Source: Emcibacteraceae bacterium (GTDB taxonomy: Bacteria; Pseudomonadota; Alphaproteobacteria; Sphingomonadales; Emcibacteraceae). From it: a stretch of DNA of 47,323 nucleotides. Each line of letters begins with the position of its first letter. The stretch's first letter is position 1. The translations under genes were made by a program, and so were the position numbers. Location: NCBI GenBank assembly GCA_028281625.1, contig JANQJN010000147.1, forward strand, positions 1 through 47,323. Reading direction: 5' to 3'. This document shows, one piece after another, positions 1 to 47,323 of this stretch. The notes beneath the pieces were generated by a model that saw only the letters and a list, made by a program, of their open reading frames with translations, did no database searches and was not told the origin of the DNA.

Positions 1-2
1 GT

Positions 3-353
3 GAAAGCCCGAATACCATGATCAGCGCAGAAATCGACGCTAAAGTCGGGGGCGCCTGGGCATTCCTGTTCATTGACACGCCAGAAAAAACCGGAACGCT
101 CGAAGGAAAGTATCTGGAAATCACCCCGAACGAAAAACTGGTCTTCGACTGGCTGTTTCGGGAACGTTACAGCGACGGACGAGAGGAAGTCACAGAGCAA
201 TCAATTGTCACAATCCTGTTTGAAGAAGATGGTGACGGTACAAAAATCACACTGACCCACGAAAATATCAATAACCGCGACGGCCTGCTCAGTGTTGGCA
301 GCGGATGGGAAGGTACATTTAACAATTTTGCCGCTATTATAGCGAAAATTTGA
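3..353 (+). CDS. SRPBCC/AHSA1-domain protein, 5' end cut by window
   Basis: The reading frame is open to the left edge, and residues encoded before the first ATG (base 18) continue the fold, so the gene starts outside the window. The visible part, about 117 residues, is the C-terminal two thirds of an AHSA1-type START-like domain: the pattern DAKVGGAW, then GKYLEITPNEKLVFDW, then a strand ending in TKITLTHENI. These proteins form a helix-grip hydrophobic cavity; ligands are mostly unknown. The DUF899 gene begins 12 bases after the stop, and a GST follows, so this looks like one operon. In this family an ArsR regulator is often just upstream; it would lie off the window. Confidence 0.85.
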   Translation, partial: ESPNTMISAEIDAKVGGAWAFLFIDTPEKTGTLEGKYLEITPNEKLVFDWLFRERYSDGREEVTEQSIVTILFEEDGDGTKITLTHENINNRDGLLSVGSGWEGTFNNFAAIIAKI

Positions 354-365
354 GGAGAGAATATT

Positions 366-1064
366 ATGGCACAGCGTATGGCATCCCGCGAAGAATGGCT
401 TGAAACCCGCCTCGCCCTTTTGGAAAAAGAAAAAGCATTTAACCGTGAGCGTGACGCGCTCAGCGCCGCACGGCGCGAGCTTCCCATGGTGCGGGTTATG
501 GAAGACTATGAGTTTGATACCAATGACGGACGCAAGTCCCTCGCGGAGCTCTTTGGTGATAACACCCAACTGATCGTCTACCACTTTATGTTTGGAAAAG
601 ACTGGGAAGAAGGCTGCCCGAGCTGTTCTTACCTTGCCGACAACTTCAACGGTATGGATATGCATCTTAATGCCCGGGACGTAAGCTTCTGGGCAATATC
701 CAATGGCCCTTTGGAAAAACTCAATGCCTATCAAAAGCGGCTTGGCTGGAATTTCAACTGGGCCTCCACCGATGGCAACAGTTTCGGTGCTGATTTTGGT
801 GTCACATTTGAAGGCGGTGAAAAGGCAAATGGCAAGGGCTATAACTACACCGACAATGTCTACGGTGAAGAAATGCCGGGCCTAAGCGTTTTTGTAAAGC
901 TCAATGACGGCGGTGTGGCCCATACTTACTCCACCTACGCCCGGGGACTTGATATGCTTATTGGCACCTATAATTTCCTGGACCTTACCCCCATGGGCCG
1001 CGACGAGGATGACCTTGATTTTACCATGGCCTGGATCAGACGCAACGACAGCTACAACGAATAA
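366..1064 (+). CDS. DUF899 family thioredoxin-like protein
   Basis: A 232-residue protein matching the DUF899 family in length and layout: an N-terminal helix with the MASREEWLETRLALLEKEK pattern, a CPSCS motif at residues 84-88 (C84 and C87), and a C-terminal segment STYARGLDML...LDFTMAWIRRNDSY. The family has a thioredoxin-like fold; a redox or detoxification role is plausible but unproven. A GAGGAGAG Shine-Dalgarno lies just before the ATG. It sits 12 bases after an SRPBCC gene and 18 bases before a GST, suggesting co-transcription. A decayed copy of its 3' end occurs at 1713-1837. Confidence 0.88.
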   Translation: MAQRMASREEWLETRLALLEKEKAFNRERDALSAARRELPMVRVMEDYEFDTNDGRKSLAELFGDNTQLIVYHFMFGKDWEEGCPSCSYLADNFNGMDMHLNARDVSFWAISNGPLEKLNAYQKRLGWNFNWASTDGNSFGADFGVTFEGGEKANGKGYNYTDNVYGEEMPGLSVFVKLNDGGVAHTYSTYARGLDMLIGTYNFLDLTPMGRDEDDLDFTMAWIRRNDSYNE

Positions 1065-1082
1065 AACAATAAGGAAATCAAA

Positions 1083-1709
1083 ATGAAACTATATATTTTC
1101 GCGGCTTCGCCTAATTGCCGCAAAATTACCGCTTTGCTTAATCACCTTGATATGGAGGTCGAGCTTATCGAGTTAAACCTCACCACGGGTCAGCATAAAA
1201 GCCCGGAAATACTTGGTCTTAATCCAAATGGTTCCGTCCCTATTCTCGAAGATGAGGGTTTTAGCCTCTGGGAATCAAATGCGATCCTTCAGTATCTTGC
1301 GGATAAACATGGTGATACCGAAGTCTTTCCACGTGATCCAAAAATTCGCGGAGAAATTATTCAGTGGCTTTACTGGCAAACCGCCCATTTCGGCGCGGCG
1401 ATTAGTACGATTGCATGGGAGAATTTCGCAAAACCAATATTCGGGCTGGGTGATGCGGACCCGGTGCTGGTTGCCGATGGGCTGGCACGCTTTCACAAAC
1501 ACGCTGCAATATTGGAATCGCGTCTATCAGATAATGATTTCATAATGGGGCAAAATGTAACAATAGCCGACTTTTCCATGGCAAATACAGCAACGGTAAA
1601 TAAGCCCGGCAAAGTTCCTGTGGACGAATATCCGGCTATAATGGCCTGGTATGAGCGCCTTGATACCCTGCCAGCCTGGCAAAAAAGCGCGGTGCCGCTG
1701 CCCGCATAA
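1083..1709 (+). CDS. Glutathione S-transferase family protein
   Basis: A 208-residue two-domain GST. The N-terminal thioredoxin-like domain starts with MKLYIF and SPNCRK (S9, C12), has the cis-proline region NGSVPILED and the glutathione-contacting ESNAILQYLADK. The C-terminal part is helical and includes the N-capping-type segment FIMGQNVTIADFS. The family conjugates glutathione to electrophiles or acts as a thiol transferase; S9 or C12 could be the thiol-activating residue, which cannot be decided here. It is the third gene of the SRPBCC-DUF899-GST series, with AAGGAAAT as ribosome binding site. Confidence 0.88.
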   Translation: MKLYIFAASPNCRKITALLNHLDMEVELIELNLTTGQHKSPEILGLNPNGSVPILEDEGFSLWESNAILQYLADKHGDTEVFPRDPKIRGEIIQWLYWQTAHFGAAISTIAWENFAKPIFGLGDADPVLVADGLARFHKHAAILESRLSDNDFIMGQNVTIADFSMANTATVNKPGKVPVDEYPAIMAWYERLDTLPAWQKSAVPLPA

Positions 1710-1712
1710 TTA

Positions 1713-1837
1713 GTCCACCTACGCTCGGGGACTTGATATGCTTACTAGCACTCAGAGTCTTCTGAACCTTACCCCCATAGGAGTATCTTGATTTTACCAT
1801 GGCCTGGGTCCGTAGAAACGATAGTTATGACGAGTAG
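1713..1837 (+). pseudogene. Decayed 3' remnant of a second DUF899 gene
   Basis: This stretch closely repeats the last 135 bases of the DUF899 gene at 366-1064. It encodes STYARGLDML, then a diverged stretch, then NLTP; after an 11-base deletion and a frameshift it continues in another frame as LDFTMAWVRRNDSYDE followed by TAG. There is no start, no upstream DUF899 sequence and an in-frame stop at the deletion, so it is a non-functional leftover of a tandem duplication or replacement. The GST gene lies between the intact copy and the remnant, so the ancestral unit probably included both genes. Confidence 0.85.
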
Positions 1838-1903
1838 TGGAATTGAAAAATAACGCCAGATAATATATAATCCTCCAACTACGATTTAGTCATTGGGGGT
1901 TTA

Positions 1904-3640
1904 TTGGCCATCGACACAAAACTTAGAAACAAACTACTTTTAACCTCTCTGCTACAGGGACTGGCGCTACTTTACCTGCGCTTATCCATCAAACATGAAT
2001 TCTGGCCTGCGCTAGATCCGCAATGGCTTACGCCACTTTATACCGTGGCGGTCGCCGGGCCGCTTCTCGTGCTTCTGGGGCTTAATTCGAAAAATGGTTT
2101 AAAAACGCTGAAATATGTGGCTGTTTTCTCGGCGGTACTGTTTCCAATTGGCTATTATATTGGCACACAACTAATTCCATTCGATTTAATTAGATCAGGC
2201 GCGATTTACTGGATGTATGGATGGAACATGGTAATCGCAACTTTTCTTTTCCTGATTTATCTGCAGCAATATCAGGCGGAGGGGAATTTTTCTTACACAA
2301 GTCTGGTCAAATATTCCTGGCGGAATTTCCTGACTGGGGCGCTGGCGGCGCTGTTTACGCTTATATTCTTTGGCATATTAATGCTCTGGGCAGAGCTGTT
2401 TAAACTTATTCAGATTGATTTCTTTGACGAACTATTTGATGAGGATTGGTTTCGTTATCCGGTTTTGTCAGTCGCCTTTGGCTTTGCCATTTGGCTGGTG
2501 AGAAGTCAGACCAAAATAGTCGACACCATAAGAAATATCCAGCAGCTGCTTATGAAATATCTGCTGCTGGTGCTGATATTGGTCTTGATTATTTTTGTAC
2601 TTACCTTCCCGTTTACAGGATTGCAAACACTGTGGGATACTCGCTCAGGCAGTACGATCATCCTGTGGCTACAGGCGTTGGCGCTCTTTTTTGTGAATGC
2701 GGTATATCAGGGCGATCAACATGGTGAGCCTTACCCCAAATACATCCACCGATTTGTATATACTGGTATCGCGCTGCTTCCGGTCTACAGTGCAATCAGT
2801 TTTTATGGCCTTAGTTTGCGCATTGGCCAGTATGGCTGGAGCGTTGATCGTGCCTTGGGCATGTTCATCTGGACAATGTTTGCGCTATTTTCGCTAGGCT
2901 ACCTTGTCGGCATCATAATGAAGCGCGACCAATGGACTAGTGCATTTGCCTGGATCAATGTGCGAATGGGCATTATCCTGATGCTCGCGCTGCTTGTCGT
3001 CAATTCACCATTGCTTGATTTTCGGAAAATCTCCACCGCTAGCCTGATGGCAAGGTTAGGACCGGATTTCACTCAATTGGAACAAATGGATATTTTTTAT
3101 ATTCAGCGCGAGCTGGGAAAACCGGGATATCTGGCGCTCGAAAAACTAAAAGAAGAGTTGAAGGATAAGAATCCCACATTAGCCGAAAGAATTGACCGAT
3201 TACAAAATTCTCCAATATACAAATACGAACCACTAGAAAAGGAAGATTTTCTCTCATCATTGAACATCACGCCGAAAAATACAATATTGCCCGATGGACT
3301 GGGTGATGAGATTTATGGTTTTTATACTAGATATAAATTCAGTAATAACACCAATATGTACCTGATTGTAGCTGATTTTGATAATGACGAACAGAATGAA
3401 TATCTTATTCTTGGCTCCAGTTACGGTCAATTGTATAAGAATTCGCAAATGGGTTGGCTCTCATTTGATATCAATAGAGACTTTAAAGACCTTACTTCGG
3501 ATCATGTCAACTTGCTTGAAAATTCAGAATATAATTTGATTTTACCAACCTGGAATAAGCTGCAAATTGGAGATAGGATCATTTCCATAAAAGAAGCTGC
3601 GAAAGAAGAAAGTGACAGTCAAATGATCATCGAAGAGTGA
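1904..3640 (+). CDS. DUF4153-like polytopic membrane protein
   Basis: A 578-residue inner-membrane protein with roughly ten hydrophobic helices in the first 370 residues, followed by a soluble C-terminal region of about 200 residues. The membrane part resembles DUF4153 proteins, whose function is unknown. The tail contains an FG-GAP/VCBS-like segment (VADFDNDEQNEYLILG), suggesting a beta-propeller-blade-like element. No ATG gives the full N terminus; a TTG at 1904 preceded by GGGGG (4-base spacing) is the best start, with ATT at 1892 as the alternative. The gene stands alone, with long spacers on both sides. Confidence 0.7.
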   Translation: MAIDTKLRNKLLLTSLLQGLALLYLRLSIKHEFWPALDPQWLTPLYTVAVAGPLLVLLGLNSKNGLKTLKYVAVFSAVLFPIGYYIGTQLIPFDLIRSGAIYWMYGWNMVIATFLFLIYLQQYQAEGNFSYTSLVKYSWRNFLTGALAALFTLIFFGILMLWAELFKLIQIDFFDELFDEDWFRYPVLSVAFGFAIWLVRSQTKIVDTIRNIQQLLMKYLLLVLILVLIIFVLTFPFTGLQTLWDTRSGSTIILWLQALALFFVNAVYQGDQHGEPYPKYIHRFVYTGIALLPVYSAISFYGLSLRIGQYGWSVDRALGMFIWTMFALFSLGYLVGIIMKRDQWTSAFAWINVRMGIILMLALLVVNSPLLDFRKISTASLMARLGPDFTQLEQMDIFYIQRELGKPGYLALEKLKEELKDKNPTLAERIDRLQNSPIYKYEPLEKEDFLSSLNITPKNTILPDGLGDEIYGFYTRYKFSNNTNMYLIVADFDNDEQNEYLILGSSYGQLYKNSQMGWLSFDINRDFKDLTSDHVNLLENSEYNLILPTWNKLQIGDRIISIKEAAKEESDSQMIIEE

Positions 3641-3999
3641 CAAAAAAGTCACATTTTCCATCGTTTTCATGAGTAATTCTTGTTAAGAAAACGCCGTAAA
3701 ATACTGAAATTTATATCCAATCCAAGATTTTTTCAGATTTTGTAGAAAACGCCCGGTAGAAGCGTATCATGGCGCTATTAGTTGTTGTTTTAGTAGTAAA
3801 GTATTTGAGTAAACCATGCGTACCAATCAAAAACATAGCTTGATATTTACCACTTCGGTGAATGGGATAAATTGGCCTTATTTCGGCCTAGATTCCCTAC
3901 TAAAAGCACGCCAAATTGAAAAAGTTAAAATTTCGCTGGATTTTATTAACTATATCTGTATGATGCCGCGAATTTTGAATAATGAGTGTTACACTTGCT
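3641..3999. other. Intergenic spacer without a recognised element
   Basis: About 360 AT-rich bases between the DUF4153-like gene and a small exported protein. I see no convincing gene, tRNA, terminator or repeat. A 63-codon open frame at 3816-4007 has no clear Shine-Dalgarno and an unremarkable translation, and was rejected. The region presumably carries the promoter for the gene at 4000. Confidence 0.5.
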
Positions 4000-4566
4000 A
4001 TGAATAAATATCTGATCCCTGTGTTCGCGCTGGCGATAGCCGGCTATACGCACAAACCTGCCGATGAACCCCTGACACCCGAAATTCCAGCCGCCACAGG
4101 CATGGTCGCGGTTGCGGTTGAAAGTGCAGAAGGATTTGCGACACTGAACTTCGCAAAGATCGACCCGATGACGTGTCACGTTGAAAAAAGTATCTCTTTT
4201 GATGACCGTAATTATCCGCGCGGCATTTCCGGTGATACCCATGTGATCGAAAATTTTGAAACCGGTCTTTGGGTGATTGAAGGCACAACGTTCGAAAGTG
4301 AAAAGCGTAGAACCGTGACCCGCTTTGAAAATGGTGCCCTCGCCTTCAATGTTAAGCAAGACGACTTCATCCACCTTGGTAAGCTTGAGCTATCCTTGAA
4401 TGATAGCAGCCTGACCCAGGTGGTGGTTGAAAAGCTTGCGTATGAAGTGGCCGGCGCACCGGTTGAACGTCTTGATGTTGAGCTGGTAAAGCCTCACTTT
4501 ACATCCTTCTCAACCGACCCTGAACAGGTTGTCGTCGGCTGTAACCCGATCCTCGCTTCTCATTAA
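4000..4566 (+). CDS. Exported protein of unknown function (possible ex-lipoprotein)
   Basis: A 188-residue protein starting MNKYLIPVFALAIAGYTHKPADEP. The first 16 residues form a signal peptide. The pattern AIAG-Y followed by a polar linker looks like a lipoprotein signal in which the expected lipobox Cys is Tyr (codon TAT, one transition from TGT). The remainder is beta-rich with a CH(V)EKSISFDD segment and no recognised domain. An ATG 18 bases upstream (3982) is an alternative start, but neither has a strong Shine-Dalgarno; the shorter form gives a cleaner signal peptide. No operon partner is evident. Confidence 0.65.
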   Translation: MNKYLIPVFALAIAGYTHKPADEPLTPEIPAATGMVAVAVESAEGFATLNFAKIDPMTCHVEKSISFDDRNYPRGISGDTHVIENFETGLWVIEGTTFESEKRRTVTRFENGALAFNVKQDDFIHLGKLELSLNDSSLTQVVVEKLAYEVAGAPVERLDVELVKPHFTSFSTDPEQVVVGCNPILASH

Positions 4567-4589
4567 GCATTTTTGAATTGTTTTCGATG

Positions 4590-4609
4590 CGCCCAATATA
4601 CCTTGGGCG
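4590..4609 (+). other. Perfect 7-bp hairpin
   Basis: CGCCCAA and TTGGGCG pair around a six-base TATACC loop, 24 bases after the preceding stop. There is no T-tract behind it. It may belong with the terminator-like hairpin that follows at 4644-4674. Confidence 0.5.
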
Positions 4610-4643
4610 GACCTTATGCCGTGCGAATAACTGAAATTTATTG

Positions 4644-4674
4644 ACCACCCTCAAGGTGACCCGGGGGTGGTTTT
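4644..4674 (+). terminator. Terminator-like hairpin upstream of the 57-aa gene
   Basis: ACCACCC at 4644-4650 pairs with GGGTGGT at 4665-4671, with a 14-base loop and a short T-run after it. It most simply ends transcription of the exported-protein gene. It lies only 41 bases before the next start codon, so a leader or attenuator role cannot be excluded. Confidence 0.5.
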
Positions 4675-4714
4675 GCTATAATTGCACTTGTTAAACAGAA
4701 CAGGAGACAAAATC

Positions 4715-4888
4715 ATGGCAACCAATCCACCTGCCGGTGACGGTCACAGAAATGGTGCCGTTAGAAAACGGTCACAAACCAAAACACCATCCGGACATTA
4801 TGTAAAACGGGACACGGAAACCGGACGTTTTATGGATGTCAAAACGACCGATAAGACGCCTTTTAAAGGCGTTCGTAAAGAGAAGTAA
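4715..4888 (+). CDS. Conserved small basic protein (57 aa)
   Basis: Starts at the ATG nine bases after an AGGAG Shine-Dalgarno (4702-4706); a longer frame from 4682 lacks a site. The 57-residue product has the pattern NPPAGDGHRNGAVRKRSQ, then SGHYVKRDTETGRFMDVK, then PFKGVRKEK. Small proteins with this NPP-GDGHRNGAV...KRD-TGRFMD...KPFKGVRKE signature are, to my knowledge, widespread in bacteria and uncharacterised. It is highly charged, has no membrane segment and is probably largely disordered. It is flanked by hairpins on both sides, so it appears to be a monocistronic unit. Confidence 0.8.
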   Translation: MATNPPAGDGHRNGAVRKRSQTKTPSGHYVKRDTETGRFMDVKTTDKTPFKGVRKEK

Positions 4889-4902
4889 ACCGGTTTTATT
4901 TC

Positions 4903-4979
4903 TGCTGAGACTATTTCAGCATGACATTACTGGTTTGCACTTCTATTAACTGCCTTTCATGATCGCTTTAGGGATCATG
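4903..4979 (+). other. Two consecutive hairpins after the 57-aa gene
   Basis: TGCTGA (4903-4908) pairs with TCAGCA (4916-4921), and CATGATC (4958-4964) pairs with GATCATG (4973-4979) across an eight-base loop. Neither has a T-tract of terminator quality. They may stabilise the 3' end of the small-gene transcript. Confidence 0.4.
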
Positions 4980-4991
4980 GTAATATGTAAG

Positions 4992-5225
4992 CTACGCCGC
5001 GTTATTGCCGGACGTCTCTTCATCGAACCTTTCTTGCCCAATTGCTTCCTTTCTGATAAAAAAAGACCCTCGAGCGGGGCTCAGAGGGTTTTTGACTTTC
5101 GAAGTTTTTGAAATTTCGGGTATGTACCGAATTTCGGGAAAGATGGTCTGACTGCGCAGGACGCGTGCCCGCCATTCTTTATATGTAAGGTGCGGCTCTG
5201 AGGCACCTCTTTTTATAATCCGCAT
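4992..5225 (-). CDS. Hypothetical 77-aa basic protein
   Basis: A short frame on the minus strand. The start at 5225 is supported by a GAGGAA Shine-Dalgarno seven bases upstream; a longer version from 5276 lacks one. The product begins MRIIKRGASEPHLTYKEWRARVLR, is basic and soluble, and matches no family I recognise. A strong bidirectional terminator-like hairpin (5066-5093) lies inside the frame, so either the C-terminal third is an extension across a terminator or the ORF is not a real gene. Confidence is therefore moderate to low. Confidence 0.4.
   Translation of the reverse strand: MRIIKRGASEPHLTYKEWRARVLRSQTIFPEIRYIPEISKTSKVKNPLSPARGSFFIRKEAIGQERFDEETSGNNAA
5066..5093. terminator. Strong bidirectional terminator-like hairpin
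   Basis: ACCCTCGAGC (5066-5075) pairs with GCTC-A-GAGGGT (5079-5089) with one bulged A and a three-base loop. Seven A residues precede it and a T-run follows it, so it can terminate transcripts from either strand. It falls within the 77-aa minus-strand frame. Confidence 0.6.
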
Positions 5226-5384
5226 ATAATTCCTCTTCAGTTGGATTATTGTCTGTATAAAGAATGTAGCAACCATCTGTTACAAGTATATGACAAATAA
5301 GGATTATTGTCAAAAAAAGCCACCCTCTTGATCCGCGTTAACGGCCCTGCTAAAAGTAACTAGCTGCAATTGAGGATTTGACAA

Positions 5385-5612
5385 ATGGAAATTATAAGAC
5401 CCAACGAACCGCTGATTTGGCTTGGCATCATGCTGTTGTTTGGCATTCTTGCCTTTTCCGGCCTTAAGTCAGGACGGGCAGAGATAAAATATCTCAGCAG
5501 CTTTTCCCGTGATGAAAAACCGCTTCACTTCTGGGCACTGATCGGCGCGCAAGCCTTCATCGCCGCCTATGCGGGGGTTATATTTTTATTGCTCTTCACC
5601 TTTAGTGGGTAA
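5385..5612 (+). CDS. Small two-helix membrane protein (75 aa)
   Basis: A 75-residue protein with a GAGGA Shine-Dalgarno before its ATG. Two hydrophobic segments (about residues 10-27 and 50-72) are joined by a charged loop, KSGRAEIKYLSSFSRDEKP. No family recognised; it resembles small inner-membrane proteins of unknown function. The nearest neighbours are unrelated and spaced well apart, so it is likely monocistronic. Confidence 0.6.
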   Translation: MEIIRPNEPLIWLGIMLLFGILAFSGLKSGRAEIKYLSSFSRDEKPLHFWALIGAQAFIAAYAGVIFLLLFTFSG

Positions 5613-5701
5613 TATTGCCGTACCAAAAGCGTCATTTTGAATTTATTTGACGTCCCGTCACCTACGGTTCCAGAATCTCATCCTATTGGCTACCGCAAAG
5701 A

Positions 5702-5726
5702 GATCCTGAACCAAGTTCAGGATGAC
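5702..5726. repeat. Palindromic CTGAACCAAGTTCAG-type intergenic repeat
   Basis: ATCCTGAACCAAGTTCAGGAT followed by GAC is the core of a dispersed intergenic palindrome I know from many alphaproteobacterial genomes. The preceding bases (GCAAAGAG) match its usual flank. A partial copy lies at 7810-7828. A role as a small mobile palindrome or transcript end is possible. Confidence 0.7.
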
Positions 5727-5784
5727 AAAAGAGTACTTACCGAGGCTCATACTCTAACTCCTGAAACAACGCGTAAGTAATTAG

Positions 5785-5860
5785 GTCGGTTCCGAATATC
5801 AGCGCGGCAGACGGTCCTGTGCCGGGAAGCCAAGCGTGAGCGCCGGCGTTTGAGGCCTTT
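5785..5860. repeat. Intergenic repeat, short copy
   Basis: GTCGGTTCCG..., CGGTCCTGTGCCGGG, AGCGCCGGCGT and TGAGGCC(T)TTATTTA occur here in the same order as at 21139-21306, where about 75 more bases separate the second and third blocks. It ends directly at the 3' end of the minus-strand gene that stops at 5863. The nature of the element is unknown. Confidence 0.65.
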
Positions 5861-5862
5861 AT

Positions 5863-6615
5863 TTAGTGCCCGGTCATGCCGCTTTTTTTACCGCGCAGGA
5901 GTTTAAAGCGGTGAAACCCCAGATCCTCCAGATAATCGAGATCAAAATCAATCATCCCGAGCAGCTCCCGCTCCTTATAATCCTGTGAACATTGAAAAAG
6001 CGAAGGGTCCCTCACCTTGTTGGCTTTTGATATGCTCGGATAACACATCTTCGAGGGGCAGGTAAGCGCGCAGCCCGCATTGGCAAAGAGGCGGATGATC
6101 GATTTATCTTCAATGGATTTTAAAAAATCTTCATCCTGGTTGGCATACATGGGAAGCACCACCGTATCGTAGATACCGGCCGCATGTTCAATCTCATCAA
6201 GGCTGCTTATGTTTTTAATCACGCTCGCTTCCAGGTGATAGTCGGGAAAATCGGCACGGATCCATTTTGCCAGATCTTCGTTGGTGGTGATGATGGCATT
6301 TCCTGGTCTATGGTATTTATCCAGAAACGGGATGCTTTCCTTATATTCATCCAGGCTTGCATGATGATTGGTCATGGGCAGGCGCAGATTGATACCCATT
6401 TTATACATGCTGCGCACGTCAAAATCGCTGAACTCTGCGCCGTTGGGCACGCGGATATTCCACATCCGCCCGCCATAAAGCGGATTATAGGTGGTAAAGC
6501 CGAAGAAGCTGTCGATTTCCTCAAGCGGGATATGGCTGAAATGCTCCCTGATAAACTGCTGGATGGGCTGCCCTGCCCGCTTATCCCGTGCTGATATGGT
6601 ATATTGCCTGATCAT
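5863..6615 (-). CDS. Unrecognised protein with a C-terminal cysteine motif
   Basis: A 250-residue soluble protein, taking the ATG at 6615 as start because an AGGGA lies nine bases upstream (a TTG at 6663 would add 16 residues). Alternating strand/helix blocks such as AIITTNEDLAKWIRADFP, HLEASVIKNISSLDE and IYDTVVLPMYANQDEDFLKSIEDKSIIRLFANAGCALTCPS suggest a TIM-barrel-like fold. The C-x3-C-x3-C spacing in NAGCALTCPSKMC and a fourth Cys (LFQCSQ) could bind an Fe-S cluster or metal, reminiscent of U32-peptidase-like or radical-SAM-like barrels. I do not recognise a named family. It appears monocistronic. Confidence 0.6.
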   Translation of the reverse strand: MIRQYTISARDKRAGQPIQQFIREHFSHIPLEEIDSFFGFTTYNPLYGGRMWNIRVPNGAEFSDFDVRSMYKMGINLRLPMTNHHASLDEYKESIPFLDKYHRPGNAIITTNEDLAKWIRADFPDYHLEASVIKNISSLDEIEHAAGIYDTVVLPMYANQDEDFLKSIEDKSIIRLFANAGCALTCPSKMCYPSISKANKVRDPSLFQCSQDYKERELLGMIDFDLDYLEDLGFHRFKLLRGKKSGMTGH

Positions 6616-6784
6616 CCTGGTCCCTAGTCTCCCGATCATTGGGATAGTAGGACAGATGCGCAAGCCATCCCTTGACCGGGATCAAAAACTGCGCATTTTG
6701 TGAAGGATGGAACACATGCGCATAACCATTGACACCCCTGCCCGATTTTTCCACTATAAGCACAGCATTTCAAACGGGGGACCG

Positions 6785-7048
6785 ATGGACGATACTACCT
6801 CACTTTTCACAGTACTTTTTGTTGCGTTGTTGATGTTATTTTTCATTGGCTTTTGTTTTGTGTCGCTGTATTTGGGTCTTACGCGGGGTTATGTACATAT
6901 ACCGCAAGGCTATTTTGGCAGGCGCACCAAACCATGTTACCGGGAAAAACAGCCAATTATCTATTGGCTGATGATCTTTCTATATGGGTTTATGTGTTCG
7001 AACTTTCTCTACTTCGCTGTTACTGAATTGCTTAGTCCCTTAACGTGA
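6785..7048 (+). CDS. Small membrane protein (87 aa)
   Basis: The ATG at 6785 follows a GGGGG run and gives an 87-residue protein with two membrane helices (about residues 8-29 and 62-82) separated by a basic loop, LTRGYVHIPQGYFGRRTKPCYREKQP. A longer frame from 6707 only adds an unlikely N-terminal extension. No family recognised. The next membrane-protein gene starts within 20 bases, so the two are probably co-transcribed. Confidence 0.6.
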   Translation: MDDTTSLFTVLFVALLMLFFIGFCFVSLYLGLTRGYVHIPQGYFGRRTKPCYREKQPIIYWLMIFLYGFMCSNFLYFAVTELLSPLT

Positions 7049-7065
7049 TATCTGGCCACCCTCCT

Positions 7066-7410
7066 ATGAAATTCACAAAAAAACAAAAATCAAAACTGAT
7101 CGAAGCGCTTGCGATTATTGGTTCGCTGGCGGTTATATTTTCAGTGATTTTTAGCTTTGGCTATGCGGATACGGCTACCCCCGGCACCTTTTTCCTTGGC
7201 GGGCTTCTTGGCGCCTATCTTGGCTTTGCCGCTTTGCCTTTTTTCGATAAGAAATATAAGCCCATGCCGTGGACCTGCGCTTTTCTTGCGGGGCTTGGAG
7301 TCTTTCTATTGCTCAGCGATCGGGAAATGGCCGCGAACTGGAAGATCGTAACCGTCGGTGTGAGTTTTGTTGTCGGCTACTACGCGCCCAAATGGGCGAA
7401 ATATATGTAG
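7066..7410 (+). CDS. Small polytopic membrane protein (114 aa)
   Basis: Starts MKFTKKQKSKLIEAL at the ATG at 7066; a GTG at 7045 that overlaps the upstream stop would add seven residues. The protein has a basic N terminus and three to four hydrophobic helices (LAIIGSLAVIFSVIF, FFLGGLLGAYLGFAALPFF, CAFLAGLGVFLLLS, VTVGVSFVVGYYA). No known domain. It is coupled to the preceding small membrane-protein gene and converges with the gene ending at 7412. Confidence 0.6.
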   Translation: MKFTKKQKSKLIEALAIIGSLAVIFSVIFSFGYADTATPGTFFLGGLLGAYLGFAALPFFDKKYKPMPWTCAFLAGLGVFLLLSDREMAANWKIVTVGVSFVVGYYAPKWAKYM

Positions 7411-7411
7411 T

Positions 7412-7783
7412 CTATCCCTCTTCAACCTCCTCAATCCTATCAACCACACCAGCGGCTATTCGACCAGCCCCAACGAGATAGAGGGTCCGGCCTTCTTTGA
7501 CATACTCTGGCTTTAACGAAACACCAGCCACATCCACAGTGCATTTGAACGTATCCCCACCGACAACGCATTCTGGCGTCATATCACTTATATGGCCAAA
7601 GAATTTGGGGTAACCATCCCTAAGCTCCAACTCGACAATGATTTCTGCTCTCTCCGGCTTATTAAGCCAGTTGTCATTTTTCGAGACTTTATCGTCCTTC
7701 TCGGCATCCTCCGGCGCGTACATACGAAAGGTCGCAGTGAAAACCACCCGGCAAAAGGACAAGTTTTTAAAATCAATGCTCAT
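7412..7783 (-). CDS. Stand-alone EF-Tu domain III-like protein
   Basis: A 123-residue protein whose strand order and spacing resemble the C-terminal beta-barrel of elongation factor Tu: a first strand CRVVFTATFRMY, then YPKFFGHISDMTP, VVGGDTFKCTVDV, VKEGRTLYLVGAGRIAAGVVDRIEEV. The last block corresponds to the EF-Tu segment LEEG-RFAIREGGRTVGAGVV. There is no GTPase domain. Such isolated barrels are seen as hypothetical proteins; function unknown. The start at 7783 is preferred, since the longer frame (TTG at 7816) runs into a dispersed intergenic repeat. Confidence 0.6.
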   Translation of the reverse strand: MSIDFKNLSFCRVVFTATFRMYAPEDAEKDDKVSKNDNWLNKPERAEIIVELELRDGYPKFFGHISDMTPECVVGGDTFKCTVDVAGVSLKPEYVKEGRTLYLVGAGRIAAGVVDRIEEVEEG

Positions 7784-7809
7784 GTGTGTTTTTCCCCAAC
7801 CATAAACGT

Positions 7810-7828
7810 CAAACAAGTTCAGGATGAC
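7810..7828. repeat. Partial copy of the CTGAACTTG/CAAGTTCAG repeat
   Basis: CAAACAAGTTCAGGATGAC matches the right half of the palindromic repeat at 5702-5726. Its presence here argues that the frame upstream of 7783 is not coding. Confidence 0.55.
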
Positions 7829-7833
7829 AGCGG

Positions 7834-8163
7834 TTAAGTCACCCCCGTAATCACCGCCTCTTCGAACAGTTCCTGCTCTTCCGGCGCGCCGTAGAAGATC
7901 AGCGCGGAGCCGTGGACTTTTTTATCCAAAAGGTCAATGACAATGGTGGCGAAGGACTTGGCGTCGGTGTTATGCCAACTCACCATATATTGCCCGTCGC
8001 GCATGGATTGGCATTTGTAACGTAGCCCGCCGATTTTGATACCGTCCAGATCCCCGCCCGACCATTCAAAACCGAGCGTCTCTTCGCCCACTTCCAGCAC
8101 AATCTGCGCGCCATTTTCGTAAGTATATTCAAGCGTCTTCCCCGCCAGATCCCTGTTTGTCAT
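7834..8163 (-). CDS. MoaF-like lipocalin-fold protein
   Basis: A 109-residue protein with an AAGGA Shine-Dalgarno before its ATG. The pattern LAGKTLEYTYENGAQIVLEV, then YKCQSMRDGQYMVSWHNTDAKSFATIVIDLLDKKVHGSALIFY, is that of the MoaF C-terminal/phenolic-acid-decarboxylase-like calycin fold. MoaF-type domains are small beta-barrels, in some organisms linked to molybdenum-enzyme or amine operons. Nothing around it suggests that pathway, so the specific role is unknown. It lies in the same direction as the EF-Tu-barrel-like gene 50 bases away and may share a transcript. Confidence 0.65.
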   Translation of the reverse strand: MTNRDLAGKTLEYTYENGAQIVLEVGEETLGFEWSGGDLDGIKIGGLRYKCQSMRDGQYMVSWHNTDAKSFATIVIDLLDKKVHGSALIFYGAPEEQELFEEAVITGVT

Positions 8164-8214
8164 GGTTTATTCCTTGTGAAGTTTTTATTGAACTTAGTTT
8201 TAAGGTAATCCGCT

Positions 8215-9975
8215 TCAATTCATATAATTCCATTTTTTGATATTATTGCACAACTCTGTCATTTTTTTATCTAAATCTAAGTGTTTCGAAAATTCCTCCT
8301 TGGCCTTCATAAGTGGCTTTAACTTGTTCGCTAGATCTACTTTGCGATCTTTAAATTGTTTAATGCCCGGATGTTCAAAAACATTTTCAAATGGCCCCAC
8401 GCCTTTCCAAGTTTTAGGATAACAATATGATTTCCAGATAGACGCAGGAATATAGTTCTCAACTTCTTTGCCTTTACTGATCCAAATCATGCTTACTTCA
8501 GCTTCTTCAGCTTCCTTTTTTATTCGAGAAACCTCCTTTTTCAACGCTCCGCTAGCCGAGCGCCGGTCACTATCAATAATTATCGCTGAATTTCTATTGA
8601 TTCTGAGCAACGAAACTCGTTCAGGAGTGCTATAGTTGGGATTTGCAGTTATGTGCTTAATCAAAGCTCCTCCGTACAAAGCAATTTGATAATGTGCTCC
8701 CTCTACCAAAATCCCTTTAGACCATATTTTGATCCAGCGATTTAAATATATCCTATCCGAAGGTCCTTCGACCCAGATTACACAATTGGCTTGTAGTAGG
8801 TCGGAAGCCTTAATCTCAAGGTCGTCCAGTATCTTACTTGTATCTTTATGTGAAATAGCCGGTGAAACTTGCGCCTCTGATCCATCATGTGTCACATGCA
8901 GTATCTGCGCATAATCCTTTTTTGCAAACCAATCAATTGCAACGTTTGAATGAGTTGACAAAATAAACGTACACTTGTTTTTTACTTGGTACTTCTCCAG
9001 ATACAAAAACAATCTTCTCAATAGTGCCGGATGCAAATTATTCTCCAGCTCTTCGAATGCAAAGACTAATTGCTCTTTTCCTACATTTTTTGCCGAAGGA
9101 ATGAGTATTAAGTTCAGCAGTACAAGAATTACAGTTTTCAAACTGCTGCCAGACGCAGAAAGATTGATTAATCCCTTATTTTTTTCCTCTAGTTGAATTT
9201 CGTAAGCGGCGTCGGCATGTTGAGCAACTCTTATTCTAGAAAAGAAATTGTCTCCCTTATATATCTCGTTTAACGCATTCAATAATTCGTGATGCACTAA
9301 ACCATCGTTCCATTTGCTCTGGTTTGTAAACGCCCAAATCATGCTAGTGGCCCCGTCTCCTGATGGCATCAAATCCACGTCTCCAACATTTCCCGTGGTT
9401 GTGATGTCTCGCTCTGCGAGAACTCTATACAAGTACAATCTACTAAATGGGGATCTATAATTGCTAAACAATACGGTATGAGCTCTGGTAAATGTTGTAA
9501 TCTCTGGCGTAAACAATATTTCTTGGTGTCCTAAATCATTTGCATTTGAAACCGCTTCGAAATTTGTGTGATTTGCGTCACCTCTACTTCTACCAACAAC
9601 CCAATACTCCAACATTTTTTCGTAAATAGGATTTGGGCTTGGTCGATTGTTAATCATAACTGATTGCGGCCCAAAATTGTTGTTCCCATTGTTTTTTAAA
9701 CCAAGTGCTTGATCCTTGATTTCTGGGCGGCCCAATTTAGTCCGAATGAAGATATTTTGAGTATCTTCTGCACCTTGCCTTTGGGTATTTAACTTATCCC
9801 TATTACTATTTGGAGTTACTGATTCCACAATTTCAATCAAGGCAGATTTGCCTGTATTGTTTTTGCCAATAATAATATTAAAAGGACGAAATTCGACAAA
9901 ACCCTGAGGTACCATACCGAAGCATTTGAAATTGTTTGCAAGCAACCCTAGGTCATCTAAATTGCAATTTACCAT
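8215..9975 (-). CDS. OLD-family ATPase/TOPRIM endonuclease
   Basis: A 586-residue AAA/ABC-type ATPase fused to a TOPRIM nuclease. Walker A is GKNNTGKS at residues 37-44; a signature-like LSASGSSLK and Walker B VFAFEELENNLHP are followed by the H-loop LSTHSN. The TOPRIM part has VEGPSDRIYLNRW and IIIDSDRRSASG with the expected Glu and Asp metal ligands. OLD proteins are DNA nucleases, many of them anti-phage. GajA of Gabija has a similar size, but no UvrD-like GajB neighbour is present, so this fits a solitary class 1 OLD protein. The gene is visibly more AT-rich than the flanks, which suggests horizontal transfer. The ATG at 9975 has a good GGGGGA site. Confidence 0.85.
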   Translation of the reverse strand: MVNCNLDDLGLLANNFKCFGMVPQGFVEFRPFNIIIGKNNTGKSALIEIVESVTPNSNRDKLNTQRQGAEDTQNIFIRTKLGRPEIKDQALGLKNNGNNNFGPQSVMINNRPSPNPIYEKMLEYWVVGRSRGDANHTNFEAVSNANDLGHQEILFTPEITTFTRAHTVLFSNYRSPFSRLYLYRVLAERDITTTGNVGDVDLMPSGDGATSMIWAFTNQSKWNDGLVHHELLNALNEIYKGDNFFSRIRVAQHADAAYEIQLEEKNKGLINLSASGSSLKTVILVLLNLILIPSAKNVGKEQLVFAFEELENNLHPALLRRLFLYLEKYQVKNKCTFILSTHSNVAIDWFAKKDYAQILHVTHDGSEAQVSPAISHKDTSKILDDLEIKASDLLQANCVIWVEGPSDRIYLNRWIKIWSKGILVEGAHYQIALYGGALIKHITANPNYSTPERVSLLRINRNSAIIIDSDRRSASGALKKEVSRIKKEAEEAEVSMIWISKGKEVENYIPASIWKSYCYPKTWKGVGPFENVFEHPGIKQFKDRKVDLANKLKPLMKAKEEFSKHLDLDKKMTELCNNIKKWNYMN

Positions 9976-10048
9976 CAAAATCCCCCTTGCAAAGACTATG
10001 CCTACATTAAGTTAAATGACATATACAAATGTAGTTTACAATTTTCTA

Positions 10049-11242
10049 TTACCGCTCCGCAACCCCGATACCATCTTCAACTTCTGCACCCGGGTGCAGA
10101 ATTATCCGTGCTCCTTCGTCGAGCCCGCCGAGGACTTCAGCGATTTGGTCGTTCATGCGTCCGATCTGGACCTCTCTGCGCACGGCGGTGTCATCTTCGA
10201 CCGCGAAGACGGACCAGTTGCCCTCGTACCGGAAAAGCGCACTGATGGGCACGTTTAGGGCGTTACCGGCCTGATCAACAATGATCGATGCTTCAACGCG
10301 GAAGGCATCACCCAGTCCGCGCCATTTATCGCGGCCATCCACGAAGTCGAGATAGATATTGACCCGCTGTTCTTCGACCCCAAGGGCGGAGATTTTGGTG
10401 AAGCCCGAGGGGGAGACCACACGGACTTGTGCGCTCACATCCTCGTCACCGCCCCAGCGTTTGATCAGGGCCATGTCGCCCGGTTCCACCTTCACGGCGT
10501 CGCGGGACAGCATTTCGATGACGATTTCAAGTTCTTCGGGATTCCCGACCTCAACGAGCGGGGTGCCAGCGGGGATCACGCCTTCGCTCTTATGTAAAAT
10601 TCTTAAGACTTTACCGGACACAGTGGCGCGCACCATGAGGGAGCTTGAATCTTCCGAACTGGTGCTGCCGGGCTGGACCAGCCGCGCACGGGCGGAGGCG
10701 AGATTGCTCTGCGCGACCTCCATCCCTGACTGGGCGGTGTTAAGCTCTGTTTCCCTTAAGCGTACTATAAGTTCCGCCTGCTCCAGTCTCGCGATGGAGA
10801 CATTGCCATTGTTATAAAGGGTCTGCGCGCGCTCCAGTTCAGAATTGGCAAAGGCGAGCTCCGCTTCCGCGCGTTCAAGCTGCGCCACTTCAAAACCCAG
10901 CGCCGCTTCGGCGCCATCAATGTCGGCCTGGGCTTGAATTTCACTGCGACTATCAACGAACCTTGGGTCGGCGGGCAGCATATTGGCAATGACGGTATCG
11001 CCAGCGGTGACGGTATCGCCCTGCTCCGCTTCGATGCGTGTCACGCGGCCCTCAATGGGGGAGTAGACCACATAAATATCATGGATTTTTGTCTTGCCTT
11101 CGCCGTCCAGGGTCACAAGCACATCACCGCGGCTCACAGTCGCCATATCCACAAGCACGGGGTTTGGCATAAAGGCGAAGACCAGTAGGCCAACAGCAAC
11201 AACCCCGAGGGCGATTTTTATGTAAAGTTTTATTTTTTTCAT
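10049..11242 (-). CDS. HlyD/MFP-family periplasmic adaptor of an ABC exporter
   Basis: A 397-residue membrane-fusion protein. The ATG at 11242 follows a GGAG site and gives MKKIKLYIKIALGVVAVGLLVFAF, an N-terminal membrane anchor. A split biotinyl-lipoyl-like domain (VYSPIEGRVTRIEAEQGDTVTAGD ... VRATVSGKVLRILHKSEGVIPAG) flanks a long alanine- and glutamate-rich coiled coil (about residues 105-190). Beta-barrel and membrane-proximal domains follow. It would bridge the inner-membrane ABC transporter to an outer-membrane channel. It lies four bases after the permease gene and is the last gene of the ATPase-permease-adaptor operon. Confidence 0.9.
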   Translation of the reverse strand: MKKIKLYIKIALGVVAVGLLVFAFMPNPVLVDMATVSRGDVLVTLDGEGKTKIHDIYVVYSPIEGRVTRIEAEQGDTVTAGDTVIANMLPADPRFVDSRSEIQAQADIDGAEAALGFEVAQLERAEAELAFANSELERAQTLYNNGNVSIARLEQAELIVRLRETELNTAQSGMEVAQSNLASARARLVQPGSTSSEDSSSLMVRATVSGKVLRILHKSEGVIPAGTPLVEVGNPEELEIVIEMLSRDAVKVEPGDMALIKRWGGDEDVSAQVRVVSPSGFTKISALGVEEQRVNIYLDFVDGRDKWRGLGDAFRVEASIIVDQAGNALNVPISALFRYEGNWSVFAVEDDTAVRREVQIGRMNDQIAEVLGGLDEGARIILHPGAEVEDGIGVAER

Positions 11243-11246
11243 TGTG

Positions 11247-13622
11247 TTACTCCACACCTTTTTGTGCTTCAACAAGGTTAATATTATCCACCTGCCGCCA
11301 GACAAGGTAAAAAGAAATCAGCGCGCTTGCGATCACCACGCAAACCGCATAGGCATATGTATCGCTTTTGATATAAAGGGGTATTCGAAAGAGTTCGGTT
11401 TCAAAGCTCGCGACCAGGCCGGCAACAAGCCCGTAGCCGATAAAAATACCCAGCGGAATGGCGAGCAGCACCACAAGCGCCAGTTCGCCAAATAAAATAT
11501 AGGCAACCTCGCCTTTGGTTAATCCGAGGACACGGAGGGAGGCCAGTTCCCGTGCACGCTCGGAAAAGGCGATCCGCGCGGTATTATAAATCACGCCGCA
11601 GGCGATGAAGGCGGCGAAGACAACGTAAATCGCCATCATCCGCATCATGTTTTCATCCATAATTTCTTCAAAAAGCTCACGCATTTTGGTCATCATGGCG
11701 GTGCCGACGATGGACGGTATTTCCTTTATATTTTCATAAAGCGGCCCGTTCCAGTTTGGATCAATCATCAGCGCCGCCCCGGTGACCACCGGCCCTTCAT
11801 TGAGCAGGCTGTTGATCCGTTCAATATCGATAAAGGCACCCATGCCGACAAATTCGTCGTAAATGGCGCTGACGGTTAAATCAAGCTCGGGCCGTCTTTC
11901 TTCAAGCACTTCTGCCTTGATGGTATCGCCGACTTTGACATCTAAAATTTCGGATAGCATTTTGGACATGACGAAACCGCTGGAAATATCAATGGGCTTA
12001 AGGTCTGCGCCCAGCACACGGTGGAGATCCGGGTTTGGAATGATGCCGGAAATACCGGTTCGTTTGCTTAAATGGCCGTGCCTTAAGTTCACCGGGACAT
12101 CGCGAAGGGGTTCAACCTTTAACACGCCGGGCATCAGGCGGATTTCTTCCAGTGCGGAAACATGGCGCGGCTCGACGAAGGAAAGCATCAGGTCTTCGCG
12201 GCTGCCGATGTCATACTGGACATTCATCATGTGATCCATGCTGTCGGTCAGGGCGTTTGCAAACACAAGGATCGATAACGCAAAGCCAACACCGATTGAA
12301 GAAAGTAGCGCGCGAATGGGCCGCCTTTCCACCTGCCGCAGGACAATGCGCGACAGAAACGAAAAGAAGCGGTCGATACCCAGCCGTTCCAGGATGGTTT
12401 CCTTGAATTCTGTGGGGGTTTCTGGGCGCATGGCTTCTGCGGGCGGGAGCGATGCCGCCTGCTTCATGGCGATCCATGTGCCCGCTGTTGCTGACGCAGC
12501 GCAGAAGGCCACCGAAAGGATCATCACATCAATGGAATAGGTATATCTTAAATAGGGAAAACGGAAATATTCCGCATATAAGTTCAGTAATCCCTTGCCA
12601 AGCCACGCGCCGCCGATCAGGCCGATAATGCTGCCGATCACGACAACCACCATCACCATACGAAGATAATGAAAGGCAATTTCGGATTCGTTATAGCCGA
12701 CCGCCTTGAGCATACCGATCTGGACCCGCTGGGTGGCGACCTGCCGGGTCATGACCACATTGACGAGGAACGCCGCAACCGCGAGGAATATCATCGGCGT
12801 TACCGTTCCGGTGGTTCTATTTTGCGCGAGTTCGTTTTCCACAAACCAGTTTGACATCTGTTCGCTGCGATCGTAGCTGATCAGGCCGCCGTAAGGCTTT
12901 AAAATACGGTCAAGTTCCGCTTTTACATCATCAACATTGGCACCGCGGTTTAAGCTAAGCGCCACATCGTTAAAGGCACCGTCCATATCAACCGCCGCTT
13001 CAAGCGCACGGTGGCTCATCCAGAAGACACCAAATCGTTTGTTGTCAGGAATCATTGCCCCGGCACCAAGGGAATATACATATTCAGGGGAAAGTACGAC
13101 GCCAACAATCTTAAGCGTGCGTTTTTTACCGTTAATGATCATATCAACCGTATCCCCAAGGATAAAATCATGGGCCAGCACAAATGCTTCACTGGCAAGC
13201 ACCGCGTCTTCCTCGTCCGGGCGCAGAAGCCGGCCCCGCTCCAGGTATAATTTGTTTAAAAGCGGCTCCCGGTTATCAGGTAGTGAAATGATCCGCCCTG
13301 TGGCGGGTTCATCCATTCCTTCCACCTGAATGGTGCCGCCGAAAGTTACCCGCGTCTCAACCTTGGAGACGCCATCGATTTGTTTGATTTGCTCGTCCAC
13401 ATCCTGCGGTACACGTTTTGCGCTTGCCCACACATCGGCAAATTCCGCGCGGTCATAATAAATTTCCTGGCCAAGCTCAAGGCTGTCAATGACACCGAAG
13501 CTGAGCACAAATGTCATAATCCCCGACGCCATAACGAAGATGATCGCCACCAGCTGGCCTTTGATATTCCAAAGGTCACGAAGCAGTTTTCGGTTTAGGG
13601 CTGAGACAACGCGACGCATCAT
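11247..13622 (-). CDS. FtsX-type ABC exporter permease, two FtsX units
   Basis: A 791-residue permease with an N-terminal helix, a periplasmic MacB-like domain, a first three-helix FtsX module ending near IAMKQAASLPPAEAMRP, a second periplasmic domain and a second FtsX module at the C terminus. This 8-helix layout is typical of exporters of the LolCDE/MacB/DevC superfamily. The ATG at 13622 overlaps the ATPase stop as TGATG, with AAGG five bases upstream; two GTG codons just before are alternatives. Substrate unknown. With the neighbouring ATPase and adaptor it forms a tripartite efflux pump. Confidence 0.9.
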   Translation of the reverse strand: MMRRVVSALNRKLLRDLWNIKGQLVAIIFVMASGIMTFVLSFGVIDSLELGQEIYYDRAEFADVWASAKRVPQDVDEQIKQIDGVSKVETRVTFGGTIQVEGMDEPATGRIISLPDNREPLLNKLYLERGRLLRPDEEDAVLASEAFVLAHDFILGDTVDMIINGKKRTLKIVGVVLSPEYVYSLGAGAMIPDNKRFGVFWMSHRALEAAVDMDGAFNDVALSLNRGANVDDVKAELDRILKPYGGLISYDRSEQMSNWFVENELAQNRTTGTVTPMIFLAVAAFLVNVVMTRQVATQRVQIGMLKAVGYNESEIAFHYLRMVMVVVVIGSIIGLIGGAWLGKGLLNLYAEYFRFPYLRYTYSIDVMILSVAFCAASATAGTWIAMKQAASLPPAEAMRPETPTEFKETILERLGIDRFFSFLSRIVLRQVERRPIRALLSSIGVGFALSILVFANALTDSMDHMMNVQYDIGSREDLMLSFVEPRHVSALEEIRLMPGVLKVEPLRDVPVNLRHGHLSKRTGISGIIPNPDLHRVLGADLKPIDISSGFVMSKMLSEILDVKVGDTIKAEVLEERRPELDLTVSAIYDEFVGMGAFIDIERINSLLNEGPVVTGAALMIDPNWNGPLYENIKEIPSIVGTAMMTKMRELFEEIMDENMMRMMAIYVVFAAFIACGVIYNTARIAFSERARELASLRVLGLTKGEVAYILFGELALVVLLAIPLGIFIGYGLVAGLVASFETELFRIPLYIKSDTYAYAVCVVIASALISFYLVWRQVDNINLVEAQKGVE

Positions 13623-14347
13623 CACCACCTTATGTCGCGGATCGGTTTGGGGTTTTCGTTTATCTGAACGTCAGACACATTGCCATCCGCAAAATAAATC
13701 ACCCGGTCGGCTACATCAGCGATCGATACGTTATGGGTGATGATGATCGTGGTGGTGCCATACGTCTTATTGACATTTTGCAGCGCTTCCAGCACCAATA
13801 TCCCTGTTTCACTATCCAGCGCGCCGGTGGGTTCATCGCATAGCATTACTTCGGGTCTTTTTGCTATGGCACGGGCGATGGCGACCCGTTGCTGCTCCCC
13901 GCCTGATAGTTGCGACGGGAAATGATTAAGTCGTTCAGTCAGGTTCACCGCGGCCAGCGCTTCCTTGGCGGACATGGGGTCTGCTGCGATGTCGGTGATC
14001 AGTTCAACATTTTCAAGGGCTGTCAAAGACGGCACCAGATTATAGCTTTGAAAAACAAAACCCACATTTTCGCGGCGAAAATATGTGAGCTCCCGGTCGG
14101 TCATATCGGCAAGCGCCGCCCCTTCAAAATGCACATTTCCCGATGTGGGCTGATCAAGCCCGCCAATGATGTTGAGGAACGTGGATTTACCGGAGCCGGA
14201 CGGCCCCAGCAGGACAATAAGCTCCCCCTTGGGGATTTCCATGGTCACACCGCGCAGGGCATGGACCGTGAGCTCCCCCACTCCATACTGTTTGGTTATG
14301 GCATCGGTCTTAAAAACGATGTTTTCGTCAGTGACCTGATCAAGCAT
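13622..14347 (-). CDS. ABC exporter ATP-binding protein (LolD/MacB type)
   Basis: A 241-residue ABC ATPase with Walker [11 protein letters not shown]-loop [19 protein letters not shown], signature [14 protein letters not shown], Walker [13 protein letters not shown] and switch His in IIITHN. The QSYNL and EPTGALD wording is typical of the LolD/MacB/YknY class that works with FtsX-type permeases. It heads the three-gene exporter operon; the ATG has GGAG nine bases upstream and the stop overlaps the permease start. Confidence 0.95.
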
Positions 14348-14412
14348 GCGTCAAACTCCATTAGGTTTATCTTAAATCTATTAAGTATTGAGGGCAAATA
14401 TATTGATCAGGG

Positions 14413-14850
14413 TCAATTATTTAGCTTATTTTCCCAGCCATAAACCACCGCGAGGTCGTCGTCTTCCTTGCCGCCGGCAGCGATGTAGCAAGCGCGTGCG
14501 GGTAAGTTGGTGGTTTCCGTGGCAAGCCAGCTTTCGGTGCAGCCAAGTGTTTTACCGTACTCAATCATTTTGGTGACCAGATTACGGCCGATTTTCCGGT
14601 TTTGATGGCTTTCAAGCACCCCCACTTCATTGATGAAAAGCGCCGGGTCCTTGTCGGGGTGGACATAATGAAGGGCACTGGCCATGCCGACCACAGCGTC
14701 CCCGTCAAAAGCGAGCAGCAAATGATGACGCGGATCAGCCAGAAATTCGATGGTGCGTTCAGGTATTACCGGGTTATCAAACAGCGCCTCCCCCGCTGCC
14801 ACCATGGCGTCCAGGTCATCAAGGGTCGCATGTCGGATCGTTATGGTCAT
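14413..14850 (-). CDS. GNAT-family N-acetyltransferase
   Basis: A 145-residue GNAT protein. It starts MTITIRHATLDDLDAM, has the beta4 segment LLLAFDGDAVVGMASAL, the motif A region FINEVGVLESHQNRKIGRNLVTKMIEYGKTLGC with an acetyl-CoA pyrophosphate loop (QNRKIG), and motif B around ARACYIAAG. The acceptor substrate is unknown; similar proteins are often labelled aminoglycoside- or histone-acetyltransferase-like. It follows the ornithine-cyclodeaminase-family gene by 14 bases in the same direction and is likely co-transcribed with it. Confidence 0.85.
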   Translation of the reverse strand: MTITIRHATLDDLDAMVAAGEALFDNPVIPERTIEFLADPRHHLLLAFDGDAVVGMASALHYVHPDKDPALFINEVGVLESHQNRKIGRNLVTKMIEYGKTLGCTESWLATETTNLPARACYIAAGGKEDDDLAVVYGWENKLNN

Positions 14851-14864
14851 TCTTTCCCTTTTTA

Positions 14865-15818
14865 TTACTTCTGGGCCAGATAAACCGCTTCGGCGATTTT
14901 AATGTCCTGTACCGCCACACCGGTCAGGTCCGCGACCGTAATCTGATCATCATTTGCACGACCGCCGCCATCAGCAATAAGCTTGCCCAGTTCAACCACA
15001 TCTTCGTCTGTGATCGCGCCCGCATCCCGGGATTTGCATACTTCACCACGTGTTTCCGATTGCGGCAGGCTGTCCACCACCACCATATCGGCTTGAGCGA
15101 GGATATCTGTGTCCAGTTCCTGCTTTTCCAGGGTATCGGAGCCCATGGCGGTGATATGGGTGCCAGGGCGCACCATATCGGCGCTGATCAGTGGCTCATG
15201 GGCCGGTGTGGTAGTAACGATCAAATTGGCATGCGCGCAAACTTCGGCCGCATCCGTGGTGGTGGTGACCATATAGCCCGCCGCTTCCATATCGGCTTTA
15301 TACTTGCTAAGCGCATCATCCCGTCGGCCCCAGACGATCACTTCCTTACAATCAGTCACGGGGGCGAGATATTCAAGCTGCATACGCGCCTGAACCCCGG
15401 TACCAAAGATACCGATCCGGGTGACATTTTTTGGCGCGAGATATTTGGCGGAAATGGTCCCGGCGATGGCGGTTCTTACATCAGTAAGCAAACATTCATC
15501 GTGAAGGATCGCAATCACTTCGCCGGTATTTTGTGAAAAGACGCACATCATGCCGTTACTGGTGGGAAGACCAATTTTGGGGTTTCCGTAAAAACCGGAT
15601 GCGATCTTAATCACATAAACATCTTCGCCATTTATGCAGCCATATTTGATGTGGACTTCACCCTTTTCCATCAGCAGTTCACCCACCGGAGGGACATTAC
15701 ATTTCCCCGCTGAATATTCCACAAAGCCCTGTTCAATGGCCGGGATCGGATCCAGGTCTTTCAGGATTTCTTCGATTTCCGTTTTGGTGATGACTTTTAA
15801 TGAAGAATCTTTTGGCAT
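14865..15818 (-). CDS. Ornithine cyclodeaminase/mu-crystallin family enzyme
   Basis: A 317-residue NAD(P)-dependent enzyme. The N-terminal substrate domain has VHIKYGC and VYVIKIASGFYGNP; the Rossmann domain has IGIFGTGVQARMQLEYLAP. Ornithine-specific enzymes cyclise ornithine to proline; other members reduce ketimines or oxidise N-substituted amino acids. The conserved LLTDVRTAIAGTISAKYLA segment is intact. AAGGGG lies before the ATG. A GNAT gene follows, so an amino-acid modification role is possible. An ArgH-superfamily gene occurs 11 kb away and is not linked. Confidence 0.88.
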   Translation of the reverse strand: MPKDSSLKVITKTEIEEILKDLDPIPAIEQGFVEYSAGKCNVPPVGELLMEKGEVHIKYGCINGEDVYVIKIASGFYGNPKIGLPTSNGMMCVFSQNTGEVIAILHDECLLTDVRTAIAGTISAKYLAPKNVTRIGIFGTGVQARMQLEYLAPVTDCKEVIVWGRRDDALSKYKADMEAAGYMVTTTTDAAEVCAHANLIVTTTPAHEPLISADMVRPGTHITAMGSDTLEKQELDTDILAQADMVVVDSLPQSETRGEVCKSRDAGAITDEDVVELGKLIADGGGRANDDQITVADLTGVAVQDIKIAEAVYLAQK

Positions 15819-15895
15819 GAGTTGGCGCCCCTTGGTTAATTTTATCCTTACCAGACGTTAGGATAAAAGCGCGCGAAACGCCACCCAAAAAGACC

Positions 15896-16639
15896 TTAAT
15901 TCGGCCCCTGATAATCGCTTGCCGGTACTGGCTGATTAAACTTTATTTCGTGAAGCTCAAAGACCTGCACCACTTTACCATCTTCCACTTCAATAACTTC
16001 CCCGCCGTGGGCGCGCATGATGCCATCCACCATCCGATAATCGGTGTCTGTGTTCACTTTAAGCTTTTCGGTGGGATCAATATCCACATGAAGCGCGGTT
16101 TCATCCATGCTGCCAGCCTTAAGAAAGGTTTCCGGGTCAAAAAACTGCCGTTCCTGGATACCTGACGGGCGGGTGATGTCAATGGCATGGTAATTTTTTC
16201 CAAGCATTGGCTGATGACCAACATATTCAAGTTTGAAGCCCAGTGCGGGAAGTTCATGAAGGGCATAAAGATTGGAAATGATCGAATATTGTAATGCAGC
16301 CATACCCTTTTCGCTAAGGCCTTCCACCGCTTCACCTTCACCATTTTGCTGCCAGCCATCGCTCCTCGACGACAGCGCTTCGGTAAAGACCCGCGCACCA
16401 TCGATATAAATATCCACCCGCATCTGCCCTTCCCGATTGGCGCGGTAATGTCCGCCCATGGCGGTGCCATCTTCGGTCAAGGTAATACGGCTTTCAACAG
16501 AATTGAGGTTCTCCAGCCGTTCCTTCCCGCCCATGGCGTCCGCGTTAAGGTCCAAAAGCCGTTCCAGGGTCATTTCGCTTTTCGCACACGCGCATACGGG
16601 AAACAACATCAGCATACATATCAGAGCTTTTTTTAGCAT
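15896..16639 (-). CDS. LolA-like/outer-membrane lipoprotein-sorting-type exported protein
   Basis: A 247-residue exported protein; the ATG at 16639 has AAGGA upstream, and a TTG two codons earlier is possible. The signal peptide MLKKALICMLMLFPVCACAK has two adjacent cysteines (VCAC), so lipidation is possible but the lipobox is poor. The mature part starts LERLLDLNADAMGGKERLENLNSVESRITL and continues as a curved beta-sheet, like LolA/LppX/DUF4292-type lipid carriers. Its neighbour upstream is a membrane LytTR regulator, 128 bases away in the same direction, perhaps its controller. Confidence 0.65.
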   Translation of the reverse strand: MLKKALICMLMLFPVCACAKSEMTLERLLDLNADAMGGKERLENLNSVESRITLTEDGTAMGGHYRANREGQMRVDIYIDGARVFTEALSSRSDGWQQNGEGEAVEGLSEKGMAALQYSIISNLYALHELPALGFKLEYVGHQPMLGKNYHAIDITRPSGIQERQFFDPETFLKAGSMDETALHVDIDPTEKLKVNTDTDYRMVDGIMRAHGGEVIEVEDGKVVQVFELHEIKFNQPVPASDYQGPN

Positions 16640-16709
16640 TATCAAATCCTTGTCTGTAATTTCCCAAGTTCGAATTTTCCTTTATTTACAGTTGACTATC
16701 AATAGCGAT

Positions 16710-16741
16710 GCGATGAAATGGAAGATCGTGCGACGAAATGG
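16710..16741. promoter_or_regulatory. Direct repeat GCGAYGAAATGG, 20-bp period
   Basis: GCGATGAAATGG (16710-16721) and GCGACGAAATGG (16730-16741) lie in the gap between the LytTR regulator gene and the LolA-like gene it precedes. LytTR proteins usually bind paired direct repeats about two helical turns apart, so this could be a target site. The bases do not match the commonly cited LytTR consensus. Confidence 0.35.
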
Positions 16742-16766
16742 GTGAATTGGACGTCGAGTTGGAAGC

Positions 16767-17522
16767 CTATAAATCCGCGAGCCGTTCACGCACCGATTGC
16801 GCATGAGTGCGACTGGCTTTAACGGTGGTATTGTTCTTTAAAATAATCTGATATTCGCCCTTGGATTCCGGACTTAAGGCCTTCACATGATGAAGGTTCA
16901 CTATGATTGACCGGTGGCTCCGGATGAAGTCCGGGTGATCCAGATGCGATGCAAATGCTGTCAACGTAGTACGGTTAAGGAAGCAGTCATCGCCCGCGTA
17001 AACTTCCACATAATCGCCGGCCGCTTTGACATGGGTAATATCGGAAAGGCTTACCGGGACAATTTCTCCGCTTTTTTCAAGCATCAAGCGCTTTGCCTTC
17101 GGAGCCTCACGTTCCACTGCTAGGACCGATTTATCCAGATGCAGATATCCAAGTCCCCACACCAGGTAGATCAGCCAGTAATTGAAAGTGCCGGAAACAA
17201 AATGACGCGTGGTAAGGTCAGAAAACGGGATTCCACTTTGCATAAAAGTAATCGGATTGACCACCGCAGAACACAGTAGCGCAGCCAGCAGACAGGTCAG
17301 GATAATCAGCACCCAGCGGATCTTAATGGCGTATGATTTGTATTTACGCATCAGGATAATCACCACAAAACTGCTGATGAAGCCCGCGACGGGATAGTAA
17401 ATGTTGCGCACAAGCGCGACCATAAAATCAAGATGTGTAAGCCCGCCCACAAACAAACAAGCCCCCAGCACAAGCCAGAAGCCGATCTGATAATGCCAGA
17501 AATAATTAGGCTGGTCAGTCAA
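16767..17522 (-). CDS. Membrane-anchored LytTR-domain transcriptional regulator
   Basis: A 251-residue protein with four to five hydrophobic helices in the first 130 residues and a LytTR DNA-binding domain at about 150-250 (VSLSDITHVKAAGDYVEVYAGDD..., FIRSHRSIIVNLHHVKAL, NTTVKASRTHAQSVRERL). There is no receiver domain; the sensory input is presumably in the membrane part. The start is TTG at 17522 with AAGAGAA upstream. Proteins of this design are common in Alphaproteobacteria. It sits upstream of the LolA-like gene and next to a possible paired binding site. Confidence 0.85.
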   Translation of the reverse strand: MTDQPNYFWHYQIGFWLVLGACLFVGGLTHLDFMVALVRNIYYPVAGFISSFVVIILMRKYKSYAIKIRWVLIILTCLLAALLCSAVVNPITFMQSGIPFSDLTTRHFVSGTFNYWLIYLVWGLGYLHLDKSVLAVEREAPKAKRLMLEKSGEIVPVSLSDITHVKAAGDYVEVYAGDDCFLNRTTLTAFASHLDHPDFIRSHRSIIVNLHHVKALSPESKGEYQIILKNNTTVKASRTHAQSVRERLADL

Positions 17523-17614
17523 AGTGAATTCTCTTAAGCATTTAATTTTAAATGATATTGCCAGTTTTGCCCCCCGCCCGCAAGCGGTGGGTCCAAAAAT
17601 CAGCTTTACTTTTA

Positions 17615-17632
17615 TTTTAGTTTAAACTAAAA
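17615..17632. promoter_or_regulatory. Perfect 18-bp palindrome, probable ArsR operator
   Basis: TTTTAGTTTAAACTAAAA is a perfect palindrome whose last base is the first base of the ArsR start codon. Position and symmetry fit autorepression by the dimeric ArsR-type regulator. If translation starts at 17641 or 17644 instead, the operator would lie just in front of the gene. Confidence 0.7.
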
Positions 17633-17970
17633 TGATTCGCATGATGAACGAATTGACCATAATGGGTGAACCTCGACGACAACGGATTTTAAATCTGGTC
17701 TGGGACCGTGAACTGTCCGCAGGTGAGATCGCAAATGATCTATCCGATATATCCTTCGGGGCGGTATCACAGCATTTAGGCATACTCGTTGAAGGCGGTC
17801 TTATTTCCGTACGCCGCGAAGGGCGCAGCCGCATTTATCGGGCAAACCGCGGCGAAATGGGCCCGCTGGAAGCATACTTAACTGCCTTCTGGGATCGTAA
17901 GCTTGATCGCCTTAAGGAGCAGGCCGAAAAGCTCGAGAAGAAGAAAAAAATGGAGAAAAAAGATGAATAA
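17632..17970 (+). CDS. ArsR-family winged-helix repressor
   Basis: A 112-residue regulator with a winged helix at about residues 14-80: RRQRILNLVWDRELSAGEIANDLSDISFGAVSQHLGILVEGGLISVRREGRSRIYRANR. It lacks the ELCVCDL-type metal-binding cysteines, so a metal sensor role is unlikely. It matches the ArsR group paired with AHSA1 proteins. The C terminus is a charged helix rich in Lys/Glu. It overlaps the first AHSA1 gene by eight bases and carries an 18-bp palindrome at its start, indicating autoregulation of the operon. Later ATG codons at 17641 and 17644 are alternative starts. Confidence 0.88.
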   Translation: MIRMMNELTIMGEPRRQRILNLVWDRELSAGEIANDLSDISFGAVSQHLGILVEGGLISVRREGRSRIYRANRGEMGPLEAYLTAFWDRKLDRLKEQAEKLEKKKKMEKKDE

Positions 17971-18439
17971 AATCGTTTCAATAAAAGAGTTTCAAAAAAC
18001 TGAAAAGGGCACCTTCACCATTGAAATGTCCCGTTTCATTGAAGCATCCCCTACGACCATCTGGCAGATATTCAGCAATAAAGCGACACTTGCAGAATTT
18101 ATGGAATGTGAAATTGAAGGTGATCTTGAAATTGGTGCGGCCATTAAATTCATCTGGCGCGAATTTGAAGGGGATAAGGATAAATGTTCCGGTATTAACG
18201 GCGGGCATATCGTAAACATGATCCCGGGTACATTGCTCAGCTTTACCTGGGGCGATGAAAATCCGGCACGCGGCCTTCCCTGGGGATCAACATTGGTTGA
18301 ATTCAAAATTGAAGCCGAAAGAAACGGTAGCCGGGTCACCATCATTCATTATGACCTGCCCAGCGAAGAAGAAGCACACAACCACACTGGAGGCTGGACC
18401 ATGTTTCTTGAAAAAAACACCGTAAGCTGGACAAACTAG
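17963..18439 (+). CDS. AHSA1/SRPBCC protein, first tandem copy
   Basis: A 158-residue START-like protein; the ATG overlaps the ArsR stop and is preceded by GGAG. It has the N-terminal strand FTIEMSRFIEASPTTIWQIFSNKATLAEFMECEIEGD and the C-terminal strand-helix SRVTIIHYDLPSEEEAHNHTGGW. The GGW motif near the end is typical of the family. Related proteins are often co-transcribed with ArsR regulators; ligand unknown. A paralogue follows 11 bases later with shared FMECE and FSFTWGD-type segments, so the pair arose by duplication. Confidence 0.85.
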   Translation: MNKIVSIKEFQKTEKGTFTIEMSRFIEASPTTIWQIFSNKATLAEFMECEIEGDLEIGAAIKFIWREFEGDKDKCSGINGGHIVNMIPGTLLSFTWGDENPARGLPWGSTLVEFKIEAERNGSRVTIIHYDLPSEEEAHNHTGGWTMFLEKNTVSWTN

Positions 18440-18450
18440 AGGAATAAATC

Positions 18451-18948
18451 ATGAATAATGTTGTTAATATTGCTGACTTAATCAAAAATGAAGATGGCAC
18501 TTTCGATATTGAAGTTTCAGCATTCATCAAAGCAAGCGCAGAAACCATCTATGAGATCCTCACAAACAGGGAAAGCTTCGCCCATTTCATGGAATGTGAA
18601 CTGGAGCATGAGATTAAAGTGGGCAACCCAATTAAGTTTATCTTTAACGTCTCATATACGGATCACAATGGTGTAACCCATGGCCCGCCCTGCTACGCAA
18701 TTGGTGAAATTGTCAAAATGATCCCAAATAAGTTTTTTTCTTTTACATGGGGAGATGGCATCACGGTCAAAGATTTTCCTGCAGGTTCAACACTGGTTGA
18801 GTTCAAAATCGAACCTGGGAGCGAAAACGGTATTGATGGCTGTCGAGTGACAATTCATCACCGCGACAATCCCTCAGAAGGCATCGCGAAAGACCATACT
18901 CAAGGCTGGTCTTATCATCTTGGAAATTGTGTCAAAAGATACGCCTAA
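18451..18948 (+). CDS. AHSA1/SRPBCC protein, second tandem copy
   Basis: A 165-residue paralogue of the preceding gene: FDIEVSAFIKASAETIYEILTNRESFAHFMECELEHE, then FFSFTWGDGITVKDFPAGSTLVEFKIEPG, and a C-terminal CRVTIHHRDNPSEGIAKDHTQGW. GAGGAA precedes the ATG. Differences cluster in the cavity-forming strands, which may mean a different ligand. It is the third gene of the ArsR operon; the GFA-family gene follows after 59 bases. Confidence 0.85.
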   Translation: MNNVVNIADLIKNEDGTFDIEVSAFIKASAETIYEILTNRESFAHFMECELEHEIKVGNPIKFIFNVSYTDHNGVTHGPPCYAIGEIVKMIPNKFFSFTWGDGITVKDFPAGSTLVEFKIEPGSENGIDGCRVTIHHRDNPSEGIAKDHTQGWSYHLGNCVKRYA

Positions 18949-19007
18949 CCTATTGATATTAAGCTTCACCTGGTGAATACTGATCGCTAAAAAATGGAGA
19001 AGTTATA

Positions 19008-19424
19008 ATGTCAGAAGAGAAAACCGGGCGCTGCCTGTGCGGCAGCGTCACCGTAAAAACCACCGCCCCTACCGAAGAATTTGGTGTCTGCCACTGCGAA
19101 ATGTGTCGTCGCTGGGCCGGTGGTCCCTATTTTGAATTCCCCCTCGAAGATAAAGTTGAGTTCAAAGGAAGTGACCATATCGGCACCTTTAGTTCCTCCG
19201 ACTGGGCCGAGCGTGGCTTTTGTAAACAATGCGGCAGTCATCTTTACTACCGTTTAAAGGAGCAAAACCATTATCATGTTTCCATCGGGCTATTTGCGGA
19301 CAGCGCGGATCCAAAACTGGTCTCTCAGGTCTTCATTGACCGTAAGCCGGATGGCTATAATTTCAAGGAAAAAACCAAAGATTACACCGAAGCGGAAATC
19401 TTCGCGATGTTTGGTGATGGTTAA
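19008..19424 (+). CDS. GFA/CENP-V-fold zinc protein
   Basis: A 138-residue member of the family named for glutathione-dependent formaldehyde-activating enzyme. It has all seven expected cysteines: C9 and C11 (RCLCGSV), C28, C30 and C33 (CHCEMCRRW), C72 and C75 (CKQCGSHLYYR), which bind two zinc ions. The family name overstates what is known; many members have unknown substrates. GGAG precedes the ATG. It probably ends the ArsR-AHSA1-AHSA1 operon, suggesting a small-molecule stress or detoxification theme. Confidence 0.9.
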   Translation: MSEEKTGRCLCGSVTVKTTAPTEEFGVCHCEMCRRWAGGPYFEFPLEDKVEFKGSDHIGTFSSSDWAERGFCKQCGSHLYYRLKEQNHYHVSIGLFADSADPKLVSQVFIDRKPDGYNFKEKTKDYTEAEIFAMFGDG

Positions 19425-19517
19425 CAATAATTTACGCGTTAAGACATTATAAATAAATAAGCTTTACTGTTTTTGGTTTACCAGTGGGAAGTTGGTAAGG
19501 AAAGAGACAGTATTACA

Positions 19518-21071
19518 GTGCACAAATTACAGTACATATTACTTCCGGTGCTTGGCATTATTTTTGTCACTTTTTGTAGCTTGTTTATCATGCTCAATGT
19601 GATGGCGGATGATGCGGATCAGGCCATGTTTGAATCGGAAGTTGGTGTGCTTTTGGCGCAGGTTAAACAAGCTGAGCAAAATCTTGAACTGATGGCCGAA
19701 GACAACTCGGTCTGGACGGCAGCTTATGAGAACGTCCATGAGAATCTTAATTACCAATGGCTCATTGATAACTTTGATAACAATGTTACTTTCCTTGCAG
19801 ATGTTAACTCATTCATACTTTATGGCATTAATGATCAGGTGCTTTTTTCATCATCAGACCCGGATCAGCCAGACCCGGATCAGATCCTGGCATCGGGACT
19901 TGCCACTCATTTACAAACCATGTTAGCCGAAGATTATGTTACGCCCGTTACATCATCCGGAATGCTTGAAGTAGATGGTCGCTTTTTTCTTTTTGGTTCC
20001 AGTCTGCTGCAAAAGTATGATGACAGTGCTCCTACCAGTATCAGCCCGGAACGTCGCCCGGCGGTTGTGTTCCTTCGCGAGCTGACCGAAGAAAGCCTGC
20101 TTAAACTTGGGCAAAATAGCGCTATTGATGGGCTACATATGCATAGTGAGGCGATGGATCCCGCCAGTCATATCGAAATTGGCCCCAATGTTACCGAAAA
20201 TCTGTTTATCCAGAGCCCCCTTGTCACCTTTGGCTGGGAAGCGAAACGCCCTGGCGCGGATCTGATGAATAAGATGATCCTGCCACTGATTGCGGTGACT
20301 TTGCTGGTGCTGCTGGCGCTTTCCTATTTTTATCGCAAGGCCGCGTCACTTTTTGACATACTGCGGGATCTGGATAAAATGAAATCTAATTTCGTCGCCA
20401 ATATGAGCCACGAAATGCGCACACCGCTAAACGCCATTATCGGCTTTGCGGAGCTGATCAAATCGGAAAGTTACGGCAAGCTTGAAGGCGATAAAAACAA
20501 GGAATATGTAGGCTATATCCTGGACAGTGGCAGTCACCTTCTTCGGGTAATCAATGATATTCTTGATCTTTCGAAGGTAGAAGCCGGCAAAATGGATGTT
20601 CATCAGGATATTTACCGGGTGCGAGACCTCATTGATGACAGCCTTACAATTTTGGAACCTAAAATCGATGAAAATGATCTGGTGATCACCAGCAACATCG
20701 CAGACGTGGAAATTAAGACCGACGCGAAGCTCTTTAAACAGATCATTGATAATGTTCTTTCAAATGCCATTAAATTTACCCCGGCGGGCGGCCGCATTTA
20801 TATTTCAAACTTCTTCAAACAGGATAGCGTTGAAATTTCCATCACCGATACTGGCATCGGCATGACCGAAGAAGAAATTGAAACCGCACTCACTGTGTTT
20901 GGTCAGGTGGAAACCGCTTACAACCGCGATCATGAAGGAACTGGCCTTGGGTTATCGCTGGTCACGAAATTCATGCAGGTGCTTGGCGGTAATATGAGCG
21001 TCACAAGCAAAAAACATCATGGCACCACCGTGTCCCTTACTTTCCCCCGCATGGTCGGTGAAAATTCTTAA
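19518..21071 (+). CDS. CHASE4-like sensor histidine kinase
   Basis: A 517-residue kinase. The first membrane helix (LLPVLGIIFVTFCSLFIML) is at residues 7-27, followed by a periplasmic domain of about 230 residues whose opening (DDADQAMFESEVGVLLAQ...NSVWTAAYENV) resembles CHASE4, then a second helix near 255-275. HisKA has the phospho-acceptor in NMSHEMRTPLNAIIGF (about H298); HATPase has the N-box DNVLSNAIKFTPAGG, DTGIGM and GTGLGLSL. There is no receiver. The GTG at 19518 gives the best N terminus; a TTG at 19473 would extend it. No response regulator is adjacent, so the partner is elsewhere. Confidence 0.88.
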   Translation: MHKLQYILLPVLGIIFVTFCSLFIMLNVMADDADQAMFESEVGVLLAQVKQAEQNLELMAEDNSVWTAAYENVHENLNYQWLIDNFDNNVTFLADVNSFILYGINDQVLFSSSDPDQPDPDQILASGLATHLQTMLAEDYVTPVTSSGMLEVDGRFFLFGSSLLQKYDDSAPTSISPERRPAVVFLRELTEESLLKLGQNSAIDGLHMHSEAMDPASHIEIGPNVTENLFIQSPLVTFGWEAKRPGADLMNKMILPLIAVTLLVLLALSYFYRKAASLFDILRDLDKMKSNFVANMSHEMRTPLNAIIGFAELIKSESYGKLEGDKNKEYVGYILDSGSHLLRVINDILDLSKVEAGKMDVHQDIYRVRDLIDDSLTILEPKIDENDLVITSNIADVEIKTDAKLFKQIIDNVLSNAIKFTPAGGRIYISNFFKQDSVEISITDTGIGMTEEEIETALTVFGQVETAYNRDHEGTGLGLSLVTKFMQVLGGNMSVTSKKHHGTTVSLTFPRMVGENS

Positions 21072-21138
21072 ACAGATTTTGCAAATTTGGGTTTAACCAA
21101 GGCGCGTACTCGCCTATTGAAATGGATAAATATTGTAA

Positions 21139-21306
21139 GTCGGAACCGTGTATAAGTGGCACAAGCGGTCCTGTGCCGGGCAAGCCAAAAAGCCACAGCC
21201 TTGAGCTCGGTTGTCGTCGACAAGCTCCGTCTCCTGCGGAACCATGGGATGCGCAGCATACCGGAACCAATTCAAAAAGCGCCGGCGTCTGAGGCCATTA
21301 TTTAAA
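21139..21306. repeat. Intergenic repeat, long copy
   Basis: Shares GTCGG..CCG, CGGTCCTGTGCCGGGCAAGCCA, AGCGCCGGCGTCTGAGGCC and TTATTTA with 5785-5860, plus about 75 intervening bases rich in short inverted repeats (for example GAGCTCGG... and ACAAGCTCCG). It spans the gap between the histidine kinase and the CDGSH gene. It may be a degenerate dispersed element; other copies would be expected in the genome. Confidence 0.65.
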
Positions 21307-21532
21307 GGTTATTATGACTGCCGTCGCAGTATGGCCTTTTTCCTGATTGTTGACAGCCGCAAGCGAATATCTTTCGATCCTGTTCGAACTTCACCACTTC
21401 CGGCATTTTATCGGTAAGTTTATGGGACCCGTCACAAAACGGTCCCGTTTTGGAGAGCCCGCACATGCAAAATGCTTTGCTTTGCCCGGCCTTTACCTCA
21501 ATCATAAAAGGCGTTTTTTGCCATCCACTCAT
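21302..21532 (-). CDS. Double CDGSH iron-sulfur protein
   Basis: A 76-residue protein with two CDGSH motifs. Motif one is C22-x-C24...C33-D-G-S-H37; motif two is C58-x-C60...C69-D-G-S-H73. Each 3Cys-1His set binds one 2Fe-2S cluster, so this is a tandem, mitoNEET-like (MiNT-type) protein without a membrane anchor. A cytoplasmic electron-transfer or redox/iron-sensing role is likely. The ATG at 21532 has GGAACGGA upstream; a GTG at 21550 is less likely. It stands alone between a repeat and a hypothetical gene. Confidence 0.9.
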   Translation of the reverse strand: MSGWQKTPFMIEVKAGQSKAFCMCGLSKTGPFCDGSHKLTDKMPEVVKFEQDRKIFACGCQQSGKRPYCDGSHNNL

Positions 21533-21650
21533 TTTTCCGTTCCCTCTCACAAGACGTGATCACAATTAAAACGGATTTAAGCGAACATGACAAGGGGGTA
21601 TAAAGTAACGTTTTGCGTCCCTTTATTTACACGCTTCAGGTATCCTAGTA

Positions 21651-22118
21651 TTATGCGGCTTCTGGCTCAGGACTGCTTGTAATATCCTTGGTGATATCCA
21701 ATATCTCTTTCACCGCCCACCCAATTCCTTTGAATTCCAGCAAGCTTTGCCACAGGCTTTTAATGATATTCAGCAGTTTTTTAAGATTTTTGGCATTCTT
21801 CACTTGATCATAAAGATCTTTATAGTGCCTCACCGACAGCAGTTTATAGTGAAGTTGAGGGCCGCTCAAACCATGTTGGAACACCTCAAACTCGGTCAAT
21901 CGCCTTATTCTGTTTCGCATTTGATCGAAATATGACCATATTACTTCTAATGCAGCCATCATCGGATTTATCAATTCTTCGATGAACATGAGATTGCCGT
22001 CTTTATCGACGGGCGCTTCCCGAATATCTCTAAATAACTCTTCCACACCATCCACATACATAATCAGCAGTTTCTGGTCAGTGTTTCTTTCAAAGTCGTC
22101 AGCAGTTGGAAATGGCAT
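21651..22118 (-). CDS. Hypothetical helical protein (155 aa)
   Basis: The ATG at 22118 has a GGGGAG site at ideal spacing. The product starts MPFPTADDFERNTDQKLLIMYVDGVEELFRD and is mostly amphipathic helix, with MMAALEVIWSYFDQMRNRIRRLTEFEVFQ and NAKNLKKLLNIIKSLWQSLLEFKGIGWAVKEILDI. No signal peptide and no domain I recognise. It appears monocistronic, facing away from the RidA pair only by orientation; no functional clue from context. Confidence 0.6.
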   Translation of the reverse strand: MPFPTADDFERNTDQKLLIMYVDGVEELFRDIREAPVDKDGNLMFIEELINPMMAALEVIWSYFDQMRNRIRRLTEFEVFQHGLSGPQLHYKLLSVRHYKDLYDQVKNAKNLKKLLNIIKSLWQSLLEFKGIGWAVKEILDITKDITSSPEPEAA

Positions 22119-22273
22119 GTGAATTCTCCCCATTGAATAAGTTCAGTAAGCACTAATATTACACCAGCCTGAGTGGAAAGTAAAAGAATGTTCAAGTACG
22201 CCGCCGCCCGTTCTGCTTTGCCCTGCCCCTGATTGTCACTCTGAACACCTACTATGCCAGGATGACGACATTG

Positions 22274-22729
22274 CTACTTCGCCGCTATCGCCTCAACTTC
22301 CACCAAGATCTGTGGACCCGCAAGCGACTTGACCACCAGCGCCGTCTGCGCCGGTCTAAAATCCTGGCCGAAGTAGCGGTTCCTTGCTTCCATGATGGTG
22401 CCGATATATTCCACTTCGGTATAGAACAGATTGATTTTCATAATATGCTCCGGCCCCATCCCCGCAGCCTTCACCACTTCATAAAGGTTTCTAAAGGCGA
22501 TGTCCGCCTGTTCCTCAATCCCCTCACCATAATTCCCGTCCTTATCGGACCCCACCTGCCCGGCAGTGATCAGCACCTCCATCCCCGCAGGAGCAAGCTT
22601 CCCCATCGCATAGCGGTTCGGCGTCGCAATGGTCGGCGGATCAAGGGTAACGATGCCGCTTTCTTGCGCGGAGGTTGGCGCGGTGAGCATAAACGCCCAG
22701 CAGATTAGAATGTATGCTACTTTCTTCAT
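22274..22729 (-). CDS. Exported RidA-family protein, copy 2
   Basis: A 151-residue protein with a GGGAG Shine-Dalgarno and a clear signal peptide MKKVAYILICWAFMLTAPTSAQ. The mature part is a RidA/YjgF/UK114 domain: VLITAGQVGSDKDGNYGEGIEEQADIAFRNLYEVVKAAGM and ALVVKSLAGPQILVEVEAIAAK. RidA enzymes hydrolyse reactive enamines/imines using an Arg near the C terminus; here that position (LAGPQILVEVEAIA) does not show the RVLVEIEAIA Arg of canonical RidA, so activity may differ. Cytosolic location is usual, which makes export notable. A paralogue lies 102 bases upstream. Confidence 0.88.
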   Translation of the reverse strand: MKKVAYILICWAFMLTAPTSAQESGIVTLDPPTIATPNRYAMGKLAPAGMEVLITAGQVGSDKDGNYGEGIEEQADIAFRNLYEVVKAAGMGPEHIMKINLFYTEVEYIGTIMEARNRYFGQDFRPAQTALVVKSLAGPQILVEVEAIAAK

Positions 22730-22831
22730 GATATTCTCCCAATTATCTATTTGGGGGAAAGGTATCACAGAAATACAAAAGCGTCATCCTCACGCCATCA
22801 TACTGGCGAAGGCCAAGATGATGCATTGTTC

Positions 22832-23287
22832 TTACTTTGCTGCGATTGCCTCCACTTCCACGAGGATCTGCTCATTGGCCAGTGATTTTACCACAATCGC
22901 GGTGAGCGCAGGGCGGAAGTCCTCACCGAAATATTTATCCCGCGCGTCAATGATGGTGAAGAAATCTTCCATATCCAGGTAGTACATGGTGATCTTCATG
23001 ACATTTTCCGGGCCCATGCCCGCGGCCGTTATCACGTCATAAAGGTTTTTAAAGGCAAGATCGGCCTGCGCCTCTATCCCTTCGGCATAGACACCATTTT
23101 TATCGGCCCCTACCTGCCCGGCAGTGACAAGCACCTGCGCCCCCGCCGGCGCAAACGTCCCCATGGCATAAATCTCCGGCCGCCCGAGCGACGGAGGATC
23201 AATGGCAGTGACGCCGTACTCCTGCGCATGGGATGGCGCTGTTAGCGTAAGTGCAAAGCCGAGTAAAATTACCGCCAGTTTTTTCAT
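22832..23287 (-). CDS. Exported RidA-family protein, copy 1
   Basis: A 151-residue paralogue of the next gene with AGGAG upstream and the signal peptide MKKLAVILLGFALTLTAPSHAQ. The RidA domain has VLVTAGQVGADKNGVYAEGIEAQADLAFKNLYDVITAAGM and ends LANEQILVEVEAIAAK, again lacking the catalytic-type Arg of canonical RidA. Signal peptide and domain are alike in both copies, so the duplication happened after export was acquired. It is divergent from the PARIS-like cassette, with a palindrome and an inverted repeat between them. Confidence 0.88.
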   Translation of the reverse strand: MKKLAVILLGFALTLTAPSHAQEYGVTAIDPPSLGRPEIYAMGTFAPAGAQVLVTAGQVGADKNGVYAEGIEAQADLAFKNLYDVITAAGMGPENVMKITMYYLDMEDFFTIIDARDKYFGEDFRPALTAIVVKSLANEQILVEVEAIAAK

Positions 23288-23308
23288 GTGTTTCTCCTGT
23301 TGCTCTAA

Positions 23309-23322
23309 CAATTGGCCAATTG
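23309..23322. promoter_or_regulatory. 14-bp perfect palindrome
   Basis: CAATTGGCCAATTG lies 22 bases upstream of the RidA start, in the divergent region shared with the ATPase gene. A perfect palindrome of this length is a plausible operator; which gene it controls is unknown. Confidence 0.45.
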
Positions 23323-23324
23323 CC

Positions 23325-23370
23325 AAAAAGTACTTGATTACAAAAACACAATCAACAGATCGTACTTTTT
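23325..23370. promoter_or_regulatory. Nested inverted repeat in leader of the ATPase-DUF4435 cassette
   Basis: AAAAAGTAC (23325-23333) pairs with GTACTTTTT (23362-23370). Inside it TTGATT (23334-23339) pairs with AATCAA (23350-23355) around a ten-base loop. A run of seven T follows on the plus strand. It could be an operator, or a leader hairpin or terminator that limits transcription into the cassette. Confidence 0.5.
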
Positions 23371-23458
23371 TTGTACAACAAGTAGAGATTGCACTTTACT
23401 ACAGAGTATAAGGTTCTATTATAAAACTGCAGCAATTGTTGGAAAGGGGGAATTATCT

Positions 23459-24727
23459 TTGTTCAAGATACAAAAATTTAAAGTCAATGGATTTTGGCAC
23501 AGACTTACTGCTGAGTGCGACTTTAATGACGATGTAAATGTAATTATCGGTAGAAATGGGACTGGCAAAACGACATTTATGAACATACTTCACGCAATAC
23601 TTGTCGTGGATATGGATAAAATCATAGAAAACGATTTTGACTCTATTGAAATTTATTTGTCGTCAGGCAAAAAACGAAAAAAGATAACTGCTGTCAAGGT
23701 AGACGACCCAGATTTACCATTTGTATACATGGAATACAAAATTTCGAGGAAAAATTACAAGTTTCGAATTGTACCTTCAGAAAGCAGAGCCGTTTACAGA
23801 AATAGATCTTTAAATGATATGATTGAAGTAAAAACGGAACTAGATAAAATAGTTTCAGTATCTTCACTATCAGTTTATAGATCGAAAAGCGACGATGAAT
23901 ACGAAGTAAGAACACGCCGGGGAGAAAAAATTCTATCTTCTGTCGATTATCGACTTTCGAAAATTCTCGAAGAATTAACTAGTTATCAGCTAGAACTTTC
24001 ACAAGAAGCCCGATCTGTTGCTACAGGACTTCAAAAAGACGTTCTTACTTCAATACTGTTTAGTAAGGAGGACATGACAAATGACATAGAACTGTCTTTT
24101 GACATGGAAGCGGAAAAACTTCGCCTAAAAAGCGCGTACAAGCAGCTTAATGTTTGGGATACCCAAGTAAATAAGAAAATTAATTATCACGTAAACGCGA
24201 TTGATAAGTCTATCAAAAATTTGAAAAAATCTATTTCAGATGACGACGATATTAAGCCAAGTGACACACTTAATATTATGAAATCGTTGGTAGCGCTAAA
24301 TCAGACAAGTTCAATTATCGAGATGTCACTTATTGCAGAAGAACTTATCGATGATATTTATAGTCAAGTGCAACTTTACCATGACACAATTAAGTTATTC
24401 ATACGCGATAAAGAGTTTGAACTGGAAGATGCTGGAAATCTGAATATTGTGGCCAAAAGCGGGCCCATAAATTATCAAAAACTATCGTCAGGCGAAAAAC
24501 AATTACTAATATTATTAACTGAAGCATTGCTTCAAAAGAAAGAGCCTCACGTCTTCTTAGCAGACGAACCTGAACTATCACTTCATATAGCTTGGCAAAA
24601 AATGATTATACCAGCAGTTAGAGACCTCAACCCTAACGCACAAGTGATCGTTGCCACTCATTCTCCTGAAGTGGCTGGCAAATTTGCTGACTCGATTATA
24701 GATATGGAAGACATAACTGATGGCTAG
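23459..24727 (+). CDS. AAA/ABC-type ATPase, PARIS AriA-like
   Basis: A 422-residue ATPase starting at TTG 23459, eight bases after an AAAGGGGG site; an ATG at 23312 would extend it through the leader inverted repeat and is rejected. Walker A GRNGTGKT is at residues 31-38. After a long helical insertion come a signature KLSSGEKQLLILL, Walker B VFLADEPELSLH and the switch His in VATHSPEV, the RecF/OLD-like arrangement. AriA of PARIS is an ATPase of this class and size, scaffold for the effector AriB. The gene overlaps the DUF4435 gene by eight bases and is AT-rich. Confidence 0.85.
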   Translation: MFKIQKFKVNGFWHRLTAECDFNDDVNVIIGRNGTGKTTFMNILHAILVVDMDKIIENDFDSIEIYLSSGKKRKKITAVKVDDPDLPFVYMEYKISRKNYKFRIVPSESRAVYRNRSLNDMIEVKTELDKIVSVSSLSVYRSKSDDEYEVRTRRGEKILSSVDYRLSKILEELTSYQLELSQEARSVATGLQKDVLTSILFSKEDMTNDIELSFDMEAEKLRLKSAYKQLNVWDTQVNKKINYHVNAIDKSIKNLKKSISDDDDIKPSDTLNIMKSLVALNQTSSIIEMSLIAEELIDDIYSQVQLYHDTIKLFIRDKEFELEDAGNLNIVAKSGPINYQKLSSGEKQLLILLTEALLQKKEPHVFLADEPELSLHIAWQKMIIPAVRDLNPNAQVIVATHSPEVAGKFADSIIDMEDITDG

Positions 24728-25550
24728 TATCTCTTATTCAAATGATGCATTAAATGTACTATCAAAGTTCCATCAAGTGGATAAAATCATGTACGTAGAA
24801 GGTGAAGAGGATGTCCTTTTCTGGGATCATTTGATAACTCTTTTTTCCGATAAAACAGTTCGCGTGGAAGAAGTTGGTGGAAAGGATGAAGTAAAAAAGT
24901 ATGCGAGAAAACTACAATCAGATGATATTGATTGTTTAGTAGCAATAGATGCGGACTATATTTGTTATGAAGAACAGTTTAAACACGATCGAATATTAAC
25001 TACCTATGGTTATTCTATTGAAAATTCGATACTAACAAGTTCCATAATAAGAGAAGTTGTACACAATGTTGGAAAAATTCCCTATTCAGATTTTTCCGAA
25101 AATGAATGTAGGGATTGGTTTGATTTACTATATGACACATTGGAGCCACTTCTTATTCACGACGTTTACAATAAGAAAAATGACCTTGGTGAACTAGTGC
25201 TAGGAAACAACTGTGCTAGGTTTCTTAAGACTTCAACGTCGCATGATTTGTGCGAAAACAAAATAGAAAACTTTATCGATAAGTTGCCATTTTCTGTGTC
25301 GCAATCAGATATTGATGAAATAATTGACGATTTCACGAAATTTGGAAGAATACTAAAAGATTTTATTAGAGGCCATTTTCTTTTTTCTGCTGTTTTGAGA
25401 TACGTAAACACCACGGTTAATCGCATTAGAAAAACGACCATGATTTCCAAAGATTTTATTTATGGAGCAGTAATGCTTGCTTTTCGGTTCAAGTTTGACG
25501 ATTCACATCCTCATTACGAATATTACGAAAGAAGTATATCCTCAATTTAA
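24720..25550 (+). CDS. DUF4435/TOPRIM-like effector, PARIS AriB-like
   Basis: A 276-residue DUF4435-type protein with TOPRIM-like features: MYVEGEEDVLFWDHL carries the conserved acid E27, and CLVAIDADYICYEE carries D77 and D79. The C-terminal half is helical. In PARIS the DUF4435 protein AriB is released from AriA when a phage anti-restriction protein is sensed, and its nuclease activity shuts down the cell. Overlap with the ATPase gene implies translational coupling. It converges with the ABC importer operon only six bases beyond the stop. AT content is high, as in its partner. Confidence 0.82.
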   Translation: MASISYSNDALNVLSKFHQVDKIMYVEGEEDVLFWDHLITLFSDKTVRVEEVGGKDEVKKYARKLQSDDIDCLVAIDADYICYEEQFKHDRILTTYGYSIENSILTSSIIREVVHNVGKIPYSDFSENECRDWFDLLYDTLEPLLIHDVYNKKNDLGELVLGNNCARFLKTSTSHDLCENKIENFIDKLPFSVSQSDIDEIIDDFTKFGRILKDFIRGHFLFSAVLRYVNTTVNRIRKTTMISKDFIYGAVMLAFRFKFDDSHPHYEYYERSISSI

Positions 25551-25556
25551 GCCCTC

Positions 25557-26567
25557 CTAAACCCTCTCCCCCTTTTCATTAAAAAGATACGCCTTTTGCA
25601 TATTCAGAAGTAGCCTTACTTCGTCGCCGACATTGGCGGTGAAGATGCCGGGGACTTTGGCGACGAGTTCGTTTTCGGCGTAGTTGACGGTGAGGAGCGT
25701 TTCGGCGCCGAGGGGTTCGGTGACGGTGACCGTGCCCTTGATTTTTTTATGGCCGGGTGGGGTATCGTCGCCCGCGATCGTGATATGTTCCGGTCTGATC
25801 CCGAGTGTGATGGCGCCCATGGCGATGCCTTTAGGCGCGCGGATGAAATTCATTTCCGGGCTTCCGATGAAACCGGCGACGAACTGGTTCGCCGGGTTTT
25901 CATAAAGCTCCAAAGGCGAACCAATTTGTTGGATTTTTCCCTGGTCCAGCACCACAATCCGGTCAGCCAGGGTCATGGCTTCGGTTTGATCGTGGGTGAC
26001 GTAAATGATTGTTGTATTTACGGTTTTATGGAGTTTCTTAATTTCTGCGCGCATGTTGCCGCGTAGTTTTGCGTCCAGGTTTGATAAGGGTTCATCAAAG
26101 AGAAACACGCTCGGCTCCCGGACCATGGCGCGGCCGATGGCGACCCGCTGGCGCTGGCCACCGGAAAGTTCATGCGGTTTTCTGAATATCAGTTCTTCAA
26201 TATCAAGCACCGCTGCCACCTGCTGGACGCGATATTCAATTTCGCGTTTTGATAGCTTCATGGCGCGAAGCCCGAAGGCGATATTCTGATAAACGCTCAT
26301 GTGGGGGTAAAGGGCATAATTCTGAAACACCATGGCGATGTTGCGCTTGCCGGGTTCCAGATCATTGACCCGCGTGCCGCCGATGTCGATGTCACCCCTG
26401 GTGATGTCCTCCAGCCCCGCAATCATCCGCAGCAGAGTTGATTTGCCGCATCCCGACGGCCCCACGAGGACGAGCAGTTCTTTATCGTTGATATCAAGGC
26501 TCAGATCCTCAATGATTGTATTTTCATCATAAGATTTTGAAATATTTGATATTTTTAAATCAGCCAT
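25557..26567 (-). CDS. Sugar-type ABC importer ATPase (MalK/UgpC class)
   Basis: A 336-residue ATPase; the ATG at 26567 overlaps the lyase gene and has GGGAGGAT upstream. Walker A GPSGCGKST, Q-loop VFQNYALYPHMSVYQNI, signature LSGGQRQRVAIGRA, Walker B VFLFDEPLSNLDAK, switch His in YVTHDQTEAM, then a C-terminal OB/TOBE regulatory domain (IRPEHITIAG..., KGTVTVTEPLGAETLLTV). All are typical of MalK/UgpC ATPases that power family-1 importers. It is the last gene of the operon and would pair with the two permeases. Confidence 0.93.
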   Translation of the reverse strand: MADLKISNISKSYDENTIIEDLSLDINDKELLVLVGPSGCGKSTLLRMIAGLEDITRGDIDIGGTRVNDLEPGKRNIAMVFQNYALYPHMSVYQNIAFGLRAMKLSKREIEYRVQQVAAVLDIEELIFRKPHELSGGQRQRVAIGRAMVREPSVFLFDEPLSNLDAKLRGNMRAEIKKLHKTVNTTIIYVTHDQTEAMTLADRIVVLDQGKIQQIGSPLELYENPANQFVAGFIGSPEMNFIRAPKGIAMGAITLGIRPEHITIAGDDTPPGHKKIKGTVTVTEPLGAETLLTVNYAENELVAKVPGIFTANVGDEVRLLLNMQKAYLFNEKGERV

Positions 26568-28089
26568 CTGATCCTCCCCCACGCTTCAGCGGCGCACCGG
26601 TGCGTTTCTGGACCTCAGTACCAAGCAGTTCCCGCGCGCCCAGAAGCCGCTCAAAAAAGGCGACATTCTGATTGCTTTGGTTGATCGCGGTGGCGGTATA
26701 TTTCTTTAAACTTTCCTCAAAAGCCGGGATTGCCGGGCCACCGGTTAAAGTCCTTACGGATACGAAATGACCTGGACTGCCAATTTCAGCGAGTTTTGCC
26801 GCGTCAATGGTCGTTTCGGATCCAGTACAATCCTTATAAATCAGCGAAAATTGGCTATGATTTATGGTCTCAAGGCTGATATTTTCCTGGGCGACAAGCT
26901 TCGCCATTTGCGCCGCTACTTCATGGGCTTCGCGAAAAGAAATACCCTCAATACGGGAAATACTGTCTGCTACTTCCGTTACTGTTGCGCAGGTTTTACC
27001 GATGTCTGCTGCGATCTTATCTTCATCGATCCTGACGGCAGCCATAAATTCATTAAGAAGTCGTAATAATCTTGATCCTGTCTCGAATACTTTATGTCCC
27101 GCCGCTTGAACTTCGGTCTCACTGTCATTCATATCTGTAAACGGTGTGTTGTGCATGGTATTGACGATAGTATCACAATGTCCGATTGAAAGACTACTGA
27201 GTAGTCGCATATGTTCGATGGGAACAGGGTTTCTTTTTTGTGGCATAATGGAACTTATCTGGACAAATTCATTGGGAACATAGATATGCCCCGCTTCAAA
27301 GGACGTCCTTTGCGCAAGATCCTGAATGAAGCGACCGATACCCACAAACATCACCTTAAGCGCGCTATAAAGCCCGGTGACATAATCAACGCTGGAGATA
27401 CAACCATATGAATTTTCCAGCGGCGCAGAAAAGCCAAGCAATTCTGCCATGCGTTCCCGGCTCAGCGGGAAGCCGGTGGTGGTGATCGCCGCCGCCCCCA
27501 TGGAGGAAAGATCCGCAGTACTCACACCCAAGGTGATCCGATCCACATCCCGCTGCAGATTTTCAATAAAGGCACCCAGATAGTGGCCCCAGGTGGTCGG
27601 CTGAGCGGGCTGTCCGTGGGTGTAAGCGAGGATGATGGTTGATTTTCCTTCCTCCGCAATCCGGAGTAAGGTTGCAATTAGCTGATTAAGTTCCGTCAGT
27701 AAAACCGCTGATAAATCAAGGAGATGCATCTTGAAAATGGTGTGGTCAATGTCGTTTCGCGACCGCCCGGTATGGAGCCGCCCGGCGAGGTCGGGGCCAA
27801 GTTTCTTAATAAGTTCCCCCTCCACATAGAAGAAATAATCCTCCACCTCCCCGGTATATTCGAGGGCACTCAAATCCAGATCATTTTCAATTTCCACCAG
27901 GGCATTGAGAATGTCCCTGCCCTGGTCTTCACTTAAAATTCCCTGCTCCGTGAGCATGATGCAGTGAGCGAGGTTGACGCGAAAATGATAATCCGCAAAT
28001 GTGGTTTTTGAGGCATCAAAAAGCGGTGCGAGGACCGTTTCCTTATATACCTCGTTGGGGAATGTTGATGTGTCTTCAAATTTACTCAT
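26560..28089 (-). CDS. ArgH-superfamily lyase embedded in an importer operon
   Basis: A 509-residue aspartase/fumarase-superfamily enzyme closest to argininosuccinate lyase. It has HTGRSRNDIDHT (residue 106 on), the general-acid His in YTHGQPAQP (H158) and the flexible signature loop SSIMPQKRNP (279-288). The family cleaves C-N bonds of succinyl compounds, releasing fumarate. True ArgH sits with arginine genes; this copy is three bases after a MalG-like permease and overlaps the ATPase gene, so it probably degrades an imported compound. Related enzymes such as EDDS lyase show that non-arginine substrates occur. A housekeeping ArgH elsewhere is expected. Confidence 0.85.
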   Translation of the reverse strand: MSKFEDTSTFPNEVYKETVLAPLFDASKTTFADYHFRVNLAHCIMLTEQGILSEDQGRDILNALVEIENDLDLSALEYTGEVEDYFFYVEGELIKKLGPDLAGRLHTGRSRNDIDHTIFKMHLLDLSAVLLTELNQLIATLLRIAEEGKSTIILAYTHGQPAQPTTWGHYLGAFIENLQRDVDRITLGVSTADLSSMGAAAITTTGFPLSRERMAELLGFSAPLENSYGCISSVDYVTGLYSALKVMFVGIGRFIQDLAQRTSFEAGHIYVPNEFVQISSIMPQKRNPVPIEHMRLLSSLSIGHCDTIVNTMHNTPFTDMNDSETEVQAAGHKVFETGSRLLRLLNEFMAAVRIDEDKIAADIGKTCATVTEVADSISRIEGISFREAHEVAAQMAKLVAQENISLETINHSQFSLIYKDCTGSETTIDAAKLAEIGSPGHFVSVRTLTGGPAIPAFEESLKKYTATAINQSNQNVAFFERLLGARELLGTEVQKRTGAPLKRGGGSDG

Positions 28090-28092
28090 AAT

Positions 28093-28935
28093 CTAACCTT
28101 TTAATCCCCCTAAAATAACCCCGCGGATGATGTAGCGCTGTAATGCGAGAAAGACAATTAATGTGGGTATGGTCGCGACTGCGGCGCCGGTCATGATCAT
28201 TTCCCATTCCGACGTAAACTCACCACTGAAGGACGCAAGGCCCACCGGCACCGTATAAAGCGCCGCTTCAGATGTGACAATCAGCGGCCAGAGGAAAGCG
28301 GTCCAATTTCCCAGAAACGTGAAGATCGCCAGCGCCGATAATGCCGGTACCACCATGGGAAGAGCCACATCGGTATAAATGCGAAATTCACTGACCCCGT
28401 CGACCCGCGCGGCATCCAGATAATCATCAGGAACGCTTTCAAAAAACTGCTTCATCAGGAACACGCCAAAGCCGGTCATCAACCCCGGGAACATAAGCCC
28501 AAGATAGCTGTTAAGTAGCCCCAGATCACGGGCGAGTATGTACCACGGGATCACCAGCATTTCGGTCGGGATCATCAGTGTGCTGAGGATCAGGAAAAAG
28601 ACGATTTTTCGCCCTTTGAAATCATATTTCGCCAGCGCATAGCCGACCATACTGTCAAAAATGAGCACTGATAATGTGGTCACAATCGCCACGATGGCGG
28701 AGTTTAAGAACCATCTTAAAAATTCTGTATTACCAAATAGATAAATATAATTACTTAAAGTAGGCTCTGAACTTATCAACGCCAGATCATAAATCTGATC
28801 ATTATATTTGAAGCTGGCGGAGAACATAAAAATGATTGGCGTCATCATGAGGACCGCACCAATGAAGAGAATGGTCCATATGATGATCTTTTTCGGGCTT
28901 GTGGGGTGCTTCATTACTTCTTTAATCTTTGTCAT
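28093..28935 (-). CDS. Carbohydrate ABC importer permease (MalG type)
   Basis: A 280-residue permease with six predicted helices and the EAA-loop DDYLDAARVDGVSEFRIYTDVALPMVVPALS that docks to the ATPase. The N terminus is a short basic extension followed by IIWTILFIGAVLMMTPIIFMFSASFK. It overlaps the MalF-type gene upstream by 14 bases. With that protein it forms the channel of the importer; substrate by family is a sugar or glycerophosphodiester-like molecule. Confidence 0.92.
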   Translation of the reverse strand: MTKIKEVMKHPTSPKKIIIWTILFIGAVLMMTPIIFMFSASFKYNDQIYDLALISSEPTLSNYIYLFGNTEFLRWFLNSAIVAIVTTLSVLIFDSMVGYALAKYDFKGRKIVFFLILSTLMIPTEMLVIPWYILARDLGLLNSYLGLMFPGLMTGFGVFLMKQFFESVPDDYLDAARVDGVSEFRIYTDVALPMVVPALSALAIFTFLGNWTAFLWPLIVTSEAALYTVPVGLASFSGEFTSEWEMIMTGAAVATIPTLIVFLALQRYIIRGVILGGLKG

Positions 28936-29815
28936 CGCGAAGCACCCTTAATTGTATCAGCGTGATCACCGACAGGATCACAAAAAGCACCACCGTCTGC
29001 GCCGCTGCCATGCCCATTTCAAAGTCGTCAAAGGCGGCCTTATAAATATGCAGCACCAGTGGCCTTGTGGCATTTAGTGGGCCGCCTTCCCCTTCCTGGG
29101 TCATATTGTAGACCTGATCAAAAATACGAAGGAACCCGATGGAGCTGATCACCACCAGGAAAATGATCGTCGGCCTAAGTTGCGGCAGGGTTATTTCCTT
29201 TAGGATCTGCCATGACCCGGCACCATCGACCCGTGCGGCTTCATAATAAGTATTCGGTATCGCCCGAAGCCCGGCGATAAAAATAACAATCTGAAATCCA
29301 AGCCCGGCCCAGATCGCCGGGGCGAGCACTGCGGGCAGTGCCTGTGTGGTTGAACGTAAAAATTCCATCTGCACAATGCCCATTTGCCCCAAGGCGAGAT
29401 TGATCATGCCGATGGGCACCGGCTGATAAAACCAGCGCCAAACCCACGCCATGGCCACCGCCGTGGTCAAGAACGGAATAAAATAGCAGGCGCGCAGGAA
29501 GCCATGGCCGAACCTGATCTGATCAAGATAGTAGGCGATGGTAAAACTGAGCAGCAGGGATATGGGAACCCCCAGCAGCAGATATTCAAACGTATTGCCA
29601 AGCACCACCCAGAACACAGGATCGGAAAAGAGCGCGATAAAGTTATCAAGACCAACGAAACTCTTTTCACCAACAATATTCCAATCAGTCAGTGAAATAC
29701 TGAATGCATCCAGTGTTGGATAAAATCGTACTAGCACGAAGTATAACAAAGGTACTGTGATGAACATCCAGGCCCAGAGCGCGCGTTTTTCAGAGAGAGT
29801 ACGCTCAGTCTTCAT
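28922..29815 (-). CDS. Carbohydrate ABC importer permease (MalF type)
   Basis: A 297-residue permease; the ATG at 29815 overlaps the binding-protein stop and has AAGGGG upstream, while a longer frame to 29902 has no support. Six helices, with the EAA-loop PNTYYEAARVDGAGSWQILKEITLPQLRPT. The opening MKTERTLSEKRALWAWMFITVPLLYFVLV is typical of small MalF/UgpA-type permeases without a large periplasmic loop. Confidence 0.92.
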   Translation of the reverse strand: MKTERTLSEKRALWAWMFITVPLLYFVLVRFYPTLDAFSISLTDWNIVGEKSFVGLDNFIALFSDPVFWVVLGNTFEYLLLGVPISLLLSFTIAYYLDQIRFGHGFLRACYFIPFLTTAVAMAWVWRWFYQPVPIGMINLALGQMGIVQMEFLRSTTQALPAVLAPAIWAGLGFQIVIFIAGLRAIPNTYYEAARVDGAGSWQILKEITLPQLRPTIIFLVVISSIGFLRIFDQVYNMTQEGEGGPLNATRPLVLHIYKAAFDDFEMGMAAAQTVVLFVILSVITLIQLRVLRDDKD

Positions 29816-31112
29816 CACTCGCCCCTTCCCTGATTTCCAGAAGTGCTGAATCGATGATCTCCTGATCCTCCGCAGCAGCGATATCAAGTGCCTCCTCAAC
29901 ACTCAAGCCTTCAAGAATTATCCGATCAAGCATATCGACGACGGTCTTTCTTTGTGCACTTTCCGAATAAAACTGAGTTGTGTAGGCATAGTCTAAACCC
30001 TTGATAAAAGCACCGAAATCCGGATGATCCTGGTTTTCCACGCGGTAAGCCACCGCCTTGCGGGCGGGGAGTTCACCGACATTGTCAAGCCAATATTGCA
30101 TGGCCCGGGCGGACGTGATGAATTTCAAAAACTTTTCAGCAGCCAGACGCTTTTCACCATCGGCTTTGCTGGTGATACCATTGACCCAGTAGGAGGAAAA
30201 ATTGGCCTTGATGCCGTTATGTTCGGGTAGTTCCGTCACTCCCCATTCAAGACGGTTTGGCCGGTCGCCACGGGTGCGCTTTAAAAAACCAAGCACAAAA
30301 CTACCATCAATATGCATGGCTGCGCGTCCCGCCTTAAAAGCGATCTCGCCTTTGTCCATGAAGTCCACCACCGATGTTTTATGGCGGGTAGCAAAGTCCG
30401 CGTAATACTGAAACGCCGCCCTGCCCGCATCATTGTTATAAGTAACCTGGCTGTTGTCTTCGTTATAAGGGGTGCCGCCAAATTGACGGACCAGCACTTC
30501 GCGCCACCAGTTATGATCCTGATTAATCGGCCCCATGGTCAGGCCCACCTGGGTGATGTTGCCGGCGCGGTCGCGTTTGGTAAGCTTGCTCGCCATGTCC
30601 ACCAGTTCATCCAGGGTTTTGGGTGGCAGTTCCGGGTCCAGGCCCGCTTCACGGAAGATTTTCTTGTTCCAGAACAGCGCCAGGGACCGTACCGCTGTCG
30701 GCAGCGCATAATAGTCCCCGCCCGACTTCATATTGCCAACCATGGGGAAGAATTCTGTTTCGATTTCCGCGTGCGGGAATGCGTCCTGGGAGAGTGGCTG
30801 TAAAATTTCCGCCGCGAGATAATCATGAAGCCAGCCATAATAAAGCTGCACCACATCGGGTCCTTCACCGGCGGCAACGGCGGCTGCTACTTTGGTGCGG
30901 TACTGGGCATAGGGAAAATTGCTGTGATTTACGGTGATACCTGGGTTTTCTTCCTCAAATGCTTCGATCAGCCGGTCCATGGCATCAATGCGTGCTTTAT
31001 AGCTATACTGCCAATATTCGATTTCCACCGCGCCCGAGGGCACAGCGAAGAGCATCGAAAGTATAATGTAAAGCGTCACGCGCAAGAAGATTGTCCCACC
31101 CTTATTAACCAT
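29805..31112 (-). CDS. Family 1 extracellular solute-binding protein
   Basis: A 435-residue exported protein with a signal peptide (TIFLRVTLYIILSMLFAVPSGA) and a mature start VEIEYWQYSYKARIDAMDRLIEAFEEENPGITV. GPDVVQLYYGWLHDYLAAEILQPLSQ and LALFWNKKIFREAGLDPELPPKTLDELVDMASKLTK are hallmarks of the SBP_bac_1 sugar-binding family. It captures the substrate in the periplasm. It is the first gene of the operon, divergent from the PIG-L gene across a 100-base region with operator-like repeats. No lipid anchor is visible. Confidence 0.92.
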   Translation of the reverse strand: MVNKGGTIFLRVTLYIILSMLFAVPSGAVEIEYWQYSYKARIDAMDRLIEAFEEENPGITVNHSNFPYAQYRTKVAAAVAAGEGPDVVQLYYGWLHDYLAAEILQPLSQDAFPHAEIETEFFPMVGNMKSGGDYYALPTAVRSLALFWNKKIFREAGLDPELPPKTLDELVDMASKLTKRDRAGNITQVGLTMGPINQDHNWWREVLVRQFGGTPYNEDNSQVTYNNDAGRAAFQYYADFATRHKTSVVDFMDKGEIAFKAGRAAMHIDGSFVLGFLKRTRGDRPNRLEWGVTELPEHNGIKANFSSYWVNGITSKADGEKRLAAEKFLKFITSARAMQYWLDNVGELPARKAVAYRVENQDHPDFGAFIKGLDYAYTTQFYSESAQRKTVVDMLDRIILEGLSVEEALDIAAAEDQEIIDSALLEIREGASDED

Positions 31113-31157
31113 ATTTTTTGATTACCATAAACTTAAATATCAAACATTTCCAGTGTC

Positions 31158-31187
31158 TTGACTTAAATTGTCAACGGGTTAAATTGT
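31158..31187. promoter_or_regulatory. Operator-like repeats in the divergent importer/deacetylase promoter
   Basis: TTGAC (31158-31162) and GTCAA (31170-31174) form an inverted repeat with a TTAAATT spacer. TTAAATTGT occurs twice (31163-31171 and 31179-31187), 16 bases apart. The site is shared by two diverging transcripts, so one regulator could control both. No regulator gene is in the cluster. Confidence 0.45.
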
Positions 31188-31212
31188 TTGTCTATTAGGG
31201 AGAGGATTTACC

Positions 31213-33729
31213 ATGACAGAAGACCAGCGCAGAATTGCCGAACAACAACGATTAAGCGGCATAAACAAGCTTTGGAATGCGCTGACGCCCCTTAAACATG
31301 TAGGCAGTTTCATGAACTGCGGCGCACACCCGGATGATGAACGCTCGCATATCCTTGCCTATCTTGCCCGCAATCAGGGGGTAAATATCATGTATTCCAC
31401 CTCTACCCGTGGCAAGGGCGGGCAAAATGCCATCGGCACAGAAGCCGGTGATGACCTTGGTGCCTTCAGGACCGAGGAATTAGAAGCCGCTGCAGATGAA
31501 ATCCCCATGTCTATTCAGTATTATTCAGCAAGGTTTGGGGACGAGATTGATGACTTCGGCTTTTCCACCGACCCGGCGGAGGCAGAAGAAAAATGGGGCT
31601 TTATGCGTATTCGAGAACGGCTTGTGCGCATTATCCGTCAGCAAAAGCCAGATATCCTTTCGCCCACCTTCCTGGATACGGACGGTCAGCACGGCCACCA
31701 CCGGGCAATCACCCGAGCGACGCTTGATGCCTATGATATGGCGGCAGATCCAAACAGCTTCCCGGAGCAAATCACAAACGAGGGACTAAAGCCCTGGCAA
31801 GTTAAAAAGCTTTATTTATCAGCGGCTTCGGGCCGCGGCACTGTCTATGACGATCGGGATCCACCGCCTGATCCTACCGTATCGATCCCGGTTGGGACTT
31901 ATGATCATATGAATGGTGCTACCTATCGGCAGATTGGTGAATGGTCACGGGCACGGCATCTGACTCAGGGCATGGGAAGATGGCGGGAAGCTTACCCGGA
32001 AGATGCGAACCTTCACCGCCTGCGCTGCGAGCTGGACATCCCGCTGATGGAACAGGATGTTTTTGATGGCATGCCCAAAACATTCGCGGATCTCGCGGGT
32101 ACGGTGGACGGTGAACTGGCGAGCTTGCTTAATGATGCTGATCGACATGTGCGGGGCGCCATTGCTGCCTTCCCTGACCGGACAAGGGTTTTGGAGCAGC
32201 TCACAGACCTGGGCGAAAAACTCAGCGACGCGCAGGACGCCCTTTCCGCCAACCCGGAAGAGGTAGCCCATAACGTGGGCCATCGGTTGGAGGCGAAAAT
32301 GCGCCAGCTTGGAGTTGCTTACTATGAAGCATCCGGTTTGATCGCAGATATCCTATGGGATAGTGATTTTGCGAGCCCCGGCAAACAATTAACTGGTAGA
32401 TTTAATGTCTATAATGCCAGTGACACGGATTTTGGCAGTACGGAATTTGCTGTCGTTGGTTCGAATGGTGAAATTGCTGATAACACCAGCGCATCTCTTG
32501 ATTCCTGGGAGCGTCGGGAGCTATCCATATCCGTAAATATCCCTGAAAATGCTGGATATCATCATCCACTAACTATGAATTATGATCCAATTACAGGAAA
32601 CGAAGCGTTCGTCGGCAAAGTTTCCTTCAATGAGGGTGGCTTTTTTGGTTTTGGTGGCTACGCGCTTGAAAAAACCATCCTTCCTGCGAACCCGGTGCTG
32701 GTGGTCCCGCCTGTGAATTTGAGCTGGGAAGCCAGCGGACTATTTTACAACAGACTAACCGATGGGGATCCTGTGCAAGCGACCCTAAGCGTCGATAAAT
32801 TTACGGAAATAGCATCGGACGTTGAAATCGGCCTTGAAGCCCCCTCGGGCTGGACAGTGATGCCACCAACTTATACAGTGCCGGCCGGCGAACTACCGGG
32901 ATCAAGCAAATATCAGTTTACCGTATCCGGCCCCACCGGTGGCGGGCGCATTGAAATGACACCTTATGCGATCTGTGACGGCAAGCGAGTCGAGGAAAAT
33001 GTCCTGCTGATGGACTATGCGCATATCAGGAATACCTGCAAAGTGGTACCGGCGACGCTTGCCGTTCAGCCGATTGATCTTGAAATTCCGGCGCGGCTAA
33101 ATGTGGGCTATGTGGACCGGGGATCCGACCGGGTTTATTTCTGGCTGCAGCGCTTCGGGGTTAATGTCACCATGCTCAGCGTCGATGATCTAAAGACCCA
33201 GAATTTAGGTCAATATGATACGATTGTGATCGGTATTCGCGCCTTCGCGGCGGATCTGACGGCGACAAGCCCGTTCCTTCGGGACTATGTTGAAAATGGT
33301 GGTAATCTGGTGACCCAATATAACCGCACCGACGATGACTGGGATAATGAAACCACACCGCCACGGTCAATCACCATTGGAACGCCGTCATTCCGCTGGC
33401 GGATTACAGATCCGGATGCGGTTGTGACCCACCTCATACCCGAACACCATCTGCTCAATGCACCCAATAAGATTGGTGAAGCGGACTGGACTAACTGGCA
33501 TCAGGAACGGGGGCTTTATTTCCCCATGGAAGCCGCACCCGAATATGAATTTCTGCTCAGCATGTCTGATCACGGTAAAACACCGCTGGAAGGCGCACTT
33601 ATCAGCGCATCGATCGGGCGTGGCTGGCATCATCATTGCTCGCTCATTCTTCATCATCAGCTTGAACATCAGGTTCCTGGCGCGGCCCGGTTGCTTGCCA
33701 ACCTGATCACACCACCCGACTGGAAATAA
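31213..33729 (+). CDS. Large PIG-L family deacetylase
   Basis: An 838-residue protein with GGGAGAGGA before its ATG and no signal peptide. The N-terminal PIG-L/LmbE domain has the zinc motif AHPDDE (38-43) and a second His set in DTDGQHGHHRA. The middle (about 380-610) is beta-sandwich with NPCBM/NEW3-like segments; the C-terminal region (about 640-830) resembles a class I glutamine amidotransferase-like fold (YDTIVIGIRAFA..., YVENGGNLVTQYN). PIG-L enzymes remove N-acetyl groups from GlcNAc conjugates, such as MshB and BshB substrates. Placement next to a sugar-type importer suggests deacetylation of the imported compound in the cytoplasm. Confidence 0.88.
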   Translation: MTEDQRRIAEQQRLSGINKLWNALTPLKHVGSFMNCGAHPDDERSHILAYLARNQGVNIMYSTSTRGKGGQNAIGTEAGDDLGAFRTEELEAAADEIPMSIQYYSARFGDEIDDFGFSTDPAEAEEKWGFMRIRERLVRIIRQQKPDILSPTFLDTDGQHGHHRAITRATLDAYDMAADPNSFPEQITNEGLKPWQVKKLYLSAASGRGTVYDDRDPPPDPTVSIPVGTYDHMNGATYRQIGEWSRARHLTQGMGRWREAYPEDANLHRLRCELDIPLMEQDVFDGMPKTFADLAGTVDGELASLLNDADRHVRGAIAAFPDRTRVLEQLTDLGEKLSDAQDALSANPEEVAHNVGHRLEAKMRQLGVAYYEASGLIADILWDSDFASPGKQLTGRFNVYNASDTDFGSTEFAVVGSNGEIADNTSASLDSWERRELSISVNIPENAGYHHPLTMNYDPITGNEAFVGKVSFNEGGFFGFGGYALEKTILPANPVLVVPPVNLSWEASGLFYNRLTDGDPVQATLSVDKFTEIASDVEIGLEAPSGWTVMPPTYTVPAGELPGSSKYQFTVSGPTGGGRIEMTPYAICDGKRVEENVLLMDYAHIRNTCKVVPATLAVQPIDLEIPARLNVGYVDRGSDRVYFWLQRFGVNVTMLSVDDLKTQNLGQYDTIVIGIRAFAADLTATSPFLRDYVENGGNLVTQYNRTDDDWDNETTPPRSITIGTPSFRWRITDPDAVVTHLIPEHHLLNAPNKIGEADWTNWHQERGLYFPMEAAPEYEFLLSMSDHGKTPLEGALISASIGRGWHHHCSLILHHQLEHQVPGAARLLANLITPPDWK

Positions 33730-33906
33730 TCAATTTTAACCAAATTTTAGTAAATTTTATCATTTATTTTCAATAACTTATAATATTCTTTAATGCTTTC
33801 ATTAAGAGTTCGGTAAGGCGCTCCGCTTATTCTGATTCGCAACCGATGAACTGTCCGGACGAGTAGGACAAATTTGATTGTGGACAAATTTGATTACGGA
33901 GCGATT

Positions 33907-35895
33907 ATGACAACGACACGCATTATCCCCTCCCCAGTGCTTAAAACACTGAGGAAAATTTCCCTTGAAGCTGAAAAGAAAAGAAAGCTTGCAAAAAAAA
34001 CCGGTATTCTTATGACGACCCTTCCACTGGCCGCCTGTTTTAAGGGGGGCACCGGTGGTGATACCGCGAGCCTTGCGTCAGGTTCATTGGCGGTTACCAA
34101 CTTCGATGACAATGGCGGCAACAGCTATAGTGCCACTGATGATAATGACAGCGTGTTCATCGCTGAAGGCATGTCAGAGAGCTTCACGGTTGTCGGTGGT
34201 GCAGGTGATGACACCATCACAACAAGCAGTGGTAATGACCTGATCCGTGGCGGTGAAGGTGCTGATACCATCAATGCGGGTGATGGCAATGACAGTATTG
34301 TCGTGATCGGTACCACAACGGCTGGGCAGTACACTCAGGACGCCATTACCAATTCAGCAGGCACAGGCACTGACCTTTCAAGCGTGATCAGCCTTGCTGA
34401 TCTTAATGGTCGAACCGTCAGCGAAGTGGAAGCTGGCGAAGTGATTGACGGTGGCGCGGGGAATAACACCCTGTTTATTTACGGAACCGTGGATCTTACC
34501 GGTGTGACGCTTCGTAATGTGGATGTGCTGGTGGTGAACTCCAATGTGACACTAACACCGGAGCAGCTGGCGGAATTTACCACCATTGACGGTGACGGGC
34601 AGTCGATCCTGAATATTGAAGTGCCGGACGGTGCGGAAAGCGTGACCCTGGATCTTACCCAATATGACATCAGCGATGTGGGAACGCTCAATATTGACGG
34701 TGATATCACGATCATCATTGATGATATTTCCGATATTACCGAAATTGAGAACATCACCGTTGAGGATCTCTCACAGATTACCCTTGAAATTCAAGCAGGT
34801 GAAGATGGTACTACGTCGGTAAATCTTGGTGATCTGGGTGAAATTTTTGAACGGATCAATGTAATTGATGCCGATGAAGACTGTATCATCGAAGTGGACG
34901 AAAGTTCGGATCTTGATGATCTGGAGCTGGAAGCGATCGAAGGCGATTGCGACATTGAAGACAACAGTGACGGTGAAGCCGGTGACAAGATCGATGAAGT
35001 GGACAACACCGACGATGACGTGACCGAACCAACCCTTAAAAAGGTCTATTTTAACATTATCAAGGGCGATACCATCACCTTGACGGATGATCATATCCGC
35101 TTCTGTATGCCAGAAGAAAGCCAAGATGTGGTGACATTCTATGTCACTGAAATCGTCCACGGTGAATTTCGCATTGATGGCGTGGCTACACAGGAATTTA
35201 CCCTTGATCACCTTGAGGAAGGCCTGGTGACATTCACCCATGACGGATCAGACGAGCAGCCGGAATTCGGCCTCGGTATCCTCTGGTACGACGGTGAAAC
35301 CCTGCACGAAGGCAATGTGGTTGGTTCTGACTATGTTTATATGGCTGAATTTATTAAAGATGACGGCGTCTATGTTACCCGCGATGGACTTTCCGCCACC
35401 CTTGATAAGTCCTTCTACGACGGCGATGTTGAAGTCGAAGGCGCAAATGGTGACGACAATATCTCCACCGGTGGCGGCAATGACCATGTGGATGGCGGCG
35501 ATGGTGCGGATGTGATCAGCACCGACGGAGGCCATGATACGATCATTTACGGCGCTGGCGATAGCGTGGACGGCGGCGAAGGCTTCGATAGTCTGGTGAT
35601 TGAAGATGTTAACCTGACACTTGATCTATCAACCCTGGACGTGAACGGCGTTGAAATGATCGATCTTGAAGGTGCTGAAAACACCCTTACCTTCACCGTT
35701 CAGGATGTCCTTGATATATCAACCGAAACTCAGGATCTCGTGATCTGGGGCAATGAAGTAAACAGCATCAATTCCACCGGACAGGGATGGGATTATCAAG
35801 GCCAGGACGAATGGGAAGGCCAGATGATGAATGTCTACCTTATGGGTGATGCACAGCTTCTGGTGGATGCTGACATGATACAGAATATCAACTAA
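33907..35895 (+). CDS. RTX calcium-binding surface protein, shorter paralogue
   Basis: A 662-residue acidic protein; the ATG at 33907 has GGAG seven bases upstream. After a basic N terminus comes a short hydrophobic stretch ending LPLAAC (residues 39-44), lipobox-like but unusually far in. RTX nonapeptides GGAGDDTIT, SSGNDLIR, GGEGADTIN, AGDGNDSIV follow at about 97-132, and a second block (NGDDNISTGGGNDHVDGGDGADVIS) near residue 515. Between lie long Asp-rich strands, very like the protein at 40177. Such repeats bind calcium and fold outside the cell. It is convergent with the DUF4166 gene; the stops overlap. Confidence 0.82.
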   Translation: MTTTRIIPSPVLKTLRKISLEAEKKRKLAKKTGILMTTLPLAACFKGGTGGDTASLASGSLAVTNFDDNGGNSYSATDDNDSVFIAEGMSESFTVVGGAGDDTITTSSGNDLIRGGEGADTINAGDGNDSIVVIGTTTAGQYTQDAITNSAGTGTDLSSVISLADLNGRTVSEVEAGEVIDGGAGNNTLFIYGTVDLTGVTLRNVDVLVVNSNVTLTPEQLAEFTTIDGDGQSILNIEVPDGAESVTLDLTQYDISDVGTLNIDGDITIIIDDISDITEIENITVEDLSQITLEIQAGEDGTTSVNLGDLGEIFERINVIDADEDCIIEVDESSDLDDLELEAIEGDCDIEDNSDGEAGDKIDEVDNTDDDVTEPTLKKVYFNIIKGDTITLTDDHIRFCMPEESQDVVTFYVTEIVHGEFRIDGVATQEFTLDHLEEGLVTFTHDGSDEQPEFGLGILWYDGETLHEGNVVGSDYVYMAEFIKDDGVYVTRDGLSATLDKSFYDGDVEVEGANGDDNISTGGGNDHVDGGDGADVISTDGGHDTIIYGAGDSVDGGEGFDSLVIEDVNLTLDLSTLDVNGVEMIDLEGAENTLTFTVQDVLDISTETQDLVIWGNEVNSINSTGQGWDYQGQDEWEGQMMNVYLMGDAQLLVDADMIQNIN

Positions 35896-36430
35896 TTTTC
35901 TTGAGTACCCCTTTATACCATATCACTCGCCCAATCAGCGGTAGGCTTATATCAACATCAAATTGATATTTGCCTCCGCTGACCCTTTCTGTGGCATCCG
36001 TGCGCGGAAGGAAGAACAGCGGGATAGGAATTTTATTCCAAAGGCGACAACTCCGGATATCCATATCAATACCTTGTTCACTGCAGACGCACTCTACTTC
36101 GAACCATAACGGGCCAAATGTTTCATATATAACGCCCGGTTCCGGATGATCCGCAAAATGGCTGATGAATTTTTCTTTGCCGTAATCACGAAGCAGAGAT
36201 TCACTGTCGCCGTGGCGTTCAAAAACCACACGGATGGGCTGGTTTTCGCCCGCCTTGGGAAAGCCGAACAAATTGGCGACCAGGTTTGAAAGCCAGCTTT
36301 CGCCGCGGGTGATGTTCGAAAGACCAAGTGCTTCGACACGAACTTCAACATCATGCATATCCCGAATGATATAGGGAAGCTTATCGAAGTCTTTGAGATT
36401 TCTCTCAAACAGCGACCGGGTTTCAGACAT
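35888..36430 (-). CDS. DUF4166 protein, second copy in operon
   Basis: A 180-residue protein; the ATG at 36430 overlaps the DCC gene stop. The sequence NLKDFDKLPYIIRDMHDVEVRVEALGLSNITRGESWLSNLVANLFGFPKAGENQPIRVVFER and the C-terminal GRVIWYKGVLKKI match DUF4166 proteins, which have a beta-rich, possibly lipid- or ligand-binding fold. Function unknown. It is the last gene of the GbsR-led operon and a paralogue of the gene at 38717-39424. Confidence 0.8.
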   Translation of the reverse strand: MSETRSLFERNLKDFDKLPYIIRDMHDVEVRVEALGLSNITRGESWLSNLVANLFGFPKAGENQPIRVVFERHGDSESLLRDYGKEKFISHFADHPEPGVIYETFGPLWFEVECVCSEQGIDMDIRSCRLWNKIPIPLFFLPRTDATERVSGGKYQFDVDISLPLIGRVIWYKGVLKKIS

Positions 36431-36869
36431 CAATGAACCTTTCGCGGATGTCGGCATTTGGTACAAGGCAGGTATCAGTACGACCAAAAAGTGAGTAACG
36501 GTTGCGTGCGATCCGGTCATAGACCCAGTTGCGAAAGCGCCGCGGCAGGATTTTGACGATGTTGATCAGTTTCCAGCCACCGCCGATTACATTAAGGATT
36601 CCGGTTACCGTATCCATCTTATAATATGAGACACCCTTTTCCAGGTAAAGATTGCTGTCAAAGTCATTGTGATTAAGCCCGCAAATGCGCATAAGCCCCT
36701 GCCCGACATCACTTTGCGCTGATACAAAATGAAACTTCCTTTCCGGGTCACGCTTGATCACGAATTTCACCCACCCGGAACAGAGATTACAAACCCCATC
36801 AAACAGGATCAGATGATCCGGCAAGTCCGCATCAATGCGAATTTCCTTTGGTGTCCAATCAGTTCTCAT
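36423..36869 (-). CDS. DCC-family thiol-disulfide oxidoreductase
   Basis: A 148-residue DUF393 protein. The family-defining motif is LILFDGVCNLCSGWVKFVIKRDP, with the Asp and two Cys of DxxCxxC, on a thioredoxin-like scaffold. The C-terminal GGWKLINIVKILPRRFRNWVYDRIARNRY with DTCLVP is also typical. It overlaps the upstream SDR-DCC fusion by 11 bases and the DUF4166 gene by 8. The neighbouring fusion carries a second, diverged DCC domain, so the operon encodes two. Confidence 0.88.
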   Translation of the reverse strand: MRTDWTPKEIRIDADLPDHLILFDGVCNLCSGWVKFVIKRDPERKFHFVSAQSDVGQGLMRICGLNHNDFDSNLYLEKGVSYYKMDTVTGILNVIGGGWKLINIVKILPRRFRNWVYDRIARNRYSLFGRTDTCLVPNADIRERFIDV

Positions 36870-38724
36870 GGGCGTGGTTGCTCATTCTTTTATATTTTTT
36901 GTTCCAGCGGCGGTTATAAAACTCCAGCATGGGTGCACAAATACCATCATACAAAAAAGTAAAAAACCAGTGAACGGTGCGGATCTTGCAAAATTTGGCA
37001 AGCCAGCGATAGCCCGGTAGATTACGCCAGATTTCAATCATGGCATCGATGCCGCCGCGCACCTCATCCTCGTGGGTAAGCACATAGATGCGTCGTGTTA
37101 CATCTTCCTGACTTAGCCCATACGCCTTTAGCTTGCCGTCGTTATGATGGATGTTATGGAAAGTAAGCAGCGCACCGTTTCGCGCACAAAGGTTCTTATA
37201 ATGTCCAATTTCCGCATCACAGATGGGGCAATCGGCATTGTAATAAGTCTTGGTATGCCCGGCGTCACTTTTTCTTTCGAGGTAAATTGCATCAAGCGCA
37301 TCGGTGAGCTTCTCATGCTTGAATTTAAAACCATACAAGCTCGCTTTCTTGGGCAGTACCTTTTGCCCGCACAGGAACAGATCTGCCATATCCCGCAGCA
37401 TAAAGCGCAAGATAGAGCCCGGCATCCAAAGGAACACGGGACGTTTAAAGTGACGACCCAGTGCTTTCATAAAGTCCTTCTGACGCACTGGGTTTGGCGC
37501 AGTGGCGTTGATCGCCCCGCTGGATACTGAATTTTCATCAATAAACAGGATCAGGCGCACCAGATCTTCACGGCTGATCCAGCTCATCCATTGCTTACCG
37601 CTGCCCATGATCATCCCTGCAAGCAGCTTGGTGGATAGGGCAAGCGGCGCGAGGATGCCACCGTCTTTATCCAAAACCAGACCAATACGAAGCCGGACCA
37701 CTTTAAGACCAAGATTTTCCATCTTGCGAGCTTCCGCTTCCCATTTTTGGCATAGATCAGACATAAAGTCGGCTCTGGGTGCGCTTCGCTCTTCCAGAGC
37801 TTCATCATCATCCCGGTCGCCATAAAAGCCGATTGCTGAGGCGTTTATGAGCTTCCTGGGCCGTGTTTTTAGACGCGAAACCAATCCTGCGAGCGCCTTT
37901 GTTGTGTTAAGCCTGCTGTCATAAAAGGCCTGTTTACGGGCCTCCGTCCAGAAACCACCCGCCAGCGGTTCCCCGGCCAAGTTGATAATGGTATCAATAT
38001 GCTGATCATCACTGATCCGATCGAGGTCATCAACAGCGTGTACGTGAGGTCCAAAAGAATGAGTAATTTTCTGTGCGTCCCGCCCCAGCACAGTCACATC
38101 ATGACCACCACGGATCAGTGTGCGCACCAGTTTGGTGCCGATAAAACCAGTGCCACCGGTTACCAGATAGGTTTTAGCGAATAAATTCTCCCCTTTCTTA
38201 ACGGGGTTTCGTTGCCATAGAGGCACCTTGATTATATGCAAATTCATCACCGCGATCAGATCGCGGATGCCCCACATAAAGACACCCACCCCGAAAGCAG
38301 TGAACATCCATGTCCAAACGCCGTAATGAACAGGAACCAGTCCGGAAGGCATCTGAGCCCAGCCGATTACCACTGGATATAGCACTGCAAAAAAGATCCC
38401 GATGTTAATTGCAAGCAACGTATGCAGCACCCTTTCCAAGGGTGGCAGAACCCTGATGTTATCTTCGATGATAAAATCAATCAAGGTCACCATAAGTTCA
38501 ACCAATAGCAGTACCACAAGTACGTAAGCCCACACCCCCTGCCAGGCAAACCAGGCCAGACCAGCAAAAATCACACCATAAATGAGCTCACGGACCGTAT
38601 GCATAGTCAGTTCGTGCCGTGCTTCCGGTTTTTTGGGCAGTTTTTCAGTAATTTCATGGTGCCAGAGATTATCAAAAGCACCCAAAATCACCTGCAACGT
38701 AAGGACAGTAAAAATACTATTCAT
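36859..38724 (-). CDS. Three-part fusion: membrane region, TIGR01777-type SDR, DCC domain
   Basis: A 621-residue protein; the ATG at 38724 has GAGGAG upstream. The first 180 residues are polytopic membrane (four to five helices). A Rossmann domain follows with VTGGTGFIG (about 189-197), ASAIGFYGDRDDDEALEE and RIGLVLDKDGG, the TIGR01777/SulA-like epimerase family. The last 110 residues form a DCC domain with YYNADCPICDAEIGHY (motif DCPIC rather than the usual DGVCNLC). Membrane, SDR and thiol-oxidoreductase modules in one chain suggest a membrane-associated redox task; substrate unknown. Confidence 0.82.
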   Translation of the reverse strand: MNSIFTVLTLQVILGAFDNLWHHEITEKLPKKPEARHELTMHTVRELIYGVIFAGLAWFAWQGVWAYVLVVLLLVELMVTLIDFIIEDNIRVLPPLERVLHTLLAINIGIFFAVLYPVVIGWAQMPSGLVPVHYGVWTWMFTAFGVGVFMWGIRDLIAVMNLHIIKVPLWQRNPVKKGENLFAKTYLVTGGTGFIGTKLVRTLIRGGHDVTVLGRDAQKITHSFGPHVHAVDDLDRISDDQHIDTIINLAGEPLAGGFWTEARKQAFYDSRLNTTKALAGLVSRLKTRPRKLINASAIGFYGDRDDDEALEERSAPRADFMSDLCQKWEAEARKMENLGLKVVRLRIGLVLDKDGGILAPLALSTKLLAGMIMGSGKQWMSWISREDLVRLILFIDENSVSSGAINATAPNPVRQKDFMKALGRHFKRPVFLWMPGSILRFMLRDMADLFLCGQKVLPKKASLYGFKFKHEKLTDALDAIYLERKSDAGHTKTYYNADCPICDAEIGHYKNLCARNGALLTFHNIHHNDGKLKAYGLSQEDVTRRIYVLTHEDEVRGGIDAMIEIWRNLPGYRWLAKFCKIRTVHWFFTFLYDGICAPMLEFYNRRWNKKYKRMSNHAHEN

Positions 38725-39424
38725 TGCTGTTCTCCTCTTCAATGAAGACACCATCCTGGAAGAAAGTTCTCCCGAACCATGGATGGTCAAATTTTAAACG
38801 AAAGCGGAAAAAACCGTCCGGTTCATCGATCTGCTCCACATGGATCTTTCCCGGAGTAATCAGAAGTGGAATGGGAAGATGAAATCCCAGAATATCCAGG
38901 AAATAATGTGCGCTTTTAAAATGAAGCGCGCCGTCCTTCTCAAACACCCGAAGCCGCATACCGAGCCCCCGCCCCACGCATTCCAGAAGGCCGCGTTTTT
39001 CATCAACGATTTTTACTGATTGGACAGTGACTTTTCCTTTGTGGCGGAAGTCATATACCCGTTGCCAGCAGACACCGCCGCTTTCCACCGGGAAGACATT
39101 TACGGCTACCGGAACATCGCTTCCTTTATAGGGTGCGAGCGGTGAACCAAACAGCTTGCAGATGAAGGCAAACATCCAGCCGATTTTTGAACGCTCCACT
39201 TCCATGGTTCCCAGGTAACGGATATGACGCGGATGGGCTGCCATATCATCGAAGCGTTCCCGAATACCAGCCTTTAGCGCCTGCCATCCCCCACCGCCGA
39301 CAAGCGGGCGAAAATCACCGTGTTTTGCTTCTTTTTGATTGTCATTTACGGGCTTTACCGGTCCTTTGAACCAGTGGTGAGGTAGAAATCCTTTTCTCTC
39401 TCTTAATGCTATATTGATACCCAT
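38717..39424 (-). CDS. DUF4166 protein, first copy in operon
   Basis: A 235-residue protein with a GGGGGGC site before its ATG. The core matches DUF4166: MEVERSKIGWMFAFICKLFGSPLAPYKGSDVPVAVNVFP, WQRVYDFRHKGKVTVQSVK, GLGMRLRVFEKDGALHFKSAHYFLDILGFHLPIP and RFRLKFDHPWFGRTFFQDGVF. An N-terminal 60-residue extension is basic. It overlaps the fusion gene by eight bases; it is the second gene after the GbsR-type regulator. Confidence 0.82.
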   Translation of the reverse strand: MGINIALRERKGFLPHHWFKGPVKPVNDNQKEAKHGDFRPLVGGGGWQALKAGIRERFDDMAAHPRHIRYLGTMEVERSKIGWMFAFICKLFGSPLAPYKGSDVPVAVNVFPVESGGVCWQRVYDFRHKGKVTVQSVKIVDEKRGLLECVGRGLGMRLRVFEKDGALHFKSAHYFLDILGFHLPIPLLITPGKIHVEQIDEPDGFFRFRLKFDHPWFGRTFFQDGVFIEEENSNE

Positions 39425-39447
39425 TTTTTGCCCCCCATTTTAGAGGT

Positions 39448-39984
39448 TTATTTAACGATAAATTTCACTACTTTCGATCCCAGTTTGATCAGTCTTTTAA
39501 GTGTCGTTCGTGGTACTTTATGCATCTGGTCGTACCAGGTTGACGCCTCCTCAAGGAATGTCGTCATGTTTTTGATTTTGCGACGAACATGATCAGGGGT
39601 TTCCTTGTCATTTTTGAGGTTTTCCTGACATTCAGAAAGCATTTCAAGCGCCGGGTCAATTTCCCGCTGCTTGCGCCCTTCTGCAATCGCCATCACCATG
39701 TCCCAGGGATCGTCATGGGCAATGAAATGATCGCGACGATCCCCCATCACATGGCTAAGCTGCACCAGTTTCCAGCTTTGAAGTTCCTTGATGCTGTTGC
39801 TCACGTTTGAGCGGGCAATTTTCAGGATGTCCTGAATTTCATCGGCCGGTAGCGGCTTGTCGCTTAAAAACAGCAGCGCGTGAATTTGCGCCACCGACCG
39901 ATTAACCCCCCAACGGATTCCCATCTCCCCCCAGAAGAGAATAAATTGTTCCATGACAGGTGTTAGTTTCATTTTACGACTCAT
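39448..39984 (-). CDS. GbsR/MarR-family transcriptional regulator
   Basis: A 178-residue winged-helix regulator: GEMGIRWGVNRSVAQIHALLFLSDKPLPADEIQDILKIARSNVSNSIKELQSWKLVQLSHVMGDRRDHFIAHDDPWDMV is characteristic of GbsR-type proteins, with a helical dimerisation tail. It heads the DUF4166/SDR/DCC operon and probably senses the substrate of those gene products. An 18-bp inverted repeat lies directly upstream of its start, likely its own operator. Confidence 0.88.
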   Translation of the reverse strand: MSRKMKLTPVMEQFILFWGEMGIRWGVNRSVAQIHALLFLSDKPLPADEIQDILKIARSNVSNSIKELQSWKLVQLSHVMGDRRDHFIAHDDPWDMVMAIAEGRKQREIDPALEMLSECQENLKNDKETPDHVRRKIKNMTTFLEEASTWYDQMHKVPRTTLKRLIKLGSKVVKFIVK

Positions 39985-39994
39985 ATTTCTTTTG

Positions 39995-40012
39995 TTTCTG
40001 TTAAGACAGAAA
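39995..40012. promoter_or_regulatory. Inverted repeat TTTCTGT-TAAG-ACAGAAA, probable GbsR operator
   Basis: Two 7-bp arms separated by four bases, 11 bases upstream of the GbsR-type start codon. Size and position suit a dimeric MarR/GbsR regulator controlling its own operon. The gap also holds the promoter of the divergent RTX-protein gene, so that gene could be affected. Confidence 0.6.
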
Positions 40013-40176
40013 TAACTGAAATAGAGAAAAATGTCAAATAAAATCGAAAATATTTCAACCGTATTAGCCGATCCAAATACTTCTTAACTTGTCATTAACC
40101 ATAGATAAATATTATGGTTCTTCTACCAACGGTGATGATCATCGGGAATTATGTGTTGATCAATTGGGGGCAAAAA

Positions 40177-42933
40177 TTGAAACGATATATTGATAAAAAA
40201 TTTCAGCTAATATTAAACCGCTTAATGTCTCAAAGCAGTTACAAACCGCTTACCATGAGTATGGCATTGCTGCCTCTTGCTGCATGTGGCGGCGGCGGTA
40301 ATGGTGGTGGCAACAATCCAACTGCACCTGCTCCAGCCCCTCCCCCTGAACCGGATCCGGATTTTACCGAAAGTCCCATCAATGTTTTTGTCGCCCTTGA
40401 TAATCTTGACCGCACGTTAAGCGAAGGGGGTAATGCTGCGAACCTTACGGTCACCGGGAAAAATGGCAACGATAGTATCACAACAGGTTCGGGGGACGAC
40501 ATTGTATCTGGTTCTGGCGGTAACGATACAATCATCACCAATGGTGGTAATGACTTAATTCGCGCTGGTGAAGGTCGGGATACAATATCTGCCGGTACCG
40601 GTGATGACGGTATTGTCATTGTTGGAACGACCGCAGCTGATCAGTATACCAACGGTGCCATTACAAATTCCGGTGGTTCGGGTATGGATCTTTCGTCATT
40701 GATCACCCTTGCGGATCTAAACGGCCGCGGCGTAAGCGAAGTGGTTAGCGGCGAAGTGATCGATGGCGGGGCCGGTGTAAATACGCTTTATGTATACGGT
40801 ACAGTAGATCTTACCGGTGTTACGCTTAATAACGTAACCGTGCTTGTGGTCAATTCCGATGTCACACTAACACCAGAGCAGATTGCAAGCTTTACAACCG
40901 TTGACGGTGATGGCAATTCACTAATAACCATCGAAATCCCTGAAGGATCACCAGATAATTACATCCTAGATCTGTCAGCACTTGATTTAACGGATGTTCA
41001 GAGCATTCATATTGATGGTGACATCAGGGTCATGATTGACGATGCGTCGGATCTTGATGGCGTAGGAACCATCACCAATGGCGCCAGCGACGCGCTAACC
41101 CTTGAAGTTACGGGTGCCGGTTCCAATACAAATGTAAATCTTGGCGAAATCGCTGATACATTCACCGAAGTGGACGCGATTGAAATCGCCGAAGACGTCA
41201 CGCTTGAAGTCGACGACGCAAACGACATTACCACTTTGGGATTACAGGAAATTTCAGGAAACGGTGATGTTGAAAATGGTGGTGATGCAGACGTGCTTGA
41301 AGCCCTTGACGATATTGAAATTGACGAAAATATCGTGGTTGAACTGCCAAGTCTGTCCATTAGCGATGTCATATCCAATGAAGCAGACGAAAGTGCCATC
41401 TTCACTGTGACCCTCTCCGAACCCTGGGGGCAAACTGTTACCGTGGACTTTAGTGCACCTGATGGCAGCAGCGGCACCCTCACCTTCGCGCCTGGAGAGA
41501 CACAAAAGGCCTTTCCAACGGCCTGGAACGATGATGCACTTGATGAAACAGATGAAGTGGTAAGTGCAACACTCAGCAATCCCACCAACGCAACTGTCGC
41601 CGATGGCAGCGGTGAGCTCACCATTCAGGATGATGATGATCCGCTAATCGCAGTGGATGATACTGCAAGTGTCTCTGAAAATGGCTTCGTGCTGATCGAT
41701 GTACTTTCCAACGATCTTTTCGGAGAAGGGAATTTGGAAATAACGAGCGTCGAAATTATGTCCGATGGATGGGCCACTTATACCATTATCGACAATGAAG
41801 TCCGCTTTGAACCTGGTGATTTTTGGGACTATCTGGATGACGGTGAAAGCATTGACGTCCAGATTATATACGAAGTATCAGACGATGATGAAACTGATAC
41901 CGGCCAGATCGACATTACAATCAACGGGGTATCAGACACACTGCAAGCCGTTGATGATACTGCAAGTGTTGACGAGGATGGCACTGTACTGATGGATGTT
42001 CTCGCGAACGACCTCTTTGCCGAAGGGAATATGGCAATAACAGATGTTTTTCTTGCATCTGAAGAATTGGGTGTATTGACGATTGTCGACAATAAAATTC
42101 AATTTGAACCCAGCGATTTTTTTGATTTCCTCAATGATGGAGCAGGCATCCCTTTTTCATTCACATACGAAGTCTCAGATGACAATGAGTCCGACTGGGC
42201 GGAGGTGGTGGTTACAGTTAATGGTGTCACGGATTCGACGCTCCAGACGATTGGTGATTCAGCCAGTGTGGTCGAAGATGGTGTTGTCCTGATTGATGTG
42301 CTTGCAAATGACTTTTACGGCCAAGGGGATTTGGAAATCACCAACGTGGGTTACGTCAGTGAAGAATATGGCGTTCTTACCATTGTTGATAATAAAATCC
42401 AGTTTGATCCAGGCGGCGATTTTGATTTTCTTGAGGACGGTGAAAGCACCTACGCCTACATCACATATACCGCAGCCGACGATAATGGCTCCGATACTGC
42501 CGTGGTTGCAATAACTGTCAATGGTGTCACCCACAACTTGACGGCAGTGGATGACAGTGCGTCAGTTTCAGAAAATGGTATTTTACTTGTTGATGTACTT
42601 GCAAATGACCTCTATGCCGACGGTGATATGGAGATTACGAACCTTGGTTATGCCACCGATGATTGGGGCGATATCACAATCGTAAATGATCAAATCCAGT
42701 TTGAGCCAGGCGAGTATTTTGATTATCTGAGCGACGGTGAAAGCATTGACATTCAAATTACCTACGAAGTAACAGATGACAGCGAAACCGACCTTGGTGA
42801 GTTGACCATAACGGTTAATGGAGTTTCAAATAACCCGAGCCCCATGGACCGGCCTCCCTTATCCGATGCTAGCCACAGCTCTAATGGTGAAAATTTACTG
42901 GTTAATGAAGATATACCGCTAGCTATTGCCTGA
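40177..42933 (+). CDS. Large RTX/Calx-beta/cadherin-like surface protein
   Basis: A 918-residue, very acidic protein. The TTG at 40177 follows GGGGG by six bases; the ATG at 40114 is upstream but has no site. The N terminus has a short hydrophobic stretch ending LLPLAACGGGG (C37), then a proline linker (PTAPAPAPPPEPDPD), RTX nonapeptides at about residues 95-145, strands shared with the 33907 paralogue, a Calx-beta-like segment (about 405-505), and four roughly 98-residue cadherin-like repeats. A calcium-dependent adhesin or matrix protein is likely. No type I secretion gene is nearby. Confidence 0.82.
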   Translation: MKRYIDKKFQLILNRLMSQSSYKPLTMSMALLPLAACGGGGNGGGNNPTAPAPAPPPEPDPDFTESPINVFVALDNLDRTLSEGGNAANLTVTGKNGNDSITTGSGDDIVSGSGGNDTIITNGGNDLIRAGEGRDTISAGTGDDGIVIVGTTAADQYTNGAITNSGGSGMDLSSLITLADLNGRGVSEVVSGEVIDGGAGVNTLYVYGTVDLTGVTLNNVTVLVVNSDVTLTPEQIASFTTVDGDGNSLITIEIPEGSPDNYILDLSALDLTDVQSIHIDGDIRVMIDDASDLDGVGTITNGASDALTLEVTGAGSNTNVNLGEIADTFTEVDAIEIAEDVTLEVDDANDITTLGLQEISGNGDVENGGDADVLEALDDIEIDENIVVELPSLSISDVISNEADESAIFTVTLSEPWGQTVTVDFSAPDGSSGTLTFAPGETQKAFPTAWNDDALDETDEVVSATLSNPTNATVADGSGELTIQDDDDPLIAVDDTASVSENGFVLIDVLSNDLFGEGNLEITSVEIMSDGWATYTIIDNEVRFEPGDFWDYLDDGESIDVQIIYEVSDDDETDTGQIDITINGVSDTLQAVDDTASVDEDGTVLMDVLANDLFAEGNMAITDVFLASEELGVLTIVDNKIQFEPSDFFDFLNDGAGIPFSFTYEVSDDNESDWAEVVVTVNGVTDSTLQTIGDSASVVEDGVVLIDVLANDFYGQGDLEITNVGYVSEEYGVLTIVDNKIQFDPGGDFDFLEDGESTYAYITYTAADDNGSDTAVVAITVNGVTHNLTAVDDSASVSENGILLVDVLANDLYADGDMEITNLGYATDDWGDITIVNDQIQFEPGEYFDYLSDGESIDIQITYEVTDDSETDLGELTITVNGVSNNPSPMDRPPLSDASHSSNGENLLVNEDIPLAIA
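41650..42833 (+). repeat. Four tandem ~296-bp repeats coding cadherin-like domains
   Basis: Units begin near 41650, 41946, 42241 and 42541, each opening with a variant of AVDDTASVSENG and ending with a strand such as ITINGVSD. Nucleotide identity is visibly reduced between units, so duplication is not recent. The period of about 296 bases corresponds to about 98 residues. Confidence 0.75.
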
Positions 42934-43026
42934 CACAATTAATTCATTTTGACGACGGGCTGATTTTGGCTATCATCGTCTGTAATCGTTTGGGGTGACA
43001 TATAACCGTTATAAAGGTCCGTTAAG

Positions 43027-44304
43027 ATGAACAAAATCAATAATTTATTGATGATCATTATGTTTATGTACTCAAGTGCGTTTGCTGCCGAGAACCGCGT
43101 TGATGGCCAAAGACCCGATGCCCCGGAACTGGCAATGCCGGGCGATTATAAAGTTGGCGTGCGCACCATCCAGCTTAGCCATAAAGATCAGATTGACGTC
43201 GTCAATGTGAATGCCGATAACGGAATTGTCCGTTATAACCGCCCGCTGACCATTGAAGTGTGGTATCCGGCGGACACCGAAGAAACCGGTGGTACTTATA
43301 AAGATGTCTACTTGCGGGACGGGGCAACTCAGGTGGATCTATATGGTTCCGCCGTGAGGAACGCCGATCCATTTAAAAGCGGTCCCTACCCCCTCGTGAT
43401 CATTTCCCATGGTTATCCAGGCAATCGCTTTCTGATGAGCCACTTTGGTGAAAATCTTGCTTCCAAGGGTTATGTCGCAGTGGCAATTGATCATACAGAC
43501 AGCAATTATCAGGACGCCGGCGCCTTCGGCAGCACCCTTCTGAACCGACCGCTCGATCAAAAATTCGTACTTAACGAAATGGCGCGTTTTTCAGTAACTA
43601 AGGACCATTTCCTCCACAATATGATCGACGATAATAAGGTGGGCCTTATTGGCTATTCCATGGGTGGATATGGTGCGATGATCACCGCTGGTGCGGGCGT
43701 CACCGATATGGTCGCGGGGGTGGATGATATTTCGCCTATGGGCATCCTGAAACATAATGTGGCTGGCACCGATAGCCATAAAGCGCTTCTGGATGACAGA
43801 TTTAAGGCCATTATCGCCATATCACCCTGGGGCATGGGCAGCGGTTTTTGGAATGATCAGGGGCTTGCCGGCGCGACCAAGCCGATTTTCTTTATCTCTG
43901 GCGGGGTGGATGATGTTTCTGGCTATGAAACGGGCACCAAACTGATTTATGAAAAAGTGGTGAACACCGACCGTTATCTGCTCACTTTTGAGCATGCCAA
44001 TCACAATGCCGCCGCCCCGATCCCGGCCCCCAAGGAAGCCTGGAATGCGGTTTACAACAATGGTGAAAGCGTGGCCTTTTCCCATTATGCCGATCCGGTA
44101 TGGGACCAGCTTCGCATGAATAACATTGCCCAGCATTTTGTCACCGCCTATTTTGGTCTTCATTTAAAAGCGGACGCTGCCATGGGGGATTATTTAAACC
44201 TCATCCCCAATGGCAATGACGGCAGCGGTGAAACACAGTGGAAAGGCTTCGCCCCCCGCACTGCAAAGGGTTTGAAGCTGGAGCATTTGAAATCCGGGCA
44301 TTAA
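43027..44304 (+). CDS. Exported alpha/beta hydrolase (PAF-acetylhydrolase/dienelactone-hydrolase-like)
   Basis: A 425-residue exported enzyme with AAGG upstream and a signal peptide through SAFAA. The hydrolase fold has the oxyanion motif SHGYPG (127-132), the nucleophile elbow GYSMGG with S211, a likely acid at IFFISGGVDDVSGYE and a His in FEHANHN. The extended N-terminal region VGVRTIQLSHKDQIDV... and WYPADTEE are typical of platelet-activating-factor-acetylhydrolase-like esterases. The natural substrate is unknown. It is monocistronic, followed by a perfect terminator. Confidence 0.88.
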   Translation: MNKINNLLMIIMFMYSSAFAAENRVDGQRPDAPELAMPGDYKVGVRTIQLSHKDQIDVVNVNADNGIVRYNRPLTIEVWYPADTEETGGTYKDVYLRDGATQVDLYGSAVRNADPFKSGPYPLVIISHGYPGNRFLMSHFGENLASKGYVAVAIDHTDSNYQDAGAFGSTLLNRPLDQKFVLNEMARFSVTKDHFLHNMIDDNKVGLIGYSMGGYGAMITAGAGVTDMVAGVDDISPMGILKHNVAGTDSHKALLDDRFKAIIAISPWGMGSGFWNDQGLAGATKPIFFISGGVDDVSGYETGTKLIYEKVVNTDRYLLTFEHANHNAAAPIPAPKEAWNAVYNNGESVAFSHYADPVWDQLRMNNIAQHFVTAYFGLHLKADAAMGDYLNLIPNGNDGSGETQWKGFAPRTAKGLKLEHLKSGH

Positions 44305-44333
44305 AAAGGGCGCCGGAGGAGCAGGCGCCCTTT
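44305..44333. terminator. Perfect bidirectional rho-independent terminator
   Basis: AAAGGGCGCC (44305-44314) and GGCGCCCTTT (44324-44333) form a 10-bp stem with a nine-base loop between two convergent genes. A-rich bases on the left and T-rich on the right let it serve both strands. Confidence 0.85.
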
Positions 44334-44356
44334 CCCTCCAAGTTTGCCCAATTTTA

Positions 44357-46786
44357 TTATTCGTATCTGAGCGATATTGCAGGGTTAACCCGCGCCGCCT
44401 TATATGAATAACTGATCACCGTCGCCCACGCGATGATCAGCGCGGCAACACCCGCACCAACAAACCACATAACACTTAAATCAATGCGGTATTTAAAACT
44501 GTCAAGCCAGCCATCCATCAGCCACCACGCGAGTGGCAGTGCAATCACGTTGGCCATAAGCACCGGGCGGCTAAACTGCCCGACCATGAGCTTAATAATA
44601 TCAAGGGGCCTTGCGCCCAAAACCTTACGAATGCCGATTTCCCGCGTGCGGCGCTCCGCAGAAAAGGCAGTTAGTCCCAGAAGCCCGATCGCCGAAATGA
44701 TAATTGCCAGCACCGCGAAGGTAACAAACACCCGCATCTGACGGTTTTCGCTTTCATAAAAAGCATCCACCTGCTGTGATAACACCTGATAGCCCAGGGG
44801 CACGCCTGGCGCCACTTCTGCCCATTTCTGCTCAAGCTCAGTGATCATGGCCGGGAAATTATCGGTTGAAAAGCGTAAGGATAAACTGCGATAAAAATCC
44901 GGCAAATTCAGATAAAGCATCGGCCGAACGATATTGTGGATGGAGCGCAGATGGAAATCCTCAATCACACCGACCACGGTAAAGTGGATTGCGCGCCCTT
45001 CGCCCTGTTGGTTCCACCTGATCTGCTCGCCGATAATGTCTTCAGGCGCATAGCCAAGGGACCGTACCGCGGATTCATTGAGGACCGCATTGGTATCCAC
45101 CACCATACCATCTTCTGTCGGCCCCTCCAGTAAAACGTCAGCAACGCGATTTTCTTCCAGGTTCCGTCCTGCACGAAGGCGCAGGCGATAAAGATCAAAG
45201 AAATCCGCCTGATGGGACAGGATACTTATGGTAAAGGGTTCGTCCGGGTTACCAACCATACTCATGCCAGTGGTGAAATCCCACGGGTCGGTGGGAACAA
45301 ATTGCGATGCGGTGACCTGGGTGATGCCGTTTACGGTACCAAGGGTCTGATCAAGCAGCTCTACCTGATCCACGAGACTATTGGACCGGAGATTGCGCAC
45401 AATCAACACCCCTTCTTTTTCATAACCCGGATCCATGTTGGTGGCATAAATGGTTTGACGGGCAACAACTGACGTCCCTGCAATCAACATAATGGCGATG
45501 GCAAATTGCAGGAACACAAGGAATTGACGCAAGAATATAGACCCTGCCCCACCTTGATCGGCCTTAAGTACTGAAGCGGGGTTAAAGGCACTTAAGTAAA
45601 AGGCCGGATATAATCCCGCAACTGTTCCTACCAATGCAGATACCCCAACCAGCGCTATCAGATAAATGGGATTTGTAAATAAATTAAGGCTGATTTCACG
45701 GTCCAATGCTGTGTTAAAGACCGGCATCATCACTTCCACGAAGGCAACGGCGATGACCGCCGCAATGAAGGTAATAATCACGGATTCGCCCAAAAACTGC
45801 GTGATAAGCTGCTTTCGTGTGGCTCCCATTACTTTTCGGATACCTACTTCACGGGCCCGCTTGATGGCGCGCGCGGTCGCAAGGTTGATATAATTCACTG
45901 TCGCAACGATGATAATCAGCACAGCCACAGTAACAAAACCGTACACAACCGTAATATCACCTCCCGGCTTACCGATTACACCGCCCGGAGACCTTAAGTA
46001 CACATCCTGCACTTTTACAAATGTGGGATCACGAAATGTGCTGGCTGGTCCCGCTTGGAACGGGGCAACATTTTCATCAATCAGCGTGTGAATGAGCGGC
46101 TCCAGCTGCTCCACATCCGCACCTGGTGCCATCCGAACGTAGGTGGGGTTATTCAGGGACATAAACTCTCTTTGAACCCCATCATGAAACTGCGGATGGT
46201 AAGGGGCGACCATTTGGATAGCCAGATGCGACTTGCGGGGCACATCCGGCATCACGGCCGCCACCTGATATTCAACCTGTCCTGCGATGGTCAACGATTT
46301 GCCGATCGGGTCTTCATTCGGAAAATATTTATCAGCGATTGATTGTGTAAGAACGATGGAAAGCTGATCATCCAGGATACCGGGCGCCACGTCAAAACCC
46401 ATAAATTCAAGAAAGTTTGGGTCCGCGAAAGTAATATCCTCATAAAAGAAACGGTCTTCATAACCCACTGCCAGCTGGTTAGTCTGGTAGCGTGTGCTGT
46501 CCAGTACATCCGCTGATCGCTCTCTGAGCATCGGTGCATAGGCGCCCATGAAGGAAGAATATAGCTCAGGCGTTCTGTTGTTCCCCAGGGCGGTCACTTC
46601 AATACGGTAAGTATTATCAGGGTCGGGAATAAACGCGTCATAGCCAAGCTCATCGGTCACAAATAATGCGATCATCAGGCTTGCTGCGAGTGCGATGGAC
46701 AGGCCAAAAATATTGATGGCGCTGTATCCTTTGTGTTTGAGAATATCCCTGAGTGTACTTGTCAAATAGCTTTTGAACATGGCCAT
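44357..46786 (-). CDS. MacB/FtsX-like ABC transporter permease
   Basis: An 809-residue permease starting MAMFKSYLTSTLRDILKHKGYSAINIFGLSIALAASLMIALFV, with a large periplasmic MacB-PCD-like domain, an FtsX module (VNYINLATARAIKRAREVGIRKVMGATRKQLITQFLGES), a second periplasmic domain and a second FtsX module (AERRTREIGIRKVLGARPLDIIKLMVGQFSRPVL). Two EVGIRKVMGA-type coupling loops mark it as a complete permease. No ATPase gene is adjacent, so it needs one from elsewhere. A sigma-54 promoter with two activator sites precedes it, typical of stress-responsive transporter operons of this family. Confidence 0.88.
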   Translation of the reverse strand: MAMFKSYLTSTLRDILKHKGYSAINIFGLSIALAASLMIALFVTDELGYDAFIPDPDNTYRIEVTALGNNRTPELYSSFMGAYAPMLRERSADVLDSTRYQTNQLAVGYEDRFFYEDITFADPNFLEFMGFDVAPGILDDQLSIVLTQSIADKYFPNEDPIGKSLTIAGQVEYQVAAVMPDVPRKSHLAIQMVAPYHPQFHDGVQREFMSLNNPTYVRMAPGADVEQLEPLIHTLIDENVAPFQAGPASTFRDPTFVKVQDVYLRSPGGVIGKPGGDITVVYGFVTVAVLIIIVATVNYINLATARAIKRAREVGIRKVMGATRKQLITQFLGESVIITFIAAVIAVAFVEVMMPVFNTALDREISLNLFTNPIYLIALVGVSALVGTVAGLYPAFYLSAFNPASVLKADQGGAGSIFLRQFLVFLQFAIAIMLIAGTSVVARQTIYATNMDPGYEKEGVLIVRNLRSNSLVDQVELLDQTLGTVNGITQVTASQFVPTDPWDFTTGMSMVGNPDEPFTISILSHQADFFDLYRLRLRAGRNLEENRVADVLLEGPTEDGMVVDTNAVLNESAVRSLGYAPEDIIGEQIRWNQQGEGRAIHFTVVGVIEDFHLRSIHNIVRPMLYLNLPDFYRSLSLRFSTDNFPAMITELEQKWAEVAPGVPLGYQVLSQQVDAFYESENRQMRVFVTFAVLAIIISAIGLLGLTAFSAERRTREIGIRKVLGARPLDIIKLMVGQFSRPVLMANVIALPLAWWLMDGWLDSFKYRIDLSVMWFVGAGVAALIIAWATVISYSYKAARVNPAISLRYE

Positions 46787-46834
46787 ATTTCTCCCTGAGC
46801 ATGGTGTGGCTCTCATATTTCCCTACCCCAATAT

Positions 46835-46851
46835 GTGCAAGAAATATGCCA
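46835..46851 (-). promoter_or_regulatory. Sigma-54 (RpoN) promoter of the permease gene
   Basis: On the minus strand, CTGGCATATTTCTTGCAC has the GG (46850-46849) and GC (46838-46837) elements separated by exactly ten bases, the -24/-12 spacing. Transcription should begin near 46825, about 40 bases before the start codon. No competing sigma-70 box stands out. Confidence 0.75.
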
Positions 46852-46913
46852 GAAAAAATATGGTTAAACTTCAATCACTTGCGTTTTAACTACCCATTTT
46901 CGAACAGAAAAAC

Positions 46914-46949
46914 TGTTCGTTATCGAACAAAAATGTGCGATAACGAACA
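46914..46949. promoter_or_regulatory. Two enhancer-type activator sites, 20 bp apart
   Basis: TGTTCGTTATCGAACA (46914-46929) is a near-perfect palindrome, and TGTGCGATAACGAACA (46934-46949) is a second copy of the same motif in inverted sense, exactly 20 bp away. Equivalently, GTTCGTTATCG and CGATAACGAAC form an 11-bp inverted repeat. They lie about 95 and 115 bases upstream of the predicted start, the usual place for a sigma-54 activator. Confidence 0.7.
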
Positions 46950-46969
46950 CAGCTTTTAATGTACAAAAA

Positions 46970-47323
46970 TCACTTATGAAGCGCGAATTTTACGTCCAGA
47001 TCCCGTAGCAGAAACAGCGTAATGCACGCAGCAAACATCGGCCATGCGGCAAAAAATGTCAGTGTCACATCCGGCGGTATATAAGCGTCCCAGGACGCCA
47101 GTGTGGTCATTCCGTGAAAGAGCATTATTAGCCCGTACGTATACTTCTTCCATGCCCCGGCGACGAATGCCAGGATCAAAATCATTTCAGCAGCGCCAAT
47201 CGCCATAACAATGGTTTCGCTGGCCCCTTCTAGAAAGTAAAAATATTGCAAAATGGCAATGCCGTGTGCTGGGTCGACAAATTTGTCGATGGTCCAAGCG
47301 AGCATGACGATAAAAACGCCTAC
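46970..47323 (-). CDS. DoxX-like membrane protein, 5' end cut by window
   Basis: The frame is open to the right edge, and codons before the ATG at 47305 (encoding VGVFIV) fit a first membrane helix, so the gene begins outside the window. The visible 118 residues form four helices with FVDPAHGIAILQYFYFLEGASETIVMAIGAAEMILILAFVAG and FFAAWPMFAACITLFLLRDLD, like DoxX-type integral membrane proteins. Function unknown. It ends 21 bases from the activator sites of the permease gene. Confidence 0.65.
   Translation of the reverse strand, partial: VGVFIVMLAWTIDKFVDPAHGIAILQYFYFLEGASETIVMAIGAAEMILILAFVAGAWKKYTYGLIMLFHGMTTLASWDAYIPPDVTLTFFAAWPMFAACITLFLLRDLDVKFALHK

What the first reader, a model, noticed from the sequence alone, without database searches (positions are those of the whole stretch)
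23459..25550. PARIS-like ATPase-DUF4435 anti-phage cassette in AT-rich DNA
Two overlapping genes encode a RecF/OLD-type ATPase (Walker A GRNGTGKT, SSGEKQ, ADEPELSLH, THSPE) and a DUF4435/TOPRIM-like protein (VEGEED with E27, IDAD). This is the architecture of PARIS (AriA/AriB). The block is visibly AT-richer than its neighbours and lies between unrelated genes. It could be a divergent PARIS subtype or a sister system with a different trigger.
Basis: partly seen in the sequence, partly recalled or inferred. Interest (0 to 1): 0.8.

Follow-up and report, generated by a model that had tools for sequence, protein, structure and literature searches.

The report
PARIS-type two-gene phage defence cassette
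A bacterium carries a compact two-gene anti-phage system of the known PARIS family, a sensor ATPase plus a suicide nuclease, whose nearest relatives were found mostly in phage and prophage DNA.

Summary
Window 23459-25550 (+) encodes an ATPase (422 aa, TTG start) and a DUF4435/TOPRIM-like protein (276 aa) overlapping by 8 bp, in the most AT-rich 2.1 kb of the window (34.7% GC, mean 47.6%). Both pass the published PARIS score rule (AAA_15 74.8, AAA_21 76.7, DUF4435 97.5 bits). The ATPase's best solved relatives, by sequence and by predicted fold, are AriA. The effector is remote from canonical AriB, but profile comparison links them (E 1.6e-8). The catalytic E and D-x-D are kept; a loop that carries two tRNA-gripping lysines in E. 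coli B185 is missing as aligned, though those lysines are not constant even in nearer B185 relatives.

The close relatives (ATPase 42-52%) are 22 viral contigs, an E. coli P2-like phage and an Erwinia genome; 13 of the 22 have the pair between gpV and gpS. At the same chromosomal spot, congeners hold other cargo, TIR-like genes in 5 of 12 genomes.

Verdict: a real PARIS member of a divergent, largely phage-borne lineage. Trigger and RNA target are untested.

The parts
23459..24727 (+). AriA-type ABC/AAA ATPase (sensor and cage by analogy), 422 aa, TTG start
24720..25550 (+). AriB-type DUF4435/TOPRIM-like effector, 276 aa, ATG start
24720..24727 (+). 8-bp gene overlap. As annotated, also 8 bp in the E. 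coli phage and Nostoc plasmid cassettes. In the 22 close viral contigs 14 overlap by 8 bp and 8 by 11-14 bp, but there my script chose the ATG/GTG nearest to an 8-bp overlap, so the exact figure is biased
23441..23450 (+). likely ribosome-binding purine run ahead of the TTG start
   Evidence: sequence; inference
23549..23572 (+). Walker A GRNGTGKT
   Evidence: sequence; G31, N33, G34, G36, K37, T38 invariant in 8 of 8 AriA rows
24485..24502 (+). ABC signature SSGEKQ
   Evidence: S343, S344, G345, E346 invariant in 8 of 8 rows
24560..24586 (+). Walker B ADEPELSLH
   Evidence: D369-E372 and S374-H376 invariant in 8 of 8 rows
24656..24670 (+). switch/H-loop THSPE
   Evidence: T400-P403 invariant in 8 of 8 rows
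24798..24800 (+). predicted catalytic E27 of AriB (lines up with E26 of B185 AriB)
24948..24956 (+). D77-A-D79 predicted metal-binding motif (lines up with D88-R-E90 of B185 AriB)

Best explanation
The cassette is a PARIS abortive-infection system. Shown by sequence and structure comparison: the first gene is an AriA-family ATPase with complete ATP-binding motifs and a predicted AriA fold; the second is a DUF4435/TOPRIM-like AriB-family protein with its acidic catalytic residues kept; the genes overlap, which suggests translational coupling. Inferred from B185 PARIS: AriA assembles with AriB and holds it inactive; a phage protein made during infection binds AriA; a rearrangement frees and activates AriB; AriB cuts RNA, most likely tRNA, translation stops and the phage cannot finish its cycle. 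The loop that grips the tRNA anticodon arm in B185 is missing here as aligned, so the exact RNA target may differ. The host probably gained the cassette horizontally, from the pool carried by P2-like and other prophages, into a variable spot between conserved metabolic genes (inference).
For: Passes the published detection rule. PADLOC AriA 8.9e-42 and AriB 6.7e-25 are the best models. PDB best sequence hits are AriA. AriA model mean pLDDT 80.4; Foldseek ranks 1-15 are all chains of AriA-containing entries (E 2.2e-18 to 1.7e-13), then a retron ATPase at 4e-11. AriB profile against canonical AriB: probability 95.5, E 1.6e-8. AriB E27, D77, D79, E101 invariant in 21 of 21 distinct clade members, window included. 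An AriB-like ORF follows AriA in 22 of 22 close viral contigs. AriA tree joins the window to the P2-like phage cassettes with 99/97 support. AT-rich stretch, and other cargo at the same spot in congeners.
Against: No activity was tested. The AriB model is poor (pLDDT 52.5); its top fold hit is AriB 8ux9_A but only at E 0.04. AriB finds nothing in the PDB by sequence, alone or as a profile. K60 and K64, whose mutation abolished B185 defence (PMC12409363), have no counterpart as aligned. The PADLOC AriA model is loose at low scores: 384 of 398 genomes match it at E <= 0.001. Not every relative is an annotated pair: the Pseudanabaena effector and the Pantoea ATPase have no annotated partner, in a gene table that is incomplete. 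HSDR_N and PglZ were not found in the host assembly (96% complete, 205 contigs), so the anti-anti-restriction logic of B185 is not obviously in play.
Confidence: 0.8

Rival explanations
1. A sister OLD-type system in which the DUF4435 protein is a DNA nuclease (as in Gabija or OLD) rather than a tRNase, with the ATPase as its partner or regulator.
For: The TOPRIM-like region also scores on OLD-like_TOPRIM (22.7 bits, cut-off 23.2), and the B185 tRNA-gripping loop is missing as aligned.
Against: The OLD-like TOPRIM score is below its cut-off while DUF4435 scores 97.5; GajA structures match the ATPase only at E 0.004 against 3e-18 for AriA; AriA entries come first by fold.
Confidence: 0.1
2. A toxin-antitoxin-like pair whose main selected role is maintenance of the DNA that carries it, with phage defence secondary.
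For: Overlapping genes, an effector expected to be toxic once freed, and relatives in viral contigs and in three plasmid records.
Against: Here it sits alone in a chromosome-like contig between metabolic genes. In B185 PARIS deletion of either gene was non-toxic (PMC9122126, passage).
Confidence: 0.05
3. A decayed, non-functional relic.
For: One of 13 genus genomes, the window's own, has a full-length copy of the ATPase.
Against: Both frames are intact and the ATP-binding motifs and AriB acidic residues are kept.
Confidence: 0.05

Closest known systems
PARIS (AriA/AriB) of E. coli B185 (PDB 8ux9, 8v45-8v49; PMC9122126, PMC12409363)
   Same: Gene order ATPase then DUF4435; AriA fold and ATP-binding motifs; AriB E26, D88-x-E90, S120-x-E-N and R236-G-H have counterparts E27, D77-x-D79, S99-x-E-N and R217-G-H.
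   Different: Both proteins are shorter (422 and 276 aa, against a 464-aa AriA chain and 308/316-aa AriB chains in the PDB). AriB is 16-17% identical to the B185-like relatives L107 and L108, lacks the roughly 12-residue loop with K60/K64 as aligned, and has E29 where B185 has R28. It falls outside the B185-like AriA branch.
ATPase + DUF4435 cassette of Escherichia phage vB_EcoM-813R9 (ON470620.1), also in 18 of 5426 E. coli genomes
   Same: 49% (ATPase) and 34% (effector) identical over full length, same 8-bp overlap.
   Different: It lies inside a P2-like phage between gpV and gpS; the window copy lies between RidA-like and ABC-transporter genes.
PtuA of retron Ec78 / Septu, and GajA of Gabija
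   Same: OLD-family ATPase architecture.
   Different: Weaker matches by sequence and fold. The neighbouring genes scanned are RidA-like, CDGSH, ABC, lyase, kinase and one protein without a Pfam family; no HNH, reverse transcriptase or helicase hit among them.

Membership tests
PARIS (published rule of PMC9122126) | ATPase with AAA_15 score >= 32 or AAA_21 >= 27 | tested here: met
   74.8 and 76.7 bits (rule)
PARIS (published rule of PMC9122126) | DUF4435 protein with it, score >= 27 | tested here: met
   97.5 bits, 8-bp overlap
PARIS | ATPase has the AriA fold | tested here: met
   Foldseek ranks 1-15 all chains of AriA-containing entries
PARIS | Effector homologous to canonical AriB | tested here: met
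   hhalign probability 95.5, E 1.6e-8 over 207 columns. Against: pairwise BLAST not significant, PDB sequence searches empty, fold match weak on a poor model
PARIS | AriB TOPRIM catalytic residues (E26 and the acidic pair) | tested here: met
   E27, D77, D79 invariant in 21 of 21 distinct clade rows
PARIS, B185 type | Loop with K60/K64 that holds the tRNA anticodon loop (a B185 feature, not part of the family rule) | tested here: not met
   loop present in 3 of 20 aligned AriB rows (B185, L107, L108), absent in the window and 16 others, two of which (L011, L082) keep three residues there. The lysines themselves are not constant: in the printed rows L107 keeps only one of them and L108 neither. 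Low-identity alignment
PARIS | Triggered by an anti-restriction or other phage protein that binds AriA | not testable with these tools
   needs phage or co-expression assays
PARIS | Activated AriB cleaves tRNA | not testable with these tools
   needs tRNA-seq or in vitro cleavage
PARIS | AriA hexamer with three AriB | not testable with these tools
   only monomers were modelled here
Gabija / OLD | ATPase and TOPRIM fused in one protein, with the GajB helicase for Gabija | tested here: not met
   two separate genes; no helicase family among the neighbours scanned

The most novel reading that the evidence does not exclude
This lineage is a sister form of PARIS in which AriB has no B185-type anticodon-gripping loop and therefore recognises a different tRNA, or another RNA, perhaps released by a trigger other than Ocr-type DNA mimics. 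Its main reservoir would be the gpV-gpS spot of P2-like prophages, from which it has reached chromosomes of distant bacteria.
Probability: 0.3. Interest if true: 0.55.

Novelty: new member of a known kind. Interest (0 to 1): 0.35.

Why it matters
PMC12409363 (discussion) leaves open whether the tRNA targets are conserved across PARIS systems. This lineage is a good test: same catalytic residues, but no B185-type tRNA-gripping loop as aligned. The E. coli phage copies (18 of 5426 genomes, 99% or more identical to the phage cassette over at least 80% of it) make it testable in laboratory strains. The chromosomal spot, with PARIS in one genome, SIR2-like or PD-T7-4-like plus TIR-like genes in two others, and CDGSH plus TIR-like genes in three, may be a small defence hotspot.

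Tried and rejected
AriB by sequence against the PDB gave nothing at E <= 10, alone or as a 9-sequence profile. AriBs of L082 and L003 did not bridge to the solved AriB (the one hit, E 0.084, is unrelated); the bridge was L107, which matches 8ux9 AriB at E 6e-70. Scans of genome contigs and viral contigs with AriB alone found no relative; ATPase alignments did. The PADLOC AriA model as a census was rejected as unspecific (384 of 398 genomes). From that call's 30 loci I tested 27 (left out: L048, which is G299, already held as L002; L049, the window; L073, with an internal stop): 11 have an AriB-like ORF at E <= 0.01, one of which, L058, is the G237 locus whose AriB (L003) was in the model, so 10 of 26 are independent. 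No RNA family at the locus. Promoter- and terminator-like sites are at the shuffled level. The repeat search shows no long repeats around the cassette that would mark an insertion. AAA_15 and AAA_21 score almost the same, so I assign no subtype by ATPase domain.

Rows dropped before counts: one search had 25 AriB sequences, 21 distinct; one search had 25 AriA sequences, 20 distinct. In one search, 22 of 35 viral loci (L126-L147) form the close set, best-segment identity 42-52%; of the other 13, ten have a more distant AriB-like ORF and three (L153, L159, L160) have none. The model for one search was built from the 20 rows, which include the window and close relatives. In one search columns filled in fewer than three rows were left out of the print.

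Full report
What is there. Two plus-strand genes fill 23459-25550: an ATPase of 422 aa from a TTG start after a purine run, and a 276-aa protein whose ATG lies 8 bp inside the end of the first gene. The stretch is 34.7% GC; none of 453 equally long windows is lower, the mean is 47.6%, and the lowest window not touching it is 39.4%. Minus-strand genes flank it: two tandem RidA-like genes at 22274-22732 and 22832-23287, and an ABC-transporter ATPase at 25557-26582 followed by a lyase gene. No tRNA gene was found in the window, no RNA family at the locus, and no long repeats that would mark an insertion. The effector has one match in the host's own assembly.

Family tests. Pfam gives AAA_21 76.7, AAA_15 74.8 and DUF4435 97.5 bits. 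The rule in PMC9122126 (passages read) asks for 27, 32 and 27, so both genes pass. PADLOC puts AriA (8.9e-42) and AriB (6.7e-25) first; the next non-PARIS ATPase models are mad3 (5e-25) and PtuA (3.3e-21). The AriA model is loose at low scores: 384 of 398 phylum genomes match it at E <= 0.001. Stronger tests: AriA is the best PDB match by sequence (E 3.2e-18, against 3.9e-8 for the first retron ATPase), and an AlphaFold2 model of mean pLDDT 80.4 finds, at Foldseek ranks 1-15, only chains of the AriA-containing entries 8ux9, 8v45, 8v46, 8v47 and 8v49 (E 2.2e-18 to 1.7e-13), before a retron ATPase at 4e-11.

The effector. It has no significant pairwise similarity to a canonical AriB (E 0.24) and no PDB hit by sequence. 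A profile of the window and seven relatives against two B185-like AriBs gives probability 95.5 and E 1.6e-8 over 207 columns; one of those two, L107, matches the solved B185 AriB at E 6e-70. The AriB model is poor (pLDDT 52.5); its best fold match is AriB 8ux9_A, but at E 0.04, which I count as weak. E26 of B185, whose E26A mutant did not make the tRNA cleavage fragments (PMC12409363, section 18 part 3 read), lines up with E27, and D88-R-E90 with D77-A-D79. E27, D77, D79, E101 and N102 are invariant in 21 of 21 distinct clade sequences, window included. The loop of B185 with K60 and K64, whose mutation abolished defence (section 18 part 2 read), is present in 3 of 20 aligned rows (B185, L107, L108) and missing in the window and 16 others, two of which keep three residues. 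Two cautions: at these identities the loop alignment is a lead, not proof; and the lysines are not constant even where the loop exists, L107 keeping only one in the printed rows and L108 neither. So the missing lysines alone do not set this lineage apart. R28, placed on the D-loop in that paper's model, is E29 here; R236 corresponds to R217, which is R or K in the 21 rows printed.

Relatives. In phages, one record matches AriB, over its full length: the P2-like Escherichia phage vB_EcoM-813R9 (32.7%, E 4e-44). Its ATPase is 49% identical to the window's, with the same 8-bp overlap, between gpV and gpS; 18 of 5426 E. coli genomes carry that cassette. Plasmids gave three AriB matches: Nostoc with an ATPase overlapping by 8 bp, Deinococcus with an annotated ATPase that does not overlap, and Pseudanabaena with no annotated ATPase beside it. 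A Pantoea plasmid has the ATPase without an annotated DUF4435 gene; that gene table is incomplete. The B185-like pairs L107 and L108 overlap by 1 bp. In genome contigs, two patterns gave 30 relatives of the ATPase from a capped list, the first being [Erwinia] mediterraneensis at 51%. The seven that I examined (L077-L083) all have a partner gene downstream; of the six partners scanned with Pfam (L078-L083), all match DUF4435, five above the cut-off and L083 below it at 24.6 bits. In viral contigs, 35 loci were returned; 22 form the close set, all with an AriB-like ORF overlapping AriA by 8-14 bp (the start was chosen nearest to an 8-bp overlap). In 13 of those 22, homologues of gpV and gpS lie on the two sides; in nine, neither was found with the phage's own proteins as queries. 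Window ATPase identity to the 19 other distinct close members is 43-51% in one alignment. An AriA tree of 17 rows joins the window to the phage and Erwinia copies at 99/97, apart from the B185-like pair L107/L108; several other branches are long and unsure. The P2-like hotspot analysed in PMC9122126 lies between gpA and gpQ (passages), so gpV-gpS is another spot; that introduction says that two variable loci had been described in P2-like phages. I read passages only, and claim no absence from print.

Distribution near the host. DUF4435 matches occur in 9 of 385 genomes of the class, 7 over the cut-off, the window's included. The window's AriB as query matches 3 of 398 phylum genomes, itself included; the other two are weak (E 6.9e-6 and 4.7e-4). 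In the genus, the window's genome alone has a full-length ATPase match; five of the other 12 show weak partial matches. The cassette is thus sporadic, as horizontal gain would give.

The spot. I looked for the neighbouring ABC-transporter gene in 13 genus genomes; 12, the window's included, have a close copy. What lies downstream of it: PARIS in the window; a membrane-protein-like ORF, a PD-T7-4-like DUF4145 gene and a ThsB-like TIR gene in G405; a SIR2-like gene (below the Pfam cut-off) and a ThsB-like TIR gene in G406; CDGSH plus a ThsB-like TIR gene in G399, G400 and G408 (family scans on G399 and G400; G408 judged by its similar sequence); methyltransferase, HARE-HTH (below cut-off) and 8xMP genes in G403; an SNase gene in G404; a 107-aa ORF then RidA in G402; metabolic or unrelated genes in G398, G409 and G407 (for G398 and G407 by my reading of the sequence). 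TIR-like genes are at the spot in 5 of 12. This looks like a small variable locus with defence cargo, but most assemblies are drafts and I tested no other spot as background, so it is a lead.

Mechanism. From B185 PARIS (PMC12409363, introduction and discussion read): an AriA hexamer holds three AriB; a phage protein such as Ocr binds AriA; AriB is released, dimerises and nicks tRNAs between positions 40 and 41. Here the ATPase motifs, AriA fold, catalytic residues and gene overlap are shown; assembly, trigger and RNA cleavage are inferred. In the host assembly HSDR_N and PglZ were not found and N6_Mtase has one match of 33 bits (HSDR_N is found in 9 and PglZ in 2 of 14 control genomes). I did not look for other restriction types. 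A role as second line behind type I restriction or BREX is thus not supported by the host's own genes, though B185 PARIS does not need them (PMC9122126, passage).

Verdict. It is a member of a known kind, in a divergent and largely phage-borne lineage.

Noticed in passing
window 8215-9978 (-): A gene in the next most AT-rich part of the window for a 587-aa OLD-like protein: AAA_15 and AAA_21 over cut-off; PADLOC lists general AriA-type ATPase models first (1.8e-17), then GajA (1.4e-14); a TOPRIM-like VEGPSD stretch by eye. A second candidate defence gene about 13 kb from the cassette.
   Followed up: partly
window 22274-22732 and 22832-23287 (-): Two tandem RidA-like genes, 70% identical in DNA over most of their length, each starting with a signal-peptide-like stretch (by eye).
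   Followed up: no
L040 6823-7191; L042 4492-4950; L118 1567-1935; L119 3746-4135; L117 6257-6625: Short ThsB-like TIR-domain genes (122-152 aa) at the same spot in 5 of 12 genus genomes, with SIR2-like, DUF4145/PD-T7-4-like or CDGSH neighbours; may be Thoeris-like or a separate small system. L117 was judged by similarity, not scanned.
   Followed up: partly
L121 22-2200: Methyltransferase (weak mad2 match), HARE-HTH-like protein and 8xMP membrane protein in a row beside the same ABC gene; possible uncharacterised defence operon.
   Followed up: no
L126, L129-L137, L144, L146, L147, L077, L039: ATPase + DUF4435 cassettes at the gpV-gpS position of P2-like phages, a spot distinct from the gpA-gpQ hotspot in PMC9122126.
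   Followed up: yes
window 33874-35895 and 40114-42933 (+): Two long proteins with RTX calcium-binding repeats and cadherin/Ig-like domains.
   Followed up: no
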